64,000 nt of DNA. Origin: Cobetia marina. Its GTDB lineage: Bacteria > Pseudomonadota > Gammaproteobacteria > Pseudomonadales > Halomonadaceae. A model generated the notes under the pieces. It did not search any database. It was not told where the DNA came from and saw only the letters and a program-made list of their open reading frames with translations. The position numbers and the translations under genes were made by a program. This document shows positions 1-64,000 of the stretch, one piece after another; the stretch's first letter is position 1; each line of letters starts with the position of its first letter. The stretch lies in contig NZ_CP017114.1 of the NCBI RefSeq assembly GCF_001720485.1, positions 2,356,001 to 2,420,000 on the forward strand, in the 5' to 3' direction.

Positions 1-449
1 ACCTCAACCGCACCGACAGCGAACTGCTCAACCTGTTGATCAAGGACGGTCGCATGTCCTACGCCGATATCGCCCGCAAGCTGGGCATCTCGCGTGCCCA
101 CGCCCGTACGCGAGTCCAGGCATTGGTCGAGAGCGGCGTGATCGAGCAGTTCACCGCCGTCATCAACCCGGACAAGCTCGGCAAGGGTATCTCCACCTTC
201 GTGGACCTGACCGTCGCACCCAGCGCCATCGAGCGTATCGCCGAGGAGCTTTCCGCCTGTGTCGAGGTGGTCAGCCTCTACATCATGAGCGACCTGAAAA
301 GCCTGCACATCCACACCCTCACTGACAGCTACGAAGCCTTCGACAGCTTCGTGCGCGAACATATCTTCAATCGTGACGAGATACTCTCCGTCGACTGCAA
401 GTCGCTGATGACACGCGTGAAGCACCGTCGTGGTGGCGCACGGCTATAA
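1..449 (+). CDS. Lrp/AsnC-family transcriptional regulator, 5' truncated
   Basis: The window opens inside this gene. The reading frame is open from base 3 and starts with LNRTDSELLNLL, the usual first helix of Lrp/AsnC proteins, so the true start lies upstream. A winged helix-turn-helix follows (MSYADIARKLGISRAHARTR), then a RAM-type ligand-binding alpha/beta domain to the TAA stop. Family members bind DNA as dimers or octamers and sense amino acids or related small molecules. It converges on the next gene with only 20 bases between the stops. Its target cannot be inferred because the upstream side is missing. The family call is firm; the effector is unknown. Confidence 0.9.
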   Translation, partial: LNRTDSELLNLLIKDGRMSYADIARKLGISRAHARTRVQALVESGVIEQFTAVINPDKLGKGISTFVDLTVAPSAIERIAEELSACVEVVSLYIMSDLKSLHIHTLTDSYEAFDSFVREHIFNRDEILSVDCKSLMTRVKHRRGGARL

Positions 450-469
450 GCACGCGCCGGGGTCGCGAA

Positions 470-1417
470 TCAATGCATGCGACCCAACCCACGCAGCAAG
501 CGCATGGTGACCCACAGAAAGCCCAGCGGGAACAGCACCGTCTGGGTGATGAACAGCATGGTGAGATCGATCACCTTGTCGGTCATGGCATCAAAGCCCT
601 CGGTGACACTGGTGATCGGCCCGCCGACCCAGCCTTCCATGCTGCCCTTGAACTGCTGCCACCAGCTGCGCTCTTCGTGCTCGCCTCCCACCTGCTTGTC
701 CGCCACTTCCGCCAGCTGCTGCTGCGTCACGCTCAGCTGCGCCATCTGCGCATCTCGGCTGTCATCGAGAAAGGCCTGGCCTGCCACACCACTGGCCAGC
801 GCGACACTGAGCACGGCAAAGCGCAGCGCGATGCCCCATAGCGCCAGGCGCACGAGTGCCTGCTGCCACCAGGGAGGGACGCGCCCGGCTTCGCTGTCTG
901 CCCGCCTGCCCTCGGCCAGCAGGCCGAACACCGCCAGCAGGCAGGCCACGGTGGTCATGCTCTTGATGATCACGGAACCGGAGATGCCCAGCAGCAATTT
1001 CTGCAGCGCCAATGAGCCGGTCGCCGCGAACATCACCCACGAGAAGCGCTCGATCATGTCATTGGCGGGGTCCAGCGCCTCCCCGGGCGAGACCTGAAAT
1101 ACCTGCAGGTCGATGGTCGAGGACTGCAGCACCGAGATGGTCGCGTTCAGGCCCTTGGCGATGGCGAAGGCACTGAAGGCCTGCCCCAGGGTGGCATCGA
1201 TGACATCGCGTGCCCACTGCTGGGGCAGCTCCCACCAGGCAAGCACTGCCATTACCAGCAGGATGGCGATCAGGAAGGCGCGGGGTATTCGCGCGTCAGT
1301 GGGTGCGCCGGGGGCGGCAGGCAGGCGCACGCCAGCATGTCTCGCGAAAGGCGTGGAGGAGACGGCAGACGTGGCCGGCGTGGGAGAAGCGGAATCGTCA
1401 GAATCATGAGGTGACAT
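470..1417 (-). CDS. Multi-pass membrane protein of unknown function
   Basis: I do not recognise this protein. It has about 315 residues when started at the ATG at 1417 (MSPHDSDDSAS); an in-frame ATG 36 bases further upstream adds 12 unlikely residues. It has a Ser/Pro/Ala-rich cytoplasmic-looking N-terminus of about 45 residues, then roughly four or five hydrophobic segments, for example FLIAILLVMAVLAWW and TMLFITQTVLFPLGFLWVTM near the end. A polar stretch (QLSVTQQQLAEVADKQ) that could form a short coiled coil lies before the last membrane segment. No catalytic or transporter motif is visible. It stands alone, converging with the Lrp gene and divergent from the TRAP operon. Homologues are probably conserved hypothetical proteins of Halomonadaceae. 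Confidence 0.75.
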   Translation of the reverse strand: MSPHDSDDSASPTPATSAVSSTPFARHAGVRLPAAPGAPTDARIPRAFLIAILLVMAVLAWWELPQQWARDVIDATLGQAFSAFAIAKGLNATISVLQSSTIDLQVFQVSPGEALDPANDMIERFSWVMFAATGSLALQKLLLGISGSVIIKSMTTVACLLAVFGLLAEGRRADSEAGRVPPWWQQALVRLALWGIALRFAVLSVALASGVAGQAFLDDSRDAQMAQLSVTQQQLAEVADKQVGGEHEERSWWQQFKGSMEGWVGGPITSVTEGFDAMTDKVIDLTMLFITQTVLFPLGFLWVTMRLLRGLGRMH

Positions 1418-1546
1418 GCAAGGCTCCAACAGGGCAAATCCGCATGATGCCACCGGGCTTGCTGACTGTCGTCATCGCCCGGCAATCACCGGCCCCATTC
1501 ATGTCCCTGTCGCCTCGCTCCGCCCAGCTCTCTCTTCTCCCTGCCC

Positions 1547-1577
1547 CCCGTCCCTATCAGCGCCCGTCCCTATCAGC
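1547..1577. repeat. Two tandem copies of a 16-bp unit
   Basis: CCCGTCCCTATCAGC occurs at 1547-1561 and again at 1563-1577, a 16-bp period. It lies in the non-coding stretch upstream of the membrane protein gene and has no visible coding role. It may be a slipped-strand duplication. Confidence 0.8.
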
Positions 1578-1677
1578 CCACGCACCGCTCAGCCCTCTCG
1601 TGCCAAGCCCTTTCCTGACAGCCTCGCTCAGAGGTAATGCACCGCGATGACTCAAGCGCACCGTAATGCGGCAAGCA

Positions 1678-1994
1678 TGACAATTGGTCATCACCACCCC
1701 ACATTCGCGAGCCAGATGTCACCTTCCGTGATGCTATCGATGAACAAATGCCGCGATTGGCGTGATCTTCTGACATTTGTCAGGCACTGAACTCCGCACA
1801 TCAGCGGCTCCACGGTCTCACATGTGCAACTCCGGAGACGCATGCGCGCATTCTCAACGGAAAACAGCGCCCTAATCTTGCACGTAGTTCATTGAAATAA
1901 TTGGGAAAATTTCTCATGCGGCGAAATGGCACACGGCTTGCAGAGTCATCCCCGTAGCGCGATGACAAATGACAGCCTCAAAACTGACAAATGA
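1678..1994. promoter_or_regulatory. Recurrent TGAC...GTCA / TGACAAATG sites upstream of the TRAP operon
   Basis: The 730-base gap between 1418 and 2144 holds no gene. It does hold a family of related sites: an imperfect palindrome TGAC-N5-GTCA at 1678-1690, TGACATTTGTCA at 1771-1782, and two direct copies of TGACAAATGA at 1963-1972 and 1985-1994, which are 22 bp apart, about two helical turns. The middle site contains the reverse complement of the last two. This looks like operator architecture for the downstream TRAP operon, but no regulator for it is in the window. The sites are seen; their function is inferred. Confidence 0.4.
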
Positions 1995-2144
1995 AAGACA
2001 TCGCTACTCAAGAGCATGCAGAAACACCGACACAACAAGATCGCTGACCTCGATGTCAGCACGCCGTACAGGCTCCCCTTGCCGCATCCGCACATCCACC
2101 GCCGCAGGGGCACTACTGGTCATCCGTCCGCAGGAGAACCTCCC

Positions 2145-3236
2145 ATGACATTCGATCGTCGCAAGTTCCTGGGTGCCGCTCTGGCAACCTCAACCGCTGG
2201 ACTCGTGATGGGTGCGCCCGCCATCGTGCGCGCGGAATCCAGCAAGACCTATCAATGGAAGATGACCAATGCCTACGGCCCGGGATCGCCCTTCTATGTC
2301 GAGGGCCCCGGTAGCCCGACCGACTTCTGCCGCAAGGTGGAAGCCATGTCGGGCGGGCGCATGAAGATCCAGCACTTTGCGGCCGGTGAGCTGATTCCGG
2401 CACTGGAAGGCTTCAATGCCGTCGCCAGTGGCGTGGTGGAGATGAACGCCGGCAATGCCTATTTCTGGGCCGGCAAGATTCCCGCTGCCCAGTACTTCAC
2501 TACCGTCCCCTTCGGCATGAATACCCAGGGCATGAATGCCTGGCTGTATCACGGTGGCGGCCTGGAGCTATGGCATGAGCTGTACGCCCCCAAGGGACTG
2601 ATCGCCTTCCCGATGGGCAATACCGGCGTGCAGATGACCGGCTGGTTCCGCAAGCCGATCAACACGGTGGAGGACTTGAAAGGCCTGAAGATGCGTATCC
2701 CGGGGCTTGCCGGCAAGGTCTATGCCGAGCTGGGCGTCGCCGTGCGCCTGTTGCCGGGCGGCGAAATATTCCCGGCGCTGGAGCGCGGTGTCATCGATGC
2801 CGCCGAATTCGTCGGCCCCTATCAGGACCGCCGTCTGGGGCTTCAGAAGGCTGCCAAGTACTACTACACCACCGGCTGGCACGAGCCGACCAACGTGACC
2901 GAGCTGATGATCAACAAGGCCGCCTGGGAGAGTCTGCCGGAAGACCTGCAGGCCATCGTCAAGGCCGCCGCTCAGGCGTGCAATGTCGAGAGCCAGGCCT
3001 GGTGTGAGTCGGTGAACGCCGAAGCGCTCAATGATCTGGTGGAAAACGAGGGCGTCACCGCTCAGCCGTTGCCCGATTCCGTGGTGGCGCGCCTGAAGGA
3101 AGTCACCGAGAAGACGCTGACCGACATGGCGGCCGCCGATCCAGACACCGCACGTGTGCACGAGTCGTTCATGGCCTTCCGCGATCAACACAAGGAATGG
3201 GCCGCCGTCAGCGAGAAGACCTTCCTGGCACTCTGA
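2145..3236 (+). CDS. TRAP transporter periplasmic substrate-binding protein (DctP/TakP-like)
   Basis: This is the periplasmic receptor of a tripartite ATP-independent transporter, 363 residues long. I chose the ATG at 2145 because AGGAG stands 8 bases upstream and the protein then begins with a twin-arginine-like signal (DRRKFLG, a hydrophobic core, then APAIVRAES). A frame upstream of this start encodes no signal. The body resembles the alpha-keto-acid binder TakP, with NTGVQMTGWFRK, LPGGEIFPALERG and GVIDAAEFVGP in the places where that family binds a carboxylate. The membrane subunits follow on the same strand (3375 and 3914). The likely ligand is a small 2-oxo or hydroxy acid, but the sequence does not decide this. 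Confidence 0.9.
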   Translation: MTFDRRKFLGAALATSTAGLVMGAPAIVRAESSKTYQWKMTNAYGPGSPFYVEGPGSPTDFCRKVEAMSGGRMKIQHFAAGELIPALEGFNAVASGVVEMNAGNAYFWAGKIPAAQYFTTVPFGMNTQGMNAWLYHGGGLELWHELYAPKGLIAFPMGNTGVQMTGWFRKPINTVEDLKGLKMRIPGLAGKVYAELGVAVRLLPGGEIFPALERGVIDAAEFVGPYQDRRLGLQKAAKYYYTTGWHEPTNVTELMINKAAWESLPEDLQAIVKAAAQACNVESQAWCESVNAEALNDLVENEGVTAQPLPDSVVARLKEVTEKTLTDMAAADPDTARVHESFMAFRDQHKEWAAVSEKTFLAL

Positions 3237-3374
3237 CGGCTGACATCGAACCTCCCCCGTCGCGGTACCTGCGGCTCACGTCCCCAGTGCCTGAACGGAT
3301 CACCGCTGGTGTCATCCCTGCTCCCCCTGTCTACGCCACGGCCTGTCCCGTCGTGGCGTTCGTGAGGTCATGTC

Positions 3375-3917
3375 ATGCTGCATGTCATCCACTGTCTCGA
3401 GGGCATCATCGAGCGGCTGGGCATCATTGCCCGTTACTCGCTGTTGGCACTCGTGGTGCTGGTCGCCAGTAACGTGCTGTTGCGTTACTTCTTCAGCATC
3501 AGTCCCGTGCCACTCCAGGAATTCGAGTGGCATCTGATTTCCCCCATCGCGCTGCTGGGCATTTCCTATGCCCTCAAGCATCGCGCCGACGTTCGCGTCG
3601 ATGTCTTCTATGATCGATTTTCCCCCAAGGGGCGTGCGCTGGTGGATCTGCTCGGCGCCCTGATGACCATCGCCATCGGCACGGCCATTGCCTGGCTCGG
3701 CCTGAGCTATACCGAGCAGTCGTATCAGCTGATGGAAGGCTCACCCGACCCCGGCGGCCTGCCCTATCGCTACCTGCTCAAGGCCTTCATCCCCATCGGT
3801 TTCGCCGCGCTTGCCCTGCAGGGCGTGGCGGATTGCCTGCGCGCCTTGCTGACATTGACAAACCGCATGCCCGACGCCTCTTCCACCACGTCATCCAACA
3901 CCAAGGTGCCTTCATGA
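3375..3917 (+). CDS. TRAP transporter small permease (DctQ)
   Basis: This 180-residue protein has four predicted membrane helices. The first is around residues 17-38 (ARYSLLALVVLVASNVLLRYFF), and EWHLISPIALLGISYALKHRADVRVDVFY is the typical DctQ core, with the conserved EW and the H-R-A-D-V-R-V-D motif. It pairs with the large permease to form the sodium-driven channel unit of the TRAP system. It lies 138 bases after the binding protein, and its stop overlaps the start of dctM in an ATGA arrangement, so translation is coupled. The C-terminal 20 residues are polar and low in complexity. Confidence 0.9.
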   Translation: MLHVIHCLEGIIERLGIIARYSLLALVVLVASNVLLRYFFSISPVPLQEFEWHLISPIALLGISYALKHRADVRVDVFYDRFSPKGRALVDLLGALMTIAIGTAIAWLGLSYTEQSYQLMEGSPDPGGLPYRYLLKAFIPIGFAALALQGVADCLRALLTLTNRMPDASSTTSSNTKVPS

Positions 3918-5242
3918 GTCCGAATGAGTGGATTGCCCTCAGCATGATCGGCGGCTTCCTGATCCTGATGCTGATCGGGATTCCGGTCGCGATCTCATTG
4001 GCGGTGGCCGGTTTCGTGGCGGGTCTGGCGGGCTTCGGCCCGCTGCTGTTCAGCCTGATGCCGGCACGTCTCTATGGTGTGGTCACCAATTACACGTTGC
4101 TGGCGATACCGCTGTTCGTGTTCATGGGGGTCATGCTCGAGAAATCGCGGGTCGCCGAGGACATGCTCGAGACCATCGGGCGCGCCATGGGCGGCGTCAA
4201 CGGCGGCATGGGCATCGCGATCATTCTGGTCGGCGTGCTGATGGGCGCCTCCACCGGGATCGTCGGTGCGACTGTGGTCACCGTCGGCATGCTGACATTG
4301 CCGACCCTGCTGCGCCGCGGCTATCACCCGGGCGTGGCCTCGGCCACCATCTGCGCCTCCGGCACCCTGGGGCAGATCATTCCGCCGAGCCTCGTGTTGA
4401 TCCTGCTGTCGGAGATTCTCGGCGAATCCGTCGGTACCCTGTTCGCCGCGGCCTTCGTGCCGGGCCTGGCGATCGCGGTCATCTACATCGTCTACCTGCT
4501 GGTGCTGGGCTGGTGGAAGCCGGAACTCGTCCCGGCCATTCCAAAAGAGGAGCGCGCCGCCGCTGGCGGCATGAAGGAATTGCTGAGGGATCTGGCGCGC
4601 AGCGTGATTCCGCCGCTGATGCTGGTCTTCGCGGTACTGGGCTCAATTCTGGGTGGCGTGGCCGCCCCCACCGAGGCGGCCTCGATGGGCGCACTGGGCA
4701 GTCTCGTGATCGCACTGCTGGCGCGGCGCCTCGATTTCCCGATGCTCAAGGCTTGCCTGCACTCGACCCTGACCATCACCGCCATGGTCTATTTCATCCT
4801 GTTGTGCGCGCAGCCGTTCTCACTGGCCTTCCGCGGCCTTGGCGGCGAGAACATGGTGCATGACCTGTTCAATCTGCTGCCGGGGGGAGAACTGGGCGCT
4901 CTCATCTTCCTGATGGTGATACTGTTCGTGCTCGGCTTTTTCCTGGAGTGGATCGAGATCAGCTATATCGCACTGCCGATGTTCCTGCCGGTCTTCATCG
5001 GCTATGGCACCGACATGGTATGGCTGGGCGTACTGGTGGCGATGAATCTGCAGATGTCATTCCTGACGCCTCCCTTCGGCTGGGCATTGTTCTTCCTCAA
5101 GGGGGTCGCGCCACCGGAAGTCACGACACGCCACCTGTATCTCGGCGTACTCCCCTTCGTGGGACTGCAGGCCATGGCCGTCGTGCTGCTGTTCTGCTTC
5201 CCGGGTCTTGCCACCTGGCTGCCGGACGCCATCGGCTGGTAA
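3914..5242 (+). CDS. TRAP transporter large permease (DctM)
   Basis: This is the transport subunit of the TRAP system, 442 residues with about eleven or twelve hydrophobic segments. The start at 3914 overlaps the dctQ stop (ATGA) and gives MSPNEWIALS; an upstream ATG at 3833 would add 27 hydrophilic residues that overlap dctQ. Family signatures include LLAIPLFVFMGVMLEKS, GASTGIVGATVVTVG and a proline-containing loop (CASGTLGQIIPPSLVLI). It imports a carboxylate delivered by the binding protein at 2145, using a sodium gradient. No clear terminator was seen in the 245 bases after it, so some read-through to the TauE gene is possible. Confidence 0.93.
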   Translation: MSPNEWIALSMIGGFLILMLIGIPVAISLAVAGFVAGLAGFGPLLFSLMPARLYGVVTNYTLLAIPLFVFMGVMLEKSRVAEDMLETIGRAMGGVNGGMGIAIILVGVLMGASTGIVGATVVTVGMLTLPTLLRRGYHPGVASATICASGTLGQIIPPSLVLILLSEILGESVGTLFAAAFVPGLAIAVIYIVYLLVLGWWKPELVPAIPKEERAAAGGMKELLRDLARSVIPPLMLVFAVLGSILGGVAAPTEAASMGALGSLVIALLARRLDFPMLKACLHSTLTITAMVYFILLCAQPFSLAFRGLGGENMVHDLFNLLPGGELGALIFLMVILFVLGFFLEWIEISYIALPMFLPVFIGYGTDMVWLGVLVAMNLQMSFLTPPFGWALFFLKGVAPPEVTTRHLYLGVLPFVGLQAMAVVLLFCFPGLATWLPDAIGW

Positions 5243-5487
5243 CCCGGTCACGATGGCCAGCCTGACAGGCGACTTGACGCCACCAACGGGGCCTGGCCAT
5301 CACAAGGGCATTGAAAAGATAATTCAGCAACGCGTAATGTCTTGGCTCGCCAACCCGCTCGCACCCCCTCGGAGACAGCGCGAGAGAAAGCGCTCCAGGG
5401 AGATGCCTCGACTGCCGATGTCGTCTGTCGGCAACTTTCACCAGCAATGAATGACCCCGCGCCATACGGGTACTACAAGGAAACACC

Positions 5488-6327
5488 ATGGAACTGTTCT
5501 CAGCCTATCCACTGCACTGGATTCTCGGTCTGATCGCCGCACTCATCGTCACCGGCATGATTGCCGGCGTGATGGCCGGCTTGCTGGGGGTCGGCGGCGG
5601 TATCGTCATCGTGCCCGTGCTCTTTCACCTCTTCAGCCTGCTGGGTGTCGATGAGGCGGTCCGCATGCACCAGGCGGTCGGCACCTCGCTTGCGACCATC
5701 ATTCCCACCTCGATCATGTCGGCCAGGGCCCACTACGCCAAGGGCAATCTTGACCCGGCGATACTCAAGCGTCTGCTGCCGGGCGTGATCATCGGCGTCA
5801 TCATCGGCGGCCTGCTGTCCAACCTGTTCAGCGGCGCGGTCCTGATGGGGCTGTTCGCCACCGTCGCCTTCCTCGTGGCGCTCAACATGTTCCGTCGTCA
5901 GTCCACAGTGCTGGGCACTGGCCTGCCGGGCCCGCTGGGCAGTGGTGCGCTGGGTACCTTCATCGGTGGCGTCTCGACCCTGATGGGCATCGGCGGCGGC
6001 ACCCTGAGCGTGCCGACCCTCAGCACCCTCGGCACTCCGATGCACCTGGCCGTGGGCACGGGCGCAGCGCTCGGGCTGGTGATCAGCCTGCCGGGCACCG
6101 CCAGCTTCCTGCTCAATGGCATCGGGGAGCCGAACCTGCTGCCGGGCTCCATCGGCTACGTCAATCTGCTCGGTTTCGCCGCCATCGTGCCTGCGACCAT
6201 GCTGTGTGCGCCGATCGGTGCCAAGCTGGCCCATGCGATGGATGCCGCCAAGCTCAAGAAGGTCTTCGCCATCTTCCTGATGTTCACGGCACTGCGCATG
6301 TTCTACGACCTGTTCACCGGCAGCTGA
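5488..6327 (+). CDS. TauE/SafE-family sulfite/sulfoacetate-type anion permease
   Basis: This is a 279-residue membrane protein with about eight helices and the two internal repeats of the TauE/SafE family. The first repeat carries GMIAGVMAGLLGVGGGIVIVP and the second GGVSTLMGIGGGTLSVP, the glycine-rich motifs that define the family. Known members export sulfite or sulfoacetate or move small organosulfur and carboxylate anions. The start has AAGGAAAC just upstream. It sits between a TRAP operon and a GGT-family enzyme on the same strand, which hints at a role in uptake or overflow of an organic acid or sulfur compound. The substrate is unknown. Confidence 0.88.
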   Translation: MELFSAYPLHWILGLIAALIVTGMIAGVMAGLLGVGGGIVIVPVLFHLFSLLGVDEAVRMHQAVGTSLATIIPTSIMSARAHYAKGNLDPAILKRLLPGVIIGVIIGGLLSNLFSGAVLMGLFATVAFLVALNMFRRQSTVLGTGLPGPLGSGALGTFIGGVSTLMGIGGGTLSVPTLSTLGTPMHLAVGTGAALGLVISLPGTASFLLNGIGEPNLLPGSIGYVNLLGFAAIVPATMLCAPIGAKLAHAMDAAKLKKVFAIFLMFTALRMFYDLFTGS

Positions 6328-6339
6328 TCTCCGCCCTCA

Positions 6340-6381
6340 GCGCAATGACAACGGCGCAATAGCAACGGCGCAATAACAACA
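6340..6381. repeat. Three tandem 14-bp units
   Basis: Three near-identical units read GCGCAATGACAACG, GCGCAATAGCAACG and GCGCAATAACAACA. They fill most of the gap between the TauE gene and the GGT-family gene and end just before the ribosome binding site at 6391-6395. They look like a replication-slippage product in a leader or spacer. Confidence 0.85.
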
Positions 6382-6406
6382 ACGACATTCACAGGAGCAA
6401 GACGCC

Positions 6407-8107
6407 ATGATGCATACCCGACGAGGATTCGGCGGGGCCTGCGCTGCCCCCCATCATCTGGCAGCAGAGGCCGGCCGTGACATCCTGCGTGACGGCGGCA
6501 ATGCCATCGAGGCGATGGTCGCGATGGCCGCGACCATCGCCGTGGTCTATCCGCACATGAATGGTATCGGCGGTGATGGCTTCTGGCTGATCAAGCGACC
6601 CGGTCTCGCCCCCATCGCGATCGATGCCTGTGGGCCGGCCGCGGCGCTGGCCAGCCGAGAGTTCTACGCCGCGCAAGGCTACGGTGTGGCCGATGACGAG
6701 ACAGGCGCTCCCCTGGTGAATGGCGACAGCATCCCCACCCGTGGGCCGCTGTCCGCCTTGACGGTGGCCGGTACCATCGGCGGCTGGCAGGAGGCACTGG
6801 CCTTCTCGGCAGACACCTCCGACGCCGAGCGCGCGCCATTGCCCCTCGCGACGCTGTTGCGCCAGGCCATCCGCCATGCCAATGACGGGGTCGCGGTCAG
6901 CGCCAGCCAGCAAGCCTTGAGCGAGAAGCACCTGGCCGTGCTGTCACGGCAACCCGGGTTTGCGCAGCGCTATCTGGGTCAGAGCGAGTCAGGGGAGCCG
7001 ATGGCGCTCGAGGAAGGCGCCCGCCTGCGTCAGCCGGCGCTTGCCATGACCCTCGCCCGCCTGGCGGATGCCGGGCTGGACGATTTCTACCGAGGCGAGC
7101 TGGCGGCGCACATGGCGCAGGAACTGCAGTCCGCCGGCAGTCCGCTGCGCCTGGAGGACCTCAACGGCTATCGCGCCCAACGCGTCACGCCGCTCAAGGT
7201 GCGTCTGCGCGACAGTGAGGTATACAACCTGCCCGCCCCGACCCAGGGTCTGGCGACATTGATGATTCTGGGGCTTTACGATGAATTGAGCGCCAGGCAC
7301 GGCATCAGCGAAGCGGAGGGCAATACACCGCGTCACCTGCATGCGCTGATCGAGGCCACCAAACGCGCCTTCCTGGTGCGCGACAGCCTGATCACCTCTC
7401 CGGAATGCCTCGAGGGCGGGCTGGAAAGCGGCATCGCGACGCAACAGGTACATCTTTCACAGGATGCCCTGACTCAGCAGGCGGCAATGATCGACATGCA
7501 GGCCGCCTTGGAATGGCCCCACGAGCCCGCCGAGGGCGACACCATCTGGATGGGCGCCACAGACAGCGAGGGCACTACCGTCAGCTTCATCCAGAGCGTC
7601 TACTGGGAGTTCGGCAGTGGCATGGTACTGCCCAGCAGTGGCGTGATGTGGCAGAACCGCGGGCTGGCGTTCGATCTGGCGCCCGCCAGACTGCGCAGCC
7701 TGGCGCCGGGCCGCAAGCCCTTCCACACCCTCAATCCCTCACTGGCGTGTTTCGATGATGGCCGTGTGATGGCCTTCGGCACCATGGGCGGTGAAGGCCA
7801 GCCGCAGACTCAGGCCGCAGTCTTCACGCGCATCGCCCGCCACGGCATGTCATTGCAGGCCGCGATCAGTGCTCCACGCTGGCTGCTGGGCCGCACCTGG
7901 GGCGATGTCAGCACCAGCCTCAAGCTCGAATCGCGCCTTGAGGGTGACGTGGCGGAGGCACTCAGGGAGCTGGGGCATGAAGTAGAGGTGCTGGAAGACG
8001 CCTACAGCGATACGCTGGGTCACGCCGGCGCGGTGATGCGTCACCCGGATGGACAGGTCGAGGCCGCACATGACCCACGCAGCGATGGTGGCGCGGCGCT
8101 GACCTGA
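6407..8107 (+). CDS. Gamma-glutamyltransferase-family Ntn hydrolase, cytoplasmic
   Basis: This 566-residue protein belongs to the gamma-glutamyltranspeptidase family, whose precursor cleaves itself before a threonine that becomes the N-terminal nucleophile. The expected site is visible as DSEGTTVSFIQSVYWEFGSG around residues 385-404. The N-terminal half carries ILRDGGNAIEAMVAMAA and the C-terminal half GTMGGEGQPQTQA, both family marks. There is no signal peptide, unlike periplasmic GGT, and AAPHHLAAEAGR at the N-terminus is more like the cytoplasmic HpxW-type amidohydrolases. It may therefore hydrolyse a small amide or gamma-glutamyl compound brought in by the preceding transporters. AGGAG lies 12 bases before the start. 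Confidence 0.85.
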   Translation: MMHTRRGFGGACAAPHHLAAEAGRDILRDGGNAIEAMVAMAATIAVVYPHMNGIGGDGFWLIKRPGLAPIAIDACGPAAALASREFYAAQGYGVADDETGAPLVNGDSIPTRGPLSALTVAGTIGGWQEALAFSADTSDAERAPLPLATLLRQAIRHANDGVAVSASQQALSEKHLAVLSRQPGFAQRYLGQSESGEPMALEEGARLRQPALAMTLARLADAGLDDFYRGELAAHMAQELQSAGSPLRLEDLNGYRAQRVTPLKVRLRDSEVYNLPAPTQGLATLMILGLYDELSARHGISEAEGNTPRHLHALIEATKRAFLVRDSLITSPECLEGGLESGIATQQVHLSQDALTQQAAMIDMQAALEWPHEPAEGDTIWMGATDSEGTTVSFIQSVYWEFGSGMVLPSSGVMWQNRGLAFDLAPARLRSLAPGRKPFHTLNPSLACFDDGRVMAFGTMGGEGQPQTQAAVFTRIARHGMSLQAAISAPRWLLGRTWGDVSTSLKLESRLEGDVAEALRELGHEVEVLEDAYSDTLGHAGAVMRHPDGQVEAAHDPRSDGGAALT

Positions 8108-8114
8108 AGAAATC

Positions 8115-8142
8115 CGGCCAGCTCAGCGTCACAAGCTGGCCG
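8115..8142 (+). terminator. Hairpin after the GGT-family gene
   Basis: CGGCCAGCT (8115-8123) pairs with AGCTGGCCG (8134-8142) around a 10-base loop, seven bases after the stop codon. There is no strong T-run, so it may be a weak terminator or an mRNA-protecting stem. Confidence 0.5.
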
Positions 8143-8388
8143 AGATATTGCTGCTCAGATTGATGCTGGCAATAGTACGGTTCAACCCCCTCCCTCCCCC
8201 AGTCAGACCGGGGGGCAGGGATGAGACCTCGTCATGACATTAAACTTTCCTTATTCATGATTGAGGAAACCATGAGACAAACCGCCTGTCTCTGCACAGA
8301 CGCATCGGATGTTCATTGGCCAGCACGGTATCGACAGGCCATTGGCATCGATAACTCCGACAACAACGACAAAGAGCGACTCACCACA

Positions 8389-9447
8389 ATGACCACAGCT
8401 TCCTTCATGACTCCTCGCCGCCTTGTAGCTGCCATCTCGATCGCCGCCTGTTCACTGGCCTATGGCATTCAGGCCAATGCGGCGGATCACCCGGGCGTCA
8501 AGATCTACGCGACCGGCGGCACGATAGCGGGCAGTTCAGCCTCCTCCACGGACACCACCAACTACAAATCCGGCAGCATCGGCGTGCAGGCACTGCTGGA
8601 TGCCGTACCGGAACTGGCAGACGTGGCAGAGGTGACGGGCGAGCAGATCGCCAATACCGGCAGCAGCAACATCGATCAGGAAATCCTGCTAAAGCTGTCG
8701 AAATCGATCAATGAGGCGCTGGCCACCGATGCCACACATGGCGTGGTGATAACGCATGGGACCGATACGCTGGAGGAGACCGGCTTCTTCCTGGATCTCA
8801 CGGTCGAAAGCGACAAACCGGTGGTGATGGTGGGTGCCATGCGTCCGGCGACCGCCATCAGTGCCGATGGCCCCTTCAATCTGCTGGAGGCGGTCACGCT
8901 GGCCGCCGATGAAGGCGCGGAGGGTCGTGGGGCGATGATCGTGCTCAACGACCGCATCGGTTCGGCGTATTACACCACCAAGACCAATGCCATCATGATG
9001 GACACCTTCAAGGCGACCGAGCAGGGCTATCTGGGTGCCTTCATCAGCGGCAAGCCGCACTTCTACTACACACCGGCAACCCCGACCGACAAGCCACATT
9101 TTGACGTGACGTCCCTCGATGGCCTGCCCAAGGTCGATATCATCTACGCCCATCAGGACATGGACCCGGCGCTGTTCACCGCGGCACTCGACAATGGCGC
9201 CAAGGGTATCGTGATAGCCGGCAGCGGCAATGGCTCCATTCCGGACACTCTGAAGCCATTGGTGAAGCAGGCGATGGAAGATGGTCTGCCAGTCGTTCGC
9301 AGCACGCGTACCGGCAACGGCATCGTGACGGCCAAGGAAGAAGGTATCGGCAGCGGCGCACTCAACCCTCAGAAAGCGCGCATTCTGCTCTCGCTGGCGC
9401 TGACCGAAACCGATGACATGGACAAGGTACGTAGCTACTTCGAGTGA
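8389..9447 (+). CDS. ansB: Type II (periplasmic) L-asparaginase
   Basis: It hydrolyses L-asparagine to aspartate and ammonia in the periplasm. From the ATG at 8389 it has 352 residues, with a signal peptide (basic TPRRL, hydrophobic core, cleavage near QANA-AD). Both asparaginase signatures are present: the first catalytic threonine in YATGGTIAGS and the second in VVITHGTDTLEETGF, with the supporting lysine region and GAMRPATAISADG. Upstream in-frame ATGs at 8221 and 8272 would bury the signal peptide, so they were rejected. It is monocistronic: a stem precedes it and a strong terminator follows. Some members of this family also act on glutamine. Confidence 0.95.
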   Translation: MTTASFMTPRRLVAAISIAACSLAYGIQANAADHPGVKIYATGGTIAGSSASSTDTTNYKSGSIGVQALLDAVPELADVAEVTGEQIANTGSSNIDQEILLKLSKSINEALATDATHGVVITHGTDTLEETGFFLDLTVESDKPVVMVGAMRPATAISADGPFNLLEAVTLAADEGAEGRGAMIVLNDRIGSAYYTTKTNAIMMDTFKATEQGYLGAFISGKPHFYYTPATPTDKPHFDVTSLDGLPKVDIIYAHQDMDPALFTAALDNGAKGIVIAGSGNGSIPDTLKPLVKQAMEDGLPVVRSTRTGNGIVTAKEEGIGSGALNPQKARILLSLALTETDDMDKVRSYFE

Positions 9448-9489
9448 GCCGGCAGTCAGTGGCATGACGAGACGTGACTGACCCTTCAT

Positions 9490-9523
9490 GCAAAAAGGGA
9501 CTGCCCAGGCAGTCCCTTTTTGC
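9490..9523. terminator. Rho-independent terminator, usable from both sides
   Basis: A 15-bp perfect stem (GCAAAAAGGGACTGC with its complement) encloses the loop CCAG and ends in T5. The A-run on the other arm makes it work for the converging FMN reductase gene as well as for ansB. Confidence 0.92.
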
Positions 9524-9541
9524 TTTTCCACACTCAGTGAT

Positions 9542-10203
9542 TCATTCAGGCGCGTTGCGCTGCGAGGGGCTGCGCGTGAAGGCGCCGGGGCGTTTTTCAC
9601 CCTCTTCACTCTCGTGATAGCGCTTGGCCGCATTCGCCCACCAGGCAAGTTGTTCGAAGGCCCGCTCGAGATAGCCGCTCCATTTCTGGGCATCTTGAGT
9701 CTCGGTGTAGCTGCCGTCCTCATCGAGCACGTCCTGGGCCCGGGGCACGTGGATCATCGCCGAGACCGGCAGGCAGCCCAGCTCCGAGAGGAAGGTGCGC
9801 ATGTTGACCGCCGCCCGCACGCCACCCCACTGTCCTGCGGAATAGGTCGCGATCACCGACGGCTTGTAGGAGTAGAGCGAGCTGCCGAAGTGATTCAGGA
9901 GATTGGCCAACGCCGGACTCATGGAATGGTTGTACTCGGGGCTGACCATCACATAGCCATCCGCCGACTCTATTTCCTGGGCGAGATTGAGCAAGTCCTG
10001 CGGGGCATTGCGTTGTGCATAGGAAAACAGCGGCTTGAAGGGGGCCGAGAGATCGTAATCCAGAGGGTCGATCAACACCGCTTCATGACCACTTTCCTCA
10101 AGCTTGGCCATGCAACATCTGGCGACCCGCTCTCCCAGACGTGCGGGGGATGGGGGGAACTTGTCCGAACCGACCCCAGAAAGACCAGAATCTTGAGCGC
10201 CAT
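9542..10203 (-). pseudogene. NADPH-dependent FMN reductase family, frame broken near the N-terminus
   Basis: The main frame (9542-10111) encodes a flavodoxin-like flavin reductase: SPEYNHSMSPALANLLNHF and STYSAGQWGG-like segments bind FMN and NAD(P)H. The normal N-terminus is missing from that frame but is present in another one. From the ATG at 10203, with AAGGAG upstream, the reading is MALKILVFLGSVRTSS, the classic start of the family. The two frames join at a run of six G (10152-10157). One extra base there would give ...TSSPPSPARLGERVARCCMAKLEES, which matches the family. It is either a sequencing error, a slippage site or a recent pseudogene. Enzymes of this family reduce FMN, quinones or chromate. 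Confidence 0.85.
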
Positions 10204-10879
10204 TGTCAACTCCTTCAAGTGTGTCATGTAAGGTGATTCTGGCAGCGCATCACCCCTGAATCACGCATTCCCACCATGCTCCATTGCCATCTCGGCCGAT
10301 TGGCAGATTGACCACAACCCCCTTCGTGGCATCTCGTGATCGGAAGCGACACATCAGACTCGATGTCTTCGCCATTTTCGCCCGTCACCCAAGGCTAACC
10401 TCGCGAACTCGTGATCCCTCTCGACGAATTCCTCAATAAGAAACGATACGCCACATCACCGTTTCCTCAGCACATCTCCGCCAGCAATGAGCCTTGGGTA
10501 GCGTTATGGCATATTCGAGGTTGCGCCATTTCCTTGCTGACGAGGGACGACGATCCCCCCCGCCACTGGCAAGGCGGAAAGATGGCTCACGATGGATGAC
10601 TGCGTCCGCCGAACCACCCAGAATCATGCCATCAACCCAATTTTCGCGACATTTTTGCCAATGATATCGCCAAATATCCGACCATGCCCTCTTCGCGCTT
10701 CAGTCCTGGCGTGATCCCGCAGGGCAAAGTCTCGCGCAGACCGACATCCGGCTTCCCCCATCATGAACCTGTCATGGCGACGCAACAAACATGCACTAAA
10801 ACTAATAAAGTGCTAGCTTTACCATCCCACAAGCATGAGATATCTCATCCACCTCAGGAAACGAGGAGTCAGCAAGGGA
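10204..10879. other. 676-base intergenic stretch without a supported gene
   Basis: Short frames on both strands here have no ribosome binding site and no family resemblance. The only structure I see is a small inverted repeat, GCACT at 10793-10797 with AGTGC at 10809-10813, in an AT-rich patch that may be the promoter region of the acyltransferase gene that follows. Confidence 0.5.
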
Positions 10880-11599
10880 ATGAAAGACAGTCACGACGTC
10901 GCCGTCATCACGCAGTTCACCTCTTCTTTCACGCATCAGACCCATCGAGAGACGGTGTCATTCTTCGGTCGTCGCCATCCACTTTTCCAGCAGGTCCTCA
11001 AGCTGCGTGACCAACACCATGGTGTCGCCAAGGCATATCTCAAGAAGCACACGGACCACGATGACGTGATCGACAGCAACAGTCAGCATATCTGCCTGAT
11101 GGACACACAGCACGATACCTTGCTGGGCAGCATTCGCATCACACCTGGCGGTCTCGAGTCGCGCACCCTCTTTGACGACAGTGATGTCGTTTCCATCCCA
11201 GAAGGTGCCATCTATGAATTCAGCCGTCTGGTAATGGCCCCGGAGGCCAAACGTTTCGCCCATGGCAATCTGTTGATGGCTGCAGCGGCACGCCATGTGA
11301 AATCCAGAAATGGTGATGGGATTCTGGCGTTGTGCAAGCGCGCCAACATGAAGATCTTCAAGCGCTTCGGTCTGTTGCCGCTTCACGATGCCACGCTAAG
11401 GACAGACAAGCATCTGGGAGAGCTCTACATGGTCTACGCCAGCATGGAGACCATCATGCACACGGCCAGACAGCGCTATGCCTCAGCCCCGACAGCGCCC
11501 CTGACACCTGAATGTCCGACACCCTCTGCCTCACCCGGGTCTGATGGCGGCAGCGACCGTCTTCCCCAATCGTCCCCGGCGAGTGCCAGTCGTCAATGA
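10880..11599 (+). CDS. FeeM/LuxI-like N-acyltransferase (GNAT fold), orphan
   Basis: This protein of about 239 residues resembles N-acyl amino acid synthases of the FeeM type and the related acyl-homoserine lactone synthases. The visible marks are IYEFSRLVMAPEAKR (the E-x-S-R motif of LuxI-like enzymes), LLGSIRITPGG as the central GNAT strand, and KRANMKIFKRFGLLPL near the end of the domain. The last 45 residues are Pro/Ser/Ala-rich and probably disordered. The ATG at 10880 follows GAGGAG by about a dozen bases; an earlier ATG at 10835 has no binding site. No acyl carrier protein, LuxR gene or exporter is nearby. It could make an acylated amino acid or a signal; this is inferred from the fold only. 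Confidence 0.7.
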   Translation: MKDSHDVAVITQFTSSFTHQTHRETVSFFGRRHPLFQQVLKLRDQHHGVAKAYLKKHTDHDDVIDSNSQHICLMDTQHDTLLGSIRITPGGLESRTLFDDSDVVSIPEGAIYEFSRLVMAPEAKRFAHGNLLMAAAARHVKSRNGDGILALCKRANMKIFKRFGLLPLHDATLRTDKHLGELYMVYASMETIMHTARQRYASAPTAPLTPECPTPSASPGSDGGSDRLPQSSPASASRQ

Positions 11600-11733
11600 G
11601 CCCTCCCATTCAAGCTCGGTGCTGCGCTGACATCACCTGCCTGGCCCTGCCAGCCTGAGACGTATCACAGGACGTCCCTGACGGATTCTCCCTGAGCCCT
11701 TGCAGCAGTCGAGGTATTGCACCATCATTGAAT

Positions 11734-11752
11734 GATAATGATTATCATAATC
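11734..11752 (+). promoter_or_regulatory. Fur box
   Basis: GATAATGATTATCATAATC matches the 19-bp Fur consensus at 17 positions. It lies 44 bases before the TPR gene that opens the Ni-SOD cluster. Fur with iron would repress the cluster, so it should be expressed when iron is scarce. Confidence 0.85.
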
Positions 11753-11796
11753 ATGAAGATTGGCATGCTGACGACACCCGGTCACAGGAGGTCCTC

Positions 11797-12216
11797 ATGG
11801 ACCAATGGAAGCGTGAAACCCACTCAGGCAATGCGTTGTTCGAACAGGGCGACTACGTCATGGCAGAGCAGCACTATCTCAGTGCCTGCCACCTGGCAGA
11901 CATCTTTCTGATGCCCGGTGCAGACCCGGAAGGCGGCGTCGCGGCGCTGGTGGTGAGCTATCAGAACCTGGCGGAGCTCTATCGCGCCCAAGGGCAGCAC
12001 CCGCAGGCGATGAGCGCCCTGCAGGCTGCCCATGCCCGCCTCTCCCATGCGCTTTCCGCCCCGGGCCTGTGCCATGCCCACCAGCAAGCCTTGCTGCGCG
12101 GCAGTGGCCAGGTGCGAATGGACATCATGAATACCGTGCAATGGCTGGGCGTCTCTCGTCAGCGGACTTATCGGCCAACCCCCGCGCGTCATGCGGCGAC
12201 GCGGGTCCATCACTGA
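11797..12216 (+). CDS. Small TPR-like protein, first gene of the Fur-controlled Ni-SOD cluster
   Basis: This 139-residue protein has a helical-repeat character. GNALFEQGDYVMAEQHYLSA and SYQNLAELYRAQGQHPQAM have the spacing of tetratricopeptide repeats. It has no signal peptide, so it is probably cytosolic and binds another protein. The start at 11797 has CAGGAGG six bases upstream; the longer frame from 11728 runs through the Fur box and is rejected. Histidines and two cysteines (SACH, GLCHAHQQ) could bind metal. It is followed after 25 bases by the His-rich peptide gene and then sodN. Its function is unknown; a role as a chaperone for nickel loading or for the pro-enzyme is a guess from context. 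Confidence 0.75.
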   Translation: MDQWKRETHSGNALFEQGDYVMAEQHYLSACHLADIFLMPGADPEGGVAALVVSYQNLAELYRAQGQHPQAMSALQAAHARLSHALSAPGLCHAHQQALLRGSGQVRMDIMNTVQWLGVSRQRTYRPTPARHAATRVHH

Positions 12217-12241
12217 TCCTCACCCCCACAGGAGATATGGC

Positions 12242-12451
12242 ATGAAGAAACCCCTCATCGCGAGTGGACTGCTGTTGTTGACCGCCGCCAATACGGCACT
12301 GGCCCACCCGGGACATGACCACAGTGACTGGAGCAGCCCCCTCGTTCACACCCTGTTCTATGGCGCCATCGCAGCCGTCATCGGAACCGCATTCTTTGTC
12401 ATTCGTCAGTCGCGTCACAAACGTCACAACACTCAGCAAAAGGAGGATTGA
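12242..12451 (+). CDS. His-rich single-helix membrane peptide (HupE/UreJ-like N-terminus)
   Basis: This 69-residue protein has a signal peptide (MKKPLIASGLLLLTAANTALA) that would be cut to leave HPGHDHSDW at the new N-terminus. One membrane helix (LFYGAIAAVIGTAFFVI) and a basic His-containing tail (RQSRHKRHN) follow. The mature start resembles that of HupE/UreJ nickel permeases, which also begin after the signal with HPGH-type metal ligands, but the other helices are missing. It probably binds Ni(II) or another metal at the outer face of the membrane. AGGAG precedes the start. It sits directly before sodN, with two bases between stop and start, so a role in metal supply for the dismutase is inferred. 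Confidence 0.7.
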   Translation: MKKPLIASGLLLLTAANTALAHPGHDHSDWSSPLVHTLFYGAIAAVIGTAFFVIRQSRHKRHNTQQKED

Positions 12452-12453
12452 AC

Positions 12454-12954
12454 ATGCTTCATGCCCTGCTCCGCACCGTTGACCGACTGGTCTCACTCCC
12501 TGCGGCCTCCGCGCACTGTGATATTCCCTGCAAGATCTATGACCCGTCCGCTGCGCAGATCGCCGCACTCAGCGTGATCCGCTTCATGGACCTGATCAAT
12601 GAGCTGGGCCAGAAGGACAGCCTGACGCTGGCAGACCAGGCCTTGCTCGCCCGTCTGGTGGAGCAGAAGGAAAGCCACGTCGAGAAAGCCAAGCATGAGA
12701 TCCGCATCATCTGGGGCGACTACATCAAGCAGCCGCAGCGTGACGCCTATCCGGACATCGATGCACTGGTCCACAGCATCATGCTGGCCGGCTCTGCCTG
12801 CAAACAGGGCATCGAGCGGGACAAGGGGGAAAAGCTGCTGACCCTCATCAATGAATTCGCCGCGGCGTTCTGGGATACCAAGGGACTCACCACCTTTACC
12901 GCCATCTGCCCGTATCCGCCGTCTGAAACTGTCGTCTATCCGAAGCTGGATTGA
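12454..12954 (+). CDS. sodN: Nickel superoxide dismutase precursor
   Basis: Ni-SOD converts superoxide to oxygen and hydrogen peroxide. The precursor has 166 residues. A 20-residue leader (ending LPAASA) must be removed to expose the nickel hook HCDIPCKIYDP, where the N-terminal amine and His1 with Cys2 and Cys6 hold the metal. The rest is the four-helix bundle of the family (SVIRFMDLINEL, WGDYIKQP) and ends in the usual CPYPPSETVVYPKL. The ATG at 12454 has AGGAGG seven bases upstream; a TTG two codons earlier is less likely. It is the third gene behind the Fur box at 11734. This fits replacement of an iron enzyme by a nickel enzyme when iron is low. Confidence 0.95.
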   Translation: MLHALLRTVDRLVSLPAASAHCDIPCKIYDPSAAQIAALSVIRFMDLINELGQKDSLTLADQALLARLVEQKESHVEKAKHEIRIIWGDYIKQPQRDAYPDIDALVHSIMLAGSACKQGIERDKGEKLLTLINEFAAAFWDTKGLTTFTAICPYPPSETVVYPKLD

Positions 12955-12982
12955 GGCAACGACATGACGCGCCAAAGAACTG

Positions 12983-13309
12983 ATGAAGAGTGAATTGATC
13001 AAGCGTGAACGGATGCCCATCGGGCTCTATCGCATCAATGGACTCAGCATGTCTCCCGGCCTTGCGCCGGGAGATTATGTCGTCACGCTGAAACGCTGGA
13101 GATCGCGCTATCGCGTCGGGGATATCGTGGTGGCACAGCACCCCCACTTCGGCCGCATCATCAAGCGCATCCGTGAGATACAACCAGACGGCATGCTATG
13201 GCTGGAAGGTACCCATCCGGACAGTGCCTCGACTGAAAAGATGGGCTTGCTGTCTTGTCGGCGAGTCAAAGGGCGAGTGATCCACACCTTCTCTCAAGAC
13301 AATACGTGA
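12983..13309 (+). CDS. sodX: Ni-SOD maturation protease (S26 signal-peptidase-like)
   Basis: This 108-residue protein has the serine/lysine dyad of S26 peptidases. The serine lies in GLSMSPGLAPGDYV and the lysine in GRIIKRIREI. It lacks a membrane anchor and is much shorter than ordinary signal peptidases, which is typical of the Ni-SOD maturation protease that trims the leader to expose His1. It begins 28 bases after sodN and is the last gene of the cluster. The ribosome binding site is poor, and an ATG at 13013 (MPIGLYRINGLSM) is an alternative start. A short open frame of nine codons (12964) precedes it and may help coupling. Confidence 0.9.
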   Translation: MKSELIKRERMPIGLYRINGLSMSPGLAPGDYVVTLKRWRSRYRVGDIVVAQHPHFGRIIKRIREIQPDGMLWLEGTHPDSASTEKMGLLSCRRVKGRVIHTFSQDNT

Positions 13310-13366
13310 GCCTTTCTTTGTCCCTTGCCATGGCTCCCCTGTGATATCCCACCTCTCTGCTCACCC

Positions 13367-15463
13367 TCACACAACCTTCATCAGCCTCAGCGCGTCATAG
13401 ATTGCTGCGTGGGTATTGCGGGTCGCGACGGCATCGCCGATGCGGTAGAGCTGGAACTTGCCGTCTGCTGAGCGCTCGGTGTGCTCTGGACTTGGGCCGT
13501 CTGCAGGCTGGGCGAGTCCTTCGATCAAGGCGTCATAGTCCACTGCCCCGCCATTGCGCGAGTGGGGTTTGAGTTCGAAGTAGAGATCTTCCATCGGGCG
13601 GGCGCCGTAGTTGACGACTACCTGATCGACGATTCGCTGATCCGCGTAGGCACCGGTGCCCTTGCCCTGTGCTACGGCGTCATCCAGATAATCACTGCCG
13701 ATATGGGCGATCAACTGGCCCTCCTCACCGCGCGAGACACCGCCGAGGCGATAGGTCGGCGTGAAGGTGACGGCGAGACGTTGCAGACTGCGCATGTAAG
13801 GCACCAGGTTCATGGCCATGATTTCTGGCGCGAAGGTGCGATCTGGCGTCATCATCTCGAGCCTGGCTCCGGTGTTGGCGATCATCTCGGCGGCCTGGAG
13901 TGCGGCGTGGTCTCCCGCATCATCAAACAGCAGCACGTTGCGGCCAGGCGTGACATGGCCGGAGAGAATGTCCCAGCTGGAGACGACCAGCTCACTGCCG
14001 ACCTGCGGCATGTCTTCCTCGGGGTAGCCGCCCGTGGCGACGATGACCACATCCGGCTGCTCCGCCAGCACGTCATCGGCCTCGGCGAAGACGTTGTAGC
14101 GAATCTCGACGCCCAGCGCCTCGCAGCGACTGATGCGCCAATCGATGATGCCGATCATCTCGCGACGCCGCTCGCTCTGCGCGGTCAGGCGAATCTGGCC
14201 ACCGGGTTGATCCGCCGCTTCCAGCACCACCACCTGATGGCCGCGCTCACCGGCGACACGTGCCGCCTCAAGCCCTGCCGGTCCCGCCCCGATGATCACC
14301 ACCTTCCTGGCGACCTCGGCCGGTGCGATGTCATGCGGCTGCTCCAGTTCACGCCCGGTGGCGGCGTTGTGGATGCAGTAGGCCGATCCGCCCTGATAGA
14401 TGCGATCGAGACAATAGTTGGCCCCGACACAGGGGCGAATATCCTCTTCCTTGCCGGCCAACAGCTTGCGCACGATATGCGGGTCCGCCATGTGGGCACG
14501 CGTCATGCCGACCATGTCGACCTTGCCGGTGGCGATGGCATGGCGCGCGGTGGCGATGTCCTGAATCTTGGCACCATGGAAGGTCGGGAAATCCATCGCC
14601 TCACGAATCTGTCCCGCGAAGTCCAGATGCGGCGCACTGGCCATGCCCTGGATCGGGATGACATCGGTGAGCCCAGCATCAGTATCGATATGGCCACGTA
14701 CCACATTGAGAAAATCGATCTGTCCGCTATCGCGCAGCAGACGCGAGACCGCAAGGCCATCACTGGCATCCAGACCGCCACTCAGGCATTCATCCCCGGT
14801 GTAGCGCACCCCGACGATGAACTCGTTGCCCACCCGGGCACGAATCGCGCTCAACACTTCCATGGTGAAGCGCAGTCGATTCTCGAGACTGCCGCCATAG
14901 GGCCCCTCCAGGGTGTTGGTCAGTGGTGACCAGAACTGATCCATCAGATGCCCGTAGGCCTGCAGCTCGATACCATCAAGACCCGCCGCTTTCATGCGTT
15001 CTGCGGCGTCCGCATAGTCCTGGATCAGGCGCCTGATGTCCCAGTCCTCGACCCGCTTGGGAAAGGCGCGATGAGCCGCCTCGCGACGATGCGACGCCGA
15101 CACGGCAGGTAGCCAGTCGGCCTTGTCCCAACGCGTACGACGCCCCAGGTGGGTGAGCTGGATCATCACTGCGGTACCGTGCTCATGGCAGGCATCGGTC
15201 AGCTCGCTCAGCCAGGGCACCACCTCATCACGCCAGGCGAGAATATTGTTGAACACCGGCGGACTATCTCGGGCGACCGAGGCGGAGCCTGCTGTCATGG
15301 TCAAGGCGATACCGGCGCGCGCACGCTCCTCGTGATAGGCGCGATAACGTGCCTTGGGCATGCCATCTTCGGGATAGGCGGGCTCGTGGGAGGTCATCAT
15401 CAAGCGATTCTTGAGGGTGAGGTGCTTGAGCGTGAACGGTGTGAGCAGCGGATCCTGAGCCAT
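13367..15463 (-). CDS. FMN/FAD-linked N-demethylase (DgcA / stachydrine-demethylase-like, Old Yellow Enzyme family)
   Basis: This 698-residue protein has an N-terminal OYE barrel (PFTLKHLTLKNRLMMTSHEPAY, the active-site IQLTHLGRRT, and GYGGSLENRLRFT-like segments) and a C-terminal nucleotide-binding domain with KVVIIGAGPAGLEAARVAGE. It resembles dimethylglycine or N-methylproline/stachydrine demethylases more than 2,4-dienoyl-CoA reductase. The iron-sulfur loop reads CVGANYC then a distant C; three cysteines are seen, and the second of the usual four is replaced by Ala. It is divergent from a TetR gene with a perfect palindrome between them. A GbdR-like regulator lies far away at 62717. Betaine or proline-betaine catabolism is the likely pathway; the exact substrate is open. 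Confidence 0.8.
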   Translation of the reverse strand: MAQDPLLTPFTLKHLTLKNRLMMTSHEPAYPEDGMPKARYRAYHEERARAGIALTMTAGSASVARDSPPVFNNILAWRDEVVPWLSELTDACHEHGTAVMIQLTHLGRRTRWDKADWLPAVSASHRREAAHRAFPKRVEDWDIRRLIQDYADAAERMKAAGLDGIELQAYGHLMDQFWSPLTNTLEGPYGGSLENRLRFTMEVLSAIRARVGNEFIVGVRYTGDECLSGGLDASDGLAVSRLLRDSGQIDFLNVVRGHIDTDAGLTDVIPIQGMASAPHLDFAGQIREAMDFPTFHGAKIQDIATARHAIATGKVDMVGMTRAHMADPHIVRKLLAGKEEDIRPCVGANYCLDRIYQGGSAYCIHNAATGRELEQPHDIAPAEVARKVVIIGAGPAGLEAARVAGERGHQVVVLEAADQPGGQIRLTAQSERRREMIGIIDWRISRCEALGVEIRYNVFAEADDVLAEQPDVVIVATGGYPEEDMPQVGSELVVSSWDILSGHVTPGRNVLLFDDAGDHAALQAAEMIANTGARLEMMTPDRTFAPEIMAMNLVPYMRSLQRLAVTFTPTYRLGGVSRGEEGQLIAHIGSDYLDDAVAQGKGTGAYADQRIVDQVVVNYGARPMEDLYFELKPHSRNGGAVDYDALIEGLAQPADGPSPEHTERSADGKFQLYRIGDAVATRNTHAAIYDALRLMKVV

Positions 15464-15517
15464 GCGGCCTCCTGAATGTCAGGTCATGAGACATCGTAAA
15501 CAGAGATGCCTTGATCG

Positions 15518-15533
15518 TGTACACATGTGTACA
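15518..15533. promoter_or_regulatory. Perfect 16-bp palindrome, candidate TetR operator
   Basis: TGTACACATGTGTACA is its own reverse complement. It lies 55 bases before the demethylase start and 200 bases before the TetR start, in the shared promoter region. This is the expected place for an operator that represses both genes. Confidence 0.75.
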
Positions 15534-15731
15534 TGAGCTGACTATAGCCCTAGAATCCAGATCGTGCGTCGCTGGAAATGGCGTTCTTGTCCCGCTGGCG
15601 CAGACAGAATCATCGCTGTCGCAGACAGCATGCTCGAGCCACGCCACTCCCCCCCGTACGGGTGTCACGCTTGGACCTTCGAGACCCCGACGACAGCATC
15701 CCCCGCCTGTCAGCCCCTTCAGGAGCCCACC

Positions 15732-16376
15732 ATGTCAGAGACCACCGCCACACGACCCGAGAGTGCGAGCGTCAGAACGGAAGGACGTGGCAAGGCCGAG
15801 GATTGGCTGGAGGCCGCCTATCAGCAGCTGTTGCTCGGTGGCGTGGACTCGGTACGCGTTCTGACGCTGGCCAAGACATTGGGGCTGTCTCGCACTAGCT
15901 TCTACTGGAGCTTCAAGGACCGCGATGCCCTGCTCGCCGCCTTGCTCGCCCGTTGGGATGCCCACAATACCGCCAGGCTGATCGGGCGCTGCGAGCAATA
16001 CGCCGCCACGGTGGTGGAGGCCATGCTCAATGTCTTCGATTGCTGGCTGGATGAGTCGCTGTTCGACTCTCGCTTTGAGCTGGCGATCCGCAACTGGGGC
16101 TTGCAGAACGAGGACGTTGCCGCCGTCGTCGACCAGGCGGATCAGACACGCATTCAGGCACTGACCGCGATGCTGATGCGTCATGGCCAGTCCGAATCCC
16201 AGGCCGATGTCCGAGCGCGCACCATCTACCTGACCCAGATCGGCTACCTCTCGATGCGCACCCGGGAAAGCGTCGCGGAGCGCATCGGGCGCGTCGCTGA
16301 CTATGTGGAAATCTTCGTGGGTGAACCCTGCCAGCCACATGAACTGGCGCGCTTCGCGGCGCGTCATCCAGGCTGA
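15732..16376 (+). CDS. TetR-family transcriptional regulator
   Basis: This 214-residue protein has an N-terminal helix-turn-helix, with VDSVRVLTLAKTLGLSRTSFYWSFKDRDAL as helices 2-4. The C-terminal ligand-binding domain is helical and specific to the protein. The start at 15732 is set by AGGAG six bases upstream; the longer frame from 15564 would cross the promoter. It is divergent from the demethylase at 13367-15463, so it most likely represses that gene and is released by a substrate such as a methylated amino acid. It is followed by a strong hairpin terminator. Confidence 0.9.
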   Translation: MSETTATRPESASVRTEGRGKAEDWLEAAYQQLLLGGVDSVRVLTLAKTLGLSRTSFYWSFKDRDALLAALLARWDAHNTARLIGRCEQYAATVVEAMLNVFDCWLDESLFDSRFELAIRNWGLQNEDVAAVVDQADQTRIQALTAMLMRHGQSESQADVRARTIYLTQIGYLSMRTRESVAERIGRVADYVEIFVGEPCQPHELARFAARHPG

Positions 16377-16404
16377 AGGCGTGTCCACCGCGCGCTTGAT
16401 ACGC

Positions 16405-16443
16405 AGCAGGCCCCCATCGACACATCGTCGATGGGGGCCTGCT
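16405..16443 (+). terminator. Strong hairpin terminator after tetR
   Basis: AGCAGGCCCCCATCGA (16405-16420) pairs perfectly over 16 bases with 16428-16443 around a 7-base loop. The following sequence is not T-rich. Confidence 0.8.
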
Positions 16444-16498
16444 AAACGTGCCATGGCGTCGCGGATTATCCCTCTCGCCCGAGGTGCGCCTATCCGGT

Positions 16499-16558
16499 TC
16501 TCGAGTCAGTCCTCGAGACAGTTCTCGAGTCAGTCCTCGAGTCAGTTCTCGAGTCAGG
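16499..16558. repeat. Five tandem 12-bp units containing CTCGAG
   Basis: Five consecutive units follow the pattern (T/C)CTCGAGTCAGT, alternating between T and C at the first base; the second unit has ACAG instead of TCAG and the last ends in G. The array sits between the tetR terminator and the stop of the chemoreceptor gene, i.e. just downstream of that gene. Each unit carries a palindromic CTCGAG core. It is non-coding in the visible annotation. Confidence 0.95.
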
Positions 16559-16578
16559 CGATGATGCCCAAGTCCGGT

Positions 16579-18660
16579 TCAGAAGGCCTCCCATTCCTCT
16601 TCCTCACGCAATCGCGAATCACGCGGCGACTGCGTTGCCCGATGAAACGCCGCACTCTCCTGTCGGGGAGAAGCGTTTGCATCAGACATGTGCGGGTTCG
16701 CCCCATCATGCCCGCCAGCCACCTTGAAGCCTGACATCAACGACTCCAGCGACTGTGCCTGAGCACTCATGCTGCGCGCCGCGCCACTGACCTGATTGAC
16801 CAAGGTGGTGTTCTGCTGGGTCATCGCATCCAGCTCGCTGACCGCCGTATTCACCTGACCGACCCCGGCACTCTGCTCACGGGCACCGGCGCTGATCTCG
16901 GCGATCATGTCGTTGACACGCTCGACGCTCGACAGAATCTCGGCCATCGCATGACTGGCGTCCTTCACCTGTGCCACACCCTGCTGCGTGTGGGAGATGG
17001 ACTCATCGATCAGACCGCGAATCTCACGAGAGGCATCGCTGGAGCGTGTCGCCAGCGTTCGCACTTCCTGGGCCACCACCGCAAAGCCACGCCCATGCTC
17101 GCCGGCCCGCGCAGCCTCCACCGACGCATTGAGCGCCAGGATATTGGTCTGGAAGGCGATGCCGTCGATCAGGCTGATGATCTCGTTGATGCGTTCGGCA
17201 GAGCGATTGATGTCTTCCATGCTCGCCTGCGCCCTGTTCATGTCCTCGTTGCCACGGCGCGCCTGTTCCGAGGTCGAGTTGACCAGCTGGCTGGCCTGCT
17301 GAGCGGAATCGGCACTGTGCTGCACGGTCGTGGTGATCTCCTCCATCGAGGCGGAGGTTTCCTGCAGACTCGACGCCGACTGCTCGGTGCGGGCCGACAG
17401 CTCCTCGTTGCCCTGGGCGATCTCCCCGGCGGCCTGATTGACGGCAACGGTGGTCGTCCGGACCTGACCGACCACGCGGCTCAGGTCCTCACCGATACTG
17501 TTCATGGCGTCCGTCAGCTTGCCGATCTCGTCCTGACGCTGGCTCGTGATGCGCTGGGAAAGATCCCCACGCGCCAGTGCCTGAGCCAGTTTGACCAGGG
17601 CATCGAGCGGGCGACTGATCAAGCGACGCTCAAGGAAATAGAGTATGGCGGCCACCGAGAGCGCCAGCAGCAACGCCAGGCCGAAGACCTGATTGCGAAG
17701 ACGGGTGATGCCAGCGGTCACCTCGTCCTTGTCGATGGTGGTGGCCACGACCCAGTTCCATGCCGGGTAGTGCTGGAAGCGAGTGATGCGTGAGCTGTCC
17801 TCGCCTGCCAGGTGATATTCAAACTGGCCACTATCGGCGGCAAACAGCGGCGCCATGGCCGACCGGCCCGCCTCATCCTTGAAGTCCGTCAATGAACGGC
17901 CCTGCCACGGCCCCTCGGTCAATACCTGCCCACGTTGCTCAGCCGCCGTGCTGGCCACCAGACTGAAATCCTTGTCATGCAACTGGATGCTGGTGATGGT
18001 GGCGTAGAGCTCATCGATCTGCGCTCCGATATCCACTCCGATGAAGGAGGCTCCGATGACGTTGTCATTGAAGTCGGTGATCGGGCGATAGCGGGTCATG
18101 TAGTGATGGCCGGCGAGATAGAGCATGCCGGTATAGGGCTGGCCGGCATTCAGCGCTTCCTTGACCCCACCACTCAGCGTCAGCCCGAGCAGGCTCGAGC
18201 CATCCTCGGTCTTGAGCGTGGTGGCGATGCGCACGAAATCATCACCATCGCGCACGAAGAAACTGACCGGGGCTCCGGTGCGCTTGGCAAAATCGGCCAG
18301 ATAGCCGGATTGATCATTGAGCATGAAACCGGCATTGAGCAGCGCCGGTGCATCTCGCTGACCGATCGGCAGGCGGCGAGTCTCTATCCGCGTGAAATTG
18401 TCCGGGATGGTGGCCAGGAAGGCATTGAGCATGCGCGTCACGCTGGCCTGCATGGTGGTATCGAACAGTTCGATGGTATTGGTGATCTGTTGCTGCTGCT
18501 GGGCAAGGGCACGCTCCGTGCCCTCTTCCACCTGATGCTTGCTGGCGGTGGAGAACACCAGTCCCAGCACGATGAAGGCCACCATCATCAACCCCAGCAC
18601 CAGCAAGGCCAACTTGCTGCCGACGCTGGCGCGGGCCAGTCGCCTTCTTGTTGTCATCAT
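16579..18660 (-). CDS. Methyl-accepting chemotaxis protein with periplasmic Cache-type sensor
   Basis: This 693-residue chemoreceptor has a membrane helix near residues 17-38, a long periplasmic sensor of about 280 residues that looks like a Cache_3-Cache_2 fusion (TGAPVSFFVRDGDDFVRIAT, GQPYTGMLYLAGHHYMTRYRPI, IGASFIGVDIG), and a second helix near 325-345. A HAMP domain (RRLISRPLDALVKLAQALARG) and the signalling hairpin with IDGIAFQTNILALNASVEAA follow. The protein ends in EEEWEAF, close to the NWETF-type pentapeptide that tethers CheR and CheB, so it is probably an adaptable receptor. The ligand is likely a small organic acid, by analogy with similar sensors. Confidence 0.93.
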   Translation of the reverse strand: MMTTRRRLARASVGSKLALLVLGLMMVAFIVLGLVFSTASKHQVEEGTERALAQQQQQITNTIELFDTTMQASVTRMLNAFLATIPDNFTRIETRRLPIGQRDAPALLNAGFMLNDQSGYLADFAKRTGAPVSFFVRDGDDFVRIATTLKTEDGSSLLGLTLSGGVKEALNAGQPYTGMLYLAGHHYMTRYRPITDFNDNVIGASFIGVDIGAQIDELYATITSIQLHDKDFSLVASTAAEQRGQVLTEGPWQGRSLTDFKDEAGRSAMAPLFAADSGQFEYHLAGEDSSRITRFQHYPAWNWVVATTIDKDEVTAGITRLRNQVFGLALLLALSVAAILYFLERRLISRPLDALVKLAQALARGDLSQRITSQRQDEIGKLTDAMNSIGEDLSRVVGQVRTTTVAVNQAAGEIAQGNEELSARTEQSASSLQETSASMEEITTTVQHSADSAQQASQLVNSTSEQARRGNEDMNRAQASMEDINRSAERINEIISLIDGIAFQTNILALNASVEAARAGEHGRGFAVVAQEVRTLATRSSDASREIRGLIDESISHTQQGVAQVKDASHAMAEILSSVERVNDMIAEISAGAREQSAGVGQVNTAVSELDAMTQQNTTLVNQVSGAARSMSAQAQSLESLMSGFKVAGGHDGANPHMSDANASPRQESAAFHRATQSPRDSRLREEEEWEAF

Positions 18661-18755
18661 TGCGCGCGATTCCGATCCGTGAGTGAAGTATCACGACTAT
18701 CGGCCGAACGCCCCACAACTGTAGCGATGACATGCATGACTGACCCGGCACTCTC

Positions 18756-20003
18756 TCAGCGTGTCGCCTGCCACCAGTCGTCCAGCATCTGACGCTCGGC
18801 ATCGGTCATCTGGGTCATGTTGGCCAGCGGCATGCTCTTGTCGACCACCGTGCGCTGGTGGATGCGCAGTGCCTGACGCTGGATGTCCTCCCAGCCATTG
18901 AAGGCGACCCCTGCCGCCGGCGCGGTAAGCCCGATCAGCGTCGGCGAATCACTGTGACAGCCGGCGCAGCGTTGCTCGACGATATGGTGGACCTTCTCGC
19001 GCAGAGCCTCATTCTCGCCCATCACCGCATTGTCAGCGGTGTTGCTGGCCGCCACGGACGGTGAAGACGCGGCGCTTTCGGCCGTTGCCGGAACGGGCTG
19101 AGCGCGTGGTGCACACAGCACGATCACGCCGATCAGCGCCGCTACGGCTCCCACCGGCACCCAACGTCGCTTGACACCCTTGTGGTGATCCACCGTGGCG
19201 ATGCGAATCAGCCCCCCCGTCACCAGCAGCAGCAGGATGACGCCGAGACGATAGTCATTGGCGTACAGGAGCGGGTAATGGTTGCTGATCATCATCAGGA
19301 CCGCCGGCAGCGTGATGAAGGTGTTGTGCACCGAGCGCTGCTTGGCGCGCTGACCGTGGATCGGGTCCGGGGTCTCGCCACGCTGCGCGGCGGCAAGCAG
19401 CGCCTTCTGACCCGGGATGATCACGTTGAAGACATTGCCCGCCATGATGCTGCCCATCAGCGCGCCCATCAGCAGGAAGGCAGCACGCCCGGAGAACAGC
19501 TCTGTCGCGAACCAGGCCGCCAGCGTCAGCCAGACACCGACCGCGACGAACAGCGCCGCAGCGCTGCGCTTGAGGGGGCTGCGACACAGCGCCTCGTAGC
19601 CCAGCCAGCCTGCGAGGAGCAGTCCCAGTGCGCTACCGACGGCCATGCTGCCGCTCATCTCGAACACGCGCGGATCAATCAGATAGGCCTGCGGCTGCAG
19701 CAGGTAGATCAGCGTGAACAGCCCCATCCCGGACAGCCAGGTGACGTAGGCCTCCCACTTGAACCAGTGGATCTCGCTGGGCAGCGTCTCACTGACGCCG
19801 TCATGGCGAAACAGATGGTAGAGGCCACCGCCGTGCACTGCCCAGAGCTCGCCCCCCGGACGACCATCGAGGGCATGACGGGCAGGCTGGCGGCGATTGT
19901 CGAACCAGATGAAGAAGAACGAGGCGCCAATCCAGGCGATACCCGCCATGACATGCAGCCAACGTGTCAGCAGCATTGCCCAATCGAGGAGATATGCGCT
20001 CAT
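18756..20003 (-). CDS. puuD: Urate hydroxylase PuuD, membrane protein with C-terminal cytochrome c
   Basis: It oxidises urate to 5-hydroxyisourate at the inner membrane. The 415-residue protein has an N-terminal block of about eight helices (TRWLHVMAGIAWIGASFFFIWF, YHLFRHDGVSETLP, HWFKWEAYVTWLSG) and a C-terminal cytochrome c domain with the haem motif CAGCH and an axial methionine in SMPLANMTQMT. The domain passes electrons to the respiratory chain. It lies downstream of uraH with nine bases between them, so the first two steps of urate breakdown are in one operon. A Ser/Ala-rich linker joins the two parts. Confidence 0.93.
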   Translation of the reverse strand: MSAYLLDWAMLLTRWLHVMAGIAWIGASFFFIWFDNRRQPARHALDGRPGGELWAVHGGGLYHLFRHDGVSETLPSEIHWFKWEAYVTWLSGMGLFTLIYLLQPQAYLIDPRVFEMSGSMAVGSALGLLLAGWLGYEALCRSPLKRSAAALFVAVGVWLTLAAWFATELFSGRAAFLLMGALMGSIMAGNVFNVIIPGQKALLAAAQRGETPDPIHGQRAKQRSVHNTFITLPAVLMMISNHYPLLYANDYRLGVILLLLVTGGLIRIATVDHHKGVKRRWVPVGAVAALIGVIVLCAPRAQPVPATAESAASSPSVAASNTADNAVMGENEALREKVHHIVEQRCAGCHSDSPTLIGLTAPAAGVAFNGWEDIQRQALRIHQRTVVDKSMPLANMTQMTDAERQMLDDWWQATR

Positions 20004-20012
20004 GCCGGCTCC

Positions 20013-20375
20013 TTAGCTGCCGCGGTAGACGCTGTAGGCCCACGGAGTGACCAGCAGCGGAATGTGATAGTGGCCGTTGGCCTCCAGCGTGAACTCGACC
20101 GGCACCCGCCCGAGCATGCCCTTGCCCACCGGACGCCCGGCAAAGTAGTCCCCTATCTGGAACGTCAGGCGGTAGACGCCGGAGTGATCGTCGTCACTCG
20201 ATGGTGCGTTCTCCAGCAATGGCGCCTCGACACGGCCATCCTGATTGGTGATGCTTCGGGCAATCTGCTGGAAGTTGCCCTGCGCATCCTGGCGCTCCAG
20301 GAGAATGGTGACGCCACTGGCGGCGATGCCTTCAGCCTGGTTGAGCACATGCGTGGTAAGTCTGGGCACGGTCAT
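20013..20375 (-). CDS. uraH: 5-Hydroxyisourate hydrolase (transthyretin-like)
   Basis: It opens the ring of 5-hydroxyisourate to give OHCU, the next step after PuuD. From the ATG at 20375 the protein has 120 residues and begins MTVPRLTTHVLNQAEG, with the family histidine in LTTHVL. The conserved arginine is in VYRLTFQIGDY and the C-terminal signature reads YHIPLLVTPWAYSVYRGS. An upstream ATG at 20402 or 20465 in the same frame would add an extension without a clear binding site. The binding site at 20375 (AAGGA) is close to the start. No signal peptide is seen, so it should be cytosolic. Confidence 0.92.
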   Translation of the reverse strand: MTVPRLTTHVLNQAEGIAASGVTILLERQDAQGNFQQIARSITNQDGRVEAPLLENAPSSDDDHSGVYRLTFQIGDYFAGRPVGKGMLGRVPVEFTLEANGHYHIPLLVTPWAYSVYRGS

Positions 20376-20486
20376 TTCCTTGTGATGGGTAGCGTGTGAC
20401 ATTGACGCGTTGTCCGTGATGCAGCCGCTGATCCGATCAATGATGCATGGCGCTCGGCATGTCACGGCTCAGGGCTTTGGTGGCAT

Positions 20487-20528
20487 TGCACCGCAGGAGT
20501 GCACTCGCCTAATCTGACCTGACGGTCA
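20487..20528. promoter_or_regulatory. Two inverted repeats between uraH and uraD
   Basis: TGCAC-N7-GTGCA (20487-20503) and TGACC-N4-GGTCA (20515-20528) lie side by side in the divergent region. They are good candidates for the binding sites of a purine-catabolism regulator. No such regulator is in the window. Confidence 0.45.
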
Positions 20529-20662
20529 AGGTGCAGGGGACACGTCTCCCCGGCAGACGCACTGCCTCAAGGGCGAGTCCCGGCTTGTCTGGCGGCGGCA
20601 TGTGCCTTGCAAGCAATGGATTCTTCACGTCTTTTTCTCTTTTCTTCTCTGGAGCAAGGCAC

Positions 20663-21196
20663 ATGCCAATCGAAACCCCGATGGAATATCTGGCAATGCT
20701 GGACACCCTCAACGCCCTGCCACCAGAAGCGCTTGCTCGTCGCTTGAGCGGCCTCTATGAGCACTCCGACTGGGTAGTGGAACGCGCCGCTGCAGAGCGC
20801 CCCTTTGCCAGTACCGAAGCCCTGCTGAGCGCCTGTGCCGAGGCGGTACGCCGAGCAAGCGAGACCGAGCGCCGCCAGTTGATCGACGCCCACCCGGAAT
20901 TGGCGGCCGGCAAGCTTGAGAGTCTGACGCCCGCCTCTCAAGGCGAACAGCGTGGCGCGGGGCTGGACCAGCTCGATGACGCCACCCGCGAACGCTTCCT
21001 CAAGGCCAACGCCGACTATCAGGCCCGTCACGGAATCCCCTTCATCATCTGCGTGAAGGGCCATAGCGCCTCAAGCATCCTCGCCGAACTGGAACGACGT
21101 CTGCCGCAATCCACCGAGACGGAATTTCAGGAAGCCCTGAATCAGATCGATGCCATTGCCGCAGTGCGACTGCCGGGCCTGCTGGAAGCGAGCTAG
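20663..21196 (+). CDS. uraD: OHCU decarboxylase
   Basis: It decarboxylates 2-oxo-4-hydroxy-4-carboxy-5-ureidoimidazoline to S-allantoin, the third step of urate breakdown. The 177-residue helical protein carries the conserved LIDAHPELA, LTPASQGEQRGAGL and NADYQARHGIPFIICVKGHS; the catalytic histidine is in DAHPEL. GGAG lies nine bases before the ATG at 20663; the longer frame from 20531 is upstream leader. It is divergent from uraH-puuD and converges on allC with 25 bases between the stops. Confidence 0.94.
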   Translation: MPIETPMEYLAMLDTLNALPPEALARRLSGLYEHSDWVVERAAAERPFASTEALLSACAEAVRRASETERRQLIDAHPELAAGKLESLTPASQGEQRGAGLDQLDDATRERFLKANADYQARHGIPFIICVKGHSASSILAELERRLPQSTETEFQEALNQIDAIAAVRLPGLLEAS

Positions 21197-21221
21197 GCAG
21201 CCGCCTTCTGGCCGCCGATGA

Positions 21222-22556
21222 TCAACACGAATATCTGGCGGCCACTGCCTCGATGCTGGCAATCAAGGCCGCCAGTGCTCTGGCGACATCCGCCTCCGTC
21301 ACCGCCTCCGCAGGGTGGTGACTGATCCCCCGCTCACAGCGCAGGAACAGCATGCCCACCGGGCACAGATGACTCACCGCCATGGCGTCATGGCCGGCAC
21401 CGCTGGGCAGCCGGAAAGGCGCCTGTCCGGTGGCGGCGATACCGAGATCCACTGCCTGCATCAACCCTTCATCACAGGCGACGGCATTCGCGGCGTGGGT
21501 CTGCTCGCAACGGAAGGTGACGCCGCGACGCTCGGCGATCTGATGGGCCTGTTGCAGCAGCTCCTCCAGCGCCCGGTCACGTTGTGCATCGTCCAGGGCA
21601 CGGATATCCAGACTCAACGCCGCGGCGCCGGGAATGACATTCACCGCACCGGGACGCAACTCGCAACAGCCCACGGTGGCCACCAGTGAGTGATCCGGCA
21701 TGTCAGCGCGCTTGCCTGTCTGGACCTCACGCGCCAGGGTCTCGACGGCCAGAGTCCACTCTGCCGCGGCACACAGCGCATCCTGACGCAGTGCCATCGG
21801 TGTGGTGCCGGCATGGCCGGCCTGACCGGCGAAGTTGACGGCAAAACGACGCGCGCCAGCGATACCCGTCACGGTACCCAGTGCCAGATTCTCGGCTTCC
21901 AGCACCGGCCCCTGCTCGATGTGCACTTCCAGATAGCCCAGCGGCGGAGTCGCTTGCAGGCTGGCACTGGCCGCCGATTGCCCCGAGAGCCCGAAGGCGG
22001 TCAGCGCCTCCCCCAGGCTGATACCCTCCTCATCTTCCAGAAGCTCCCATCCCGGTTGCCAGCTGCCCGCGATGGCATGGCTGCCGAGCAGGGTCGCGCC
22101 GAAGCGCGTGCCTTCCTCATCGCCAAAGCCGACCACCTCGAGCGCAAACGGCAAGCCGGCACCCTCCCGTTCAGCACGCTGCTGGAAGTGGGTCAGCGCC
22201 GCGACGCCCAGAAGCACGCCCAGAATCCCGTCATAACGACCGGCGTCCGGTACGCTGTCCAGATGGGAGCCGATCACCAGCCGCGGCGCCTCGCTCTCGC
22301 TGGAGAGCGTTTTCGGGCACCATCGCCCCCACTGATTGCCCGCCCCGTCCTGCCAGCTGTGAAGTCCTGCCGCCTTGAGCCAGGCCGCCGTGGTGGCATT
22401 GGCCGCTGCATGCTCAGGCGTCAGATAACGGCGATCGATCCCGCTGTCACTGCGTGAAATCGCCGCCAGGGCATCGCAGGCTGCCAGCACGTCCGCCGCC
22501 GTTTCCAGCGGGGCGATGCCCGCTGTCGTGCGCGCTCGGGACACATCAATGGTCAT
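21222..22556 (-). CDS. allC: Allantoate amidohydrolase (M20 family)
   Basis: It hydrolyses allantoate to ureidoglycine, carbon dioxide and ammonia. The 444-residue protein has the metal-binding marks of the M20 hydantoinase/carbamoylase group: GSHLDSVPDAGRYDGILGVL for the first ligands and FGDEEGTRFG for the next. The lid domain carries HIEQGPVLEAE and GHAGTTPMALRQDA. The ATG at 22556 overlaps the stop of the upstream aminotransferase gene, so translation is coupled. A member of the same family could be a ureidoglycolate or carbamoyl amino acid hydrolase, but the partner aminotransferase favours allantoate. Confidence 0.88.
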   Translation of the reverse strand: MTIDVSRARTTAGIAPLETAADVLAACDALAAISRSDSGIDRRYLTPEHAAANATTAAWLKAAGLHSWQDGAGNQWGRWCPKTLSSESEAPRLVIGSHLDSVPDAGRYDGILGVLLGVAALTHFQQRAEREGAGLPFALEVVGFGDEEGTRFGATLLGSHAIAGSWQPGWELLEDEEGISLGEALTAFGLSGQSAASASLQATPPLGYLEVHIEQGPVLEAENLALGTVTGIAGARRFAVNFAGQAGHAGTTPMALRQDALCAAAEWTLAVETLAREVQTGKRADMPDHSLVATVGCCELRPGAVNVIPGAAALSLDIRALDDAQRDRALEELLQQAHQIAERRGVTFRCEQTHAANAVACDEGLMQAVDLGIAATGQAPFRLPSGAGHDAMAVSHLCPVGMLFLRCERGISHHPAEAVTEADVARALAALIASIEAVAARYSC

Positions 22557-23812
22557 GGCCGCTCTCCCGCCGGCTGGTCCTGATGCTCTTGGTAAAAGTC
22601 CAGCGCCGCGCCGACACCACCGCCGGCGACACACTGGACGCCACCGCGTCGCAGAGTCTGCTCCAGCGCCGCCAGCGTGGTGAGTACCGTATCGCGACGC
22701 GCGTTGTAGCCCATCACACCGAGGCGCCAGACCTTGCCGTGCAGCGGCCCGAAGCTGGTGCCTATCTCGATGCCGAAATCCTCCAGCATGCTGCGACGCA
22801 GCCCCTCGCCATCCAGGCCATCCGGAATCCTCACCGCGCTGACGTTGTTCATGCGATGCGCCTGGTCACCGAACAGCGCAAGCCCCAGCCCCTTGAGTCC
22901 CTCGACCATCGCCTGACCGTGCAACGCATGTCGCGCGATGGCGTTGTCCATGCCCTCGTTGACCAGCAGTCGCGCACACTCGCGCGCGCCATACAGCATG
23001 CTGGTGGCCTCCGTGTGGTGATTGAGGCGCAGCGCTCCCCAGTAATCGAGCACCATGGAAAGATCGAAATAGTTGGAGCGAATACGCGCGCCCGGCTCCG
23101 CCAGTCGATCGCCCCCACTGCTGATCCCGGCCTCGACGTGCCGACGTGCATGCACCACCTCCACCGCACGCGGCGACAGCGTCAGCGGCGAACTGCCAGA
23201 CGGACCGGCGAGACATTTCTGCAGGCCAGCGGTGACGGCGTCCAGCCCCCACTCGTCCGTCTTGAGCGGATTGCCCGCCAGCGAGGCCGTGGCATCGCTG
23301 TAGAAGAGCACGCCTTCACGGCGACAGATGGCACCGATCTCCTCGAGCGGTTGGCACATGGTGGTCGAGGTATCGCCCTGTACCAGCGCGAGAAGCGTTG
23401 GCTGCACCTCGCGAATGGCGGCTTCGATCTGCTCGGGACGAAAGACCTCGCCCCACTCACATTCCAGCGTGTGCACCTGGGCACCGCAGCGCTCGGCAAT
23501 CTCGCGCAGCAGATGACCGAAACGGCCGAAGATCGGCACCAGTACACGCTCCCCCGGCCGGATCAACGAGACCAGCACCGCCTCGATCCCGGCCCGTGAT
23601 GTGCCATCGATCAACAGGGTCGCCGCGTTCCGGGTCTCGAAGACGCCGCGATAGAGCTGCATCGTCTCGTTCATGTAATGCGTCATCGCGGGGTCGTACT
23701 GGCCGATCAATGGCGCTGACAGCGCACGCAACACACGTGGGTCCGCGTTGATCGGGCCCGGGCCCATCAGGAGGCGCTGCGGGGGATGAATCTGGTCAGG
23801 GATCGGTGTCAC
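22553..23812 (-). CDS. pucG: (S)-Ureidoglycine/alanine-glyoxylate aminotransferase (PucG-like)
   Basis: This 419-residue PLP enzyme is of the alanine-glyoxylate aminotransferase fold (class V). LMGPGPINADPRVLRALSAP is the N-terminal signature, SDATASLAGNPLKTDEW holds the cofactor aspartate, and GLQKCLAGPSGSSP the Schiff-base lysine. Next to allantoate amidohydrolase, the likely reaction is transfer of the amino group of ureidoglycine to glyoxylate, giving oxalurate and glycine. It is the first gene of a two-gene operon with allC, joined by a four-base overlap. Alanine/serine-glyoxylate aminotransferase is the alternative assignment. Confidence 0.85.
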   Translation of the reverse strand: MTPIPDQIHPPQRLLMGPGPINADPRVLRALSAPLIGQYDPAMTHYMNETMQLYRGVFETRNAATLLIDGTSRAGIEAVLVSLIRPGERVLVPIFGRFGHLLREIAERCGAQVHTLECEWGEVFRPEQIEAAIREVQPTLLALVQGDTSTTMCQPLEEIGAICRREGVLFYSDATASLAGNPLKTDEWGLDAVTAGLQKCLAGPSGSSPLTLSPRAVEVVHARRHVEAGISSGGDRLAEPGARIRSNYFDLSMVLDYWGALRLNHHTEATSMLYGARECARLLVNEGMDNAIARHALHGQAMVEGLKGLGLALFGDQAHRMNNVSAVRIPDGLDGEGLRRSMLEDFGIEIGTSFGPLHGKVWRLGVMGYNARRDTVLTTLAALEQTLRRGGVQCVAGGGVGAALDFYQEHQDQPAGERP

Positions 23813-23951
23813 GTTCGCTCCTTGTGCTTCAGGGCATTGAATGCGGGAAGGTTCGGCGGCTTGCCGAACGCCATGACCAGACTACTGCAACAAGTGCGCC
23901 AGAAATCAAAAAATGAAACGGATGTTGAATCCTCAGATCCCACCGGCCTGT

Positions 23952-24037
23952 CCTGACGAAGCCCCGGTCAGACACGTCATGCCGGCCAGGGGACAGGCTC
24001 TCCGCTACTGGCCGGGGCTGGCCGGGTCTTCGTCAGG
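23952..24037. other. Long nested hairpin in the pucG / inositol-phosphatase intergenic region
   Basis: The 508-base gap (23813-24320) has no supported gene but holds one structured element. CCTGACGAAG (23952-23961) pairs with CTTCGTCAGG (24028-24037). After a 1x1 mismatch CCCGG pairs with CCGGG, and an inner CCGGCCAG (23982-23989) pairs with CTGGCCGG (24008-24015). It lies about 140 bases upstream of pucG on its strand and 280 bases upstream of the gene on the other. The genes diverge, so it is not an ordinary terminator; it could be a leader RNA, a regulatory hairpin or a repeat element. Confidence 0.55.
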
Positions 24038-24320
24038 GCCCCAAGCGGGTTGCTTCAGGAAGCGTGATGAGAAAACGCCCCCTCAAGATAACGGGATAAT
24101 CGCTAAAGCGGTCCTCGCCACCTCCCGTTGGCAGTGCACGCCTTGCAGGGAAAGCACCATGAAGGGGCATGCAACGCCTGAATCGGATGCCTGAGCACAC
24201 CCTTCGTGCGCCCGCTCCCTCCCTCGAGGCTGAACTCACCACATGAGTCTGTTATACAGGAGGTCACCGGAGGGATGAGCGTCAACTCATCTGACCTGAT
24301 CATCGCTGCTGGAGAGCCAC

Positions 24321-25145
24321 ATGACGCTGGAACAACGCCTGGAACGTGCAACGCAATTGGCCAGAGACGCGGGAGAACGCATGGTGAAAGCGCGCGAGGA
24401 GCAAGGGTTCGCGCACCACTACAAGAAAGGCGATGAGCTGGTCACGGACATCGATGTGGCGATCGACACCTTCCTTGCCGAGGCGCTCGAGGCCGAATTC
24501 CCTGAAGATGCACGCCTGACCGAGGAGCTATCGCCCGAGCGCGACGTCATCGGCACCAAGGGAGGCCTGTGGGTGATCGACCCCATCGACGGCACCGTCA
24601 ACTTTGCTCACGGGCTGCGCCATGTGGCCGTCTCCATCGCCTGGTGCGAGCGTGGCAAGATCCAGATGGGGGTGGTCCACGCGCCCTTCCTCGGCGAGAC
24701 CTTCACCGCCATTCGCGGCAAGGGAGCCTGGATGAATGGCGAGAGCATCACGGTCAGCGAGACCGAAGACATGAGCCGCGCACTGGTCGCGACCGGCTTC
24801 CCCTATAACCGGGACAGCCGTCCTCCCCTGCTCAAACGTCTCTCCGCCATGTTGCTGGTGTGTCAGGATGTCCGACGCAACGGCAGTGCCGCGCTGGATC
24901 TTTGCGATGTCGCCTGCGGCCGCCTGGATGCCTACTATGAGAGCGTCTCTCCCTGGGACTTTGCGGCGGGCCTGCTGATTGCCCGCGAAGCCGGCGCACG
25001 TACCGGTCACCTCTATCGTTGCCCGGACGGCATCCCCGAGGAGCTGTATGGCGAGAATATCGTGGTAGCCTCACCGGCCCTGCATGCACCGCTCAAGCGC
25101 CTGCTGGAAGATGCCGATGCCAGTTCCGGCCTGCCCGGGCTTTGA
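24321..25145 (+). CDS. Inositol monophosphatase family protein
   Basis: This 274-residue protein has the metal-dependent phosphatase motifs of the family: the early acid cluster in LTEELSPE, the core WVIDPIDGTVNFAHG, and the second metal site in VSPWDFAAGLLIAREAG. Substrates in the family range from myo-inositol 1-phosphate to 3'-phosphoadenosine phosphates and histidinol phosphate. The protein is a little longer than SuhB and its neighbours give no clue, so I leave the gene unnamed. GGAG stands seven bases before the ATG. A strong terminator follows. Confidence 0.88.
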   Translation: MTLEQRLERATQLARDAGERMVKAREEQGFAHHYKKGDELVTDIDVAIDTFLAEALEAEFPEDARLTEELSPERDVIGTKGGLWVIDPIDGTVNFAHGLRHVAVSIAWCERGKIQMGVVHAPFLGETFTAIRGKGAWMNGESITVSETEDMSRALVATGFPYNRDSRPPLLKRLSAMLLVCQDVRRNGSAALDLCDVACGRLDAYYESVSPWDFAAGLLIAREAGARTGHLYRCPDGIPEELYGENIVVASPALHAPLKRLLEDADASSGLPGL

Positions 25146-25155
25146 GTCACCCTCC

Positions 25156-25203
25156 CCCACAATGCAAGAAGCCCCGCCAGTGCGGGGCTTCTTGCATTGT
25201 GGG
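25156..25203. terminator. Bidirectional terminator between the phosphatase and parA genes
   Basis: A perfect 22-bp stem (25156-25177 with 25182-25203) encloses the loop CAGT. It serves both converging genes. Confidence 0.93.
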
Positions 25204-25227
25204 CATCCCTCAGTGAGATGCTGGGCA

Positions 25228-26235
25228 TCAATCGCCGAGGTTGCCGCCCTTCTTGCTGCGCCTGGCTCCCGCCTTCCCGGAGGACTTGCCGGAAGACTTG
25301 TCAGAGGGCTTGCCAGAGGGCTTGCCAGACGATTTCGCGGTGGACGACCTGGCTGCCCTGGCCTTGGAACCGATGCCGACATCCGGCTTGTCCGAGGGCT
25401 GAGCGGACTGATTGGCAGTGGACGTGCCAGCGGTCGTGCTCGTCTCAGGCATGCTCGCGTCTGCGTCTGCCTTCCCCTCACCAGCTGCCGGCTCCTTGAG
25501 CAGCCCGAGGCGCTGGCCGACTTCCTTCCACAACTCTCGGTAGCTTGCCGCCGGAGCACTGTTGCGCGAGAAGACCGGCACCGGCTTGCGCTCGATTCCC
25601 ATGCGCTCGACGATGCTGGAGTAAGGAATATGCCCACTGAGCTGCAGCGGATGGTCCTGCTTGAGGGACTCCATCACATCCTTGTGCAAGGTCTTGCGAC
25701 GATCGACCAGCGTGAAGAATGGCCAGACAGGCACATCGAGATCGATCTCGGCCAGATAGGCATTGAGCTGCTCCAGCGTGCGCAGTGACAACACCGTCGG
25801 AATCATCGGGACCAGCAACGTATCAGCGGCCGCGAAGACCTGCTCGGAGAGAGTCGAGATACTCGGGGGGCAATCCAGGATGACGAGGTCGTAATCGTCA
25901 CGCACCGGCTTCAATACCTTGCGCAGGCGAGAGCGCTTCTCTTCCTCGAGAATGTGATCGAGATTGCGATAGGAGAACTCGGCCGGCAGGACATCCAGAT
26001 TGCGATAGTCGGTCGCCCGGATCACGCGTGACAGGTCCTGCTTGCCGCTGATCAGCTTCTCGACGCCGCCCTTGAGCTTGGGCTTGGTCCGCACATAGAA
26101 AGTCGCTGCGGCTTGAGGGTCCAGATCCCACAACAGCACTCTGAGACCACTGTTGGCAGCGACATACGCGAGGTTGATGGCAGAAGCCGTCTTGCCGACA
26201 CCGCCCTTGATGCTGTACACCGCCGCGATTTTCAT
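25228..26235 (-). CDS. Orphan ParA-family ATPase with Ser/Lys-rich tail
   Basis: The first 250 residues form a deviant-Walker ATPase: YSIKGGVGKTASAINLAYVA is the P-loop with its signature lysine, LLWDLDPQAAATFY the Walker A' region, and VILDCPPSISTLSEQV Walker B. Residues from about 255 to 335 are low in complexity and very basic, with repeated SGKPSGK-type units and a final RRSKKGG. There is no parB, no parS-like site and no replication gene beside it, and it is single copy in the operon sense. Similar ParA proteins position chemoreceptors, carboxysomes or cellulose synthase. The tail resembles the DNA- or polyanion-binding tails of H1-like proteins. The target is unknown. Confidence 0.88.
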   Translation of the reverse strand: MKIAAVYSIKGGVGKTASAINLAYVAANSGLRVLLWDLDPQAAATFYVRTKPKLKGGVEKLISGKQDLSRVIRATDYRNLDVLPAEFSYRNLDHILEEEKRSRLRKVLKPVRDDYDLVILDCPPSISTLSEQVFAAADTLLVPMIPTVLSLRTLEQLNAYLAEIDLDVPVWPFFTLVDRRKTLHKDVMESLKQDHPLQLSGHIPYSSIVERMGIERKPVPVFSRNSAPAASYRELWKEVGQRLGLLKEPAAGEGKADADASMPETSTTAGTSTANQSAQPSDKPDVGIGSKARAARSSTAKSSGKPSGKPSDKSSGKSSGKAGARRSKKGGNLGD

Positions 26236-26311
26236 TGCAGATCAACTCCCTGTTTTTCTCAAGGCTACCACATCGTGGCGGCAATTCGAGTACAGGGAGA
26301 TGTCGGACTGA

Positions 26312-26977
26312 TCAGGCGCCTTCACGCCCGGCGATGAAGCCTCTCGCCAGCAGTTGACGCGTCAACCAGCCAAGCAACAGACCGTACATCGGGAGGAAGA
26401 GCAGCAGCGAAATGATCAACTTGATGGCGTAGTCCACCCAGGCGATCTCGACCCAATGCGCCGCCATGAAGACGTCCGGGCCATTGCGAAATGCCACCGA
26501 AAAGAAGGCGAAGGTATCGGCGAGATTGCCGAAGAGCGTCGATGCCATGGGCGCGACCCACCAGTGAGCATTGCGACGCAGACGATCAAAGACCTGAATA
26601 TCCAACAGCTGGCCGATCACATAGGCGATGAAGCTCGCCAGCGCAATGCGTGCCACGACCAGATTGAACTCGCCCAACGCCTCGATCCCGGCAAGGCTGC
26701 CGCCATGGAAGATCACCGAGATCATGTAGCTGACCAGCAATGCCGGCAGCATGACCAGCGCGATGATGCGGCGAGCATGTACCTTGCCGAACAGCCGGAC
26801 GGTCAGGTCAGTGGCCAGGAAGATGAACGGGAAGCTGAAGGCACCCCAGGTGGTATGGAAGCCGAACAGTGTCATCGGCAACTGCACCAGGTAGTTGCTG
26901 GCCGTGATGATCAGGATATGAAACAGGGACAGTGCGACGAGCGCACGACGCGATTGACTCGCGGTGAGGAGGAGCAT
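26312..26977 (-). CDS. yhhQ: Queuosine precursor transporter (YhhQ family)
   Basis: This is a six-helix membrane protein of 221 residues that imports 7-cyano-7-deazaguanine or 7-aminomethyl-7-deazaguanine for queuosine synthesis. The family marks are FPFIFLATDLTVRLFGKVHAR, ALASFIAYVIGQLLDIQVFDRLR and STLFGNLADTFAFFSVAF. The start at 26977 (MLLLTASQSRR) has AAGGA upstream; the longer frame is a leader. I looked for a preQ1 riboswitch before it and did not see one. It follows the terminator of the symporter gene and stands 76 bases from parA. Confidence 0.9.
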   Translation of the reverse strand: MLLLTASQSRRALVALSLFHILIITASNYLVQLPMTLFGFHTTWGAFSFPFIFLATDLTVRLFGKVHARRIIALVMLPALLVSYMISVIFHGGSLAGIEALGEFNLVVARIALASFIAYVIGQLLDIQVFDRLRRNAHWWVAPMASTLFGNLADTFAFFSVAFRNGPDVFMAAHWVEIAWVDYAIKLIISLLLFLPMYGLLLGWLTRQLLARGFIAGREGA

Positions 26978-27090
26978 CTGAGGTCCTTTTTGGTTCCAGG
27001 CCAACAGCAGGGGTGAGGGAACCCTGACAGACGGCATAACAGCTGACGATTGACGGTATCTCGCGCGATATCTCGCCGTCGAGAACCAGA

Positions 27091-27123
27091 ATGGCCGCGC
27101 ATCGTATCACGATGCGCGGCCAT
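27091..27123 (-). terminator. Hairpin terminator after the alanine symporter
   Basis: ATGGCCGCGCATCG (27091-27104) pairs perfectly with 27110-27123 around TATCA. On the minus strand it lies 90 bases after the symporter stop and before yhhQ. Confidence 0.75.
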
Positions 27124-27210
27124 TGGCATGTCAACTCACGGAGATTCTGACCGGGTGGTCAGGGAGAGGTGGACGCCTCATTCCGCACCGCGGGCTTTCA
27201 TGGGTGACGC

Positions 27211-28661
27211 TCATTTCTTCCAGATGGCGGGGTCGACCTTGCCCTTGAGCTCCGGGAACTTCTCGGGGTCGAAGGTCGGCTCCTGACCGGCCTTGTGCTG
27301 ACGGTCGTAGTCCTTGAAGATCCGGAAGGCCAGCGGCGACAGCAGCAGGATGGCGATCAGGTTGATCAGCGCCATCGCCCCCATCGACAGGTCAGCGAAG
27401 TTCCAGATGTTCTTGAGACTGGCGACTGCGCCCAGCATCACCATGCCCAGCACCGCAAAGCGATAGATCATGATGACCGGCTTGGCGTTCTTCTTGCCCG
27501 AGATGTACTCGATGTTGGACTCGCCATAGGAGTAGTTCGCCACCAGCGAGGTGAAGGCGAACAGCAGAATGGCGATCGCCACGAAGCCACCCCCCAGCTG
27601 CCGACCTGCGAGGTCAACGCCGCCTGGGTGATCTGGATACCATCATTGCCGCCATCGTTGCCCAGCGTGCCGCTCATGATGATGATGGCAGCGGTTGCGG
27701 TGCAGATGACCAGAGTATCGATGAAGACGCCCAGCATCTGGACGAAGCCCTGGGAGGCCGGGTGCCGGGTGGTCGCCATCGCCGCGGCATTCGGCGCAGA
27801 GCCCATGCCGGCTTCATTGGAGAACAGACCGCGCTTGATGCCGTTCATCATCGCCTGCGCGATGGTGTAGCCCAGTGCACCACCTGCTGCCTGCTCAAGA
27901 CCGAAGGCGCTGCGGAAGATGGTGCCCAGTGCCGCCGGAAGCTCGGTGATGTTGATCGCCACGACGAAGATGGCCAGCAGCAGATAGAGCAGCGCCATGA
28001 TCGGCACGATCAGCTCGGCGGTCCGCGTGATGCGCTTCATGCCACCGAAGATGATCGGCACCATCACCACGACCAGAATCACGCCCATGATCCACGGCGG
28101 CACGCTGAAGGCCTGCTCCATGGCCAGCGCGATGGAGTTGGACTGCACGGAGTTGAAGGCCAGACCGAAGGCGATGATCAGACACACGGAGAACAGGATC
28201 GCCATCCAGCGCTGCCCCAGGCCCTTCTCGATGTAGTAGGCCGGGCCACCACGGAAGGTATTGTCATCGTGTGACACCTTGTAGGCCTGGGCCAGGGTGG
28301 ACTCGATGAAACTGGTGGACATGCCCACCAGTGCCGTCATCCACATCCAGAAGATGGCACCCGGGCCACCCAAGGAAATCGCCACGGCGACACCGGCCAG
28401 GTTACCGGTACCGACACGTGCCGCCAGGGAGGTGGCCAGCGCCTGGAAGGAGGAGATCCCGCCTTCGCTACCCTGACGTGAGGTGGCCAGCAGTTTCCAC
28501 ATGTGCCCGAAGTAGCGGAACTGGATGCCCTTGGTCATGACCGTGAAGAAAAGACCCGCTCCGATGAGCAGGTAGATCAATACGCTGCCCCACAGCAGGC
28601 CATTGCCTGCATCGATCAACGCCAGAATCGGCGCTGGAATGATGGACGTTGTTTCCGACAT
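27211..28661 (-). pseudogene. Sodium:alanine symporter (AGCS family), frameshifted near the C-terminus
   Basis: From the ATG at 28661 (MSETTSIIPAPILALIDAGNG) the frame encodes a complete AGCS N-terminal part, with GTGNLAGVAVAISLGGPGAIFWMW, AYKVSHDDNTFRGGPAYYIEKG and FSNEAGMGSAPNAAAMA. It goes out of frame after QVGSWG. The remainder of the family sequence, VAIAILLFAFTSLVANYSYG onward, continues in another frame from 27582 to the stop at 27211. The break is at six C on the plus strand (27590-27595); one more base restores SWGGGFVAIAI. The gene looks otherwise intact, so a sequencing error is plausible. If real, the transporter loses its last helices. Substrates are alanine or glycine with sodium. 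Confidence 0.9.
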
Positions 28662-29172
28662 GTCGGTCTCGCTTTGGCGGGTTTTTGATCTTGTCGACGC
28701 TGCCAGGCGGCGTGAAAAGCCATGGCCTTCCTGCCGCTGGCAGCGAGCAACCACTACGAAAGGGTTGCTCGACATGCTTTGGTGAGCGCCATTCTTCATA
28801 TCCGACACGGATTAGCAAGAAGAGCATACTGAACATTGGCGTTTCACAGCGGGATTCTAGTGGGGAACCGGCGAAATGTCGGTCTTTTTCACTGCATCCT
28901 AGACTTTAGATGCACAAGGCAATGTTTCGCTGTCTGGTCCTCTCGGGCATAATGCGCCCCCTTCCCACCTGCAGGCATCGGTCAGCCTGATGCTGCAGGA
29001 CGTGTTCGGCGCATCAGCGACGCCCTCCCCCAGTTGCGACACCACGACTGCGGCCGGTCGGATGCGCCACATCAGGACGGTGCTCTTCCCTGACGCCCAC
29101 GCACCCTAACAGCCATTACGGCACCCGGCAGCGCGCATTGTCCCGGCGCCTGCCTTTGAAAACAGGTGATAC
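28662..29172. other. 511-base divergent region with a hairpin in the nhaC leader
   Basis: No gene is supported. A hairpin is visible at 28968-28999: CCTGCAG-CATC pairs with GATG-CTGCAGG with one bulged G and a 9-base loop, about 175 bases upstream of nhaC. The rest must hold the promoters of the symporter and of nhaC. I compared it with lysine and yybP-type riboswitch features and saw no match. Confidence 0.4.
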
Positions 29173-30774
29173 ATGGAACTGACCAGCTACGCGGCGTCCC
29201 CGCTTTCGCTGCTCGCCCCGATCATAGCCATCGGTCTCGCAATACTGACACGTCGCGTCATGCTCTCCCTTGGGCTGGGTATTGTCTCTGGCGCTCTGCT
29301 GCTGAATGATTTCTCACCGCTCACCACGCTGGATTATCTCTGGCGCCAGCTGGTCGCGGTCTTCGTCGAGCTGCCGGACAGCGGTCAACTGGCCGATGTC
29401 ACGCTCAACAGCTGGAATGTCTATATCCTGCTGTTTCTGCTCGCTCTCGGAGCGATGGTCGGTGTCATCACTCTGGCCGGCGGCACGCGCGCCTTCGGCA
29501 ACTGGGCGCGTGAACGGGTCACTACCCGTCGCGGCTCGCAGCTGATGACCGTCCTGCTGGGAGTCTTCATCTTCATCGATGACTACTTCAACAGCCTGGC
29601 GGTCGGCAACATCTGCCGCCCCCTGACGGATCGCCAGGGCCTGTCGCGGGCTCGTCTGGCCTATCTGATCGACTCCACCGCCGCACCGGTATGCGTGCTG
29701 ACCCCCATCTCCAGCTGGGGCGCCTACATCATCAGCTTGATCGCTGGAATCCTGGCCACGCACCACATCACCGATGTCAGCCCCTTCGGTGCCTTCCTGG
29801 AGCTTTCCGCGCTCAACTATTACGCGATTGCGGCGCTGGTGCTGGTGATCGCCTCGGCCTGGTTCGACATCAACTTCGGTGCCATGCGCCGACATGCCAT
29901 CGCCGCGCGTGATGGCGAGCTGTTTGACGCCAGCCGTGGCAATCCTCCCGGCAACACCCATGTCGAAGAGTCGGAACGTGGCCGCCCCGTGGATCTGCTG
30001 ATTCCGATCATCGTGCTGGTGATCGCCACCTTCTTCATGATCGTGCAGACCGGCGCCAGTGCGCTGGCCGCCAAGGGCGAGGCATTCGGCCTGGTGCGTG
30101 CCTTCGAGCTGACCGATGTCGCAGGATCGCTGATCATCGGCGGTGCCATCGGCCTGCTCGCCGCCGTGATGATGCTGCTGCGTCACCGCATGGGCACTGG
30201 CCGCAGCATCGGTGCCATCGTCCAGGGCGCGCGCTCGATGCTGCCGGCCGTCTATATCCTGGTGTTCGCCTGGATGCTGACCGGCATCATCGGCTCACTC
30301 GGCACGGGCGAATACCTGGCGACGCTGGTGGATGGCGTGGTCTCCCCCACCTGGCTTCCGATGTTGCTGTTCGTGCTGTCCGGTCTGATGGCCTTCGCCA
30401 CCGGCACCAGCTGGGGCACCTTTGGCATCATGCTGCCGATCGCCGGAGACATGGCGGCAGCCACCGAGATCGCGATGATGCTGCCGATGATGGGTGCCGT
30501 ACTGGCGGGCTCGGTCTTCGGTGACCACTGCTCACCGATTTCCGACACCACCATCCTGTCCTCGACGGGCGCGAGCTGCCATCACATCGATCACGTCATG
30601 ACCCAGTTGCCCTACGCGCTGCTGGGCGCCTGCATCTCGTTGCTGGCGTACCTGGTGATGGGCCTGACCGACAGCACGCTGTTCGGCTGGCTGAGTCTGG
30701 CAGGGCTGCTGGTCGTCAGCATCGCCTGGCTTGCCCGTCGGGAACGCGCCAACCCCGTGGTCGCACGCACCTGA
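29173..30774 (+). CDS. Na+/H+ antiporter NhaC family protein
   Basis: This 533-residue membrane protein has about twelve hydrophobic segments. Conserved pieces are FIFIDDYFNSLAVGNICRPLTD, LIDSTAAPVCVLTPISSWGAY, ATGTSWGTFGIMLPIAGDM and GSVFGDHCSPISDTTILSSTGA, the last two being diagnostic of NhaC. Members exchange sodium for protons, and some exchange or import organic acids or amino acids such as lysine; the leader gives no indication which. It is divergent from the alanine symporter and followed by a strong terminator. The role in a salt-adapted cell is pH and sodium balance. Confidence 0.9.
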   Translation: MELTSYAASPLSLLAPIIAIGLAILTRRVMLSLGLGIVSGALLLNDFSPLTTLDYLWRQLVAVFVELPDSGQLADVTLNSWNVYILLFLLALGAMVGVITLAGGTRAFGNWARERVTTRRGSQLMTVLLGVFIFIDDYFNSLAVGNICRPLTDRQGLSRARLAYLIDSTAAPVCVLTPISSWGAYIISLIAGILATHHITDVSPFGAFLELSALNYYAIAALVLVIASAWFDINFGAMRRHAIAARDGELFDASRGNPPGNTHVEESERGRPVDLLIPIIVLVIATFFMIVQTGASALAAKGEAFGLVRAFELTDVAGSLIIGGAIGLLAAVMMLLRHRMGTGRSIGAIVQGARSMLPAVYILVFAWMLTGIIGSLGTGEYLATLVDGVVSPTWLPMLLFVLSGLMAFATGTSWGTFGIMLPIAGDMAAATEIAMMLPMMGAVLAGSVFGDHCSPISDTTILSSTGASCHHIDHVMTQLPYALLGACISLLAYLVMGLTDSTLFGWLSLAGLLVVSIAWLARRERANPVVART

Positions 30775-30796
30775 TGGACTGATCGCTCCACGCAAG

Positions 30797-30839
30797 AACA
30801 CAAGGCCCCCGTCATGGTTCATGACGGGGGCCTTGTGTT
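30797..30839. terminator. Bidirectional terminator after nhaC
   Basis: A perfect 20-bp stem (30797-30816 with 30820-30839) has a 3-base loop GTT. It separates nhaC from the converging acyl-CoA synthetase. Confidence 0.93.
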
Positions 30840-30894
30840 TGCGGCAGGCGCGATCTGCGCCCAAGCGTTCACTCACCGGCAATGCTCACGTCAC

Positions 30895-32865
30895 TCAAGC
30901 ACTGCGCGCCTGCCCGGCCAGACCGACGCCTGCATCGCTCAATGCCTCACGCACATCCTCCAGACTCGCCGGGTCATCGATGGTCGAGGGAATCTGGTAC
31001 TGCTCTCCCGCAGCGATCTGACGGATCATCTTGCGCAGAATCTTGCCGGAGCGTGTCTTGGGCAGCCGCTCGACGATCAGTACGTCCTTGAGCGAGGCGA
31101 TCGCCCCTATCTCATCGCGCACACGCTGCGCCAGCGCCTGACGAAGAGCAGATTCGTCACCGCGCCAGGCATCCTTGATGATCACCAGTCCCAGCGGCAT
31201 CTCGCCCTTGAGCGAATCCTCGATGCCGATCACCGCACATTCCGCCACTGCCTCGTGTGAGCCGAGGACCTGTTCCATTTCCCCGGTGGACAGGCGATGC
31301 CCTGCCACATTGATGACGTCATCGATGCGCCCCATCACGAAGAGGTAGCCGTCCTCGTCAAGATAGCCGCCGTCTCCCGTCAGATAGTAGCCGGGGTACG
31401 CCGCCAGGTAGGCGGCGTGGAAACGCGCGGGATTGTGATAGAGCCCCGTGAGACACCCGGGCGGCAGCGGCTGCTGAATGACCACGTTGCCCTGCACTCC
31501 GGGTTCGACCTCGTCTCCCAGGCCATCGAGCACCTGCACATTGAAACCGGGCAACGGCCAGGTCGCACTGCCCGCGCGTGCCTCGACCGGCGCTCGGGGA
31601 CCACTCCCCTGCCGAGTGATCATGTCGAGACCGAGCAGATTTCCCGCGACCGGCCAGCCGGTTTCCGTCTGCCACCAGTGATCCACGATCGGCACTGGCA
31701 GCAGGTCATTCAACCAATGATAGGTGGGAGGATCGAGTCGCTCCCCCGCCAGGAACAGGCTGCGCAGACTGGACAGGTCACGCCCGGCCATCAGGCTGGC
31801 GTCGGGGTCTTCCTTCTTGATGGCTCTGAAGGCGGTCGGTGCCGTGAAGAAGCAGTTGATCCGATACTCCTCGATCAAGCGCCAGAAGGCTCCGGCATCC
31901 GGCGTCCTGACCGGCTTGCCTTCATACATGACCGTCGAGGCTCCCACCAGCAACGGGCCATAGACGATATAGGAATGCCCCACGACCCAGCCGATATCGG
32001 AGGCTGCCATGAAGGTGTCCCCCGGGCGGGTCCCGTAGAGAATTTCCATGGAGTAATGCAGTGCCACGGCGTAGCCGGCGTGATCGCGCACCACACCCTT
32101 GGGCGTCCCGGTGGTGCCTGAGGTATAGAGGATATAGAGCGGCTCGCTTCCCAGCATGCTGACCGCTTCCGTGGCCTGGGCATGCGCCAGACATTCCTGC
32201 CAATCGTGGTCTCGCGGCCCCAGGGTGGCTAGTTGCTGCTCACGCTGCAGGATCAGGCAGGCCTCTGGCGTATGCGTCGCAAGTTCGATCGCCTCATCCA
32301 GCCACGGCTTGTAGGGAATGACACGGTCGACCTCGATGCCACAGGAGGCCGACAGGATGACCTTGGGCGTCGCATCATCGATCCGTACGGCCAGCTCCTT
32401 GGGGGAGAATCCTCCGAAGACCACGGAATGCACCGCCCCCAGGCGTGCGCAGGCCAGCATCGCCATCGCGGCCTCCGCCACCATCGGCATGTAGATGATC
32501 ACGCGATCACCCTTCTCGACCCCCTTGTCACGCAGGGCACCCGCCAGCCTGGCCACTTCGTCGCGAAGCTCTCGATAGGTGTACTGGCACTTGCTGTCAG
32601 TGACGGGAGAGTCCCAGTAGAGCGCCACCTGATCCCCGCGGCCATTGGCCACGTGATGATCCAGCGCGGCATGACAGATATTCATCTCGCCATCAATGAA
32701 CCAACGGGCGTGCTCCTGGGCATCCCAAGCCAGGATGGTCGCTGGATCACGGAACCAGACGATGCGCCTGGCCTGCTCAGCCCAGAAGTCCTCTGGCGCT
32801 TGATTGGCACGCGAGACAAGTGATTCGTAGTGCTCGCGTGCGGATCGCTTGGCGGTCTCAGGCAT
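30895..32865 (-). CDS. Acetyl/propionyl-CoA synthetase (PrpE / ACSS3-like)
   Basis: This 656-residue AMP-forming ligase activates a short-chain acid to its CoA ester. The adenylation motifs are ILYTSGTTGTPKGVVRDHAG, WWQTETGWP and GRIDDVINVAGHRLSTGEME, and the catalytic lysine is in LPKTRSGKILRKMIRQIA. DFWAEQARRIVWFRDP and the VVRDHAGYAVAL stretch place it nearer propionate-CoA ligase (PrpE) than Acs. The start has no prp operon neighbours, so the gene is probably a general propionate or acetate scavenging enzyme. In these enzymes the lysine is often controlled by acetylation. Confidence 0.88.
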   Translation of the reverse strand: MPETAKRSAREHYESLVSRANQAPEDFWAEQARRIVWFRDPATILAWDAQEHARWFIDGEMNICHAALDHHVANGRGDQVALYWDSPVTDSKCQYTYRELRDEVARLAGALRDKGVEKGDRVIIYMPMVAEAAMAMLACARLGAVHSVVFGGFSPKELAVRIDDATPKVILSASCGIEVDRVIPYKPWLDEAIELATHTPEACLILQREQQLATLGPRDHDWQECLAHAQATEAVSMLGSEPLYILYTSGTTGTPKGVVRDHAGYAVALHYSMEILYGTRPGDTFMAASDIGWVVGHSYIVYGPLLVGASTVMYEGKPVRTPDAGAFWRLIEEYRINCFFTAPTAFRAIKKEDPDASLMAGRDLSSLRSLFLAGERLDPPTYHWLNDLLPVPIVDHWWQTETGWPVAGNLLGLDMITRQGSGPRAPVEARAGSATWPLPGFNVQVLDGLGDEVEPGVQGNVVIQQPLPPGCLTGLYHNPARFHAAYLAAYPGYYLTGDGGYLDEDGYLFVMGRIDDVINVAGHRLSTGEMEQVLGSHEAVAECAVIGIEDSLKGEMPLGLVIIKDAWRGDESALRQALAQRVRDEIGAIASLKDVLIVERLPKTRSGKILRKMIRQIAAGEQYQIPSTIDDPASLEDVREALSDAGVGLAGQARSA

Positions 32866-33270
32866 GGCTTACCTCGTTGACGATGCTGGCACGGGGTTCA
32901 TGGCATGGCGTTGCCATCAGAAAGCAGTATCACGCCTTACGCGCCTTCGACTCGGGGACTGCGCCTGGAAGATGCCGGCAGCTGGCGACCCCAAGTGTCC
33001 CACCACGCTGATGGCAGGTGACGCGCATGCGCACTATCAGAACCTTAGGCCAAAACCCGACCGTGTGAATGTCAGATGAGGCATCCAACCCTGGTCAGTT
33101 CGTCGTATGACATCATCGACACGCAGTGAAACGAACGACCGTATGTCGACCAGCGTCAGGAAAAGGAAAAGTCCACCCCTGATCAGGCCACCCTCGATGA
33201 TTTATCGTTTAATATTGCCTTGGACGTAGCACGCGGAGTTATTGATGATTCACTAAAACAAGGATACTTC
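32866..33270. other. 405-base divergent intergenic region
   Basis: This is the shared promoter region of the acyl-CoA synthetase (minus) and the ArsR-type gene (plus). No gene and no clear operator palindrome were recognised. Confidence 0.4.
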
Positions 33271-33687
33271 ATGCCTGACACCACAAGGACGGCCAATCTG
33301 ATGATGGAATCCCCCAGACAGCACCGGAGCTCACCAATGAATGCCAAGGTCTCAACCGCGAGGAAACCCGCCATGCCTGCGCAAGATGATGTCATCACGT
33401 TACACCAGGCAGGTGATCGCGTGATCGAGGAAGCCACTGCCCTGTTGAAGGCGATGGGCAACGAAAATCGCTTGCGAATTCTCTGCCTGCTCAGTGAAAG
33501 CGAAATGTCGGTCAGTGAACTGAATTCACGTCTCGAACTTTCCCAGTCAGCCCTGTCGCAGCATCTGGCCATTCTGCGTCGCGAAGGCATGGTGCGGACT
33601 CGCCGGGCGTCACAGACCATCTACTACTCACTGCTGGGCCCCAACGCTGCAGGCGTGATCCGCACGCTTCAACAACTCTATCGCTGA
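33271..33687 (+). CDS. ArsR/SmtB-family regulator, BigR-like
   Basis: This 138-residue winged-helix repressor carries KAMGNENRLRILCLLSESEM and SVSELNSRLELSQSALSQHLAILRREGMVRTRR. The typical metal-binding ELCVCDL motif is absent. A single cysteine in ILCLL corresponds to the first redox cysteine of BigR/SqrR-type sulfide sensors, but the second cysteine near the C-terminus is missing, so any redox response must differ. AAGGA stands six bases before the start at 33271; earlier and later ATGs are possible. No metal or sulfide resistance gene is adjacent, so its target is unknown. Confidence 0.87.
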   Translation: MPDTTRTANLMMESPRQHRSSPMNAKVSTARKPAMPAQDDVITLHQAGDRVIEEATALLKAMGNENRLRILCLLSESEMSVSELNSRLELSQSALSQHLAILRREGMVRTRRASQTIYYSLLGPNAAGVIRTLQQLYR

Positions 33688-33689
33688 AA

Positions 33690-33718
33690 AAGGGCGCCAG
33701 TCGAAGACTGACGCCCTT
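33690..33718 (+). terminator. Hairpin terminator after the ArsR gene
   Basis: AAGGGCGCCAGTC pairs with GACTGACGCCCTT, with one mismatch and the loop GAA, immediately after the stop codon. Confidence 0.8.
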
Positions 33719-33918
33719 GAGGGAAGCCATCGGGTCATCCGGTCACGCCCTGTCGTGACGTGATGCCATGACCAGGCTGAGCCAGACCCGCAACATCACC
33801 GGGTCTCTCGCACCTTCCTCACTCCTCGATTGACGGATGGCCAGGGAATGGCCGCCATTGCCCGCAGACTTGCATTCGTGCAGGGCCTGGCGCTTGCAGA
33901 TCACGATTCGCGAAGTTC

Positions 33919-35013
33919 TCAGTGCTGCTGCCAGCGTGACTCGACATTGCGCTCCAGCACGCGGTCAAGCACACGATCCAGACTCAGCGTCACCCCCTTC
34001 CCGAATCGATCCATCATGCGACGCGGCTTTTCGAGACTGACTTCGAATATCTTGAGATCCTGCTTGAGATAGCCGGCCAGCAGCGCCTGACTTGTGCCCA
34101 CCTCATCGATCAGACCGATCGCGATCGCCTCGCTGCCATACCAGATGTCCCCTTGTGACACGGCTTCCACATCCAGTTGCGGACGACGGTTACCGACGTG
34201 CTGCTTGAACAGGTCATGGGTGCGGGCCAGGTCAGACAGGAACTTTTCACGCCCTTCTTCCGTATTCTCCCCCAGCATCGTCAGCGTTCGCTTGTAACGC
34301 CCAGCCGTCAGGATCTCCACATCGACATCGTGCTTCTTGAGAAGACGGTGCACATTGGGCACCTGTGCCACGACGCCGATGGACCCTATCACGGCAAACG
34401 GCGCCGCCACGACGTGATCAGCGGCACACGCCATCATGTACCCGCCACTCGCGGCCACCTTGTCGACGGTAATCGTCAGACGCGCGCCTGCCGCACGCAG
34501 ACGATCCAGCTGTGCGGCGGCCAGACCGTAGGCGTGCACCAGGCCACCACCAGATTCCAGTCGCAGTACCACTTCATCCTTGTCGGTCAGCACGCCTTCC
34601 AGCGCGGTGACTTGCTCGGCGAGGCTTTCCACTCCCGTCGCCTTGATATCGCCGACGAAGTCGAGCACGAACACCCGACGCCCGGCAGTGGAGTCCTGTT
34701 CCTGAACATCATCGGAAGGCTTGCGCTTCGCCTTGGCCTTGAGCGCCTTCTTGAGAGACTTGGCCTCCTGCTTCTCCTTCTTGGCACGTGCCTTGGCATT
34801 GGCGGTGCGCTCGGCATCTTCCAACCCGGCCTGTCCCAATTCCCGCTGGAGGTGCTGCATGCGCTCATGCCAGGGGCGAATCTTGAGGCGAGCCTCGCGC
34901 TCACCACTGTCCCCGTGACGGGCACGCACGATCATGAGGATGATCGCCCCAATGGCCACCACCACCGTGACTGCCTCGGCGAGAAAGAGGCCATATTCCG
35001 ATAACCATTGCAT
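33919..35013 (-). CDS. sohB: SohB-like S49 inner-membrane protease
   Basis: This 364-residue protease has one N-terminal membrane helix (AEAVTVVVAIGAIILMIVRA), a charged Lys/Ala/Glu-rich coiled-coil-like segment around 60-110, and an S49 peptidase domain. The conserved parts are VLRLESGGGLVHAYGLAAAQL and ITVDKVAASGGYMMACAADHV, which contains the nucleophile serine, followed by GSIGVV. The start at 35013 (MQWLSEYGLF) has AGGAG 12 bases upstream; the longer frame to 35325 has no signal. SohB removes signal peptides and degrades membrane-protein fragments. Confidence 0.92.
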   Translation of the reverse strand: MQWLSEYGLFLAEAVTVVVAIGAIILMIVRARHGDSGEREARLKIRPWHERMQHLQRELGQAGLEDAERTANAKARAKKEKQEAKSLKKALKAKAKRKPSDDVQEQDSTAGRRVFVLDFVGDIKATGVESLAEQVTALEGVLTDKDEVVLRLESGGGLVHAYGLAAAQLDRLRAAGARLTITVDKVAASGGYMMACAADHVVAAPFAVIGSIGVVAQVPNVHRLLKKHDVDVEILTAGRYKRTLTMLGENTEEGREKFLSDLARTHDLFKQHVGNRRPQLDVEAVSQGDIWYGSEAIAIGLIDEVGTSQALLAGYLKQDLKIFEVSLEKPRRMMDRFGKGVTLSLDRVLDRVLERNVESRWQQH

Positions 35014-35342
35014 GCACTTGCTCCTGAACGACATGGGTGTCGTCGGACACCGCGACCTGCACGGATCTGTCTGACGGACAACGACTTTAGCGGCCACCAG
35101 GCCAGCTGTGAGATTCCTGCTACATGGGGGCAAACGACCCTCTCTGCAAGGCGAGCACGGCGCTGCGAGACAGGGTGGCACAACGCGGGTTGATCCGGTC
35201 AGCGCAAGGGCCGCTGCAACGGAGGAGATCATCTTCGGCGCTTGATTGGAACGATCGTTTGAAATAGTCTGATGCACAGCCTTGAAAGTGCTGAACCCCA
35301 TATCCACTTTCCCAGCCTTCACCATTGAAAAGGAATATTGCC
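35014..35342. other. 329-base divergent promoter region
   Basis: It separates sohB (minus) from the SCP2 gene (plus). No gene or palindromic operator was recognised. Confidence 0.4.
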
Positions 35343-35660
35343 ATGGCAGACGCCAACGCCGTCATCGAGATGCTGAAAAGTCGCTTCAACCCGGACGCCG
35401 CCAAGGGCATGAACGACGTCTTCCAGTTCAACATCACCGACAGTGATGACTACTACATGGTCGTCAAGGATGGCACCCTGGACGTGGGCGAAGGGGAGCA
35501 CGACGATCCGTCCGTCACGCTGTCCACTGACAGCGATACCCTCAAGGGCGTGATGAAGGGCGAAGTCGACGGCATGCAGGCCTTCATGACGGGCCGCCTG
35601 AAAGCGACCGGCAACATCATGCTGGCCACCAAGCTGACCTCTCTCTTCCCGAACAAGTGA
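35343..35660 (+). CDS. SCP2 sterol-carrier-like lipid-binding protein
   Basis: This 105-residue protein has the SCP2 fold. The hydrophobic strand FQFNITDSDDYYMVVKDG and the later strand DPSVTLSTDSDTLKGVMKGEVDG form the lipid-facing sheet, and MTGRLKATGNIMLATKLTSLF is the C-terminal helix that closes the tunnel. Bacterial members bind fatty acyl or isoprenoid lipids. AAGGAA precedes the ATG at 35343. It is monocistronic between sohB and a strong terminator. Confidence 0.92.
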   Translation: MADANAVIEMLKSRFNPDAAKGMNDVFQFNITDSDDYYMVVKDGTLDVGEGEHDDPSVTLSTDSDTLKGVMKGEVDGMQAFMTGRLKATGNIMLATKLTSLFPNK

Positions 35661-35691
35661 CGGCAGAACAGCGGATGCGACCTCTGCTGAT

Positions 35692-35716
35692 CGGTATCGC
35701 TCGATGAGCGATACCG
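35692..35716. other. First of two adjacent perfect hairpins
   Basis: CGGTATCGCTC pairs with GAGCGATACCG around GAT (11 bp). The second hairpin begins at the last base of this one. The pair may give two-step termination or a structured RNA end. Confidence 0.7.
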
Positions 35717-35760
35717 TCAATGAAAACGCCCCTGCCATTGGCAGGGGCGTTTTCATTGAC
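35716..35760. terminator. Bidirectional terminator between SCP2 and nudC
   Basis: A perfect 21-bp stem (35716-35736 with 35740-35760) has a 3-base loop. The A/T-rich outer arm gives a T-run on both strands. Confidence 0.93.
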
Positions 35761-35778
35761 AGCCCGGAGTGCCAGGCG

Positions 35779-36552
35779 TCAGCGGCCGCTGGCCACCGAG
35801 CGCAGGAAGTTGTCGATCAAGGCATGCGAGATCGAGAACTTCGGCGGCAAGCCAGGCAAGGATTCAGGTGTGAACCACTGGGCATCCTCTATCTCATGGC
35901 CATCAATAGCGATCTCCCCGCCCGCATATTCGGCGTAGTATCCCAACATGAAGGAGTGGGGAAATGGCCAGGATTGGCTCTGGAAGTAACTCACGCGCCC
36001 GACCTCGACACCCACTTCTTCCAGGACCTCGCGCCTCACCGCTTCCTCGGCGCTTTCCCCGGCTTCGATGAAGCCGGCCAGGGTCGAGTACATGCCGGGC
36101 CCGAAACGCGGACTGCGTGCCAGCAGCAACTCACGCCCACGCGTGATCAGCGTGATGATGCAGGGCGAGATTCGCGGATAGCTGCGATGCTGGCAGCCGG
36201 TACAGTGCATCGCGAACTCATGTTCCAGACGTTTCATTCGCTTGCCACAACGTCCACAGAAACGATGGTCCCGCGCCCACTTGAGCACCTGCAGGGCACT
36301 TGAGAGCAGCGGGAACTGCTCTCTGGGCAGTGAATGCAACCATTGCCGAGCGCCTGGCCACTCGGAAGACCCATTCTCGCCAAGCACGGCGATCGGCGCC
36401 CCCTGCCACTCTCCCAGTGCAATCGCGCCGGATGGCCAGTCGCATGGCGGTTGAATGATGCCGCCATCGGGCGCCGGGGCGACCCCGTCGCGCCCGATGC
36501 GAATCAGGTACCCCTGACGCTGGTTCACTCGTGACAGATCACGTATCAGCAT
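35779..36552 (-). CDS. nudC: NADH pyrophosphatase (NudC-type Nudix hydrolase)
   Basis: It splits NADH to NMNH and AMP and can remove NAD caps from RNA. The 257-residue protein has a four-cysteine zinc ribbon (FCGRCGKR and HCTGCQH), the Nudix box GFIEAGESAEEAVRREVLEE, and SQSWPFPHSFMLGY, the motif that distinguishes NudC from other Nudix enzymes (usually SQPWPFPxS, here with Ser for Pro). Its start overlaps the dnaQ stop by one base, so the two are translated as a unit. The order dnaQ-nudC is less usual than dnaQ beside rnhA alone. Confidence 0.93.
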   Translation of the reverse strand: MLIRDLSRVNQRQGYLIRIGRDGVAPAPDGGIIQPPCDWPSGAIALGEWQGAPIAVLGENGSSEWPGARQWLHSLPREQFPLLSSALQVLKWARDHRFCGRCGKRMKRLEHEFAMHCTGCQHRSYPRISPCIITLITRGRELLLARSPRFGPGMYSTLAGFIEAGESAEEAVRREVLEEVGVEVGRVSYFQSQSWPFPHSFMLGYYAEYAGGEIAIDGHEIEDAQWFTPESLPGLPPKFSISHALIDNFLRSVASGR

Positions 36553-37325
36553 CAGACAGCGCCTCCCGGGTTGCCTCTGCCGTCAAGGCTGCCCAGCGCG
36601 TCGATCGCCACCTTGTCAAAGGCACATTCTGTCTTGGCACGAATTTCCTCGCACCAGGCAGCATGGCGCTCAAGCTCCAGCGCCGAGAGCCCGGGCGTGA
36701 CCAGACGCGGGCGGTCCGCCCGAAGGCGACGCACCCCGACAATGCCGCCCTCTCCCTCATCACCATCGTCTATGTCGTCCAGCCCGAGCGCCGTCTGCCC
36801 GCCGGTCATCGCCAGATAGACGTCGCCGAGGATCTCCGCATCCAGCAAGGCACCGTGCAGCACGCGGTGCCCATTGTCGATATCGTAGCGCTTGCACAGC
36901 GCATCCAGGTTGTTGCGCTGACCGGGGTGCTTCTCACGGGCGAGCTTCAGGGTATCGAGGATCGCGCAGTGTTCCGCCACCGGCCCCAGCGGCTGGCTAC
37001 GCCGTGGATTGATCAGGCCGAATTCATGATCAATGAAGCCGACGTCAAAGGGCGCGTTGTGAATGACGAGCTGGGCGCCCTTGATGAACTCCCAGAAGGC
37101 ATCCGCCACGTCCGCGAAGACCGGCTCATTGGCGACCCGTTCATCGGTGATGCCGTGGACGCCGATCGCCTCTTCATCGATCAATCGCTCCGGATTGATG
37201 TACTGGTGATAAGTGCGCCCCGTCAAACGGCGATTGATCATCTCCACCGCACCGATCTCGATCAGACGGTGGCCTTCCTTCGGGTCGATACCGGTCGTTT
37301 CGGTATCGAGAATAATCTGACGCAT
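36552..37325 (-). CDS. dnaQ: DNA polymerase III epsilon subunit
   Basis: This is the 3'-5' proofreading exonuclease of the replicase, 257 residues from the ATG at 37325. The DnaQ motifs are all present: ExoI in ILDTETTG, ExoII in HNAPFDVGFIDHE and ExoIII in HGALLDAEILGDVY. A clamp-binding-like segment (QTALGLDDIDD) follows the catalytic domain, and the tail to the stop carries the polymerase-contacting region. AAGAGG stands upstream of the start. The frame from 37388 gives an alternative N-terminus without support. Confidence 0.95.
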   Translation of the reverse strand: MRQIILDTETTGIDPKEGHRLIEIGAVEMINRRLTGRTYHQYINPERLIDEEAIGVHGITDERVANEPVFADVADAFWEFIKGAQLVIHNAPFDVGFIDHEFGLINPRRSQPLGPVAEHCAILDTLKLAREKHPGQRNNLDALCKRYDIDNGHRVLHGALLDAEILGDVYLAMTGGQTALGLDDIDDGDEGEGGIVGVRRLRADRPRLVTPGLSALELERHAAWCEEIRAKTECAFDKVAIDALGSLDGRGNPGGAV

Positions 37326-37496
37326 CTCAGACCTCTTGGTGAACGGGACCTGGTGAACGGGTCCGGGTGAACTTGGCTCTGAAGACACTGGTCCTGATGT
37401 ATCCGACGCTGGTGCTTCTGACGCTGAGGTTTGTGACTTAGTGGCGTCTGACTCAGTGACACCTGACTCTGAGCTGCCGGGCCAGTGGCCGCGTGC

Positions 37497-37997
37497 TCAA
37501 CGGCGTGACTGCATCTCATCGATCGCTTCATTGGCAAGGCTATCGGCACGTTCATTGCCTTCGTCGCCACTGTGGCCCTTGACCCAGCGCCACTCGATAT
37601 CATGACGCTGACTCTGTTCCAGCAACGCCTTCCACAGCGCCTCATTCTTGACCGGATGCTTGGCAGCCGTCTTCCAGCCGCGCTTGACCCAGCCATGGAC
37701 CCACTTGGTGATGCCATTCTTGACGTATTCGGAGTCCGTCCACAGCACCACGTCACAGCGCCGGGTCAACGCCTTCAGGGCCTCGATGGCGGCCATCAGC
37801 TCCATGCGATTGTTGGTGGTGTCCTGTTCGCTGCCCTTGAGTTCCTTGCGATGCTTGCCACTGACGAGAATGGCTCCCCACCCTCCCGGGCCGGGATTTC
37901 CCCGGCAGGCACCATCGGTATGGATGACCACCCGAGGGCTGGGGGCGGCTGAGGAGGCATCATTGGCGAGATCGGACGAGGAGACACTGTGACTCAC
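37497..37997 (-). CDS. rnhA: Ribonuclease HI
   Basis: It cleaves RNA in RNA-DNA hybrids. The four acidic catalytic residues are in [42 protein letters not shown] and [15 protein letters not shown]. The frame reaches back to 38084, but a GTG at 37997, with AAGAG upstream, gives about 166 residues with a 20-residue N-terminal extension. No ATG lies closer to the domain, so the exact start is uncertain. It sits between dnaQ and the methyltransferase gene, the usual gammaproteobacterial order. Confidence 0.93.
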
Positions 37998-38188
37998 AGG
38001 GGAACACTCTTGGAGAAAGGACAGGACACAGGCAATGACACGACGCGACGTCACTTCGACGCGGGCTTGCTGCCAGGGCGACATTCTAACCGCTCATGCC
38101 GGATAGCGGCAAAGCGACCTGTGTGTCCTTACAGTCCATGTCAGCCCACCTGGCGACACGGACGGCGTGTCGGCATGCCCTGCACGGC

Positions 38189-39034
38189 TCACACCTTGCC
38201 CGAGTCATCCGACGAACGGGAGTCATGATTGTCGCGTGAATGCAGGCGGGTCACCTGCCCGATGGCGACACCGGGAATCGCCACGCGTGAGCGCTTGGCA
38301 TTCAGAGGCTGCACGTACCCGACATTGCGACGGGCCCGTATCAGCATCAGGCTGCCCAGAGGCAGGTTGTAACGGCGTCCCATCCGTTCGAGCCAACCAT
38401 GGCGCAGGCGCAAGCCAGGCAGATGAAATCCCGCGTAGTCGATACGCTCGATCTCGAAGTCCACGAAGGCCAACCAGTCCCTGAGCGCCGCCGGGGTGCG
38501 CCAGCTGCCTTCCCAGGGAGTGATGTGCCGCCGCCGGGGGTCGAGGCGCAGCAGACCCTCCCCGGACATCGGCTGCCAGGCGACGATGATCAGACAACCG
38601 CTGGAGCGCAGGACACGCGCCGCTTCGCGCAAGAGGCGATGGGGTTCCGGCGCGACCTCCAGCAGATGATGGATCATCACCATGTCCATGCTTTCATCTG
38701 GCAGGGCCAGCTGAGTGAGCGGGCAGATGAGGGTCGATGGCGACTGGGCCAGGGCGGGCTCCGGCGCCCAATGGATGGCATGCCGGATGGGAGACAAGGA
38801 GAGCAGGTCATTGTCTCCCGGCCCCAGACACAGACTGTGGAAGCCGAAGCAACGCTCGAACAGCGGCGTCAACATCTCGCGCTCGGCGATGAGAATGTCC
38901 TTGCCGTCCGCCCCTTCAAGAAAGGCGCGCATCGCTCGCACGTGGGCGCCCAGCAGCCGCGCGTGCTGTCGGCGACGCGCTTCCGGGGTGAGTTGCGCAG
39001 CGGAATCCGCCCCGCGTGAGCGACTTTTCCACAT
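38189..39034 (-). CDS. SAM-dependent methyltransferase (YafS-like)
   Basis: This class I methyltransferase has about 281 residues when started at the ATG at 39034, which has GGGAG eight bases upstream; an in-frame ATG at 39058 is possible. SAM-binding features are CLGPGDNDLLSL and DMVMIHHLLEVAPEPHRLLREAARVLRSSG. Its place between gloB and rnhA matches YafS of enteric bacteria, whose substrate is unknown. The last 25 residues are polar and rich in Ser, Asp and Arg. Confidence 0.88.
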   Translation of the reverse strand: MWKSRSRGADSAAQLTPEARRRQHARLLGAHVRAMRAFLEGADGKDILIAEREMLTPLFERCFGFHSLCLGPGDNDLLSLSPIRHAIHWAPEPALAQSPSTLICPLTQLALPDESMDMVMIHHLLEVAPEPHRLLREAARVLRSSGCLIIVAWQPMSGEGLLRLDPRRRHITPWEGSWRTPAALRDWLAFVDFEIERIDYAGFHLPGLRLRHGWLERMGRRYNLPLGSLMLIRARRNVGYVQPLNAKRSRVAIPGVAIGQVTRLHSRDNHDSRSSDDSGKV

Positions 39035-39454
39035 CCCTGCATCTCCCGTCTCTTTCATGGGGGAGCGCCCCACGCGCAAGCAAGATGTCACACACTTCTA
39101 CATTCTCACACCACAAGAGGTTTGACACTTACCCGCTTGCTCGGCAGGCTTTACGCCTTTGCATGGCGATACGTCAGCCGCTTGCGCGCTGCCAACGCCA
39201 GACACCCCGGAAAAGAGCGGCGATGAACGCCCCGGGCTGTCCGATGAGAAATCGCATCGTCGATGCCACGCCAAAACCTCCGTGAGCAATGGCCTCGACA
39301 TCACTTGAAGACATCGTATCCACCATATGCCTGGCGAAGGCTTGCGCCAATCGCCAGCGGGACGGAACTGCCAAGTTCTTTCATTCGGTCACGTCACCGG
39401 CAGCCTCCCCCGTCACGCAATGGGATACCGACACGACAAGAGTACCTGACCACC

Positions 39455-40243
39455 ATGATGAGCGTTACGCCCATAGCGGCCTTTCAGGACAACTATATCT
39501 GGCTGATCCAGAGCGACGACAGCGACACGGTTGCCGTCGTCGATCCGGGTGATGCCACACCGGTGATCGAGGTTCTGGAAACCCGCGGCCTGACTCTGGA
39601 CACGATTCTGATCACTCACCACCATCAGGATCACACCGGCGGCCTCCCCGAGCTGATCAAGCGCTACCGCCCTCGCGTGGTCGGCCCGCACAACCCGGCC
39701 ATCGAGGGAATCGATGTGCGTGTCGCCGATGGTGACAGCGTGCGCGTGCAGGGACGCTTGTTCGATGTCCTGGAAGTGCCCGGCCACACACTGGACCACA
39801 TCGCGTTCGTGAGTGCCGGCATGCCGGGGCTGCTGTTCTGCGGGGACACCCTCTTCAGTGCGGGCTGTGGCCGTCTGTTCGAAGGCACACCAGAGCAGAT
39901 GCACCAGTCACTCACGCGCCTGACATCACTCCCTGAAGACACCCTCGTCTTCCCGGCTCACGAGTACACCCTGGCCAACCTGGCATTTTCCCGCGCGGCG
40001 GAGCCTGACAACACGCAACGCGATCAGGTGATCGCCGAGTGTGAGCGCGCCCGCGAGACCGGCCGCCCGACCCTCCCGAGTCGCATCGCGCGTGAAAGAC
40101 AGATCAACCCCTTCCTGCGCAGTGATGACCCCACCTTGCAACAACGCTTGCTCCAGCAAGGACGCCTCACTGCCTCAGAGGGCCAGCCCCTCACGTCACT
40201 GGCAGCCTTCACGGCACTGCGCCAGTGGAAGGACAGCTTCTAG
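39455..40243 (+). CDS. gloB: Hydroxyacylglutathione hydrolase (glyoxalase II)
   Basis: It hydrolyses S-lactoylglutathione to lactate and glutathione in methylglyoxal detoxification. The 262-residue metallo-beta-lactamase-fold protein carries the metal motif ITHHHQDHTGG, HTLDHIAF and FCGDTLFSAGCGRLFEGT. The C-terminal glutathione-binding part reads RERQINPFLRSDDP. Two adjacent ATGs (39455 and 39458) are possible starts; the longer frame from 39263 is rejected. It is divergent from the methyltransferase and upstream of mltD. Confidence 0.95.
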   Translation: MMSVTPIAAFQDNYIWLIQSDDSDTVAVVDPGDATPVIEVLETRGLTLDTILITHHHQDHTGGLPELIKRYRPRVVGPHNPAIEGIDVRVADGDSVRVQGRLFDVLEVPGHTLDHIAFVSAGMPGLLFCGDTLFSAGCGRLFEGTPEQMHQSLTRLTSLPEDTLVFPAHEYTLANLAFSRAAEPDNTQRDQVIAECERARETGRPTLPSRIARERQINPFLRSDDPTLQQRLLQQGRLTASEGQPLTSLAAFTALRQWKDSF

Positions 40244-40420
40244 ACCCGCTGACCGCGCGCCTGCCCACGACCTGAAGATGGGCAGGCGTCTCGCGTGACA
40301 GCGGGTCGGGTTCTCGTGATCCCGATCAGCCCCCGCAGTCACAGTTTGCGCCGGAATGTCCGGCATGCTGAGCCCGTGTCGTGCCCATCCGACGCAGGCT
40401 CGCCAAAGAGTACTCCGTCA

Positions 40421-41839
40421 ATGCATCAGCAAGACCTCCGTACCGACGACACCTCTGTCATCAAGACATCTGCCGCCGACACGCCGGCCCGCCTGCCACT
40501 GACTGCTGAACGTCTGCGTTACCTGATTCGCCTCGCCTCCCTCGGAGCCGGCCTGTGCCTGCCGCTGATGGCGACCCCTGCCAACGCAAGCTCCCGGGCG
40601 CTCGACGACCTGACACCCACCAGCGTGCATCAGAGCGCTCCTCTGAATTTCATGCAAGCCATCGATGCGGTGCCCGCGCGCTACGATGATGTGTGGGAGC
40701 GCCTGCGTGCCGGCTATCAGCTGCAGCAGGACACCGGACGCCCTCGAGTACGCAAATGGATCGACTGGTATGAAGAGCACCCGGAGCACGTGGAGCGTAT
40801 CGCCGAACAGGCTCGCCCCTGGCTGCGTTACGTGACGCGTCGCACCGAGGCGCGCGGCCTTCCAGCCGAACTTGCCCTGCTGCCTTTCATCGAGAGTGCC
40901 TATGATCCGGATGCCGCCCACCCCGGCGGCGCCACCGGCATGTGGCAGTTCATGCCCCAGACCGGCGATGCCATGGGCCTGACCCGCAACCGCTGGTACG
41001 ACGGCCGCAAGGACGTCCTGATGGCCACCGATGCCGCATTGGATTATCTGCAGTCCCAGGGCGAACGCTGGTACGACGGAGACTGGGAGCTTGCGCTGGC
41101 CGCCTACAACGCCGGCGCCGGCACCGTGAACCGCGCGCGCCGACGTACCGGCTCAGGGGATGAGGATTACTGGAACATCAAGCTGCCCAGCGAGACCATG
41201 GAGTACGTGCCCAAGCTGCTGGCGCTGGCTGCGGTGATCCGTGAACCCGAAGAGTACGGCCTGAATCTGCCGGCGATTCCGGACACCCCGGAAATCGCCG
41301 CTGTCGATACCCGGGGCCAGCTTGACCTTTCCGTTGCCGCCAGACTGGCTGGCATCAGCGAAAGCGAGCTGCGCACCCTGAATCCCGCGTACAAGCGGTG
41401 GGCGACAAGCCCGGGAGACAGCTCGCTGGTGATTCCGGCCACGGCACGTGACACCTTCCTCAGCAAGCTTGAGACCCTGCCGCAAGAGACCCGCGAAAGC
41501 TGGGCGGAGTACCGTGTCCAGCGTGGCGACAGCCTGTCGGTCATCGCCCGGCGCAGTGGACTGACACTGGCGGAGCTCAAGCAGAAGAATCGCCTGAGCG
41601 GCAACACCATCCGGGTCGGTCAGCCTCTATTGGTGCCTGACGCCACTCGCGGCGTGGCAGCGGCGCAACTCGCAGAAGCCAACGGCCTCAAGAAGGTGCG
41701 CGTCAAGCGTGGCGATTCGCTGTCGGTGATTGCGGCGCGTCACAATGTCACCACCCGCCAGATCGCGCGTTGGAACAAGCTCTCTTCCGCCGATTATCTG
41801 CGTCCGGGCCAGATGCTGACGCTCTACAGCGCCAACTGA
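40421..41839 (+). CDS. mltD: Lytic murein transglycosylase D with two LysM repeats
   Basis: It cuts peptidoglycan glycan strands, leaving anhydro-muramic acid ends. The SLT domain contains the catalytic glutamate in LLPFIESAYDPDA and the motifs GATGMWQFMP and ALAAYNAGAGTVNRA. Two C-terminal LysM repeats (YRVQRGDSLSVIARRSG and VRVKRGDSLSVIAARHN) bind the wall. From the ATG at 40421 it has 472 residues; the secretion signal (LIRLASLGAGLCLPL, cleavage near ANA-SS) follows an unusually long polar n-region of about 30 residues. There is no lipobox cysteine at the cleavage site, so it is probably soluble in the periplasm, unlike E. coli MltD. Confidence 0.93.
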   Translation: MHQQDLRTDDTSVIKTSAADTPARLPLTAERLRYLIRLASLGAGLCLPLMATPANASSRALDDLTPTSVHQSAPLNFMQAIDAVPARYDDVWERLRAGYQLQQDTGRPRVRKWIDWYEEHPEHVERIAEQARPWLRYVTRRTEARGLPAELALLPFIESAYDPDAAHPGGATGMWQFMPQTGDAMGLTRNRWYDGRKDVLMATDAALDYLQSQGERWYDGDWELALAAYNAGAGTVNRARRRTGSGDEDYWNIKLPSETMEYVPKLLALAAVIREPEEYGLNLPAIPDTPEIAAVDTRGQLDLSVAARLAGISESELRTLNPAYKRWATSPGDSSLVIPATARDTFLSKLETLPQETRESWAEYRVQRGDSLSVIARRSGLTLAELKQKNRLSGNTIRVGQPLLVPDATRGVAAAQLAEANGLKKVRVKRGDSLSVIAARHNVTTRQIARWNKLSSADYLRPGQMLTLYSAN

Positions 41840-41880
41840 GCGCCATCGCCTGCGCAGCACCTACGCAGCACGTACGCAAC

Positions 41881-41923
41881 ATCAAGACGCCCCCGCCATG
41901 CTCCATGGCGGGGGCGTCTTGAT
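41881..41923 (+). terminator. Terminator after mltD
   Basis: A perfect 20-bp stem (41881-41900 with 41904-41923) has a 3-base loop. The remaining 287 bases before yejA show no gene. Confidence 0.93.
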
Positions 41924-42210
41924 ATCAAGCACCTGTCAGCCTGGACTCCTCCAGCACTCGGAGACCGACACTCGGTGGCCGACACCGCGAGGCAACAACA
42001 GACACTGAAACGCCGGCACTGACACCAGTCAGTCGCCCTCGTCGTGGTCGAACAATGGTCGATAACGGGGAACTTCGATACTCTTGGCGAGGTCGATGCT
42101 TGCGGACCCCCTGGCAGTGAGTTGACTTGCCGGCCTTGTGTCCACCAGTGCCGCCCGACATTGTCACCTGGCCCTTCGCGCCATGATCCCCCATTCAAGG
42201 ATGTCCTTTG

Positions 42211-44106
42211 ATGCAGGCTGCTTCTCTTATCCCTCGGCATGCACGCCTACTTCGTGCACTGTGCCTCGGGGCTCTGATTCTCTCCGCCATTGCACCGGCG
42301 CATGCATCCTCATCGCGGACCACTGATCAGAAGACTCCCGTGGCCCCCCTGGACGTGCCGACCGTGCACGGACTGGCCATCTATGGCGAACCGGCACATC
42401 CGGCAGGCTTCACGCACTTCCCCTACGTGAATCCTGATGCCCCCATCGGCGGACGCATGACTCGCGCCGCCATCGGCAGCTTCGACTCCACCAACCCCTT
42501 CATCCTCAAGGGCAACTCGGTGGCAGGGCTCAATTATTTCGGCGGGTTGATCTATGACACCCTGCTCACCCAGTCTGCCGATGAACCCTTCACTGAATAT
42601 GGCCTGCTGGCCAGCGGGATCCGACTGGCAGAAGACCGCAGTGCCATCGAGTTCGATATCGATCCCCGCGCACGCTTTCATGATGGGGAACCCGTCACCG
42701 CCGAGGATGTCGTCTTCACCTATCGTCTGCTGATGAAGGATGGCCTGCCCTTCTTCAAGAGCTACTACCACGATGTCACTCGCGTCAGCCTGATCGACAC
42801 CGATACCGTTCGCTTTGACATGGCCCCCGACGCCGCCCGCGAGCTGCCCTTGATCATCGGTCAGCTGCCGGTACTGCCCGAGCATTACTGGAAGACACGT
42901 GATTTCACCCGCGCCACGCTGGAACTGCCGCTTGGCTCAGGGCCGTACCGCATGGCCTCGCTGGATGCCGGACGCCAGGTACGCTATGAGCGTGTCGCGG
43001 ATTACTGGGGCAAGGACCTGCCCGTCAACAAGGGGCGCCATAACATCCAGACACTGGTCTATGACTATTACCGCGACCAGAGCGTGTCGCTGGAGGCCTT
43101 CAAGGCCGGCAGCATTGACCTGCATGTGGAGAGCAGCGCCAAGAACTGGGCGACGGCCTATGACACGCCTGCGCTCAGAGACGGGCGTCTGAAGAAGCTG
43201 GAGGTGCCGGACAGCAATCCTGCCGGCATGCAGGGCTTCGTGCTCAATGAACGCCGCGCGCGCTTCCAGGACCCGCGGGTACGCGAAGCCCTGGCACTGG
43301 TCTTCGATTTCGACTGGGTCAACCGCAATCTCTTCTACGGCGCCTACCAGCAGACCCACAGCTATTTCGAGAATTCGGACATGGCCGCGAATGGCCTGCC
43401 TGAAGGACGGGAACTGGCCCTGCTTGAGCCGTTCCAGGACCAGTTGCCCGCCGCCGTCTTCCGCGACCCGCTGCCCATCGATGAGCCCACGGAACTGCGC
43501 CCGCGGCTGCGCAAGGCACTCAACCTGCTTCGGGACGCTGGCTATCGCGTCGCGGATGGCCAGCTGGTCAATCATGAGACGGGCAAGCCGCTGACACTGG
43601 AAGTCCTCAACTACGACACCCAGTTCGAACGGGTCATCCAGCCGTGGATTCGCAATCTGGCACGCATCGGCATCCAGGCGCGTATCCGCACCGTCGACGT
43701 CAACCAGTACATCAATCGTCGGCGAAGCTTCGATTTCGATGTCGTGGTCGGCAGTTACCCCCAGTCCAACAGTCCCGGCAGCGAACAGCGCGAGTACTGG
43801 ACGAGTGATTACGCCGATGTCGCCGGCTCGCGCAACCTGATCGGCCTGAAGAGTCCGGTCATCGATGCACTCACCGATGCCCTGATCCAGGCCCAGACCC
43901 GCGAAGACCTGCTGAGCGCCACACGAGCACTGGATCGCGTGCTGCGCTGGGGCTTCCATGTCGTGCCGCAGTGGCATCTCGCGGCGACTCGCATCGCGCT
44001 GTGGGACAAGTTCGGCTATCCGCAGCCGTTCCCGGAGTATCTGCTGAGCCTGGACAGCTGGTGGATCGTCCCCGGGGCTGAGGCTGATGACGAGTCAGAC
44101 GACTGA
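42211..44106 (+). CDS. yejA: Peptide ABC transporter substrate-binding protein YejA
   Basis: This is the periplasmic receptor of the Yej importer, 631 residues with a signal peptide (ALCLGALILSAIAPAHAS). It is a class C binding protein, with PIGGRMTRAAIGSFDSTNPF, FDIDPRARFHDGEPVTAEDVV and a long C-terminal domain. The TTG that starts the open frame is three bases before the ATG at 42211, which has AAGGA eight bases upstream. In other bacteria the system takes up peptides and microcin C and affects resistance to antimicrobial peptides. yejB follows after 170 bases. Confidence 0.93.
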   Translation: MQAASLIPRHARLLRALCLGALILSAIAPAHASSSRTTDQKTPVAPLDVPTVHGLAIYGEPAHPAGFTHFPYVNPDAPIGGRMTRAAIGSFDSTNPFILKGNSVAGLNYFGGLIYDTLLTQSADEPFTEYGLLASGIRLAEDRSAIEFDIDPRARFHDGEPVTAEDVVFTYRLLMKDGLPFFKSYYHDVTRVSLIDTDTVRFDMAPDAARELPLIIGQLPVLPEHYWKTRDFTRATLELPLGSGPYRMASLDAGRQVRYERVADYWGKDLPVNKGRHNIQTLVYDYYRDQSVSLEAFKAGSIDLHVESSAKNWATAYDTPALRDGRLKKLEVPDSNPAGMQGFVLNERRARFQDPRVREALALVFDFDWVNRNLFYGAYQQTHSYFENSDMAANGLPEGRELALLEPFQDQLPAAVFRDPLPIDEPTELRPRLRKALNLLRDAGYRVADGQLVNHETGKPLTLEVLNYDTQFERVIQPWIRNLARIGIQARIRTVDVNQYINRRRSFDFDVVVGSYPQSNSPGSEQREYWTSDYADVAGSRNLIGLKSPVIDALTDALIQAQTREDLLSATRALDRVLRWGFHVVPQWHLAATRIALWDKFGYPQPFPEYLLSLDSWWIVPGAEADDESDD

Positions 44107-44276
44107 AACACTCGCGTGAAGATGGCCAACTGCCGCGCATCCCTCGGCATTGGCCAGCACGACCGACATGGGGCGTCTGCAAGGCCCGCCCCGGCGATTG
44201 CTCAACCATGAATGAACACGATGCCATCTGGACCGCCCCGCACAGGGCGGCCGCATGACACGCAGGGAGATTGCTC

Positions 44277-45365
44277 TTGGGTGCCTATATTCTGCGCCGA
44301 GTCCTGTTGATGATTCCGACACTGCTTGGAATCCTGTTGCTGAATTTCCTGATCGTCCAGGCGGCTCCCGGCGGGCCCATCGAGCAGCTGATGTCGCGTC
44401 TTGACGGCCTCAGCGCCGGGGCCAGCACACGGCTGAACAGTGGGGGTGGCGATGGCGTCACCAGCGGCTCCGGCACCAGTTCCACCTATCGCGGAGCCTC
44501 GGGAGTCGACCCGGCCCTGATCGCCGAGCTGGAGCAGCAATTCGGCTTCGACAAGCCCGCCTGGGAGCGCTTCCGCGACATGGTGGTCGACTACGCGCAG
44601 TTCGATTTCGGCGACAGCTTCTTCCGCGACCGCCCGGTGATCGACCTGATGCTGGAGCGACTCCCCGTCTCGATTTCCCTGGGCCTGTGGACGACGCTGC
44701 TGGTCTATCTGGTGTCGATTCCACTGGGCATTCGCAAGGCACTGGTGCATGGCTCACGCTTCGATGTCTGGACCTCGGGTGTCGTCATCGTAGGCTACGC
44801 GATTCCGGGCTTCCTGTTCGCGATCCTGTTGATCGTGGTGTTCGCCGGCGGCAGCTATCTCGACTGGTTCCCGCTCAGGGGGCTGACCTCCCCGGATTTC
44901 GAGGAGCTCTCGACGCTTGGCAAGGTCCTCGATTATTTCCATCACATCGCCCTTCCCGTGCTGGCCTCCGCCATCGGCAGCTTCGCCACCCTGACGATGC
45001 TGACCAAGAACAGCTTCTTGGACGAGATCCACAAGCAGTACGTGCTGACGGCACGCGCCAAGGGGGCCAGCGAGAACCGCATTCTCTACGGACATGTCTT
45101 CCGCAACGCCATGCTGATCATCATCGCGGGGCTGCCGGCGGCGCTGGTCGGCATCTTCTTCACCGGCTCGCTGCTGATCGAGGTCATCTTCTCTCTCGAT
45201 GGCCTGGGCCTGCTGGGCTTCGAGGCGGTACTGCAGCGCGACTATCCGCTGATCTTCGGCACCCTGTACCTGTACACCCTGATTGGCCTGATCCTGAAAC
45301 TGGTATCAGACCTGATGTATGTGTGGATCGACCCGCGCATCGACTTCGCGACCCGGGAGGCTTGA
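44277..45365 (+). CDS. yejB: Peptide ABC transporter permease YejB, TTG start
   Basis: This permease has about six membrane helices and the permease signature [22 protein letters not shown]. The open frame begins at a TTG at 44271, but the ribosome binding site (AGGGAGA, 44264-44270) is placed correctly only for the second TTG at 44277. That start gives [19 protein letters not shown], matching the E. coli protein, so a TTG start is likely. [21 protein letters not shown] and [23 protein letters not shown] are further family marks. Confidence 0.95.
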
Positions 45366-45366
45366 G

Positions 45367-46476
45367 ATGCGTCACGACACACCCCTTCAAGGGGAGACCA
45401 ACGTCGTCCAGGACGTGCCGGAACGCCTGCACCGCTCGCGCCTGTCGCCCATCACGCGGCGGCGTATCACGGCGTTTCGTGACAACCGGCGCGCCTGGTG
45501 GTCACTGCTGATCTTCGGCGTGCTGTTCATTCTGTCGCTCGGGGCGGAACTGATCGCCAATGACCGCCCACTGCTGGTCTCCTATCAGGACGAGCTCTAC
45601 CTGCCGATGCTCAAGGAGTATCCGGAAACGACCTTCGGCGGCTTCCTGCCGACCGCCACGGATTATCGCGATCCCTATGTGATCGACGCCATCGCGGCGC
45701 AGGGCTTCATGCTCAACACCCTGATCCCGTATTCCTATGACACCCTGGATCTCAACCTGGGGTCTCCCGCGCCTTCGGCTCCCAATGCCCGTCATTGGCT
45801 GGGCACGGATGACCAGGGACGGGACGTGCTGGCGCGCGTGATCTACGGCTTCCGCCTGTCGGTCCTCTTCGCTCTGGTGCTGACCGCCGGTTCCATCGTG
45901 CTGGGCGTGCTGATCGGTGGCGTTCAGGGCTATTTCGGCGGCAAGGTCGATCTGATCGGGCAGCGCTTGATCGAGATCTGGTCTGGACTGCCGGTGCTGT
46001 TCCTGTTGATCATCCTGGCCAGCATCGTGGAACCCAATCTCTGGTGGCTGACCGGCATCATGCTGCTGTTCTCGTGGCTGGGGATCGTCGATATCGTGCG
46101 CGCCGAATTCCTGCGTGCGCGAAATCTGGAGTATGTGCGCGCGGCCCGCGCCATGGGCCTGCCCTCACGTCTCATCATGTGGCGTCATGTACTGCCCAAT
46201 GCGATGGTCGCCACCCTGACCTTCATCCCCTTCCTGTTCACGGGTGCCATCACGACCCTGACCGCGCTGGACTTCCTGGGCTTCGGGTTGCCGGCAGGCT
46301 CCCCGTCGCTGGGCGAACTGGTCGCGCAGGGCAAGAACAATCTCCAGGCCCCCTGGCTTGGCATGACGGCATTTCTCAGTCTCGGCATCATGCTGACCCT
46401 GCTGGTCTTCATCGGTGAAGGGCTGCGCGATGCCTTCGACCCACGTCATATCAGTGCCCGGGAGCAGGACGCATGA
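45367..46476 (+). CDS. yejE: Peptide ABC transporter permease YejE
   Basis: This is the second permease of the Yej importer, 369 residues. WLGTDDQGRDVLARVIYGFRLS and ARAMGLPSRLIMWRHVLPNAM are the dipeptide-permease motifs, and the long periplasmic insertion after the first helix (DELYLPMLKEYPETTFGGFLP) is typical of YejE. The ATG at 45367 follows the yejB stop by one base. Its stop overlaps the yejF start in ATGA. Confidence 0.95.
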   Translation: MRHDTPLQGETNVVQDVPERLHRSRLSPITRRRITAFRDNRRAWWSLLIFGVLFILSLGAELIANDRPLLVSYQDELYLPMLKEYPETTFGGFLPTATDYRDPYVIDAIAAQGFMLNTLIPYSYDTLDLNLGSPAPSAPNARHWLGTDDQGRDVLARVIYGFRLSVLFALVLTAGSIVLGVLIGGVQGYFGGKVDLIGQRLIEIWSGLPVLFLLIILASIVEPNLWWLTGIMLLFSWLGIVDIVRAEFLRARNLEYVRAARAMGLPSRLIMWRHVLPNAMVATLTFIPFLFTGAITTLTALDFLGFGLPAGSPSLGELVAQGKNNLQAPWLGMTAFLSLGIMLTLLVFIGEGLRDAFDPRHISAREQDA

Positions 46477-48128
46477 GTCAGTCAATGCATGAAGCCACGA
46501 CAGCAGCCAACGCCGAGCCGCGCTCCCGGGATCACTGCGTGCTGCGGCTGGACGATCTCTGCATCCGCTTTGGCAAGACACCTGTCGTCAGGCATCTGTC
46601 GCTGGACGTGAAACGCGGCGAATGTCTGGCCATCGTCGGCGAATCCGGCTCGGGCAAGTCAGTGAGCCTGCTGGCAAGTCTCGGCCTGCTGCCGGGGCAT
46701 GCCCATGTCACCGGCACGCGGGAGTTCACCACGCTCGAGGGAGAGAGGCTGGATCTGTCAGCCCTGACGAGCCGCCAATGGCAACGCGTGCGCGGCAACC
46801 GGATCGGCTTCGTGTTCCAGGAACCGATGACATCCCTCAACCCCCTGGCCCGAGTCGGCGACCAGATCAGCGAGAGCCTGCGGCTGCATCAGGGCCTGCG
46901 TGGCCATGCGGCACGCCAGCGAGTGATCGAGCTGCTCAAGCAGGTTCAGCTGCCTCGCCCGGAAGAACTCCTCGAGGCCTGGCCGCATCAGCTCTCTGGC
47001 GGTCAGCGCCAACGCGTGATGATCGCCATGGCGATGGCCAATCAGCCGCCTTTGATGATCGCCGACGAGCCCACCACGGCGCTGGACGTCACGGTGCAGC
47101 AGGACATCCTCGCTCTGCTCGACAGGCTGCGGCGAGACCAGGGCATGGCCATGATCCTGATCAGCCATGACCTCAATCTGGTCCGCCGCCATGCAGACCG
47201 CGTCATCGTGATGCGGGAAGGCGAATGCATCGAGCAAGGGCCGGTGTCAGAGGTCTTCGATTCTCCCAGCCACCCGTATACCCGCGAACTGCTGGCCGCC
47301 GAGCCTGAAGGGGTGGCCGCGCCACTCGACCCTGAGGATGCGGGCACGCCCGTTCTGGAAGCACGTGATCTGGAGGTGCGCTTCTCGCGTCCTCGCAAGC
47401 TGTTCCAGAAACGTCCAGCGGATTTCATCGCGCTTCAGCCGCTGGATCTGACCCTCGCGCGCGGGGAGACGCTCGGGATCGTGGGCGAGTCGGGCTCCGG
47501 CAAGACCACCCTCGCCCTGGCGCTGTTGAAGCTGCAGGCCGCACGCGGTGAGATTCGTCTGGAGAATGCCCGTATCGATACGCTGGATCGCAACGCCCTG
47601 CGTCACAAGCGACGCCAGATGCAGATCGTCTTCCAGGACCCCTATGGCTCGCTCTCACCGCGCATGCCCGTCACGGACATCATCAGTGAAGGCCTGCGCT
47701 TTCATCAGCCTGAGCTCTCAGAGGACGAGGTACGCCAGCGCGTGACGCAGGTCATGCGCGAGGTCGAGCTGCCTGCCGAGTGCGCCGATCGCTATCCTCA
47801 CGAGTTCTCCGGCGGGCAACGCCAACGCATCTCGCTGGCCCGCGCCCTGATTCTCGAACCTCACCTGCTGGTGCTGGATGAACCCACCTCGGCGCTGGAT
47901 CGCAGCGTCCAGAAGCAACTCATCGCTCTGCTGCGCGATCTGCAGGCGCGTCATGGCCTCAGCTACCTGTTCATCAGTCATGATCTGGCCGTGGTGAGGG
48001 CTCTGGCCCACCGCGTGATGGTGTTGCGCGAAGGCAAGCTGGTGGAGAGCGGAACGACTGCCGAGGTACTGGGCAATCCGAGGGAGGACTACACGCGGGC
48101 CCTGATCCAGGCGGCAGGACTGACGTGA
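46473..48128 (+). CDS. yejF: Peptide ABC transporter ATPase YejF with two nucleotide-binding domains
   Basis: This 551-residue ATPase is a tandem fusion of two ABC domains. The first has GESGSGKSVSLLASLG, LSGGQRQRVMIAMA and ADEPTTALDVT; the second has GESGSGKTTLALALLK, FSGGQRQRISLARAL and LDEPTSALDRS. It drives the YejBE permeases. The start overlaps the yejE stop, so the last three genes of the operon are translationally coupled. The predicted order of the operon is yejA-yejB-yejE-yejF. Confidence 0.95.
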   Translation: MSQSMHEATTAANAEPRSRDHCVLRLDDLCIRFGKTPVVRHLSLDVKRGECLAIVGESGSGKSVSLLASLGLLPGHAHVTGTREFTTLEGERLDLSALTSRQWQRVRGNRIGFVFQEPMTSLNPLARVGDQISESLRLHQGLRGHAARQRVIELLKQVQLPRPEELLEAWPHQLSGGQRQRVMIAMAMANQPPLMIADEPTTALDVTVQQDILALLDRLRRDQGMAMILISHDLNLVRRHADRVIVMREGECIEQGPVSEVFDSPSHPYTRELLAAEPEGVAAPLDPEDAGTPVLEARDLEVRFSRPRKLFQKRPADFIALQPLDLTLARGETLGIVGESGSGKTTLALALLKLQAARGEIRLENARIDTLDRNALRHKRRQMQIVFQDPYGSLSPRMPVTDIISEGLRFHQPELSEDEVRQRVTQVMREVELPAECADRYPHEFSGGQRQRISLARALILEPHLLVLDEPTSALDRSVQKQLIALLRDLQARHGLSYLFISHDLAVVRALAHRVMVLREGKLVESGTTAEVLGNPREDYTRALIQAAGLT

Positions 48129-48271
48129 CAGTCCCGCTTGCCACTCAAGGGCGCGCCCGCCACCAAGGCAGCGGAGGCCTCGTCCCTCATGTGGCGAGTC
48201 TCGAGAAGACAGGCATCCTGCATTGCACTGAACGCACTGCTGAGTTGCCTGACTGACTCTGGACGATTGCA

Positions 48272-48290
48272 AATAATAAAGGTTCTCAAT
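48272..48290 (-). promoter_or_regulatory. Possible Fur-like box before the imelysin cluster
   Basis: Read on the minus strand, ATTGAGAACCTTTATTATT resembles degenerate Fur sites. It lies 130 bases before the first imelysin gene, in the only AT-rich part of that 290-base gap. The match is partial and I rank it below the boxes at 11734 and 58273. Confidence 0.4.
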
Positions 48291-48421
48291 ATGATTCCGT
48301 CAGAGGTGGGCCACGCGACACCGCGCACGACATGACACCTGTCACCTGTCACCGTCGCGTCGAGCCTTCACGACATCGCGTCACGCGATCTGCATAATAA
48401 AAGACTGTTCAAGGGAACCTC

Positions 48422-49732
48422 ATGTCCGCACATTTCCACCCTATCGCTCGCAAGCCGCTGGCTGCCGCCATCGCGCTCTCCGTGGCACTGATCGGCTCTG
48501 CCGCCCAGGCGCATGAAGGCCATGCACACGATGATCGCAAGGTGAGCGCTGAAGCCGTCGTTGACCAGTACGCCAACGTGGCCCATGCCACCTACAGCGA
48601 TGCCCTGGCCAGCGCCAATGCCCTGCGCGCCGCCAACGCCGCGCTGATCGAAGCTCCATCCGAGGCGACGCTTGCCGAGGCTCGCACTGCCTGGAAACAG
48701 GCGCGCGTGGCGTACCAGCAGAGTGAAGTCTTCCGCTTCGGCAATGCCATCGTCGATGACTGGGAAGGTCAGCTGAATGCCTGGCCGCTGGATGAAGGCC
48801 TGATCGACTACGTCGAAGGCGACGGCTATCAGGCGGAACTGGGCAACCCGGGCGCCAGCGCCAACATCATCGCCAACGACAGTGTGCAGATCGGTGCCGA
48901 CAAGATCGACACTACCGAGATCACCCCGGAGCTGCTGGCCTCCCTGAACGAGCTGGGCGGATTCGAGGCCAACGTGGCCAGCGGCTACCACGCCATCGAA
49001 TTCCTGCTCTGGGGCCAGGACATGCATGGCTTCGAGCCTGGCGCAGGCGAACGTCCGGCGTCGGACTATGCCAAGGGAGAGGACTGCACCGGCGGCAACT
49101 GTGACCGCCGTGGCGCCTACCTGCTGGCGGCCAACGACCTGCTGATCAATGACCTGGAATACATGGTCGGCCAGTGGGCACAGGGCGACAAGGACAACTA
49201 TCGCGCCGAGCTGACCTCCCTGCCGGCCGGTGAAGGCCTCGAGAAGATGCTGTTCGGCATGGGCTCCCTGTCACTGGGCGAGCTGGCCGGTGAGCGCATG
49301 AAGGTCGCGCTGGAAGCCAATTCCTTCGAGGACGAGCACGACTGCTTCTCCGACAACACCCACTACTCGCACTTCTACAATGCCAAGGGCATCCAGAACG
49401 TCTATGAAGGCACGTACGTGACGCTGGATGGCCGTACCTTCGAAGGCCCGTCATTGCACGCACTCGTCGCCCAGAATGACCCGAAGCTGGCCGAGAAGAT
49501 GCACGAGGCGCTGGACACCACCATGGGCCAGCTGCAGGTGATGGTGGATACGGCAGACGCCGAAGACGGCATGAAGTTTGATCAGATGATCGCCCCGGGC
49601 AATGCCGAGGGTGCCGAGATCATCAATGCCAGCATCGAAGACCTGGTCGCGCAGACGCGCCTGATCGAAGAGATTGCCAACGACGTCGGCATCAGCGGAC
49701 TGAAGGCCGATACCGCAGATCACGAATTCTAG
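48422..49732 (+). CDS. Imelysin-family iron-regulated protein (EfeO/IrpA type)
   Basis: This is a periplasmic protein of 436 residues with a signal peptide (LAAAIALSVALIGSAAQA) and a His-rich mature start (HEGHAHDDRK). Two helical bundles carry the imelysin marks, with the GxHxxE motif seen as GYHAIEFLLWG, and WKQARVAYQQSEVFRFGN, and the second repeat NTHYSHFYNAKGIQNVYEG. Imelysins are iron-responsive and probably bind or help import iron at the outer or inner membrane face. AAGGGAAC precedes the start. It begins a four-gene same-strand cluster that ends at 53859. Confidence 0.92.
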   Translation: MSAHFHPIARKPLAAAIALSVALIGSAAQAHEGHAHDDRKVSAEAVVDQYANVAHATYSDALASANALRAANAALIEAPSEATLAEARTAWKQARVAYQQSEVFRFGNAIVDDWEGQLNAWPLDEGLIDYVEGDGYQAELGNPGASANIIANDSVQIGADKIDTTEITPELLASLNELGGFEANVASGYHAIEFLLWGQDMHGFEPGAGERPASDYAKGEDCTGGNCDRRGAYLLAANDLLINDLEYMVGQWAQGDKDNYRAELTSLPAGEGLEKMLFGMGSLSLGELAGERMKVALEANSFEDEHDCFSDNTHYSHFYNAKGIQNVYEGTYVTLDGRTFEGPSLHALVAQNDPKLAEKMHEALDTTMGQLQVMVDTADAEDGMKFDQMIAPGNAEGAEIINASIEDLVAQTRLIEEIANDVGISGLKADTADHEF

Positions 49733-49752
49733 GCACTCACCCGAGATTGCCA

Positions 49753-49827
49753 GGCCATGGGCGGTGATGAAACCGCCCATGGCCGCGCAGCCCCCTCGCC
49801 CGAACCTGTCTCGTACAGGTTCGGGCG
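49753..49827 (+). terminator. Tandem hairpins after the first imelysin gene
   Basis: Two perfect 13-bp stems stand in a row: 49753-49765 with 49772-49784 (loop GATGAA), and 49797-49809 with 49815-49827 (loop CTCGT), the second followed by TTGATGCTTT. They may lower expression of the downstream genes relative to the first one, rather than end all transcription. Confidence 0.75.
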
Positions 49828-49938
49828 TTGATGCTTTCGTGCCAGCATTTTATGCGCGCCTGCTAATTCTTCAGAGTGCCTTGCCCGAAGGCCACTGATG
49901 GACTCGCAGCCTGACCGCGCAAGCCAGGACCTACATCG

Positions 49939-51411
49939 ATGCCACACGTCATCCCGAAACACCCGATCCTTCACGCGTTGTCGCTTGCCATCGCACTGAC
50001 CGCCCTGCCCCAGGGCGTGGCACAGGCCGCCCAGACACCGCTGACCGTCAGCGCCTATCTGGCCGCATTGCCACTGCAGGACACCGCGAAGAGTGGTGGC
50101 GAGGGCAGCGTGCGCAAGCACGATACCAATGCCTATTCCCTGCCGGCCAAGAACCTGAGCTTCGATCAACGTCTGTCCTTCAGCGTCGGCAACAGCTTCT
50201 TCAAGAGCCCATGGGTGATCGCGCCCGCCAGCACCACCGCTCGCGATGGCCTCGGTCCGCTGTTCAACACCAATGCCTGCCAGAACTGCCACGTCAAGGA
50301 TGGACGCGGCAGTCTGCCGGCCGAGGGCGACCCCTCGGTGGGCCTCTTCCTGCGCCTGGGCATGCCGGACAGCCACGAGGACAGCTGGAGCGATGAGGAG
50401 CGTGAATTCCGCCGCATCGCTGGAGTGATGCCGCACCCCGTCTATGGCACTCAGCTGCAGAATGCCGCGGTGCCCGGTATCGAGCGCGAAGGCCGCATGC
50501 AGGTCGTCCATGAAGAGATGCCCGTCCCGTTGGCGGATGGAGAGGTCGTTCTGCTGCGCAAACCGCGCTATTCCCTGGTCGAGGCTGGCTTCGGCGACCC
50601 TGGCCCCATTGCACTCTCACCGCGCCTTGCCCCGGGCATGGTAGGCCTCGGGCTGCTCGAGGCGGTCAGCGAGGAGACCTTGCTCGAGTGGGCCGACCCG
50701 CAGGATGCGGATGGCGATGGCATCAGCGGTCGCGCCAATACCGTCTGGTCACTGACCGAGCAGCACGAGGTCATGGGGCGTTTTGGCTGGAAGGCCGGCC
50801 AACCCGACGTTCGCCAGCAAAGCGCCAAGGCGTTCGCCGGCGACATGGGCCTGACATCGAATCTGGTCAGCTCCACCGATTGCACGCCGGTCCAGAAATG
50901 CGCAGACCTGCCCAACGGGGGCACCATCGAGGTGGAAGACAACGTCATGGACAATGTGGCGTTCTATTCGCGCAATCTCGCCGTGCCGACACGACGTGAC
51001 CTCGATGACCCGACGGTGCGCGAAGGCGAGCAACTGTTCCGGGAGCTTGAATGCGCCAGCTGCCACCGACCACGCCTGACGACCGCGTCTGGTGGTGTGG
51101 CCGCCCAACTGGCTGACCAGACGATCTGGCCCTACAGCGACATGCTGCTGCATGACATGGGCGATGGCCTGTCAGATGATCGCCGCGAATTCGAGGCGAC
51201 CGGCAATGAGTGGCGCACGCCGCCACTCTGGGGGATCGGCCTGGCGCAGACGGTCAATCCCGCGACGGGCTTCCTGCATGATGGACGCGCCCGCACCCTG
51301 CTTGAAGCCGTGCTCTGGCATGGCGGGGAAGCCAGGGCCAGTCGAGACAAGGTCGTGGCGTTGCCGACTGACCAGCGGCAGGCGCTGCTGCGCTTCCTGG
51401 AATCGCTCTGA
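49939..51411 (+). CDS. Di-heme oxidoreductase (DUF1111 thiol-oxidoreductase-like)
   Basis: This 490-residue periplasmic c-type cytochrome has a signal peptide ending VAQA. The two haem motifs are NACQNCHVKDGRGS near residue 115 and ECASCHRPRL near residue 375. DGLGPLFN and GDGLSDDRREF are conserved in the family found beside imelysins in iron-regulated clusters. It probably moves electrons to or from an iron centre in the periplasm. The start has AGGACC upstream. It stands 206 bases after the first imelysin gene. Confidence 0.9.
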   Translation: MPHVIPKHPILHALSLAIALTALPQGVAQAAQTPLTVSAYLAALPLQDTAKSGGEGSVRKHDTNAYSLPAKNLSFDQRLSFSVGNSFFKSPWVIAPASTTARDGLGPLFNTNACQNCHVKDGRGSLPAEGDPSVGLFLRLGMPDSHEDSWSDEEREFRRIAGVMPHPVYGTQLQNAAVPGIEREGRMQVVHEEMPVPLADGEVVLLRKPRYSLVEAGFGDPGPIALSPRLAPGMVGLGLLEAVSEETLLEWADPQDADGDGISGRANTVWSLTEQHEVMGRFGWKAGQPDVRQQSAKAFAGDMGLTSNLVSSTDCTPVQKCADLPNGGTIEVEDNVMDNVAFYSRNLAVPTRRDLDDPTVREGEQLFRELECASCHRPRLTTASGGVAAQLADQTIWPYSDMLLHDMGDGLSDDRREFEATGNEWRTPPLWGIGLAQTVNPATGFLHDGRARTLLEAVLWHGGEARASRDKVVALPTDQRQALLRFLESL

Positions 51412-51497
51412 TCTCCACTCAGCCCCTACCCGCCAGCCGACTCTGGCACGCCCCCGACTTTCGCCTGGCGTGCCGTTCTGACAAGGAATCCCGCGAC

Positions 51498-52655
51498 ATG
51501 TCCCGTGACACCTTCACCTCTGCTGCCATCCCGATGAAACCTTTCACGCGCAAGCCCTCGCCCCTGGCGCTGATGACTTCCGCCATGACCCTGCTGGGCG
51601 CCGCACTGCTGTCGACGAGCACACTGGCGGCATCGGACTCTTCTAGCGCCAACACCACCAGCGCGGACGCCGTCAGCCAGTTTGCCGCTGACACTTTGAG
51701 CGAAGCCCACCAGCAGCTCGCCAACCGCCTGACGCAGCTCTCGCAGCACAGCCAGGCGTTCTGCTCCGCCGAGGGTAACGTGACGCTCGAGACGCTCAAG
51801 GAGGATTGGCGCAGCGCCATGCTGGGTCTGAATCAGGTCAACTGGGTCGAGATGGGCCCCATCCTGCAGAATTCTCGCCAATGGCAGCTGTATTTCTGGC
51901 CGGACAAGAAGGACCTGGTGTCAGGCAAGACACGTGCCCTGCTCGCTGGCGATGCCCCGATCACGGCCGATGGCCTGGCGGAGCAATCCATCGTCATGCA
52001 GGGGCTGGGCAGTGTGGAATTTCAACTGTTCGATGCCCGCTATGCCGACTCGCCCCTCACCGCCAACACGCGGCGGTGTGAGCTGATGACGGCCGACACC
52101 GCCTACGCCGCCAGCACCGGCAAGACGCTGCTCGAAGAGTGGCAGCAGTTCGCGCCACACCTGGCCGATGGCACTGGCGCCTTCAGCGATCCACGTGACG
52201 CCGTGCTTTCCCTGGTACGCGCGATGACCGTGCAGCTTGAGGCCATCAAGGACCGCAAGCTGCGCCGCCCGATCGGGCTCGACAACGGCGGCACGGCCAA
52301 CCCCTACGCGGCAGAGTCCTGGCGTGGCGGCATGGGGCTTGCCAACATCGGGGCGACGCTTGCGATGATGGAGACGCTCTGGCTCGGCAATGACGAGGTC
52401 GCAGGCATTCAGGGCTACCTGAATCAGCAGGTCGACCCGCGCATGGTGGCCTCCACCACCGGAGACTTTGCCGATGCGCGTGACGCCTTCGCCGCCCTGC
52501 CGGCGGATCTTGCTGGCATGTTGCGCGACGACCCGCGCAATGGCGATCTGCAGCAGGCCATGATCCACCTCGAGACCCTGCAGGCAGGCTTTGCCGATAC
52601 CCTCAACCCGGCACTCGGGCTGTCTCTAGGCTTCAACAGTACCGATGGCGATTGA
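51498..52655 (+). CDS. Second imelysin-family protein
   Basis: This 385-residue protein has a signal peptide (LALMTSAMTLLGAALLSTSTLAA) and the helical imelysin fold. It is divergent from the first one: the GxHxxE region is replaced by MQGLGSVEFQLFDARY, in which the His is absent, as in the imelysin-like partners commonly found in this cluster. AAGGAAT precedes the start. It overlaps the reading frame of the next gene only if the earliest start of that gene is used. The pair of imelysins with a di-heme protein between them is a conserved iron-response arrangement. Confidence 0.88.
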   Translation: MSRDTFTSAAIPMKPFTRKPSPLALMTSAMTLLGAALLSTSTLAASDSSSANTTSADAVSQFAADTLSEAHQQLANRLTQLSQHSQAFCSAEGNVTLETLKEDWRSAMLGLNQVNWVEMGPILQNSRQWQLYFWPDKKDLVSGKTRALLAGDAPITADGLAEQSIVMQGLGSVEFQLFDARYADSPLTANTRRCELMTADTAYAASTGKTLLEEWQQFAPHLADGTGAFSDPRDAVLSLVRAMTVQLEAIKDRKLRRPIGLDNGGTANPYAAESWRGGMGLANIGATLAMMETLWLGNDEVAGIQGYLNQQVDPRMVASTTGDFADARDAFAALPADLAGMLRDDPRNGDLQQAMIHLETLQAGFADTLNPALGLSLGFNSTDGD

Positions 52656-52692
52656 TTCGGGAGTGAAGCACGTGAACAAAGCAGGACATGGC

Positions 52693-53859
52693 ATGCTGGA
52701 TACCCATCCAACGGAGGCACGTCAGCGCCGGCGACTGCTCAAGGCATTGGCCTGCACCCCGCTGCTGGGGTTACCCGGCGGCGCGGCACTGGCCGGTGGC
52801 AACAATGCCGCCAGTGCTCGAGGCCATGTGCCAGCCGGGGTGGCCATCTCGGCCTGTGACGATGACACGGGGCAGCACTTTGCCAGCTGTACCAGTTACC
52901 AGGGACAGGAACGCTGGCGTCAGCCCATCAAGGAACGCGCCCATGGCGCCACCCGCCATCCTCACAAGCCCTGGGCACTGATCTTCGCCCGGCGCCCCGG
53001 CACCGAAATCAATGTCTTCCACCTCGAGACCGGTGAGCGGATCACGCGCATCGAAGCCGCGCCGGACCGCCACTTCTATGGGCATGGCGTGTTCAGCCCG
53101 GATGGCGGTCTGCTCTACACCACCGAGAACGCCATCACCTCCGGGGAAGGCCGTATCGGGATCTACGACATGCATCGCGATTTCGCGCGACTTGGCGAGT
53201 TCGCCAGTGGCGGGATCGGCCCACATGAGATCCGTCTGCATCCGGACGGTCGGCAGCTGATCATCGCCAATGGCGGAATTCTCACGCGCCCGGAGACCGG
53301 TCGCGTGAAGCTCAATCTGGAGTCGATGCAGTCCAATCTGACGCTGCTGGATCGCGTCTCGGGCGAGATTCACTGGCAAGGCGAACCATCGCATCATCAG
53401 CTGTCATTGCGTCATCTGGATGTCAGCCGCGATGGCACCATCGTCGCGGGGTATCAGTATCAGGGACCTGCCTCGGACCATCACCCCCTGGTGGTGATGA
53501 AACGCCCCGCCAGCGAGACCTTGCAGGAATTGCCGCTACCGCTGGAATACGTCCCTCAGTTCAAGCAGTACATCGCGAGCATCGCCATCGCCCCCGAGGG
53601 CCACCTGGCGGTGGCCACTGCCCCCAGGGGCAACCTGATCACGCTGTGGAACCTCGAGACCGGCGAGCTTGAGACGACACTGGACTTCGCCGACTGTGCG
53701 GGGGCGCTGGCAGTACCGGCCACTCAGGAGACTCCCGCGGGGTTCGTGGTCAGCAATGGTCGCGGAGAATGGCTGCTGATCGATGAGGACGGGCTGCCGG
53801 CGCTGGGGCCGGTGCGCCTGGCCAATACCCACTGGGACAACCATCTGGCGTTGATGTAG
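52693..53859 (+). CDS. DUF1513 protein, Tat-exported beta-propeller
   Basis: This protein has about 388 residues from the ATG at 52693, which has AGGA six bases upstream; ATG 52645 and GTG 52672 are alternatives. The twin-arginine signal reads RQRRRLLKALACTPLLGLPG. The mature part contains repeated strands typical of a seven-bladed propeller, for example GHGVFSPDGGLLYTTEN, RHLDVSRDGTIVAGYQYQG and IAPEGHLAVATAPRGNLI. The family is always beside imelysin and di-heme genes and its function is unknown; it may hold a cofactor or assemble the iron complex. It is the last gene before the terminator. Confidence 0.87.
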   Translation: MLDTHPTEARQRRRLLKALACTPLLGLPGGAALAGGNNAASARGHVPAGVAISACDDDTGQHFASCTSYQGQERWRQPIKERAHGATRHPHKPWALIFARRPGTEINVFHLETGERITRIEAAPDRHFYGHGVFSPDGGLLYTTENAITSGEGRIGIYDMHRDFARLGEFASGGIGPHEIRLHPDGRQLIIANGGILTRPETGRVKLNLESMQSNLTLLDRVSGEIHWQGEPSHHQLSLRHLDVSRDGTIVAGYQYQGPASDHHPLVVMKRPASETLQELPLPLEYVPQFKQYIASIAIAPEGHLAVATAPRGNLITLWNLETGELETTLDFADCAGALAVPATQETPAGFVVSNGRGEWLLIDEDGLPALGPVRLANTHWDNHLALM

Positions 53860-53921
53860 ACGGCGCATCACGGGATGACCACTGCTCCAGGTCGCGGGCG
53901 AGAGTGTGGCACGCGGCAGGA

Positions 53922-53965
53922 AACGACAACGCCCCGCAGGCGGATGCCTGCGGGGCGTTGTCGTT
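53922..53965. terminator. Bidirectional terminator
   Basis: A perfect 20-bp stem (53922-53941 with 53946-53965) encloses GGAT. It separates the imelysin cluster from the converging TonB receptor gene. Confidence 0.93.
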
Positions 53966-53995
53966 CAAAAGGACATGATACAAAGGCGCAAGGAA

Positions 53996-56059
53996 TCAGA
54001 AGCGATAGCTCAGACTGCCGATGATGCTGCGGGATTCCCCGTAGTAGCACCAGTAGCTGCAGCTGGCGACATATTCCTTGTCGGTGAGGTTGCTGACATT
54101 GACCTGAGCGCTCAGCTCGCGGGTGAAGTCATACCCGACCATCGCATCGAACAGCAGATAGTCGGACACGGTGGCATCGCCATCCACCGATTCGCCGACA
54201 TAACGGGCACCCGCCCCAAGACGCAGCCCCTCCAGGGCACCACGCTCGAAGGCGTAATCCAGCCAGCTGGAGGCCTGGTGGCGCGGTATCAGCGGGGCAC
54301 GCACATCGTCTTCCAGACGCGCATCGGTATAGGTATACGCCGAGGTCAGCTTGAGATGGTCCGTCAGATAACCGACCATTTCCAGCTCGAAGCCACGCGA
54401 CTGACGCTCGCCCTCCTGCACCTGGATTCCGCCGGTGGTGACCAGCGTATTGTCTTCGGTGAGATCAAAGACAGCCGCCGTCACGTAGCCATCCCAGCCG
54501 GCGGGCTGGTACTTGGCGCCCAGTTCCCACTGGCGTCCTTCGCGAGGCTCATAGAGCGAACCGCGATCATCGGTCGCGCTGATCGGCTCGAAGGATTCGG
54601 TATAGCTCAGATAGGGATTGAGGCCGAAGTCACTCAGGTACATCACCCCACCTGACCAGCTGATCTCGTCATCATCGGAGCGCTCACGTGACCCCGTCGT
54701 CTGATTGACGTTCTCGGTCTCGGCCTGGTCGTAGCGCACCCCCGCCAGCAGTACCCACTTGTCGTCGATGCGCAGCTGATCCTGCACGTAGAGGCCGATC
54801 TGCTCCTTGTCGATATCGCGCCGCGTGATCTGGTCATCGCTCAAGGCGGTGTAATTGCCGTATTGCGGGTCAAACAGATCGATCGGATCGCCGAAGGCAT
54901 AGTCATCCGCTTCCTTGCCCGACAGGCTCAGATTCTGATAATCCACGCCCAGCAGCAAGGTGTTCTCGGTGCGCTCGCCATACCACTTGCCGATGGCCCG
55001 ATTGTCGACGGTATAGCTGTCGATGGTGCCCTCGCGGTACAGCAGCCCCCGCTGTCCCTCGCGCGCCGAGGACTGATAGAGGATGTAACTGCTGATCAGG
55101 TCGAGATCCAGCTGGCTATAGCGGAAATCCTGCTCCAGCGCCCAGGTGTCGTTCAGCTGGTGGCGCAGCTCATACCCCAGGGAGGTCTGGGTACGCTCAT
55201 CCTTGTCATACCCCGGTTCGCTGTAGTTGGTCTGCGGGTCCACCTTGCCGAACGGCGTATCATCATGGGTGCCATAGGCCAGCTTGAAGGCATTGGTAGG
55301 GACGCCATCATCCTTCTGGAGGCTGGCGAGCAGCGTCAGCTGGGTTGCCTCCGAGATGTCCCAGGTCAGACTCGGCGCGAAGTAGTAGCGCTCGTTCTCG
55401 GTATGATCCAGATCCCCATCACGTTCGCGGTACAGCCCGACCAGACGATAGCGCACATCCCCGTACTCGCTCAGATAGCCACTGGTATCAAGCCCCGTCT
55501 GGCGCAGACCGCGATTGCCGACCTGAATCTGAATCTCGCTCTGCGGCTCATCGGTGGGGCGCTTGCTGATGGCGTTGATCAACCCGCCGGGAGGCGCCTC
55601 ACCATAGAGGATGGAAGAAGGTCCCTTGAACAGATCGACCCGCTCCAGGCCCCAGGTCTCCGGCAACCACTGATAGAAGCCTTCACGGTAGATGCGCAGG
55701 CCATCCTGATAGGTGGATTGATCAAAGCCACGCACCTTGAACCAGTCGGTATTGTTGTCGGACCCATAATGGCCAGACAGGACGCCGGCACGGTAACGGA
55801 AGGTTTCATCGAGCTGCTGGACGTTGCGCGTGTCGAGCTCTTCGCGATTGACCGTCGAGACCGGACGCGGTGTCTCCACCAGTGGCGCATCGACTTTCAG
55901 TGCCGTGCCGACCACGACCATGGTGTCATCGGTCTCGGTGGCCAGCGCGCTGGCCGACTGTGACAGGAGCCCTGCCGCGATACAGAGCCGTATGGCATGC
56001 GACAGAGGGGCGAGTGCCGGCCGGACAGGTGTCTGCCGTGATGTTGGATGTCTGGACAT
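53996..56059 (-). CDS. TonB-dependent siderophore receptor (FhuA/FoxA type)
   Basis: This is an outer-membrane receptor of 687 residues with a signal peptide (AIRLCIAAGLLSQSASALA). A TonB box-like TMVVVGTA begins the mature protein, followed by the plug (TFRYRAGVLSGHYGSDNNTDWFKVRGF, IYREGFYQWLPETWGLERVDLFKGPSSILYGEAPPGGLIN) and a 22-strand-type barrel. The C-terminus with two cysteines, CSYWCYYGESRSIIGSLSYRF, ends in the usual aromatic residue and is typical of hydroxamate siderophore receptors. AAGGG lies before the start. It is minus-strand, downstream of the ABC gene by about 350 bases. Confidence 0.92.
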   Translation of the reverse strand: MSRHPTSRQTPVRPALAPLSHAIRLCIAAGLLSQSASALATETDDTMVVVGTALKVDAPLVETPRPVSTVNREELDTRNVQQLDETFRYRAGVLSGHYGSDNNTDWFKVRGFDQSTYQDGLRIYREGFYQWLPETWGLERVDLFKGPSSILYGEAPPGGLINAISKRPTDEPQSEIQIQVGNRGLRQTGLDTSGYLSEYGDVRYRLVGLYRERDGDLDHTENERYYFAPSLTWDISEATQLTLLASLQKDDGVPTNAFKLAYGTHDDTPFGKVDPQTNYSEPGYDKDERTQTSLGYELRHQLNDTWALEQDFRYSQLDLDLISSYILYQSSAREGQRGLLYREGTIDSYTVDNRAIGKWYGERTENTLLLGVDYQNLSLSGKEADDYAFGDPIDLFDPQYGNYTALSDDQITRRDIDKEQIGLYVQDQLRIDDKWVLLAGVRYDQAETENVNQTTGSRERSDDDEISWSGGVMYLSDFGLNPYLSYTESFEPISATDDRGSLYEPREGRQWELGAKYQPAGWDGYVTAAVFDLTEDNTLVTTGGIQVQEGERQSRGFELEMVGYLTDHLKLTSAYTYTDARLEDDVRAPLIPRHQASSWLDYAFERGALEGLRLGAGARYVGESVDGDATVSDYLLFDAMVGYDFTRELSAQVNVSNLTDKEYVASCSYWCYYGESRSIIGSLSYRF

Positions 56060-56407
56060 GTCGTGTTCCCTTGCAACGATCGTTGTGTGGTCAATCTCCC
56101 CTTCCGTCTCGTGGCGTCTCTCACTGGCACGCTCATGGCGAATACGGAATGGAATCAGGATGATTCGTATTCATCTAATGTGAACCGTGGTGACACACCG
56201 TTCTGCATGCACCAGCATGCAATCCCGAAAATGGCGCGTCTGACCGACTGCAGCACCCCGAGGGCGATTCACGCTGCAGCCGGGCATCATCCCTGATACA
56301 TCACATGAGACCGCCTCCGGGGCTCACGTCCTGTCACTGCCTGTCTGGTGATGTCGGAGGAAATGAGCGACCGCGGCCGCCCCCGCCGCCACCCCGAACG
56401 GGTTGTT
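56060..56407. promoter_or_regulatory. 348-base leader of the TonB receptor gene
   Basis: No gene is supported. An imperfect palindrome (GATGA-N7-TCATC) around 56160-56176 and a further pair of GAATACG/CGTATTC arms (56140-56146, 56166-56172) are the only operator-like structures. They match the Fur consensus poorly. Confidence 0.3.
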
Positions 56408-58165
56408 TCAGGCTTCATCCAGACGCGCGACGGCATCCTGGCTGATGCGATCACGCTGGGCGCCCGACAACTCCTGCAACGTGCCGGCGCGCATCTCGAA
56501 CAACCTGTCCGCCTGCGCGAAATAATGATCATCGTGACTGATGGCGAAGACCGTCTTGCCCATCTCGCGCAGACGTGGCAACAGATCGCGATAGAAGATA
56601 CGGCGGAACTGCGGGTCCTGATCTGCCGCCCATTCATCCAACAACACGATGTCGCGACGCTCTGCCACGGCCATCAACAGCGCCAGTCGCTTGCGCTGCC
56701 CTTGAGACAGCTCGGTGTTGATCACACGGTTCTCCTCGAGCACCAGCTTCTCGCGCATCTGCAGGTAGTCGATCCACTGCGCGATCAATGCCGGATCTGC
56801 CGGCTCACCGGTCGGCCCCAGCAGGCGATCGAACTGATGGAAATCAGTGAAGACCGCCGAGAACTGCTGACGCCAGGCTTCCCGCTCGTCTTCTCCTATC
56901 GGGTGCCCGTCCCGCAGAAGTGAGCCTGATGTCGGCCGATAGAGGCCGGTCAAGAGCTTGGCCAGGGTCGACTTGCCGCTGCCATTGCCACCGATCAGGA
57001 AGACCAGCTCTCCACGCCTGAGGGTAAGATCCAGCGGGCCGACGCAGAAGGCCTGCGCGTCGTTGTGCGCAATGTCCTGTCCCAGGGTCTCGTGGCCGGC
57101 GTAGCGGAAGCAGACACCCTGCAGACTCAAGGTCTGCCAGTCAGACCCGGCCGACGAGCCTGCGGCTGACGCATGTCCCTGCGGCGGTGCATCTTGAGGA
57201 GACGCGAAATCGGCGTTGACCGGTGCCAATGCCAGCTTGCGCAGCTTGGCAAAGGCCACATCCGCCCCCAGCAGAGTCGGCAATGCCCCCACGGCCTGGA
57301 TCAAGGGCGTGCGCAGAAACAGCAGCGTCAGGGAAAAGGTTGCGGCGACTTCACCGCTGGCCCAGCCCAGGCCATTGGCCAGATAGAAGACGATGCCGAT
57401 GGCACCCAGCATCATGATGTTGGAGAAGTTGACGGCGCTCAGGTGGTAGGTATCCGCGCGCACGACGTGATGGCGATACTCTTGGGCATTGACGCTATAG
57501 CGGGTGTCGAAATAGTCACGCGCACGGGGTCGATTGAGCGCCAGCTCCTTGCGCCCATCGATGACCGCCTCATAGTCGGCGTACAGGCGACTCTCCGCTT
57601 CACGCACCTCGGCCAGGTGGCGATAGACTCGCGTGACCAGCCAGCTGCCCCCCATGATGGTCAAGGTCACCCAGATGGCGGTGACCAGCATCATGCCGGG
57701 GGATAGCCAGCCAAGATAGAACACGGCTCCGAGGGTCAGCACGATGCCCTGCACCAGTTCCGGCAGGCGCACGAACGCCAGAGTGATGTTGCGGATGTCA
57801 CTCGACAGACTCGCCAGCAGATTGGCACTGCCCAGCTGCTCGAGCCGCTCGATATCGGTATCGAGGATCTGCTTGACCAGACGCCCGCGCAGTCCGTGCA
57901 CGAAATGATGCCCCAGCGTCGTCAACGCCAGTTGTGCCCCCAGGGTAATCGCCAACAACAGCAGAATCAGTCCGAGAAACTCCGGAAGCACCCCGACATG
58001 GGCCGCAAGCCCCTCGTCCAGGGGGACGGTGGCAGAATGCGCGATGAGTCGCTGGTTGATATAGGCAATGACACCGATTCCCAGCCCTGCACTGACAAGG
58101 CTCAGAAAGATCACACCAAGAAAGGACCAGCGATAATGGGCAAGAACCACTTTCAGTAACGTCAC
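56408..58165 (-). CDS. Cyclic-peptide/siderophore-type ABC exporter (PvdE/SyrD family), GTG start
   Basis: This is a half-transporter fusion of membrane domain and ATPase, 585 residues. Six helices in the first 300 residues precede the ABC domain with [29 protein letters not shown] and [12 protein letters not shown]. The GTG at 58165 gives [13 protein letters not shown], the usual N-terminus of this family, and GGGAGCAGG lies upstream; the earlier ATG at 58189 adds eight odd residues. Relatives export siderophore precursors or lasso-type peptides. No biosynthesis gene is in the window. A Fur-like box stands about 110 bases upstream, so it is iron-regulated with the receptor beside it. Confidence 0.9.
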
Positions 58166-58272
58166 ACCTGCTCCCGGGCACCATGGCAATCAGACCGCCA
58201 CCAGAAGGCGGCGACGCAGCTCATGTGACTGCGCCGACAGGAATCTTACGGCGCGCATACTTTAATGCAAGA

Positions 58273-58291
58273 AATAATGAGAAATATTATC
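58273..58291 (-). promoter_or_regulatory. Fur-like box before the ABC exporter
   Basis: AATAATGAGAAATATTATC, read on the plus strand, matches the 19-bp consensus at 15 positions and is close to its own reverse complement. It lies 108 bases upstream of the ABC start and probably also governs the receptor gene behind it. Confidence 0.7.
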
Positions 58292-58382
58292 ACTACGAAA
58301 TGACAGCGGTAGGTGCCGTCGCGCGATCCTGCTCTCTGCACCTGTCCCCGCGAGGACCGCCCCCGCTCATGGCGCTCGGCGG

Positions 58383-58407
58383 TCACGGGCCACTCAAGTG
58401 GCCGTGA
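58383..58407 (-). terminator. Terminator of polB
   Basis: TCACGGGCCACT and AGTGGCCGTGA pair with one bulged base around a short loop, four bases after the polB stop on its strand. Confidence 0.65.
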
Positions 58408-58410
58408 GTC

Positions 58411-60900
58411 TCACCATAGCGTCATCTGGCGATCCAGCAGACGATCGAAATCATCCTTCACGAACGGAAGAATGCCATCGGCAACGGGCTTGAGCTGACG
58501 ACTCAGATAATGCTCCACATCGATGGGAGAGCGCAGGTACTCGACAGGCTCCGGCCCGGCAGTGGTCATCACGTAGCGAATCCAGCCGCCACGCTGGTAA
58601 CGCAACGGCAGGCCGCGCCTACGATTCTCGTCATCCGCCAGACGCGCTGCCCGCACATGCGGGGGCACGTTGCGCTGATAGTCATCCAGACGTCGCCGCA
58701 GGCGCTTGCGATAGATCAGCGCATCCACGTCAGAGTGGCTGTCAGTCCCTTGAGCATGGCGCTGCAGAGACTCCTGCACGTAGCGCTTGAGATACTCCTG
58801 GTAGGGGCTTCCCTCGAAGATGCGGCGATAGAGGCCTTGCTGGAATACCTTGGCCAGCGGCGTCCAGTCGGAGCGCACGGACTCGAGCCCCTTGAACACC
58901 AGCTCGCTCTCACCTCCCTCCCCCATCTGCCGGAGGCCTGCATAGCGCTTCTTGCTGCCCTCCTCTGCTCCCCGGATGGTGGGCATCAGAAAACGCTGAT
59001 AATGGGTCTCGAACTGGAGCTCCAGAGCACTGTCGAGCCCCAGACTGTCCTTGAGATGCCGCTGCCACCAGGCGGTGACGTGGGCGGCCAGTTCACGGCC
59101 GATCTCACCGGCCTCCTCCTCCGTGTGCGCCTCGCCAAGCCAGACGAAGGTGGAGTCGGTGTCACCGTAGATCACGGTGTAGCCGCGCGCTTCGATCAAC
59201 GCCACCGTCTGCTGGATGATCTGATGGCCACGCCGTGTGATCGAGGAGGCCAGACGCGGGTCGAAGAATCGGCAACCGCGTGAGCCCAGCACGCCATAGA
59301 AGGCGTTCATGATGATCTTGAGCGCTTGCGTCAGCGGCACATCGCCTGCCGCCCGGGCGGCGTCCCGCGCCTGCCATATCTCCGCGACGATGGCGGGCAG
59401 ACAATGCTTGTCACGCGAGAACCGCGCACCGAGAAACCCCGGGACGCTTTGGCCCAACGACACATCCTCCGACTCATGCAACCCTTCGATGAGCCCCAGC
59501 GGGTCGATCAGGAAGGTCCGGATGATGGAGGGATACAGGCTCTTGAAATCCAGCACCAGCACCGAGTCGTAGAGTCCGGGCAGGGAGTCCATCACGAAGC
59601 CGCCGGGACTGTCCTCCCCCACCACATCTCCCAGATTGGGCGCGACCTTGCCGAGTCGATGCAGGCGCGGCAGATAAAGGTGGGTGAAGGCCGCCACCGA
59701 GCCACCGCTGCGGTCGGCCTCAAGTCCGGTGACACTGGCCCGCGCCAGCAGAAATTCCATCAGCCGCGTCCGCTCGAAGATACGCGTGACCAGCTCGCAA
59801 TCCTTGAGGTTGTAGCGCGCCAGCGACGGTTTGTCCTCGGCGAACATGCGCAGGATCTCGTCCAGACGGGAATAGGGATCATCGATGGCCTTGCCTTCCT
59901 GCAACAGCTCACGCGAGACATTCTCGAGGCTGAACGACTCGAAATGCCAGAATGCCGACTTGAGCGCCTCGATGCCGTCCACCACCCACCGGCCGGGAAT
60001 CTCGGCGAAATAGTGCTCCGCCTGACGCGAATGCGCTCGCCACTGCATCGTGCTGCCATCGCGCCCCAGGCGCAGAGGCAGATTCTCGGCCTCCGAGAGC
60101 CGCACCAACATGCGCAGATCGAACTGGATGACATTCCAGCCGATGATGACGTCCGGATCGTGGCGTGCCACCCAGTCGATCAGGCACTGCAGCAATTCAC
60201 GCCGGCTGTCCCGATACTCGAGCCCGAAATCGCATCGGGCAGTCGTCTCACCGTTCGCCGGGCCCAGCATGTAGACCTGACGCTGGCCGCAGCCTTCAAG
60301 CGCGATGGAATACAGATTGCCCCGGGCATCGGTCTCGATGTCCAGCGATGCCCAACGCAGGGGGGGACGGTAGCCGTCAAGCGGCATGAGGCGTGCATTG
60401 TGCAGACTGCCATCGGCGTGACGCTCACCACGCGCCGTGACGCCCGCCGTGATGAAGCGCTCCATCAGATAGCGATCAGGCGGACGGACATCCGCCTCAT
60501 AGACGTCGACACCGATCGCTTTCAAACGACGTGCCAGCTGCCCCAACGTGCGGTATTCGCGACAGTAAAGCCCCACCACCGGTCGATGATGAAAGTCTTC
60601 CAGTGCCAACGGGCGCAACTCGGCCCCGGGCTGGAAGCGGACCAGAGTCTGCGCCAGCACCTGCTGTTCAGCTGGCAGGAAAGCGACCACCTCCTGGGGC
60701 TGAGTCTGGACTCGCATCCCGCCATCCTCGGTACGAATCCAGACGCTGATCACGACACCTTCCGGCGTATCCCGCCAGTGTCGCGTCATCACGAAGCCCT
60801 GATGAGCCGTGGTGGGAGTCGCTTTCACGCCTGTGTCCGGCTCGAGGTCATCCTGGCGAGTGGACGGTTGGGGGGAACCTGACGATACGGCCTCTGGCAC
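58411..60900 (-). CDS. polB: DNA polymerase II (family B), GTG start
   Basis: This 829-residue DNA polymerase works in repair and damage tolerance. The exonuclease domain has ASLDIETD, IGWNVIQFDLRML and ARYNLKDC; the polymerase domain has VLDFKSLYPSIIRTFLIDP, KIIMNAFYGVLGS and IYGDTDSTFVW with the catalytic aspartates, and a KKRYAG motif. It begins at a GTG (60898-60900) with AAGGG upstream; about 35 residues precede the family start HQGFVMTRHWRDTPEG, which is a modest extension. No LexA-type box was found in the 217 bases upstream, so SOS control is not supported by the sequence. Confidence 0.95.
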   Translation of the reverse strand: MPEAVSSGSPQPSTRQDDLEPDTGVKATPTTAHQGFVMTRHWRDTPEGVVISVWIRTEDGGMRVQTQPQEVVAFLPAEQQVLAQTLVRFQPGAELRPLALEDFHHRPVVGLYCREYRTLGQLARRLKAIGVDVYEADVRPPDRYLMERFITAGVTARGERHADGSLHNARLMPLDGYRPPLRWASLDIETDARGNLYSIALEGCGQRQVYMLGPANGETTARCDFGLEYRDSRRELLQCLIDWVARHDPDVIIGWNVIQFDLRMLVRLSEAENLPLRLGRDGSTMQWRAHSRQAEHYFAEIPGRWVVDGIEALKSAFWHFESFSLENVSRELLQEGKAIDDPYSRLDEILRMFAEDKPSLARYNLKDCELVTRIFERTRLMEFLLARASVTGLEADRSGGSVAAFTHLYLPRLHRLGKVAPNLGDVVGEDSPGGFVMDSLPGLYDSVLVLDFKSLYPSIIRTFLIDPLGLIEGLHESEDVSLGQSVPGFLGARFSRDKHCLPAIVAEIWQARDAARAAGDVPLTQALKIIMNAFYGVLGSRGCRFFDPRLASSITRRGHQIIQQTVALIEARGYTVIYGDTDSTFVWLGEAHTEEEAGEIGRELAAHVTAWWQRHLKDSLGLDSALELQFETHYQRFLMPTIRGAEEGSKKRYAGLRQMGEGGESELVFKGLESVRSDWTPLAKVFQQGLYRRIFEGSPYQEYLKRYVQESLQRHAQGTDSHSDVDALIYRKRLRRRLDDYQRNVPPHVRAARLADDENRRRGLPLRYQRGGWIRYVMTTAGPEPVEYLRSPIDVEHYLSRQLKPVADGILPFVKDDFDRLLDRQMTLW

Positions 60901-61117
60901 TGCAATACCCTTACGTTGAATATACGAATGCCGAGCGGGATGAGATCAAGACGCGACTGCATCCCCATACGTTAAGATGAATTCAGTAACGTGCAACAGC
61001 CGTCGCGACGCCACTGCTTGATGACGGTAACGTCCGTGCCTTCCCAGCGATGTGAATGACGACTGCGGCAAGGAATGCCCCTCCCAAGATACCGGCACGA
61101 CTCAAGGAGCATGCGTC

Positions 61118-62509
61118 ATGCAACGCTTTGAGATGATTCAAACCCTGCTGGGCCAGATGCTTGGCCAGATCGACGATATCATCTTGCTTGCGGATGATCA
61201 GCGACACATCACCTACATGAACGACAGCGCGGTAAAGGCATTCGGCTATCCGCGTGACGTGCTGATCGGCCAGCAGACACGCATACTGTATGCCTCCAAC
61301 GATGAATTCGAGCGCCAGGGCACGAGACAATTCCGAACCGATGCCCTGCCCCCCAGGGAGGGGCGGGTCATTCGCTATCGACGTCAGGATGGCAGCTTCT
61401 TCTATGGCGAGACACTCGGCGGCCCCATCAAGGACCCGTCCAGCGACAACACCTTCATGTTCGGCCTGATCCGCGATGTCTCTCGTCGCGTGACAGCAGA
61501 GCACACCCTGCACCGACTCCACGCCATCACCTCTTCTCGCCAGCTGTCCTTCAATGATCGCATTGATGAACTCCTGAAACTGGGATGTGCCCACTTTGGC
61601 CTGCCCATCGGTATCTTCAGCCGCATCACGGATGGTGATTACGTCGTCCAGCGTGCCTGCCATCCGGAAGACCTGCTGGCACCGGGACTGAGTTTCTCTC
61701 TCAGCGATACCTACTGTGATCACGTCTACAAGGCCGATAGCGTACAAGCCTTCCACCATGTGGCAAGCAGCGAGATCAGAAACCATCCCTGCTACTCCAA
61801 CTTCAATCTGGAAGCCTACATCGGCGCGCCGGTGATCGTGGATGGAGAACGCTACGGTACCTTCAACTTCTCGAGCCCCGATCCGGTGAAACCCTTCACT
61901 TCGCAGGATATCGAGCTGGTGCGTCTCATCGCACTGTGGGCCGGACATGAAGTCGCGCGTGCCAATGACATCAATGCTCTGAAGGAAGCCCATCAGGCGC
62001 TCGAGAAGGTCGCGATCACTGACCCGCTGACCGGCCTTTACAACCGACGTCATGCTCAGAAAGTGCTGGAGGAGAGCATCACCGCGCTGTCGACTTCCCA
62101 GGTCGACCAACCATTGTGCGTCGCATTGCTGGACTTCGATCACTTCAAGAAGATCAACGACAACTACGGCCATGACGCCGGTGACCTTGCCTTGCAGCAG
62201 CTGGGTGTCCTCGCCGAGGACATTCTGCTGCCCGGGGATACTCTCGCCCGCTGGGGAGGTGAGGAATTTCTGGCCATCCTGCCCAATTCACTGCTCAGCG
62301 ACTCTGCCACACGCATCAATACGCTGCGTCAGCGCATGAAGGACAGTGTCGTGGAGCACGCTGGACAACGCCTGCCACTGTCATTGAGCATCGGACTTAC
62401 CTGTCTTGCACCCAGCGAGCGTGCCACGCGCGAGCAGCTCATCGCTCGCGCGGACGAGGCCATGTACGCCGCCAAGGAAGATGGGCGGAACTGCCTCAGA
62501 ATGGTGTGA
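61118..62509 (+). CDS. Diguanylate cyclase with PAS and GAF sensors
   Basis: This 463-residue cytosolic protein has an N-terminal PAS domain (DDIILLADDQRHITYMNDSAVKAFGYPRD, with the PAC-like RRQDGSFFYGETL), a GAF domain (RIDELLKLGCAHFGLPIGIFSRI, YIGAPVIVDGERYGTFNFSS) and a GGDEF domain with the active WGGEEF. DPLTGLYNRRHA and DFDHFKKINDNYGHDAGD are the usual markers. The residue four positions before the expected RxxD end is not Arg (LPGD), so the inhibitory I-site is absent. AAGGAG lies eight bases before the ATG. It should make c-di-GMP in response to a redox or small-molecule cue. Confidence 0.93.
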   Translation: MQRFEMIQTLLGQMLGQIDDIILLADDQRHITYMNDSAVKAFGYPRDVLIGQQTRILYASNDEFERQGTRQFRTDALPPREGRVIRYRRQDGSFFYGETLGGPIKDPSSDNTFMFGLIRDVSRRVTAEHTLHRLHAITSSRQLSFNDRIDELLKLGCAHFGLPIGIFSRITDGDYVVQRACHPEDLLAPGLSFSLSDTYCDHVYKADSVQAFHHVASSEIRNHPCYSNFNLEAYIGAPVIVDGERYGTFNFSSPDPVKPFTSQDIELVRLIALWAGHEVARANDINALKEAHQALEKVAITDPLTGLYNRRHAQKVLEESITALSTSQVDQPLCVALLDFDHFKKINDNYGHDAGDLALQQLGVLAEDILLPGDTLARWGGEEFLAILPNSLLSDSATRINTLRQRMKDSVVEHAGQRLPLSLSIGLTCLAPSERATREQLIARADEAMYAAKEDGRNCLRMV

Positions 62510-62543
62510 CAGAACGTCTTGCTGCCTGCCTTCACGCCATACG

Positions 62544-62565
62544 GGCCCGAGATTACACTCGGGCC
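62544..62565 (+). terminator. Terminator after the diguanylate cyclase
   Basis: GGCCCGAG pairs with CTCGGGCC around ATTACA and is followed by TCTTGTTT. Confidence 0.85.
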
Positions 62566-62716
62566 TCTTGTTTCCCGCCAACCGCCCTCCCCCTGATGAC
62601 CCGCGAGCGATCGAGCGGGGATTGGCTGACGCCTCGCACTCTGCCAGCGAACAGGCTAATGTCATGGGGTTCGACTCGATGCCAAGCCACCCGACGCCTT
62701 CATTGCCAGAGCGTTC

Positions 62717-63808
62717 ATGTCATCACACGACTCCCATGCCTCCTCTCCTGATTCCCGCAGCGCCGTCGGCCTGGCGGAAGATGGCGTTCTGTCAGCGCAG
62801 CCCACCGGCATCGCGCCCCTGACGGCAGCGCTCGCCTCGCCGACTCAGCACGAGCGCCACCAACTGGGCATCTTCCTGCTGCCGGGCTTCGCGATGGTCG
62901 CGCTGTTCTCGATGATCGAACCGCTGCGCATCGCCAATCGCCTGCGCGGGACACGCCTGTATCAGTGGACACTCGCCAGTCAGGATGGCGCACCGGTCAA
63001 GGCCTCCAACGGCATGGTCCTGCCGGTGGACACGGCACGTGACGAGCTCCCCTCGGTGGACAAGCTGGTCGTATGTACCAGCTTTGCCCCGGAAGCCTAT
63101 CTGGAAGATCGCACTCTCCAATGGCTTGAGCAGCGCTCCCGCAGCGGCTGCCAGCTCGGGGGCGTGGACACCGGCTGCTTCGTGCTGGCACGTGCAGGCC
63201 TGCTGACGGGCAAGACGGTCACATTGCACTGGGAGAGCCTGCCGGAATTCACCCAACGCTTCGATGAGGTGGATGCCGTGGAGTCTCTCTATGAAATCAG
63301 TGATGACGGTTTCTTCTGCGCCGGAGGCAGCGCCCCGCTGGACATGAGTCTGGAGCTGATCCGCCGCCAGCATGGCCAGACGCTCTATCAGGCGGTACGC
63401 GAACAGTTGATTCTCGATCAGGGACGACTGCCCGCCAGCCGGCAGCGCGGCCTCAGTCAACAATCGGCAGACCTGGCAGATCCGCTGCTCAGACGTGCCA
63501 TCACGCGCATGGAAAACACCCTGGAGGCGCCACTCAGCATCGAGGCACTGGCCGAGGAGCTCGGGCTCTCATGGCGTCAGCTGGAGCGGCGCTTCCAGCA
63601 AGGGCTGGGATGCACGCCTCAGGCCTATCAGGGAGAACGTCGCCTGCTGCATGCGCGCACTCTGCTTCATGACACCCGCCACGGCATCACCGATATCGCC
63701 CTGGCCTGCGGATTCACATCGCACTCGAGCTTCACCCGCGCCTTTCGTCGCCGCTTCGGGATCACCCCGACACAGGCACGACGCCAGCCACCGCGTCCCG
63801 TCTCATGA
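62717..63808 (+). CDS. GlxA/GbdR-type AraC-family regulator
   Basis: This 363-residue protein has an N-terminal DJ-1/PfpI-like domain (LGIFLLPGFAMVALFSMIEPLRIAN, GGVDTGCFVLARAGLLTGKTVTLHWES) joined to a C-terminal AraC double helix-turn-helix (SIEALAEELGLSWRQLERRFQQGLG and ITDIALACGFTSHSSFTRAFRRRFG). This architecture is shared by GbdR, CdhR and ArgR of pseudomonads, which activate betaine, carnitine or arginine catabolism. The first 45 residues are variable. A strong direct-repeat operator lies immediately downstream of the gene, before the next one, which is probably its target. A demethylase of betaine-type chemistry lies elsewhere in the window (13367). Confidence 0.88.
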   Translation: MSSHDSHASSPDSRSAVGLAEDGVLSAQPTGIAPLTAALASPTQHERHQLGIFLLPGFAMVALFSMIEPLRIANRLRGTRLYQWTLASQDGAPVKASNGMVLPVDTARDELPSVDKLVVCTSFAPEAYLEDRTLQWLEQRSRSGCQLGGVDTGCFVLARAGLLTGKTVTLHWESLPEFTQRFDEVDAVESLYEISDDGFFCAGGSAPLDMSLELIRRQHGQTLYQAVREQLILDQGRLPASRQRGLSQQSADLADPLLRRAITRMENTLEAPLSIEALAEELGLSWRQLERRFQQGLGCTPQAYQGERRLLHARTLLHDTRHGITDIALACGFTSHSSFTRAFRRRFGITPTQARRQPPRPVS

Positions 63809-63833
63809 GCTGACACGCCACGCGCCCACCAGA

Positions 63834-63872
63834 TGTCGAATTGGGCACAGATGGTGTCGAATTGAGCACAGA
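63834..63872 (+). promoter_or_regulatory. Two 18-bp direct repeats, candidate AraC-type operator
   Basis: TGTCGAATTGGGCACAGA at 63834-63851 and TGTCGAATTGAGCACAGA at 63855-63872 differ at one base and are 21 bp apart, about two helical turns. This is the form of an AraC/XylS-family operator. The TGTCG start recalls the half-site of pseudomonad ArgR, a relative of the adjacent regulator. They lie 60-100 bases before the last gene of the window. Confidence 0.8.
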
Positions 63873-63935
63873 AGACACCTACATGGACTGCCATTCTGTC
63901 GGGGAACTGATCACCGACAGAAGGAAGGACTCTCC

Positions 63936-64000
63936 ATGGCGCTCCCGATGACACCCGACTACGACAGCTGGCCGATTGACGAGACTCTCGTGAAGGTCAC
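63936..64000 (+). CDS. Start of an unidentified gene, cut by the window end
   Basis: AAGGAAGGA precedes an ATG at 63936, and the frame is open to the end: MALPMTPDYDSWPIDETLVK. It is too short to identify. The binding site and the operator repeats just upstream make a real start likely, and it is probably controlled by the regulator at 62717. Confidence 0.6.
   Translation, partial: MALPMTPDYDSWPIDETLVKV

Follow-up and report, generated by a model that had tools for sequence, protein, structure and literature searches.

A Fur-box-led Ni-SOD operon of Cobetia marina with a TPR protein of the OrfX family and a conserved one-helix mini-protein, a candidate for nickel supply

We analysed a window of 64,000 nucleotides from Cobetia marina (contig NZ_CP017114.1, positions 2,356,001 to 2,420,000); the genome around it is complete, 4.18 Mb long, and its nearest named relatives are Cobetia. 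A first-pass annotation of the window had described a Fur box heading same-strand genes for a TPR protein, a short peptide (here the mini-protein), a nickel superoxide dismutase (Ni-SOD, sodN) and its maturation protease (sodX). This layout holds: all four ORFs were located, each with an ATG start and a TGA stop, and the box, 44 bp before the ATG of the TPR gene, agrees with GATAATGATAATCATTATC at 18 of 19 positions (Table 1). The box has a single mismatch to GATAATGATTATCATTATC, and the mean count of such matches in 100 shuffles of the window was 0.00. AGGAG(G) lies 5' of the TPR, mini-protein and sodN starts, and between the stop codon of the mini-protein gene and the start of sodN there are just two bases. 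The ORF upstream of the TPR gene is acyltransferase-like, and no fumC adjoins that gene. Scans of the locus for promoters and terminators, both at chance level, gave no sigma-70-like site and one terminator-like site inside the TPR gene.

Table 1 Features of the Ni-SOD operon, in positions of the window
Feature	Position	Strand	Basis
Fur box GATAATGATTATCATAATC	11734..11752	+	motif match, 1 mismatch; kept upstream of other TPR-led operons
TPR protein, 139 aa, OrfX / DUF2753-related family	11797..12216	+	TPR_1, TPR_2, family, five-helix model
Mini-protein, 69 aa, membrane, export predicted	12242..12451	+	profile, conservation, model, dN/dS
Predicted signal peptide, mini-protein residues 1-21, ends ALA	12242..12304	+	by eye; putative cleavage
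HPGHDH, predicted mature N-terminus of mini-protein	12305..12322	+	residue conservation
Conserved His15 (residue 36) of mini-protein, near membrane-helix start	12347..12349	+	residue conservation
sodN, Ni-SOD precursor, 166 aa; Ni-hook HCDIPC from residue 21	12454..12954	+	TIGR02753
sodX, Ni-SOD maturation protease (S26/S24 type), 108 aa	12983..13309	+	PF10502, PF00717

SodN scored 159.6 bits against TIGR02753, well above the cut-off of 90, and the Ni-hook HCxxPCxxY is present after the leader as HCDIPCKIYDP, invariant across seven aligned rows. The active site of Ni-SOD uses the amine and the side chain of His1 once SodX has removed the leader. SodX itself stayed below the TIGR02754 cut-off (56.7 against 63.25 bits); PF10502 and PF00717 are above their cut-offs, and its position 3' of sodN fits. 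The same genome also carries one Fe/Mn-family SOD gene, iron-type by eye, and one of the Cu/Zn type, which fits Ni-SOD as the iron-sparing form. Besides the genus itself, sodN was found in only 1 of 31 genomes of the window's own family, and two records of the plasmid collection hold SodN relatives. Weak SodN-like matches, with E from 1e-9 to 1e-12, were also seen in eight genomes.

The TPR protein matches PF00515 and PF07719 above cut-off, and its model is a confident five-helix TPR fold (pLDDT 89.5). A fold search with this model ranked TPR-type matches first, none of them at E 0.001 or better, and a PDB sequence search with the TPR profile returned TPR-bearing chains; PADLOC gave no match. 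In the domain search PF10952 (DUF2753) did not match the window's protein, and close Cobetia relatives of it carry a precomputed PF10952 label.

The first-pass annotation had taken the mini-protein for a peptide that starts with HPGHDH and has one membrane helix. The single membrane helix stands, and the motif is displaced from the start: it follows a predicted signal peptide and precedes one long helix, so that HPGHDH becomes the predicted start of the mature protein. The predicted mature sequence, of about 48 residues, starts HPGHDHSDWSSPLVH. The structural model (helices 5-17 and 28-68, pLDDT 78.5, pTM 0.46) is confident for the helix only, in which no obvious ion path could be seen by eye. 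Compared with the copies in two other genomes of the genus, dN/dS is 0.12-0.13, indicating a real gene under purifying selection. Across 77 distinct mini-proteins found by an iterated profile, His1, His4 and His6 are each kept in 76, His15 and the Ala before His1 in 74, Gly3 in 73 and Asp5 in 71, and His15 is invariant in a 33-row alignment. Since HPGHDH proteins served as seeds for the profile and two motif-less peptides from the same operon slot (L061, L065) lie outside the 77, these counts describe the family as found, not all proteins of the slot. Database comparisons gave little more: the domain search found no PF04955 in the mini-protein, the PDB sequence search nothing better than E 0.2, PADLOC one match at E 0.019, and the plasmid collection no match either to it or to two DUF6732 relatives. 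Within the parts of the open-licence PMC literature covered, we found no description of a mini-protein beside sodN.

To place the operon in its relatives, we drew 390 genomes evenly from the order; 38 had a SodN match, 34 of them a strong one, giving 36 strong loci. The mini-protein profile matched at 23 of these loci and the TPR gene was present at 23, with both at 20 and neither at 10. The pairing of the two extra genes with sodN, proposed from the Cobetia marina sequence, is thus found elsewhere, and it extends over many families, each gene occurring in 10 of the 15 families with strong sodN. A profile-free rule (signal, A/H junction, one further helix, 40-115 aa), written after such proteins had been seen, fired in 23 of the 36 sodN slots as against none of 490 control segments taken from these loci. 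It failed at 4 of the 23 loci with a profile match, among them that of the window. At four of the ten loci with neither gene (L067, L068, L070, L072) there is a mini-protein with signal, A/H and helix that the profile missed, which brings the loci with some such protein to 27 of 36; 13 of the 36 lack a profile match, and 9 are negative by both profile and rule. In 80 named loci, which overlap the order draw, the profile found 50 TPR genes and 60 mini-proteins; of the 80 slots, the rule fired in 36, as against 2 of 996 control segments. Over 87 loci the median gap from mini-protein to sodN, with the first Met in frame taken as the start of sodN, is 2 bases. The operon is therefore real and conserved.

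Wider sampling gave a similar picture. A class-wide draw of 369 genomes added six strong sodN loci, four of them with a profile mini-protein, and at the other two, in genomes of only 1.1 and 1.3 Mb, the slot holds mini-proteins with AHLTNS and AHEGNATFHYH by eye. One of the four profile mini-proteins (L162) has Arg in place of His1, and a distant sodN locus from a phylum draw (L177) shows no slot mini-protein by eye. At L061 and L065, two of the loci without a profile match and relatives of the f27 loci described next, sodN is kept and the slot peptide has lost HPGHDH, which counts against a strict requirement for the motif; in this group HPGHDH may be dispensable, or the system may be decaying. 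In family f27, five fetched TPR loci come from genomes without a SodN match; by eye, one of them (L203) retains the truncated beginning of sodN together with a frame resembling sodX, and another (L209) a peptide without HPGHDH.

Fur control, which the first-pass annotation had expected of the operon, gains support from the operon type as a whole. Within 300 bp upstream, a Fur-like box matching at least 15 of 19 positions was present in 35 of 67 TPR-led sodN operons, compared with 7 of 381 control regions, the latter lying upstream of other frames of at least 200 codons in the same loci, many of them not genes; the loci are inter-related, so this comparison overstates independence. At that threshold 32 of the 67 TPR-led operons have no box, and one was found in 1 of 20 operons led by the mini-protein and in none of 23 led by sodN. 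These data suggest that Fur would act on the operon in the Cobetia marina strain as well. The 32 operons without a box count against Fur control, as does Alteromonas, where none of seven sodN loci reaches even 13/19, yet the A. macleodii Ni-SOD MASE_02360 is up or enriched under iron limitation according to an excerpt of PMC7190382. Ni-SOD also appears as an iron-stress marker in seawater in the part of PMC11069385 consulted.

We then compared the mini-protein with nickel permeases, because it had been read as the N-terminus of a HupE/UreJ permease whose channel had been dropped. HupE is a nickel facilitator. Both proteins have a signal peptide, a mature HPGH start and a conserved His about 15 residues on. 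In hhalign the mini-protein aligned with the mature N-terminus of HupE/UreJ at a probability of 89% over 37 columns, some HupE rows being trimmed inside the signal peptide, while the best of 40 column shuffles in the same comparison reached 4.4%. The resemblance is thus upheld. The dropped channel is not: without the His motif the probability falls to 1.3%, which means a shared motif in a shared place and makes no case for common descent. In contrast to the multi-helix permease, the mini-protein has one membrane helix. The name HupE was accordingly rejected, for this collapse and for the missing PF04955 match. DUF6732 (PF20506), whose members are likewise small, with a signal, an N-terminal His and one helix, was rejected as a name at 17.9 bits against a cut-off of 27; four relatives of the mini-protein carry the PF20506 label, and we found no paper on DUF6732 in the open-licence PMC literature, where DUF2753 gave one.

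The operon slots of the two proteins proved more informative. Over the same 390 genomes the mini-protein profile gave 42 matches. Small ORFs make up the best 24, all with E of 1.6e-10 or lower, and 23 of these lie directly upstream of sodN; an orphan copy (G066, L075) sits in a genome without sodN. Sixteen of the 42 are parts of longer frames of 138-297 aa, all three that were checked being HupE/UreJ, and one of the three is the UreJ that accompanies urease in the genome of the window. Two further small ORFs, with E about 1e-4, follow ureG and end urease operons (L076 in genome G298, L077 in G328); at the corresponding urease position the window's genome has ureG and then UreJ (L173). PF04955 has no match in the L077 genome and three weak ones, in larger frames, in that of L076. 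Conversely, a Methylococcales MAG (L157) has the order TPR, full-length HupE (PF04955, 136.8 bits), sodN and sodX (sodX by eye), and a Fur-like box matching at 16/19 heads this operon. This MAG is the one case observed of a full HupE occupying the sodN slot. Among sodN loci lacking the mini-protein, L157 has the sole full-length protein that the HupE profile found nearby; 16 polytopic ORFs lie near such loci, the L157 HupE being the one identified. The same HupE search matched three mini-proteins at E 1e-5 or so. With L157, L076 and L077, the slot of the mini-protein and that of HupE/UreJ coincide at two nickel enzymes, and of all the evidence this coincidence, at three loci, speaks most strongly for a nickel role.

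The TPR gene tells a different story. Its profile gave 53 matches in 51 genomes of the draw, 23 of them in sodN operons, and 27 of the other 30 loci were fetched. An Fe/Mn-SOD gene is present at 11 of the 27, together with fumC at 8 of these 11. Ten of the 11 TPR matches have E values of 1.5e-25 or lower; that of L198 is 3.7e-14. None of the 11 has a mini-protein. The best Fur-like site reaches 14-16/19 in 8 of the 11, a figure without a chance control, and such sites are close to the head of the operon, 1.65-1.85 kb 5' of the TPR gene. We therefore rejected the TPR protein as a nickel-specific factor, and the first-pass view of its gene as part of a nickel system falls with it. At the other 16 fetched loci the 6.5-8.7 kb retrieved contain neither an Fe/Mn-SOD gene nor a SodN match, so the TPR family is not tied to SOD everywhere. 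In sum, the mini-protein tracks nickel enzymes and the TPR protein is not nickel-specific.

These Fe/Mn-SOD loci lead to the fagA-fumC-orfX-sodA operon of Pseudomonas (PFL_0906-09; PA4468-PA4471). It resembles the window's operon in being Fur-linked, in encoding a SOD that needs no iron and in placing a gene of the same TPR family immediately 5' of that for the SOD. It differs in having an Mn-SOD rather than a Ni-SOD, no mini-protein, a fumC adjoining the TPR gene and, in the copy tested (L187), a ZIP transporter downstream (PF02535, 87.9 bits); look-alike ORFs follow several other Fe/Mn-SOD TPR operons. Portions of PMC3377617 report sodA of P. fluorescens Pf-5 as up under iron limitation and downstream of a putative Fur motif, the neighbouring metal transporter PFL_0910 having 2.44 in one column and being not significant in the other; part of PMC3742457 describes P. 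aeruginosa PA4468-PA4471 as the same operon, with two Fur boxes. In Oceanospirillum sediminis (L110) the order is fumC, TPR, sodN and sodX (fumC and sodX by eye), which is the fumC-orfX-sodA order with sodA replaced. It follows from gene order and family, PA4469 itself being unaligned, that the TPR family includes OrfX. In a tree of 90 TPR proteins, a single supported group unites ten of the 11 sequences that come from Fe/Mn-SOD loci, and resolution is lost at the deeper forks and the root.

Two other known systems come close to this one. SodT, a UreH-family protein of cyanobacteria, is likewise a proposed nickel supplier beside sodN and sodX in the accessible part of PMC4284471, yet it is a transporter of another family with six predicted membrane segments. 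The anglerases Ang-1 and Ang-2, as far as the consulted text of PMC12537917 goes, also present an N-terminal His after a signal peptide and capture metal next to a HupE/UreJ-type permease; theirs is a folded domain that binds metal and is fused to the permease, whereas the mini-protein has a short tail on a single helix, and domain search and model revealed no such folded N-terminal-His domain in its 69 aa.

On balance, we favour an iron-sparing SOD operon whose mini-protein would capture nickel for SodN, with nickel binding, topology and delivery all putative. When iron is short, Fur would leave the promoter and the cell would make Ni-SOD, and SodX would trim SodN to expose His1 of the Ni-hook. 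The mini-protein would be exported, its signal peptide cut at A/H, and held in the inner membrane by its one helix, an export and topology predicted from sequence. His1, His4 and His6 would then capture Ni(II) at the periplasmic face, with His15 at the helix entry, and the metal would be handed towards the cytoplasm by the mini-protein, either on its own, assembled into a small oligomer, or through a permease that it feeds. It may thereby fill the place that HupE/UreJ or SodT takes elsewhere. The TPR protein would be a partner of the iron-starvation SOD, whether Fe/Mn-type or Ni-SOD, and probably a scaffold, any contact between the two being putative. Against this partnership stand the 16 fetched TPR loci without a SOD gene. 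Several points count against a nickel supply by the mini-protein: 13 of the 36 sodN loci lack it by profile, L061 and L065 keep sodN with a motif-less peptide, an orphan copy exists, full HupE in the slot was met once and the urease mini-proteins match weakly, the HupE resemblance depends on the His motif, the helix shows no obvious ion path by eye, and the window's genome already has UreJ.

That UreJ, with its similar N-terminus, is also what a narrower, overlapping form of the favoured reading would build on, in which the mini-protein is an accessory subunit feeding a separate nickel permease, for example the urease-linked UreJ. The fusions of N-terminal-His domains to HupE/UreJ-type permeases elsewhere (PMC12537917, consulted in part) speak for such a subunit; no HupE-type partner was found, by PF04955, in the L077 genome with its urease-operon mini-protein, and we consider this form rather unlikely. 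A membrane assembly factor for Ni-SOD that anchors SodX or the SodN precursor during leader cutting and nickel insertion, with no nickel transport across the membrane, would suit the tight spacing immediately upstream of sodN, as would the His directly after an AxA-like site that SodN and the mini-protein share by eye. However, the His cluster is predicted at the outer face and SodN has no classical export signal by eye, and similar mini-proteins are encoded last in two urease operons whose genomes gave no SodN match and whose listed ORFs include no SodX by eye; this reading appears unlikely.

The HxxHxH pattern binds several metals. The mini-protein could thus handle another metal or be a general envelope metal buffer that is here only through the Fur promoter, a reading in line with the orphan copy without sodN and with DUF6732-like relatives of no known function. 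Its absence from the 11 TPR and Fe/Mn-SOD loci, including the eight with Fur-like sites (again without chance control), and the fact that the other two small relatives located belong to operons of urease, another nickel enzyme, make this quite improbable. Least credible to us is that both extra genes are carried along as passengers in an inherited or mobile block and have no role in SOD. Some sodN loci do lack one or both genes, TPR genes are kept at the five f27 loci, and 16 of the 27 TPR loci away from sodN have no SOD gene; against this stand purifying selection on the mini-protein, its presence in 10 of the 15 families with strong sodN and the slot mini-proteins of the 1.1 and 1.3 Mb genomes.

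A bolder version of the nickel-capture reading, which we offer tentatively and regard as possible rather than probable, takes the mini-protein for a 'severed HupE N-terminus', one helix acting as a stand-alone nickel-capture device in place of a multi-helix permease at Ni-SOD and, elsewhere, at urease. It would then be a minimal membrane nickel carrier of about 48 mature residues, set in a Fur-controlled iron-sparing operon, and SOD and metal supplier would be swapped together, as Mn-SOD with ZIP or Ni-SOD with mini-protein or HupE.

In the parts of the open-licence PMC literature covered we met no explanation for the supply of nickel to Ni-SOD where bacteria lack SodT, and the mini-protein gene provides a compact candidate for this role, kept in marine Gammaproteobacteria. 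Of the two extra genes, the TPR gene belongs to a known family in a new setting, and the interest lies with the mini-protein. At two nickel enzymes a one-helix protein can take the operon slot of a nickel permease, and the uncharacterised OrfX of a long-known Pseudomonas operon is now tied to Ni-SOD operons, which suggests that the OrfX/TPR protein is a partner accompanying the iron-sparing SOD, whichever metal that SOD uses.

Two ORFs flank the operon in the window. The Fur box is closely preceded by an ORF for a FeeM/GNAT-like acyltransferase, and an ORF resembling it is also found upstream in the same-genus loci L003-L006; at the other end, sodX and an NADH:flavin oxidoreductase-like ORF are convergent. 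At locus L009, a second and longer TPR-like ORF precedes the TPR-peptide-sodN-sodX set on its upstream side.

Divergent SodN-like proteins, matched at E values of 1e-9 to 1e-12 and encoded by open frames of 158-177 aa, were detected in eight genomes (G145, G275, G314, G149, G711, G755, G776 and G983), and the four such loci scanned (L079, L166-L168) gave no TPR or mini-protein match. Genomes G303 and G355 carry a second sodN copy (L073, L074) lacking both the TPR gene and the mini-protein, and by eye no sodX was seen directly downstream of the copy at L073. By eye, the TPR gene is kept at L203, L209 and L199 with sodN absent or shortened, and at L203 a sodX-like frame is also retained.

An orphan HPGHDH mini-protein is encoded in a genome giving no SodN match, and no TPR gene turned up within the 10 kb scanned. 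At the urease loci L076 and L077, the operons end in a mini-protein, which takes the place of UreJ.

Coordinates of the flanking, TPR-like and mini-protein features
Feature	Position	Strand	Basis
FeeM/GNAT-like acyltransferase, 254 aa	10835-11599	+	PF21926, 21.7 bits, below cut-off
NADH:flavin oxidoreductase-like ORF, 698 aa	13367-15463	-	by eye
Second, longer TPR-like ORF	L009:2665-3300		weak profile match
Orphan HPGHDH mini-protein	L075:4993-5190 / L214:15690-15881		
N-terminal-His mini-protein, one helix	L076:5064-5273		weak DUF6732 match
N-terminal-His mini-protein, one helix	L077:4955-5164		weak DUF6732 match
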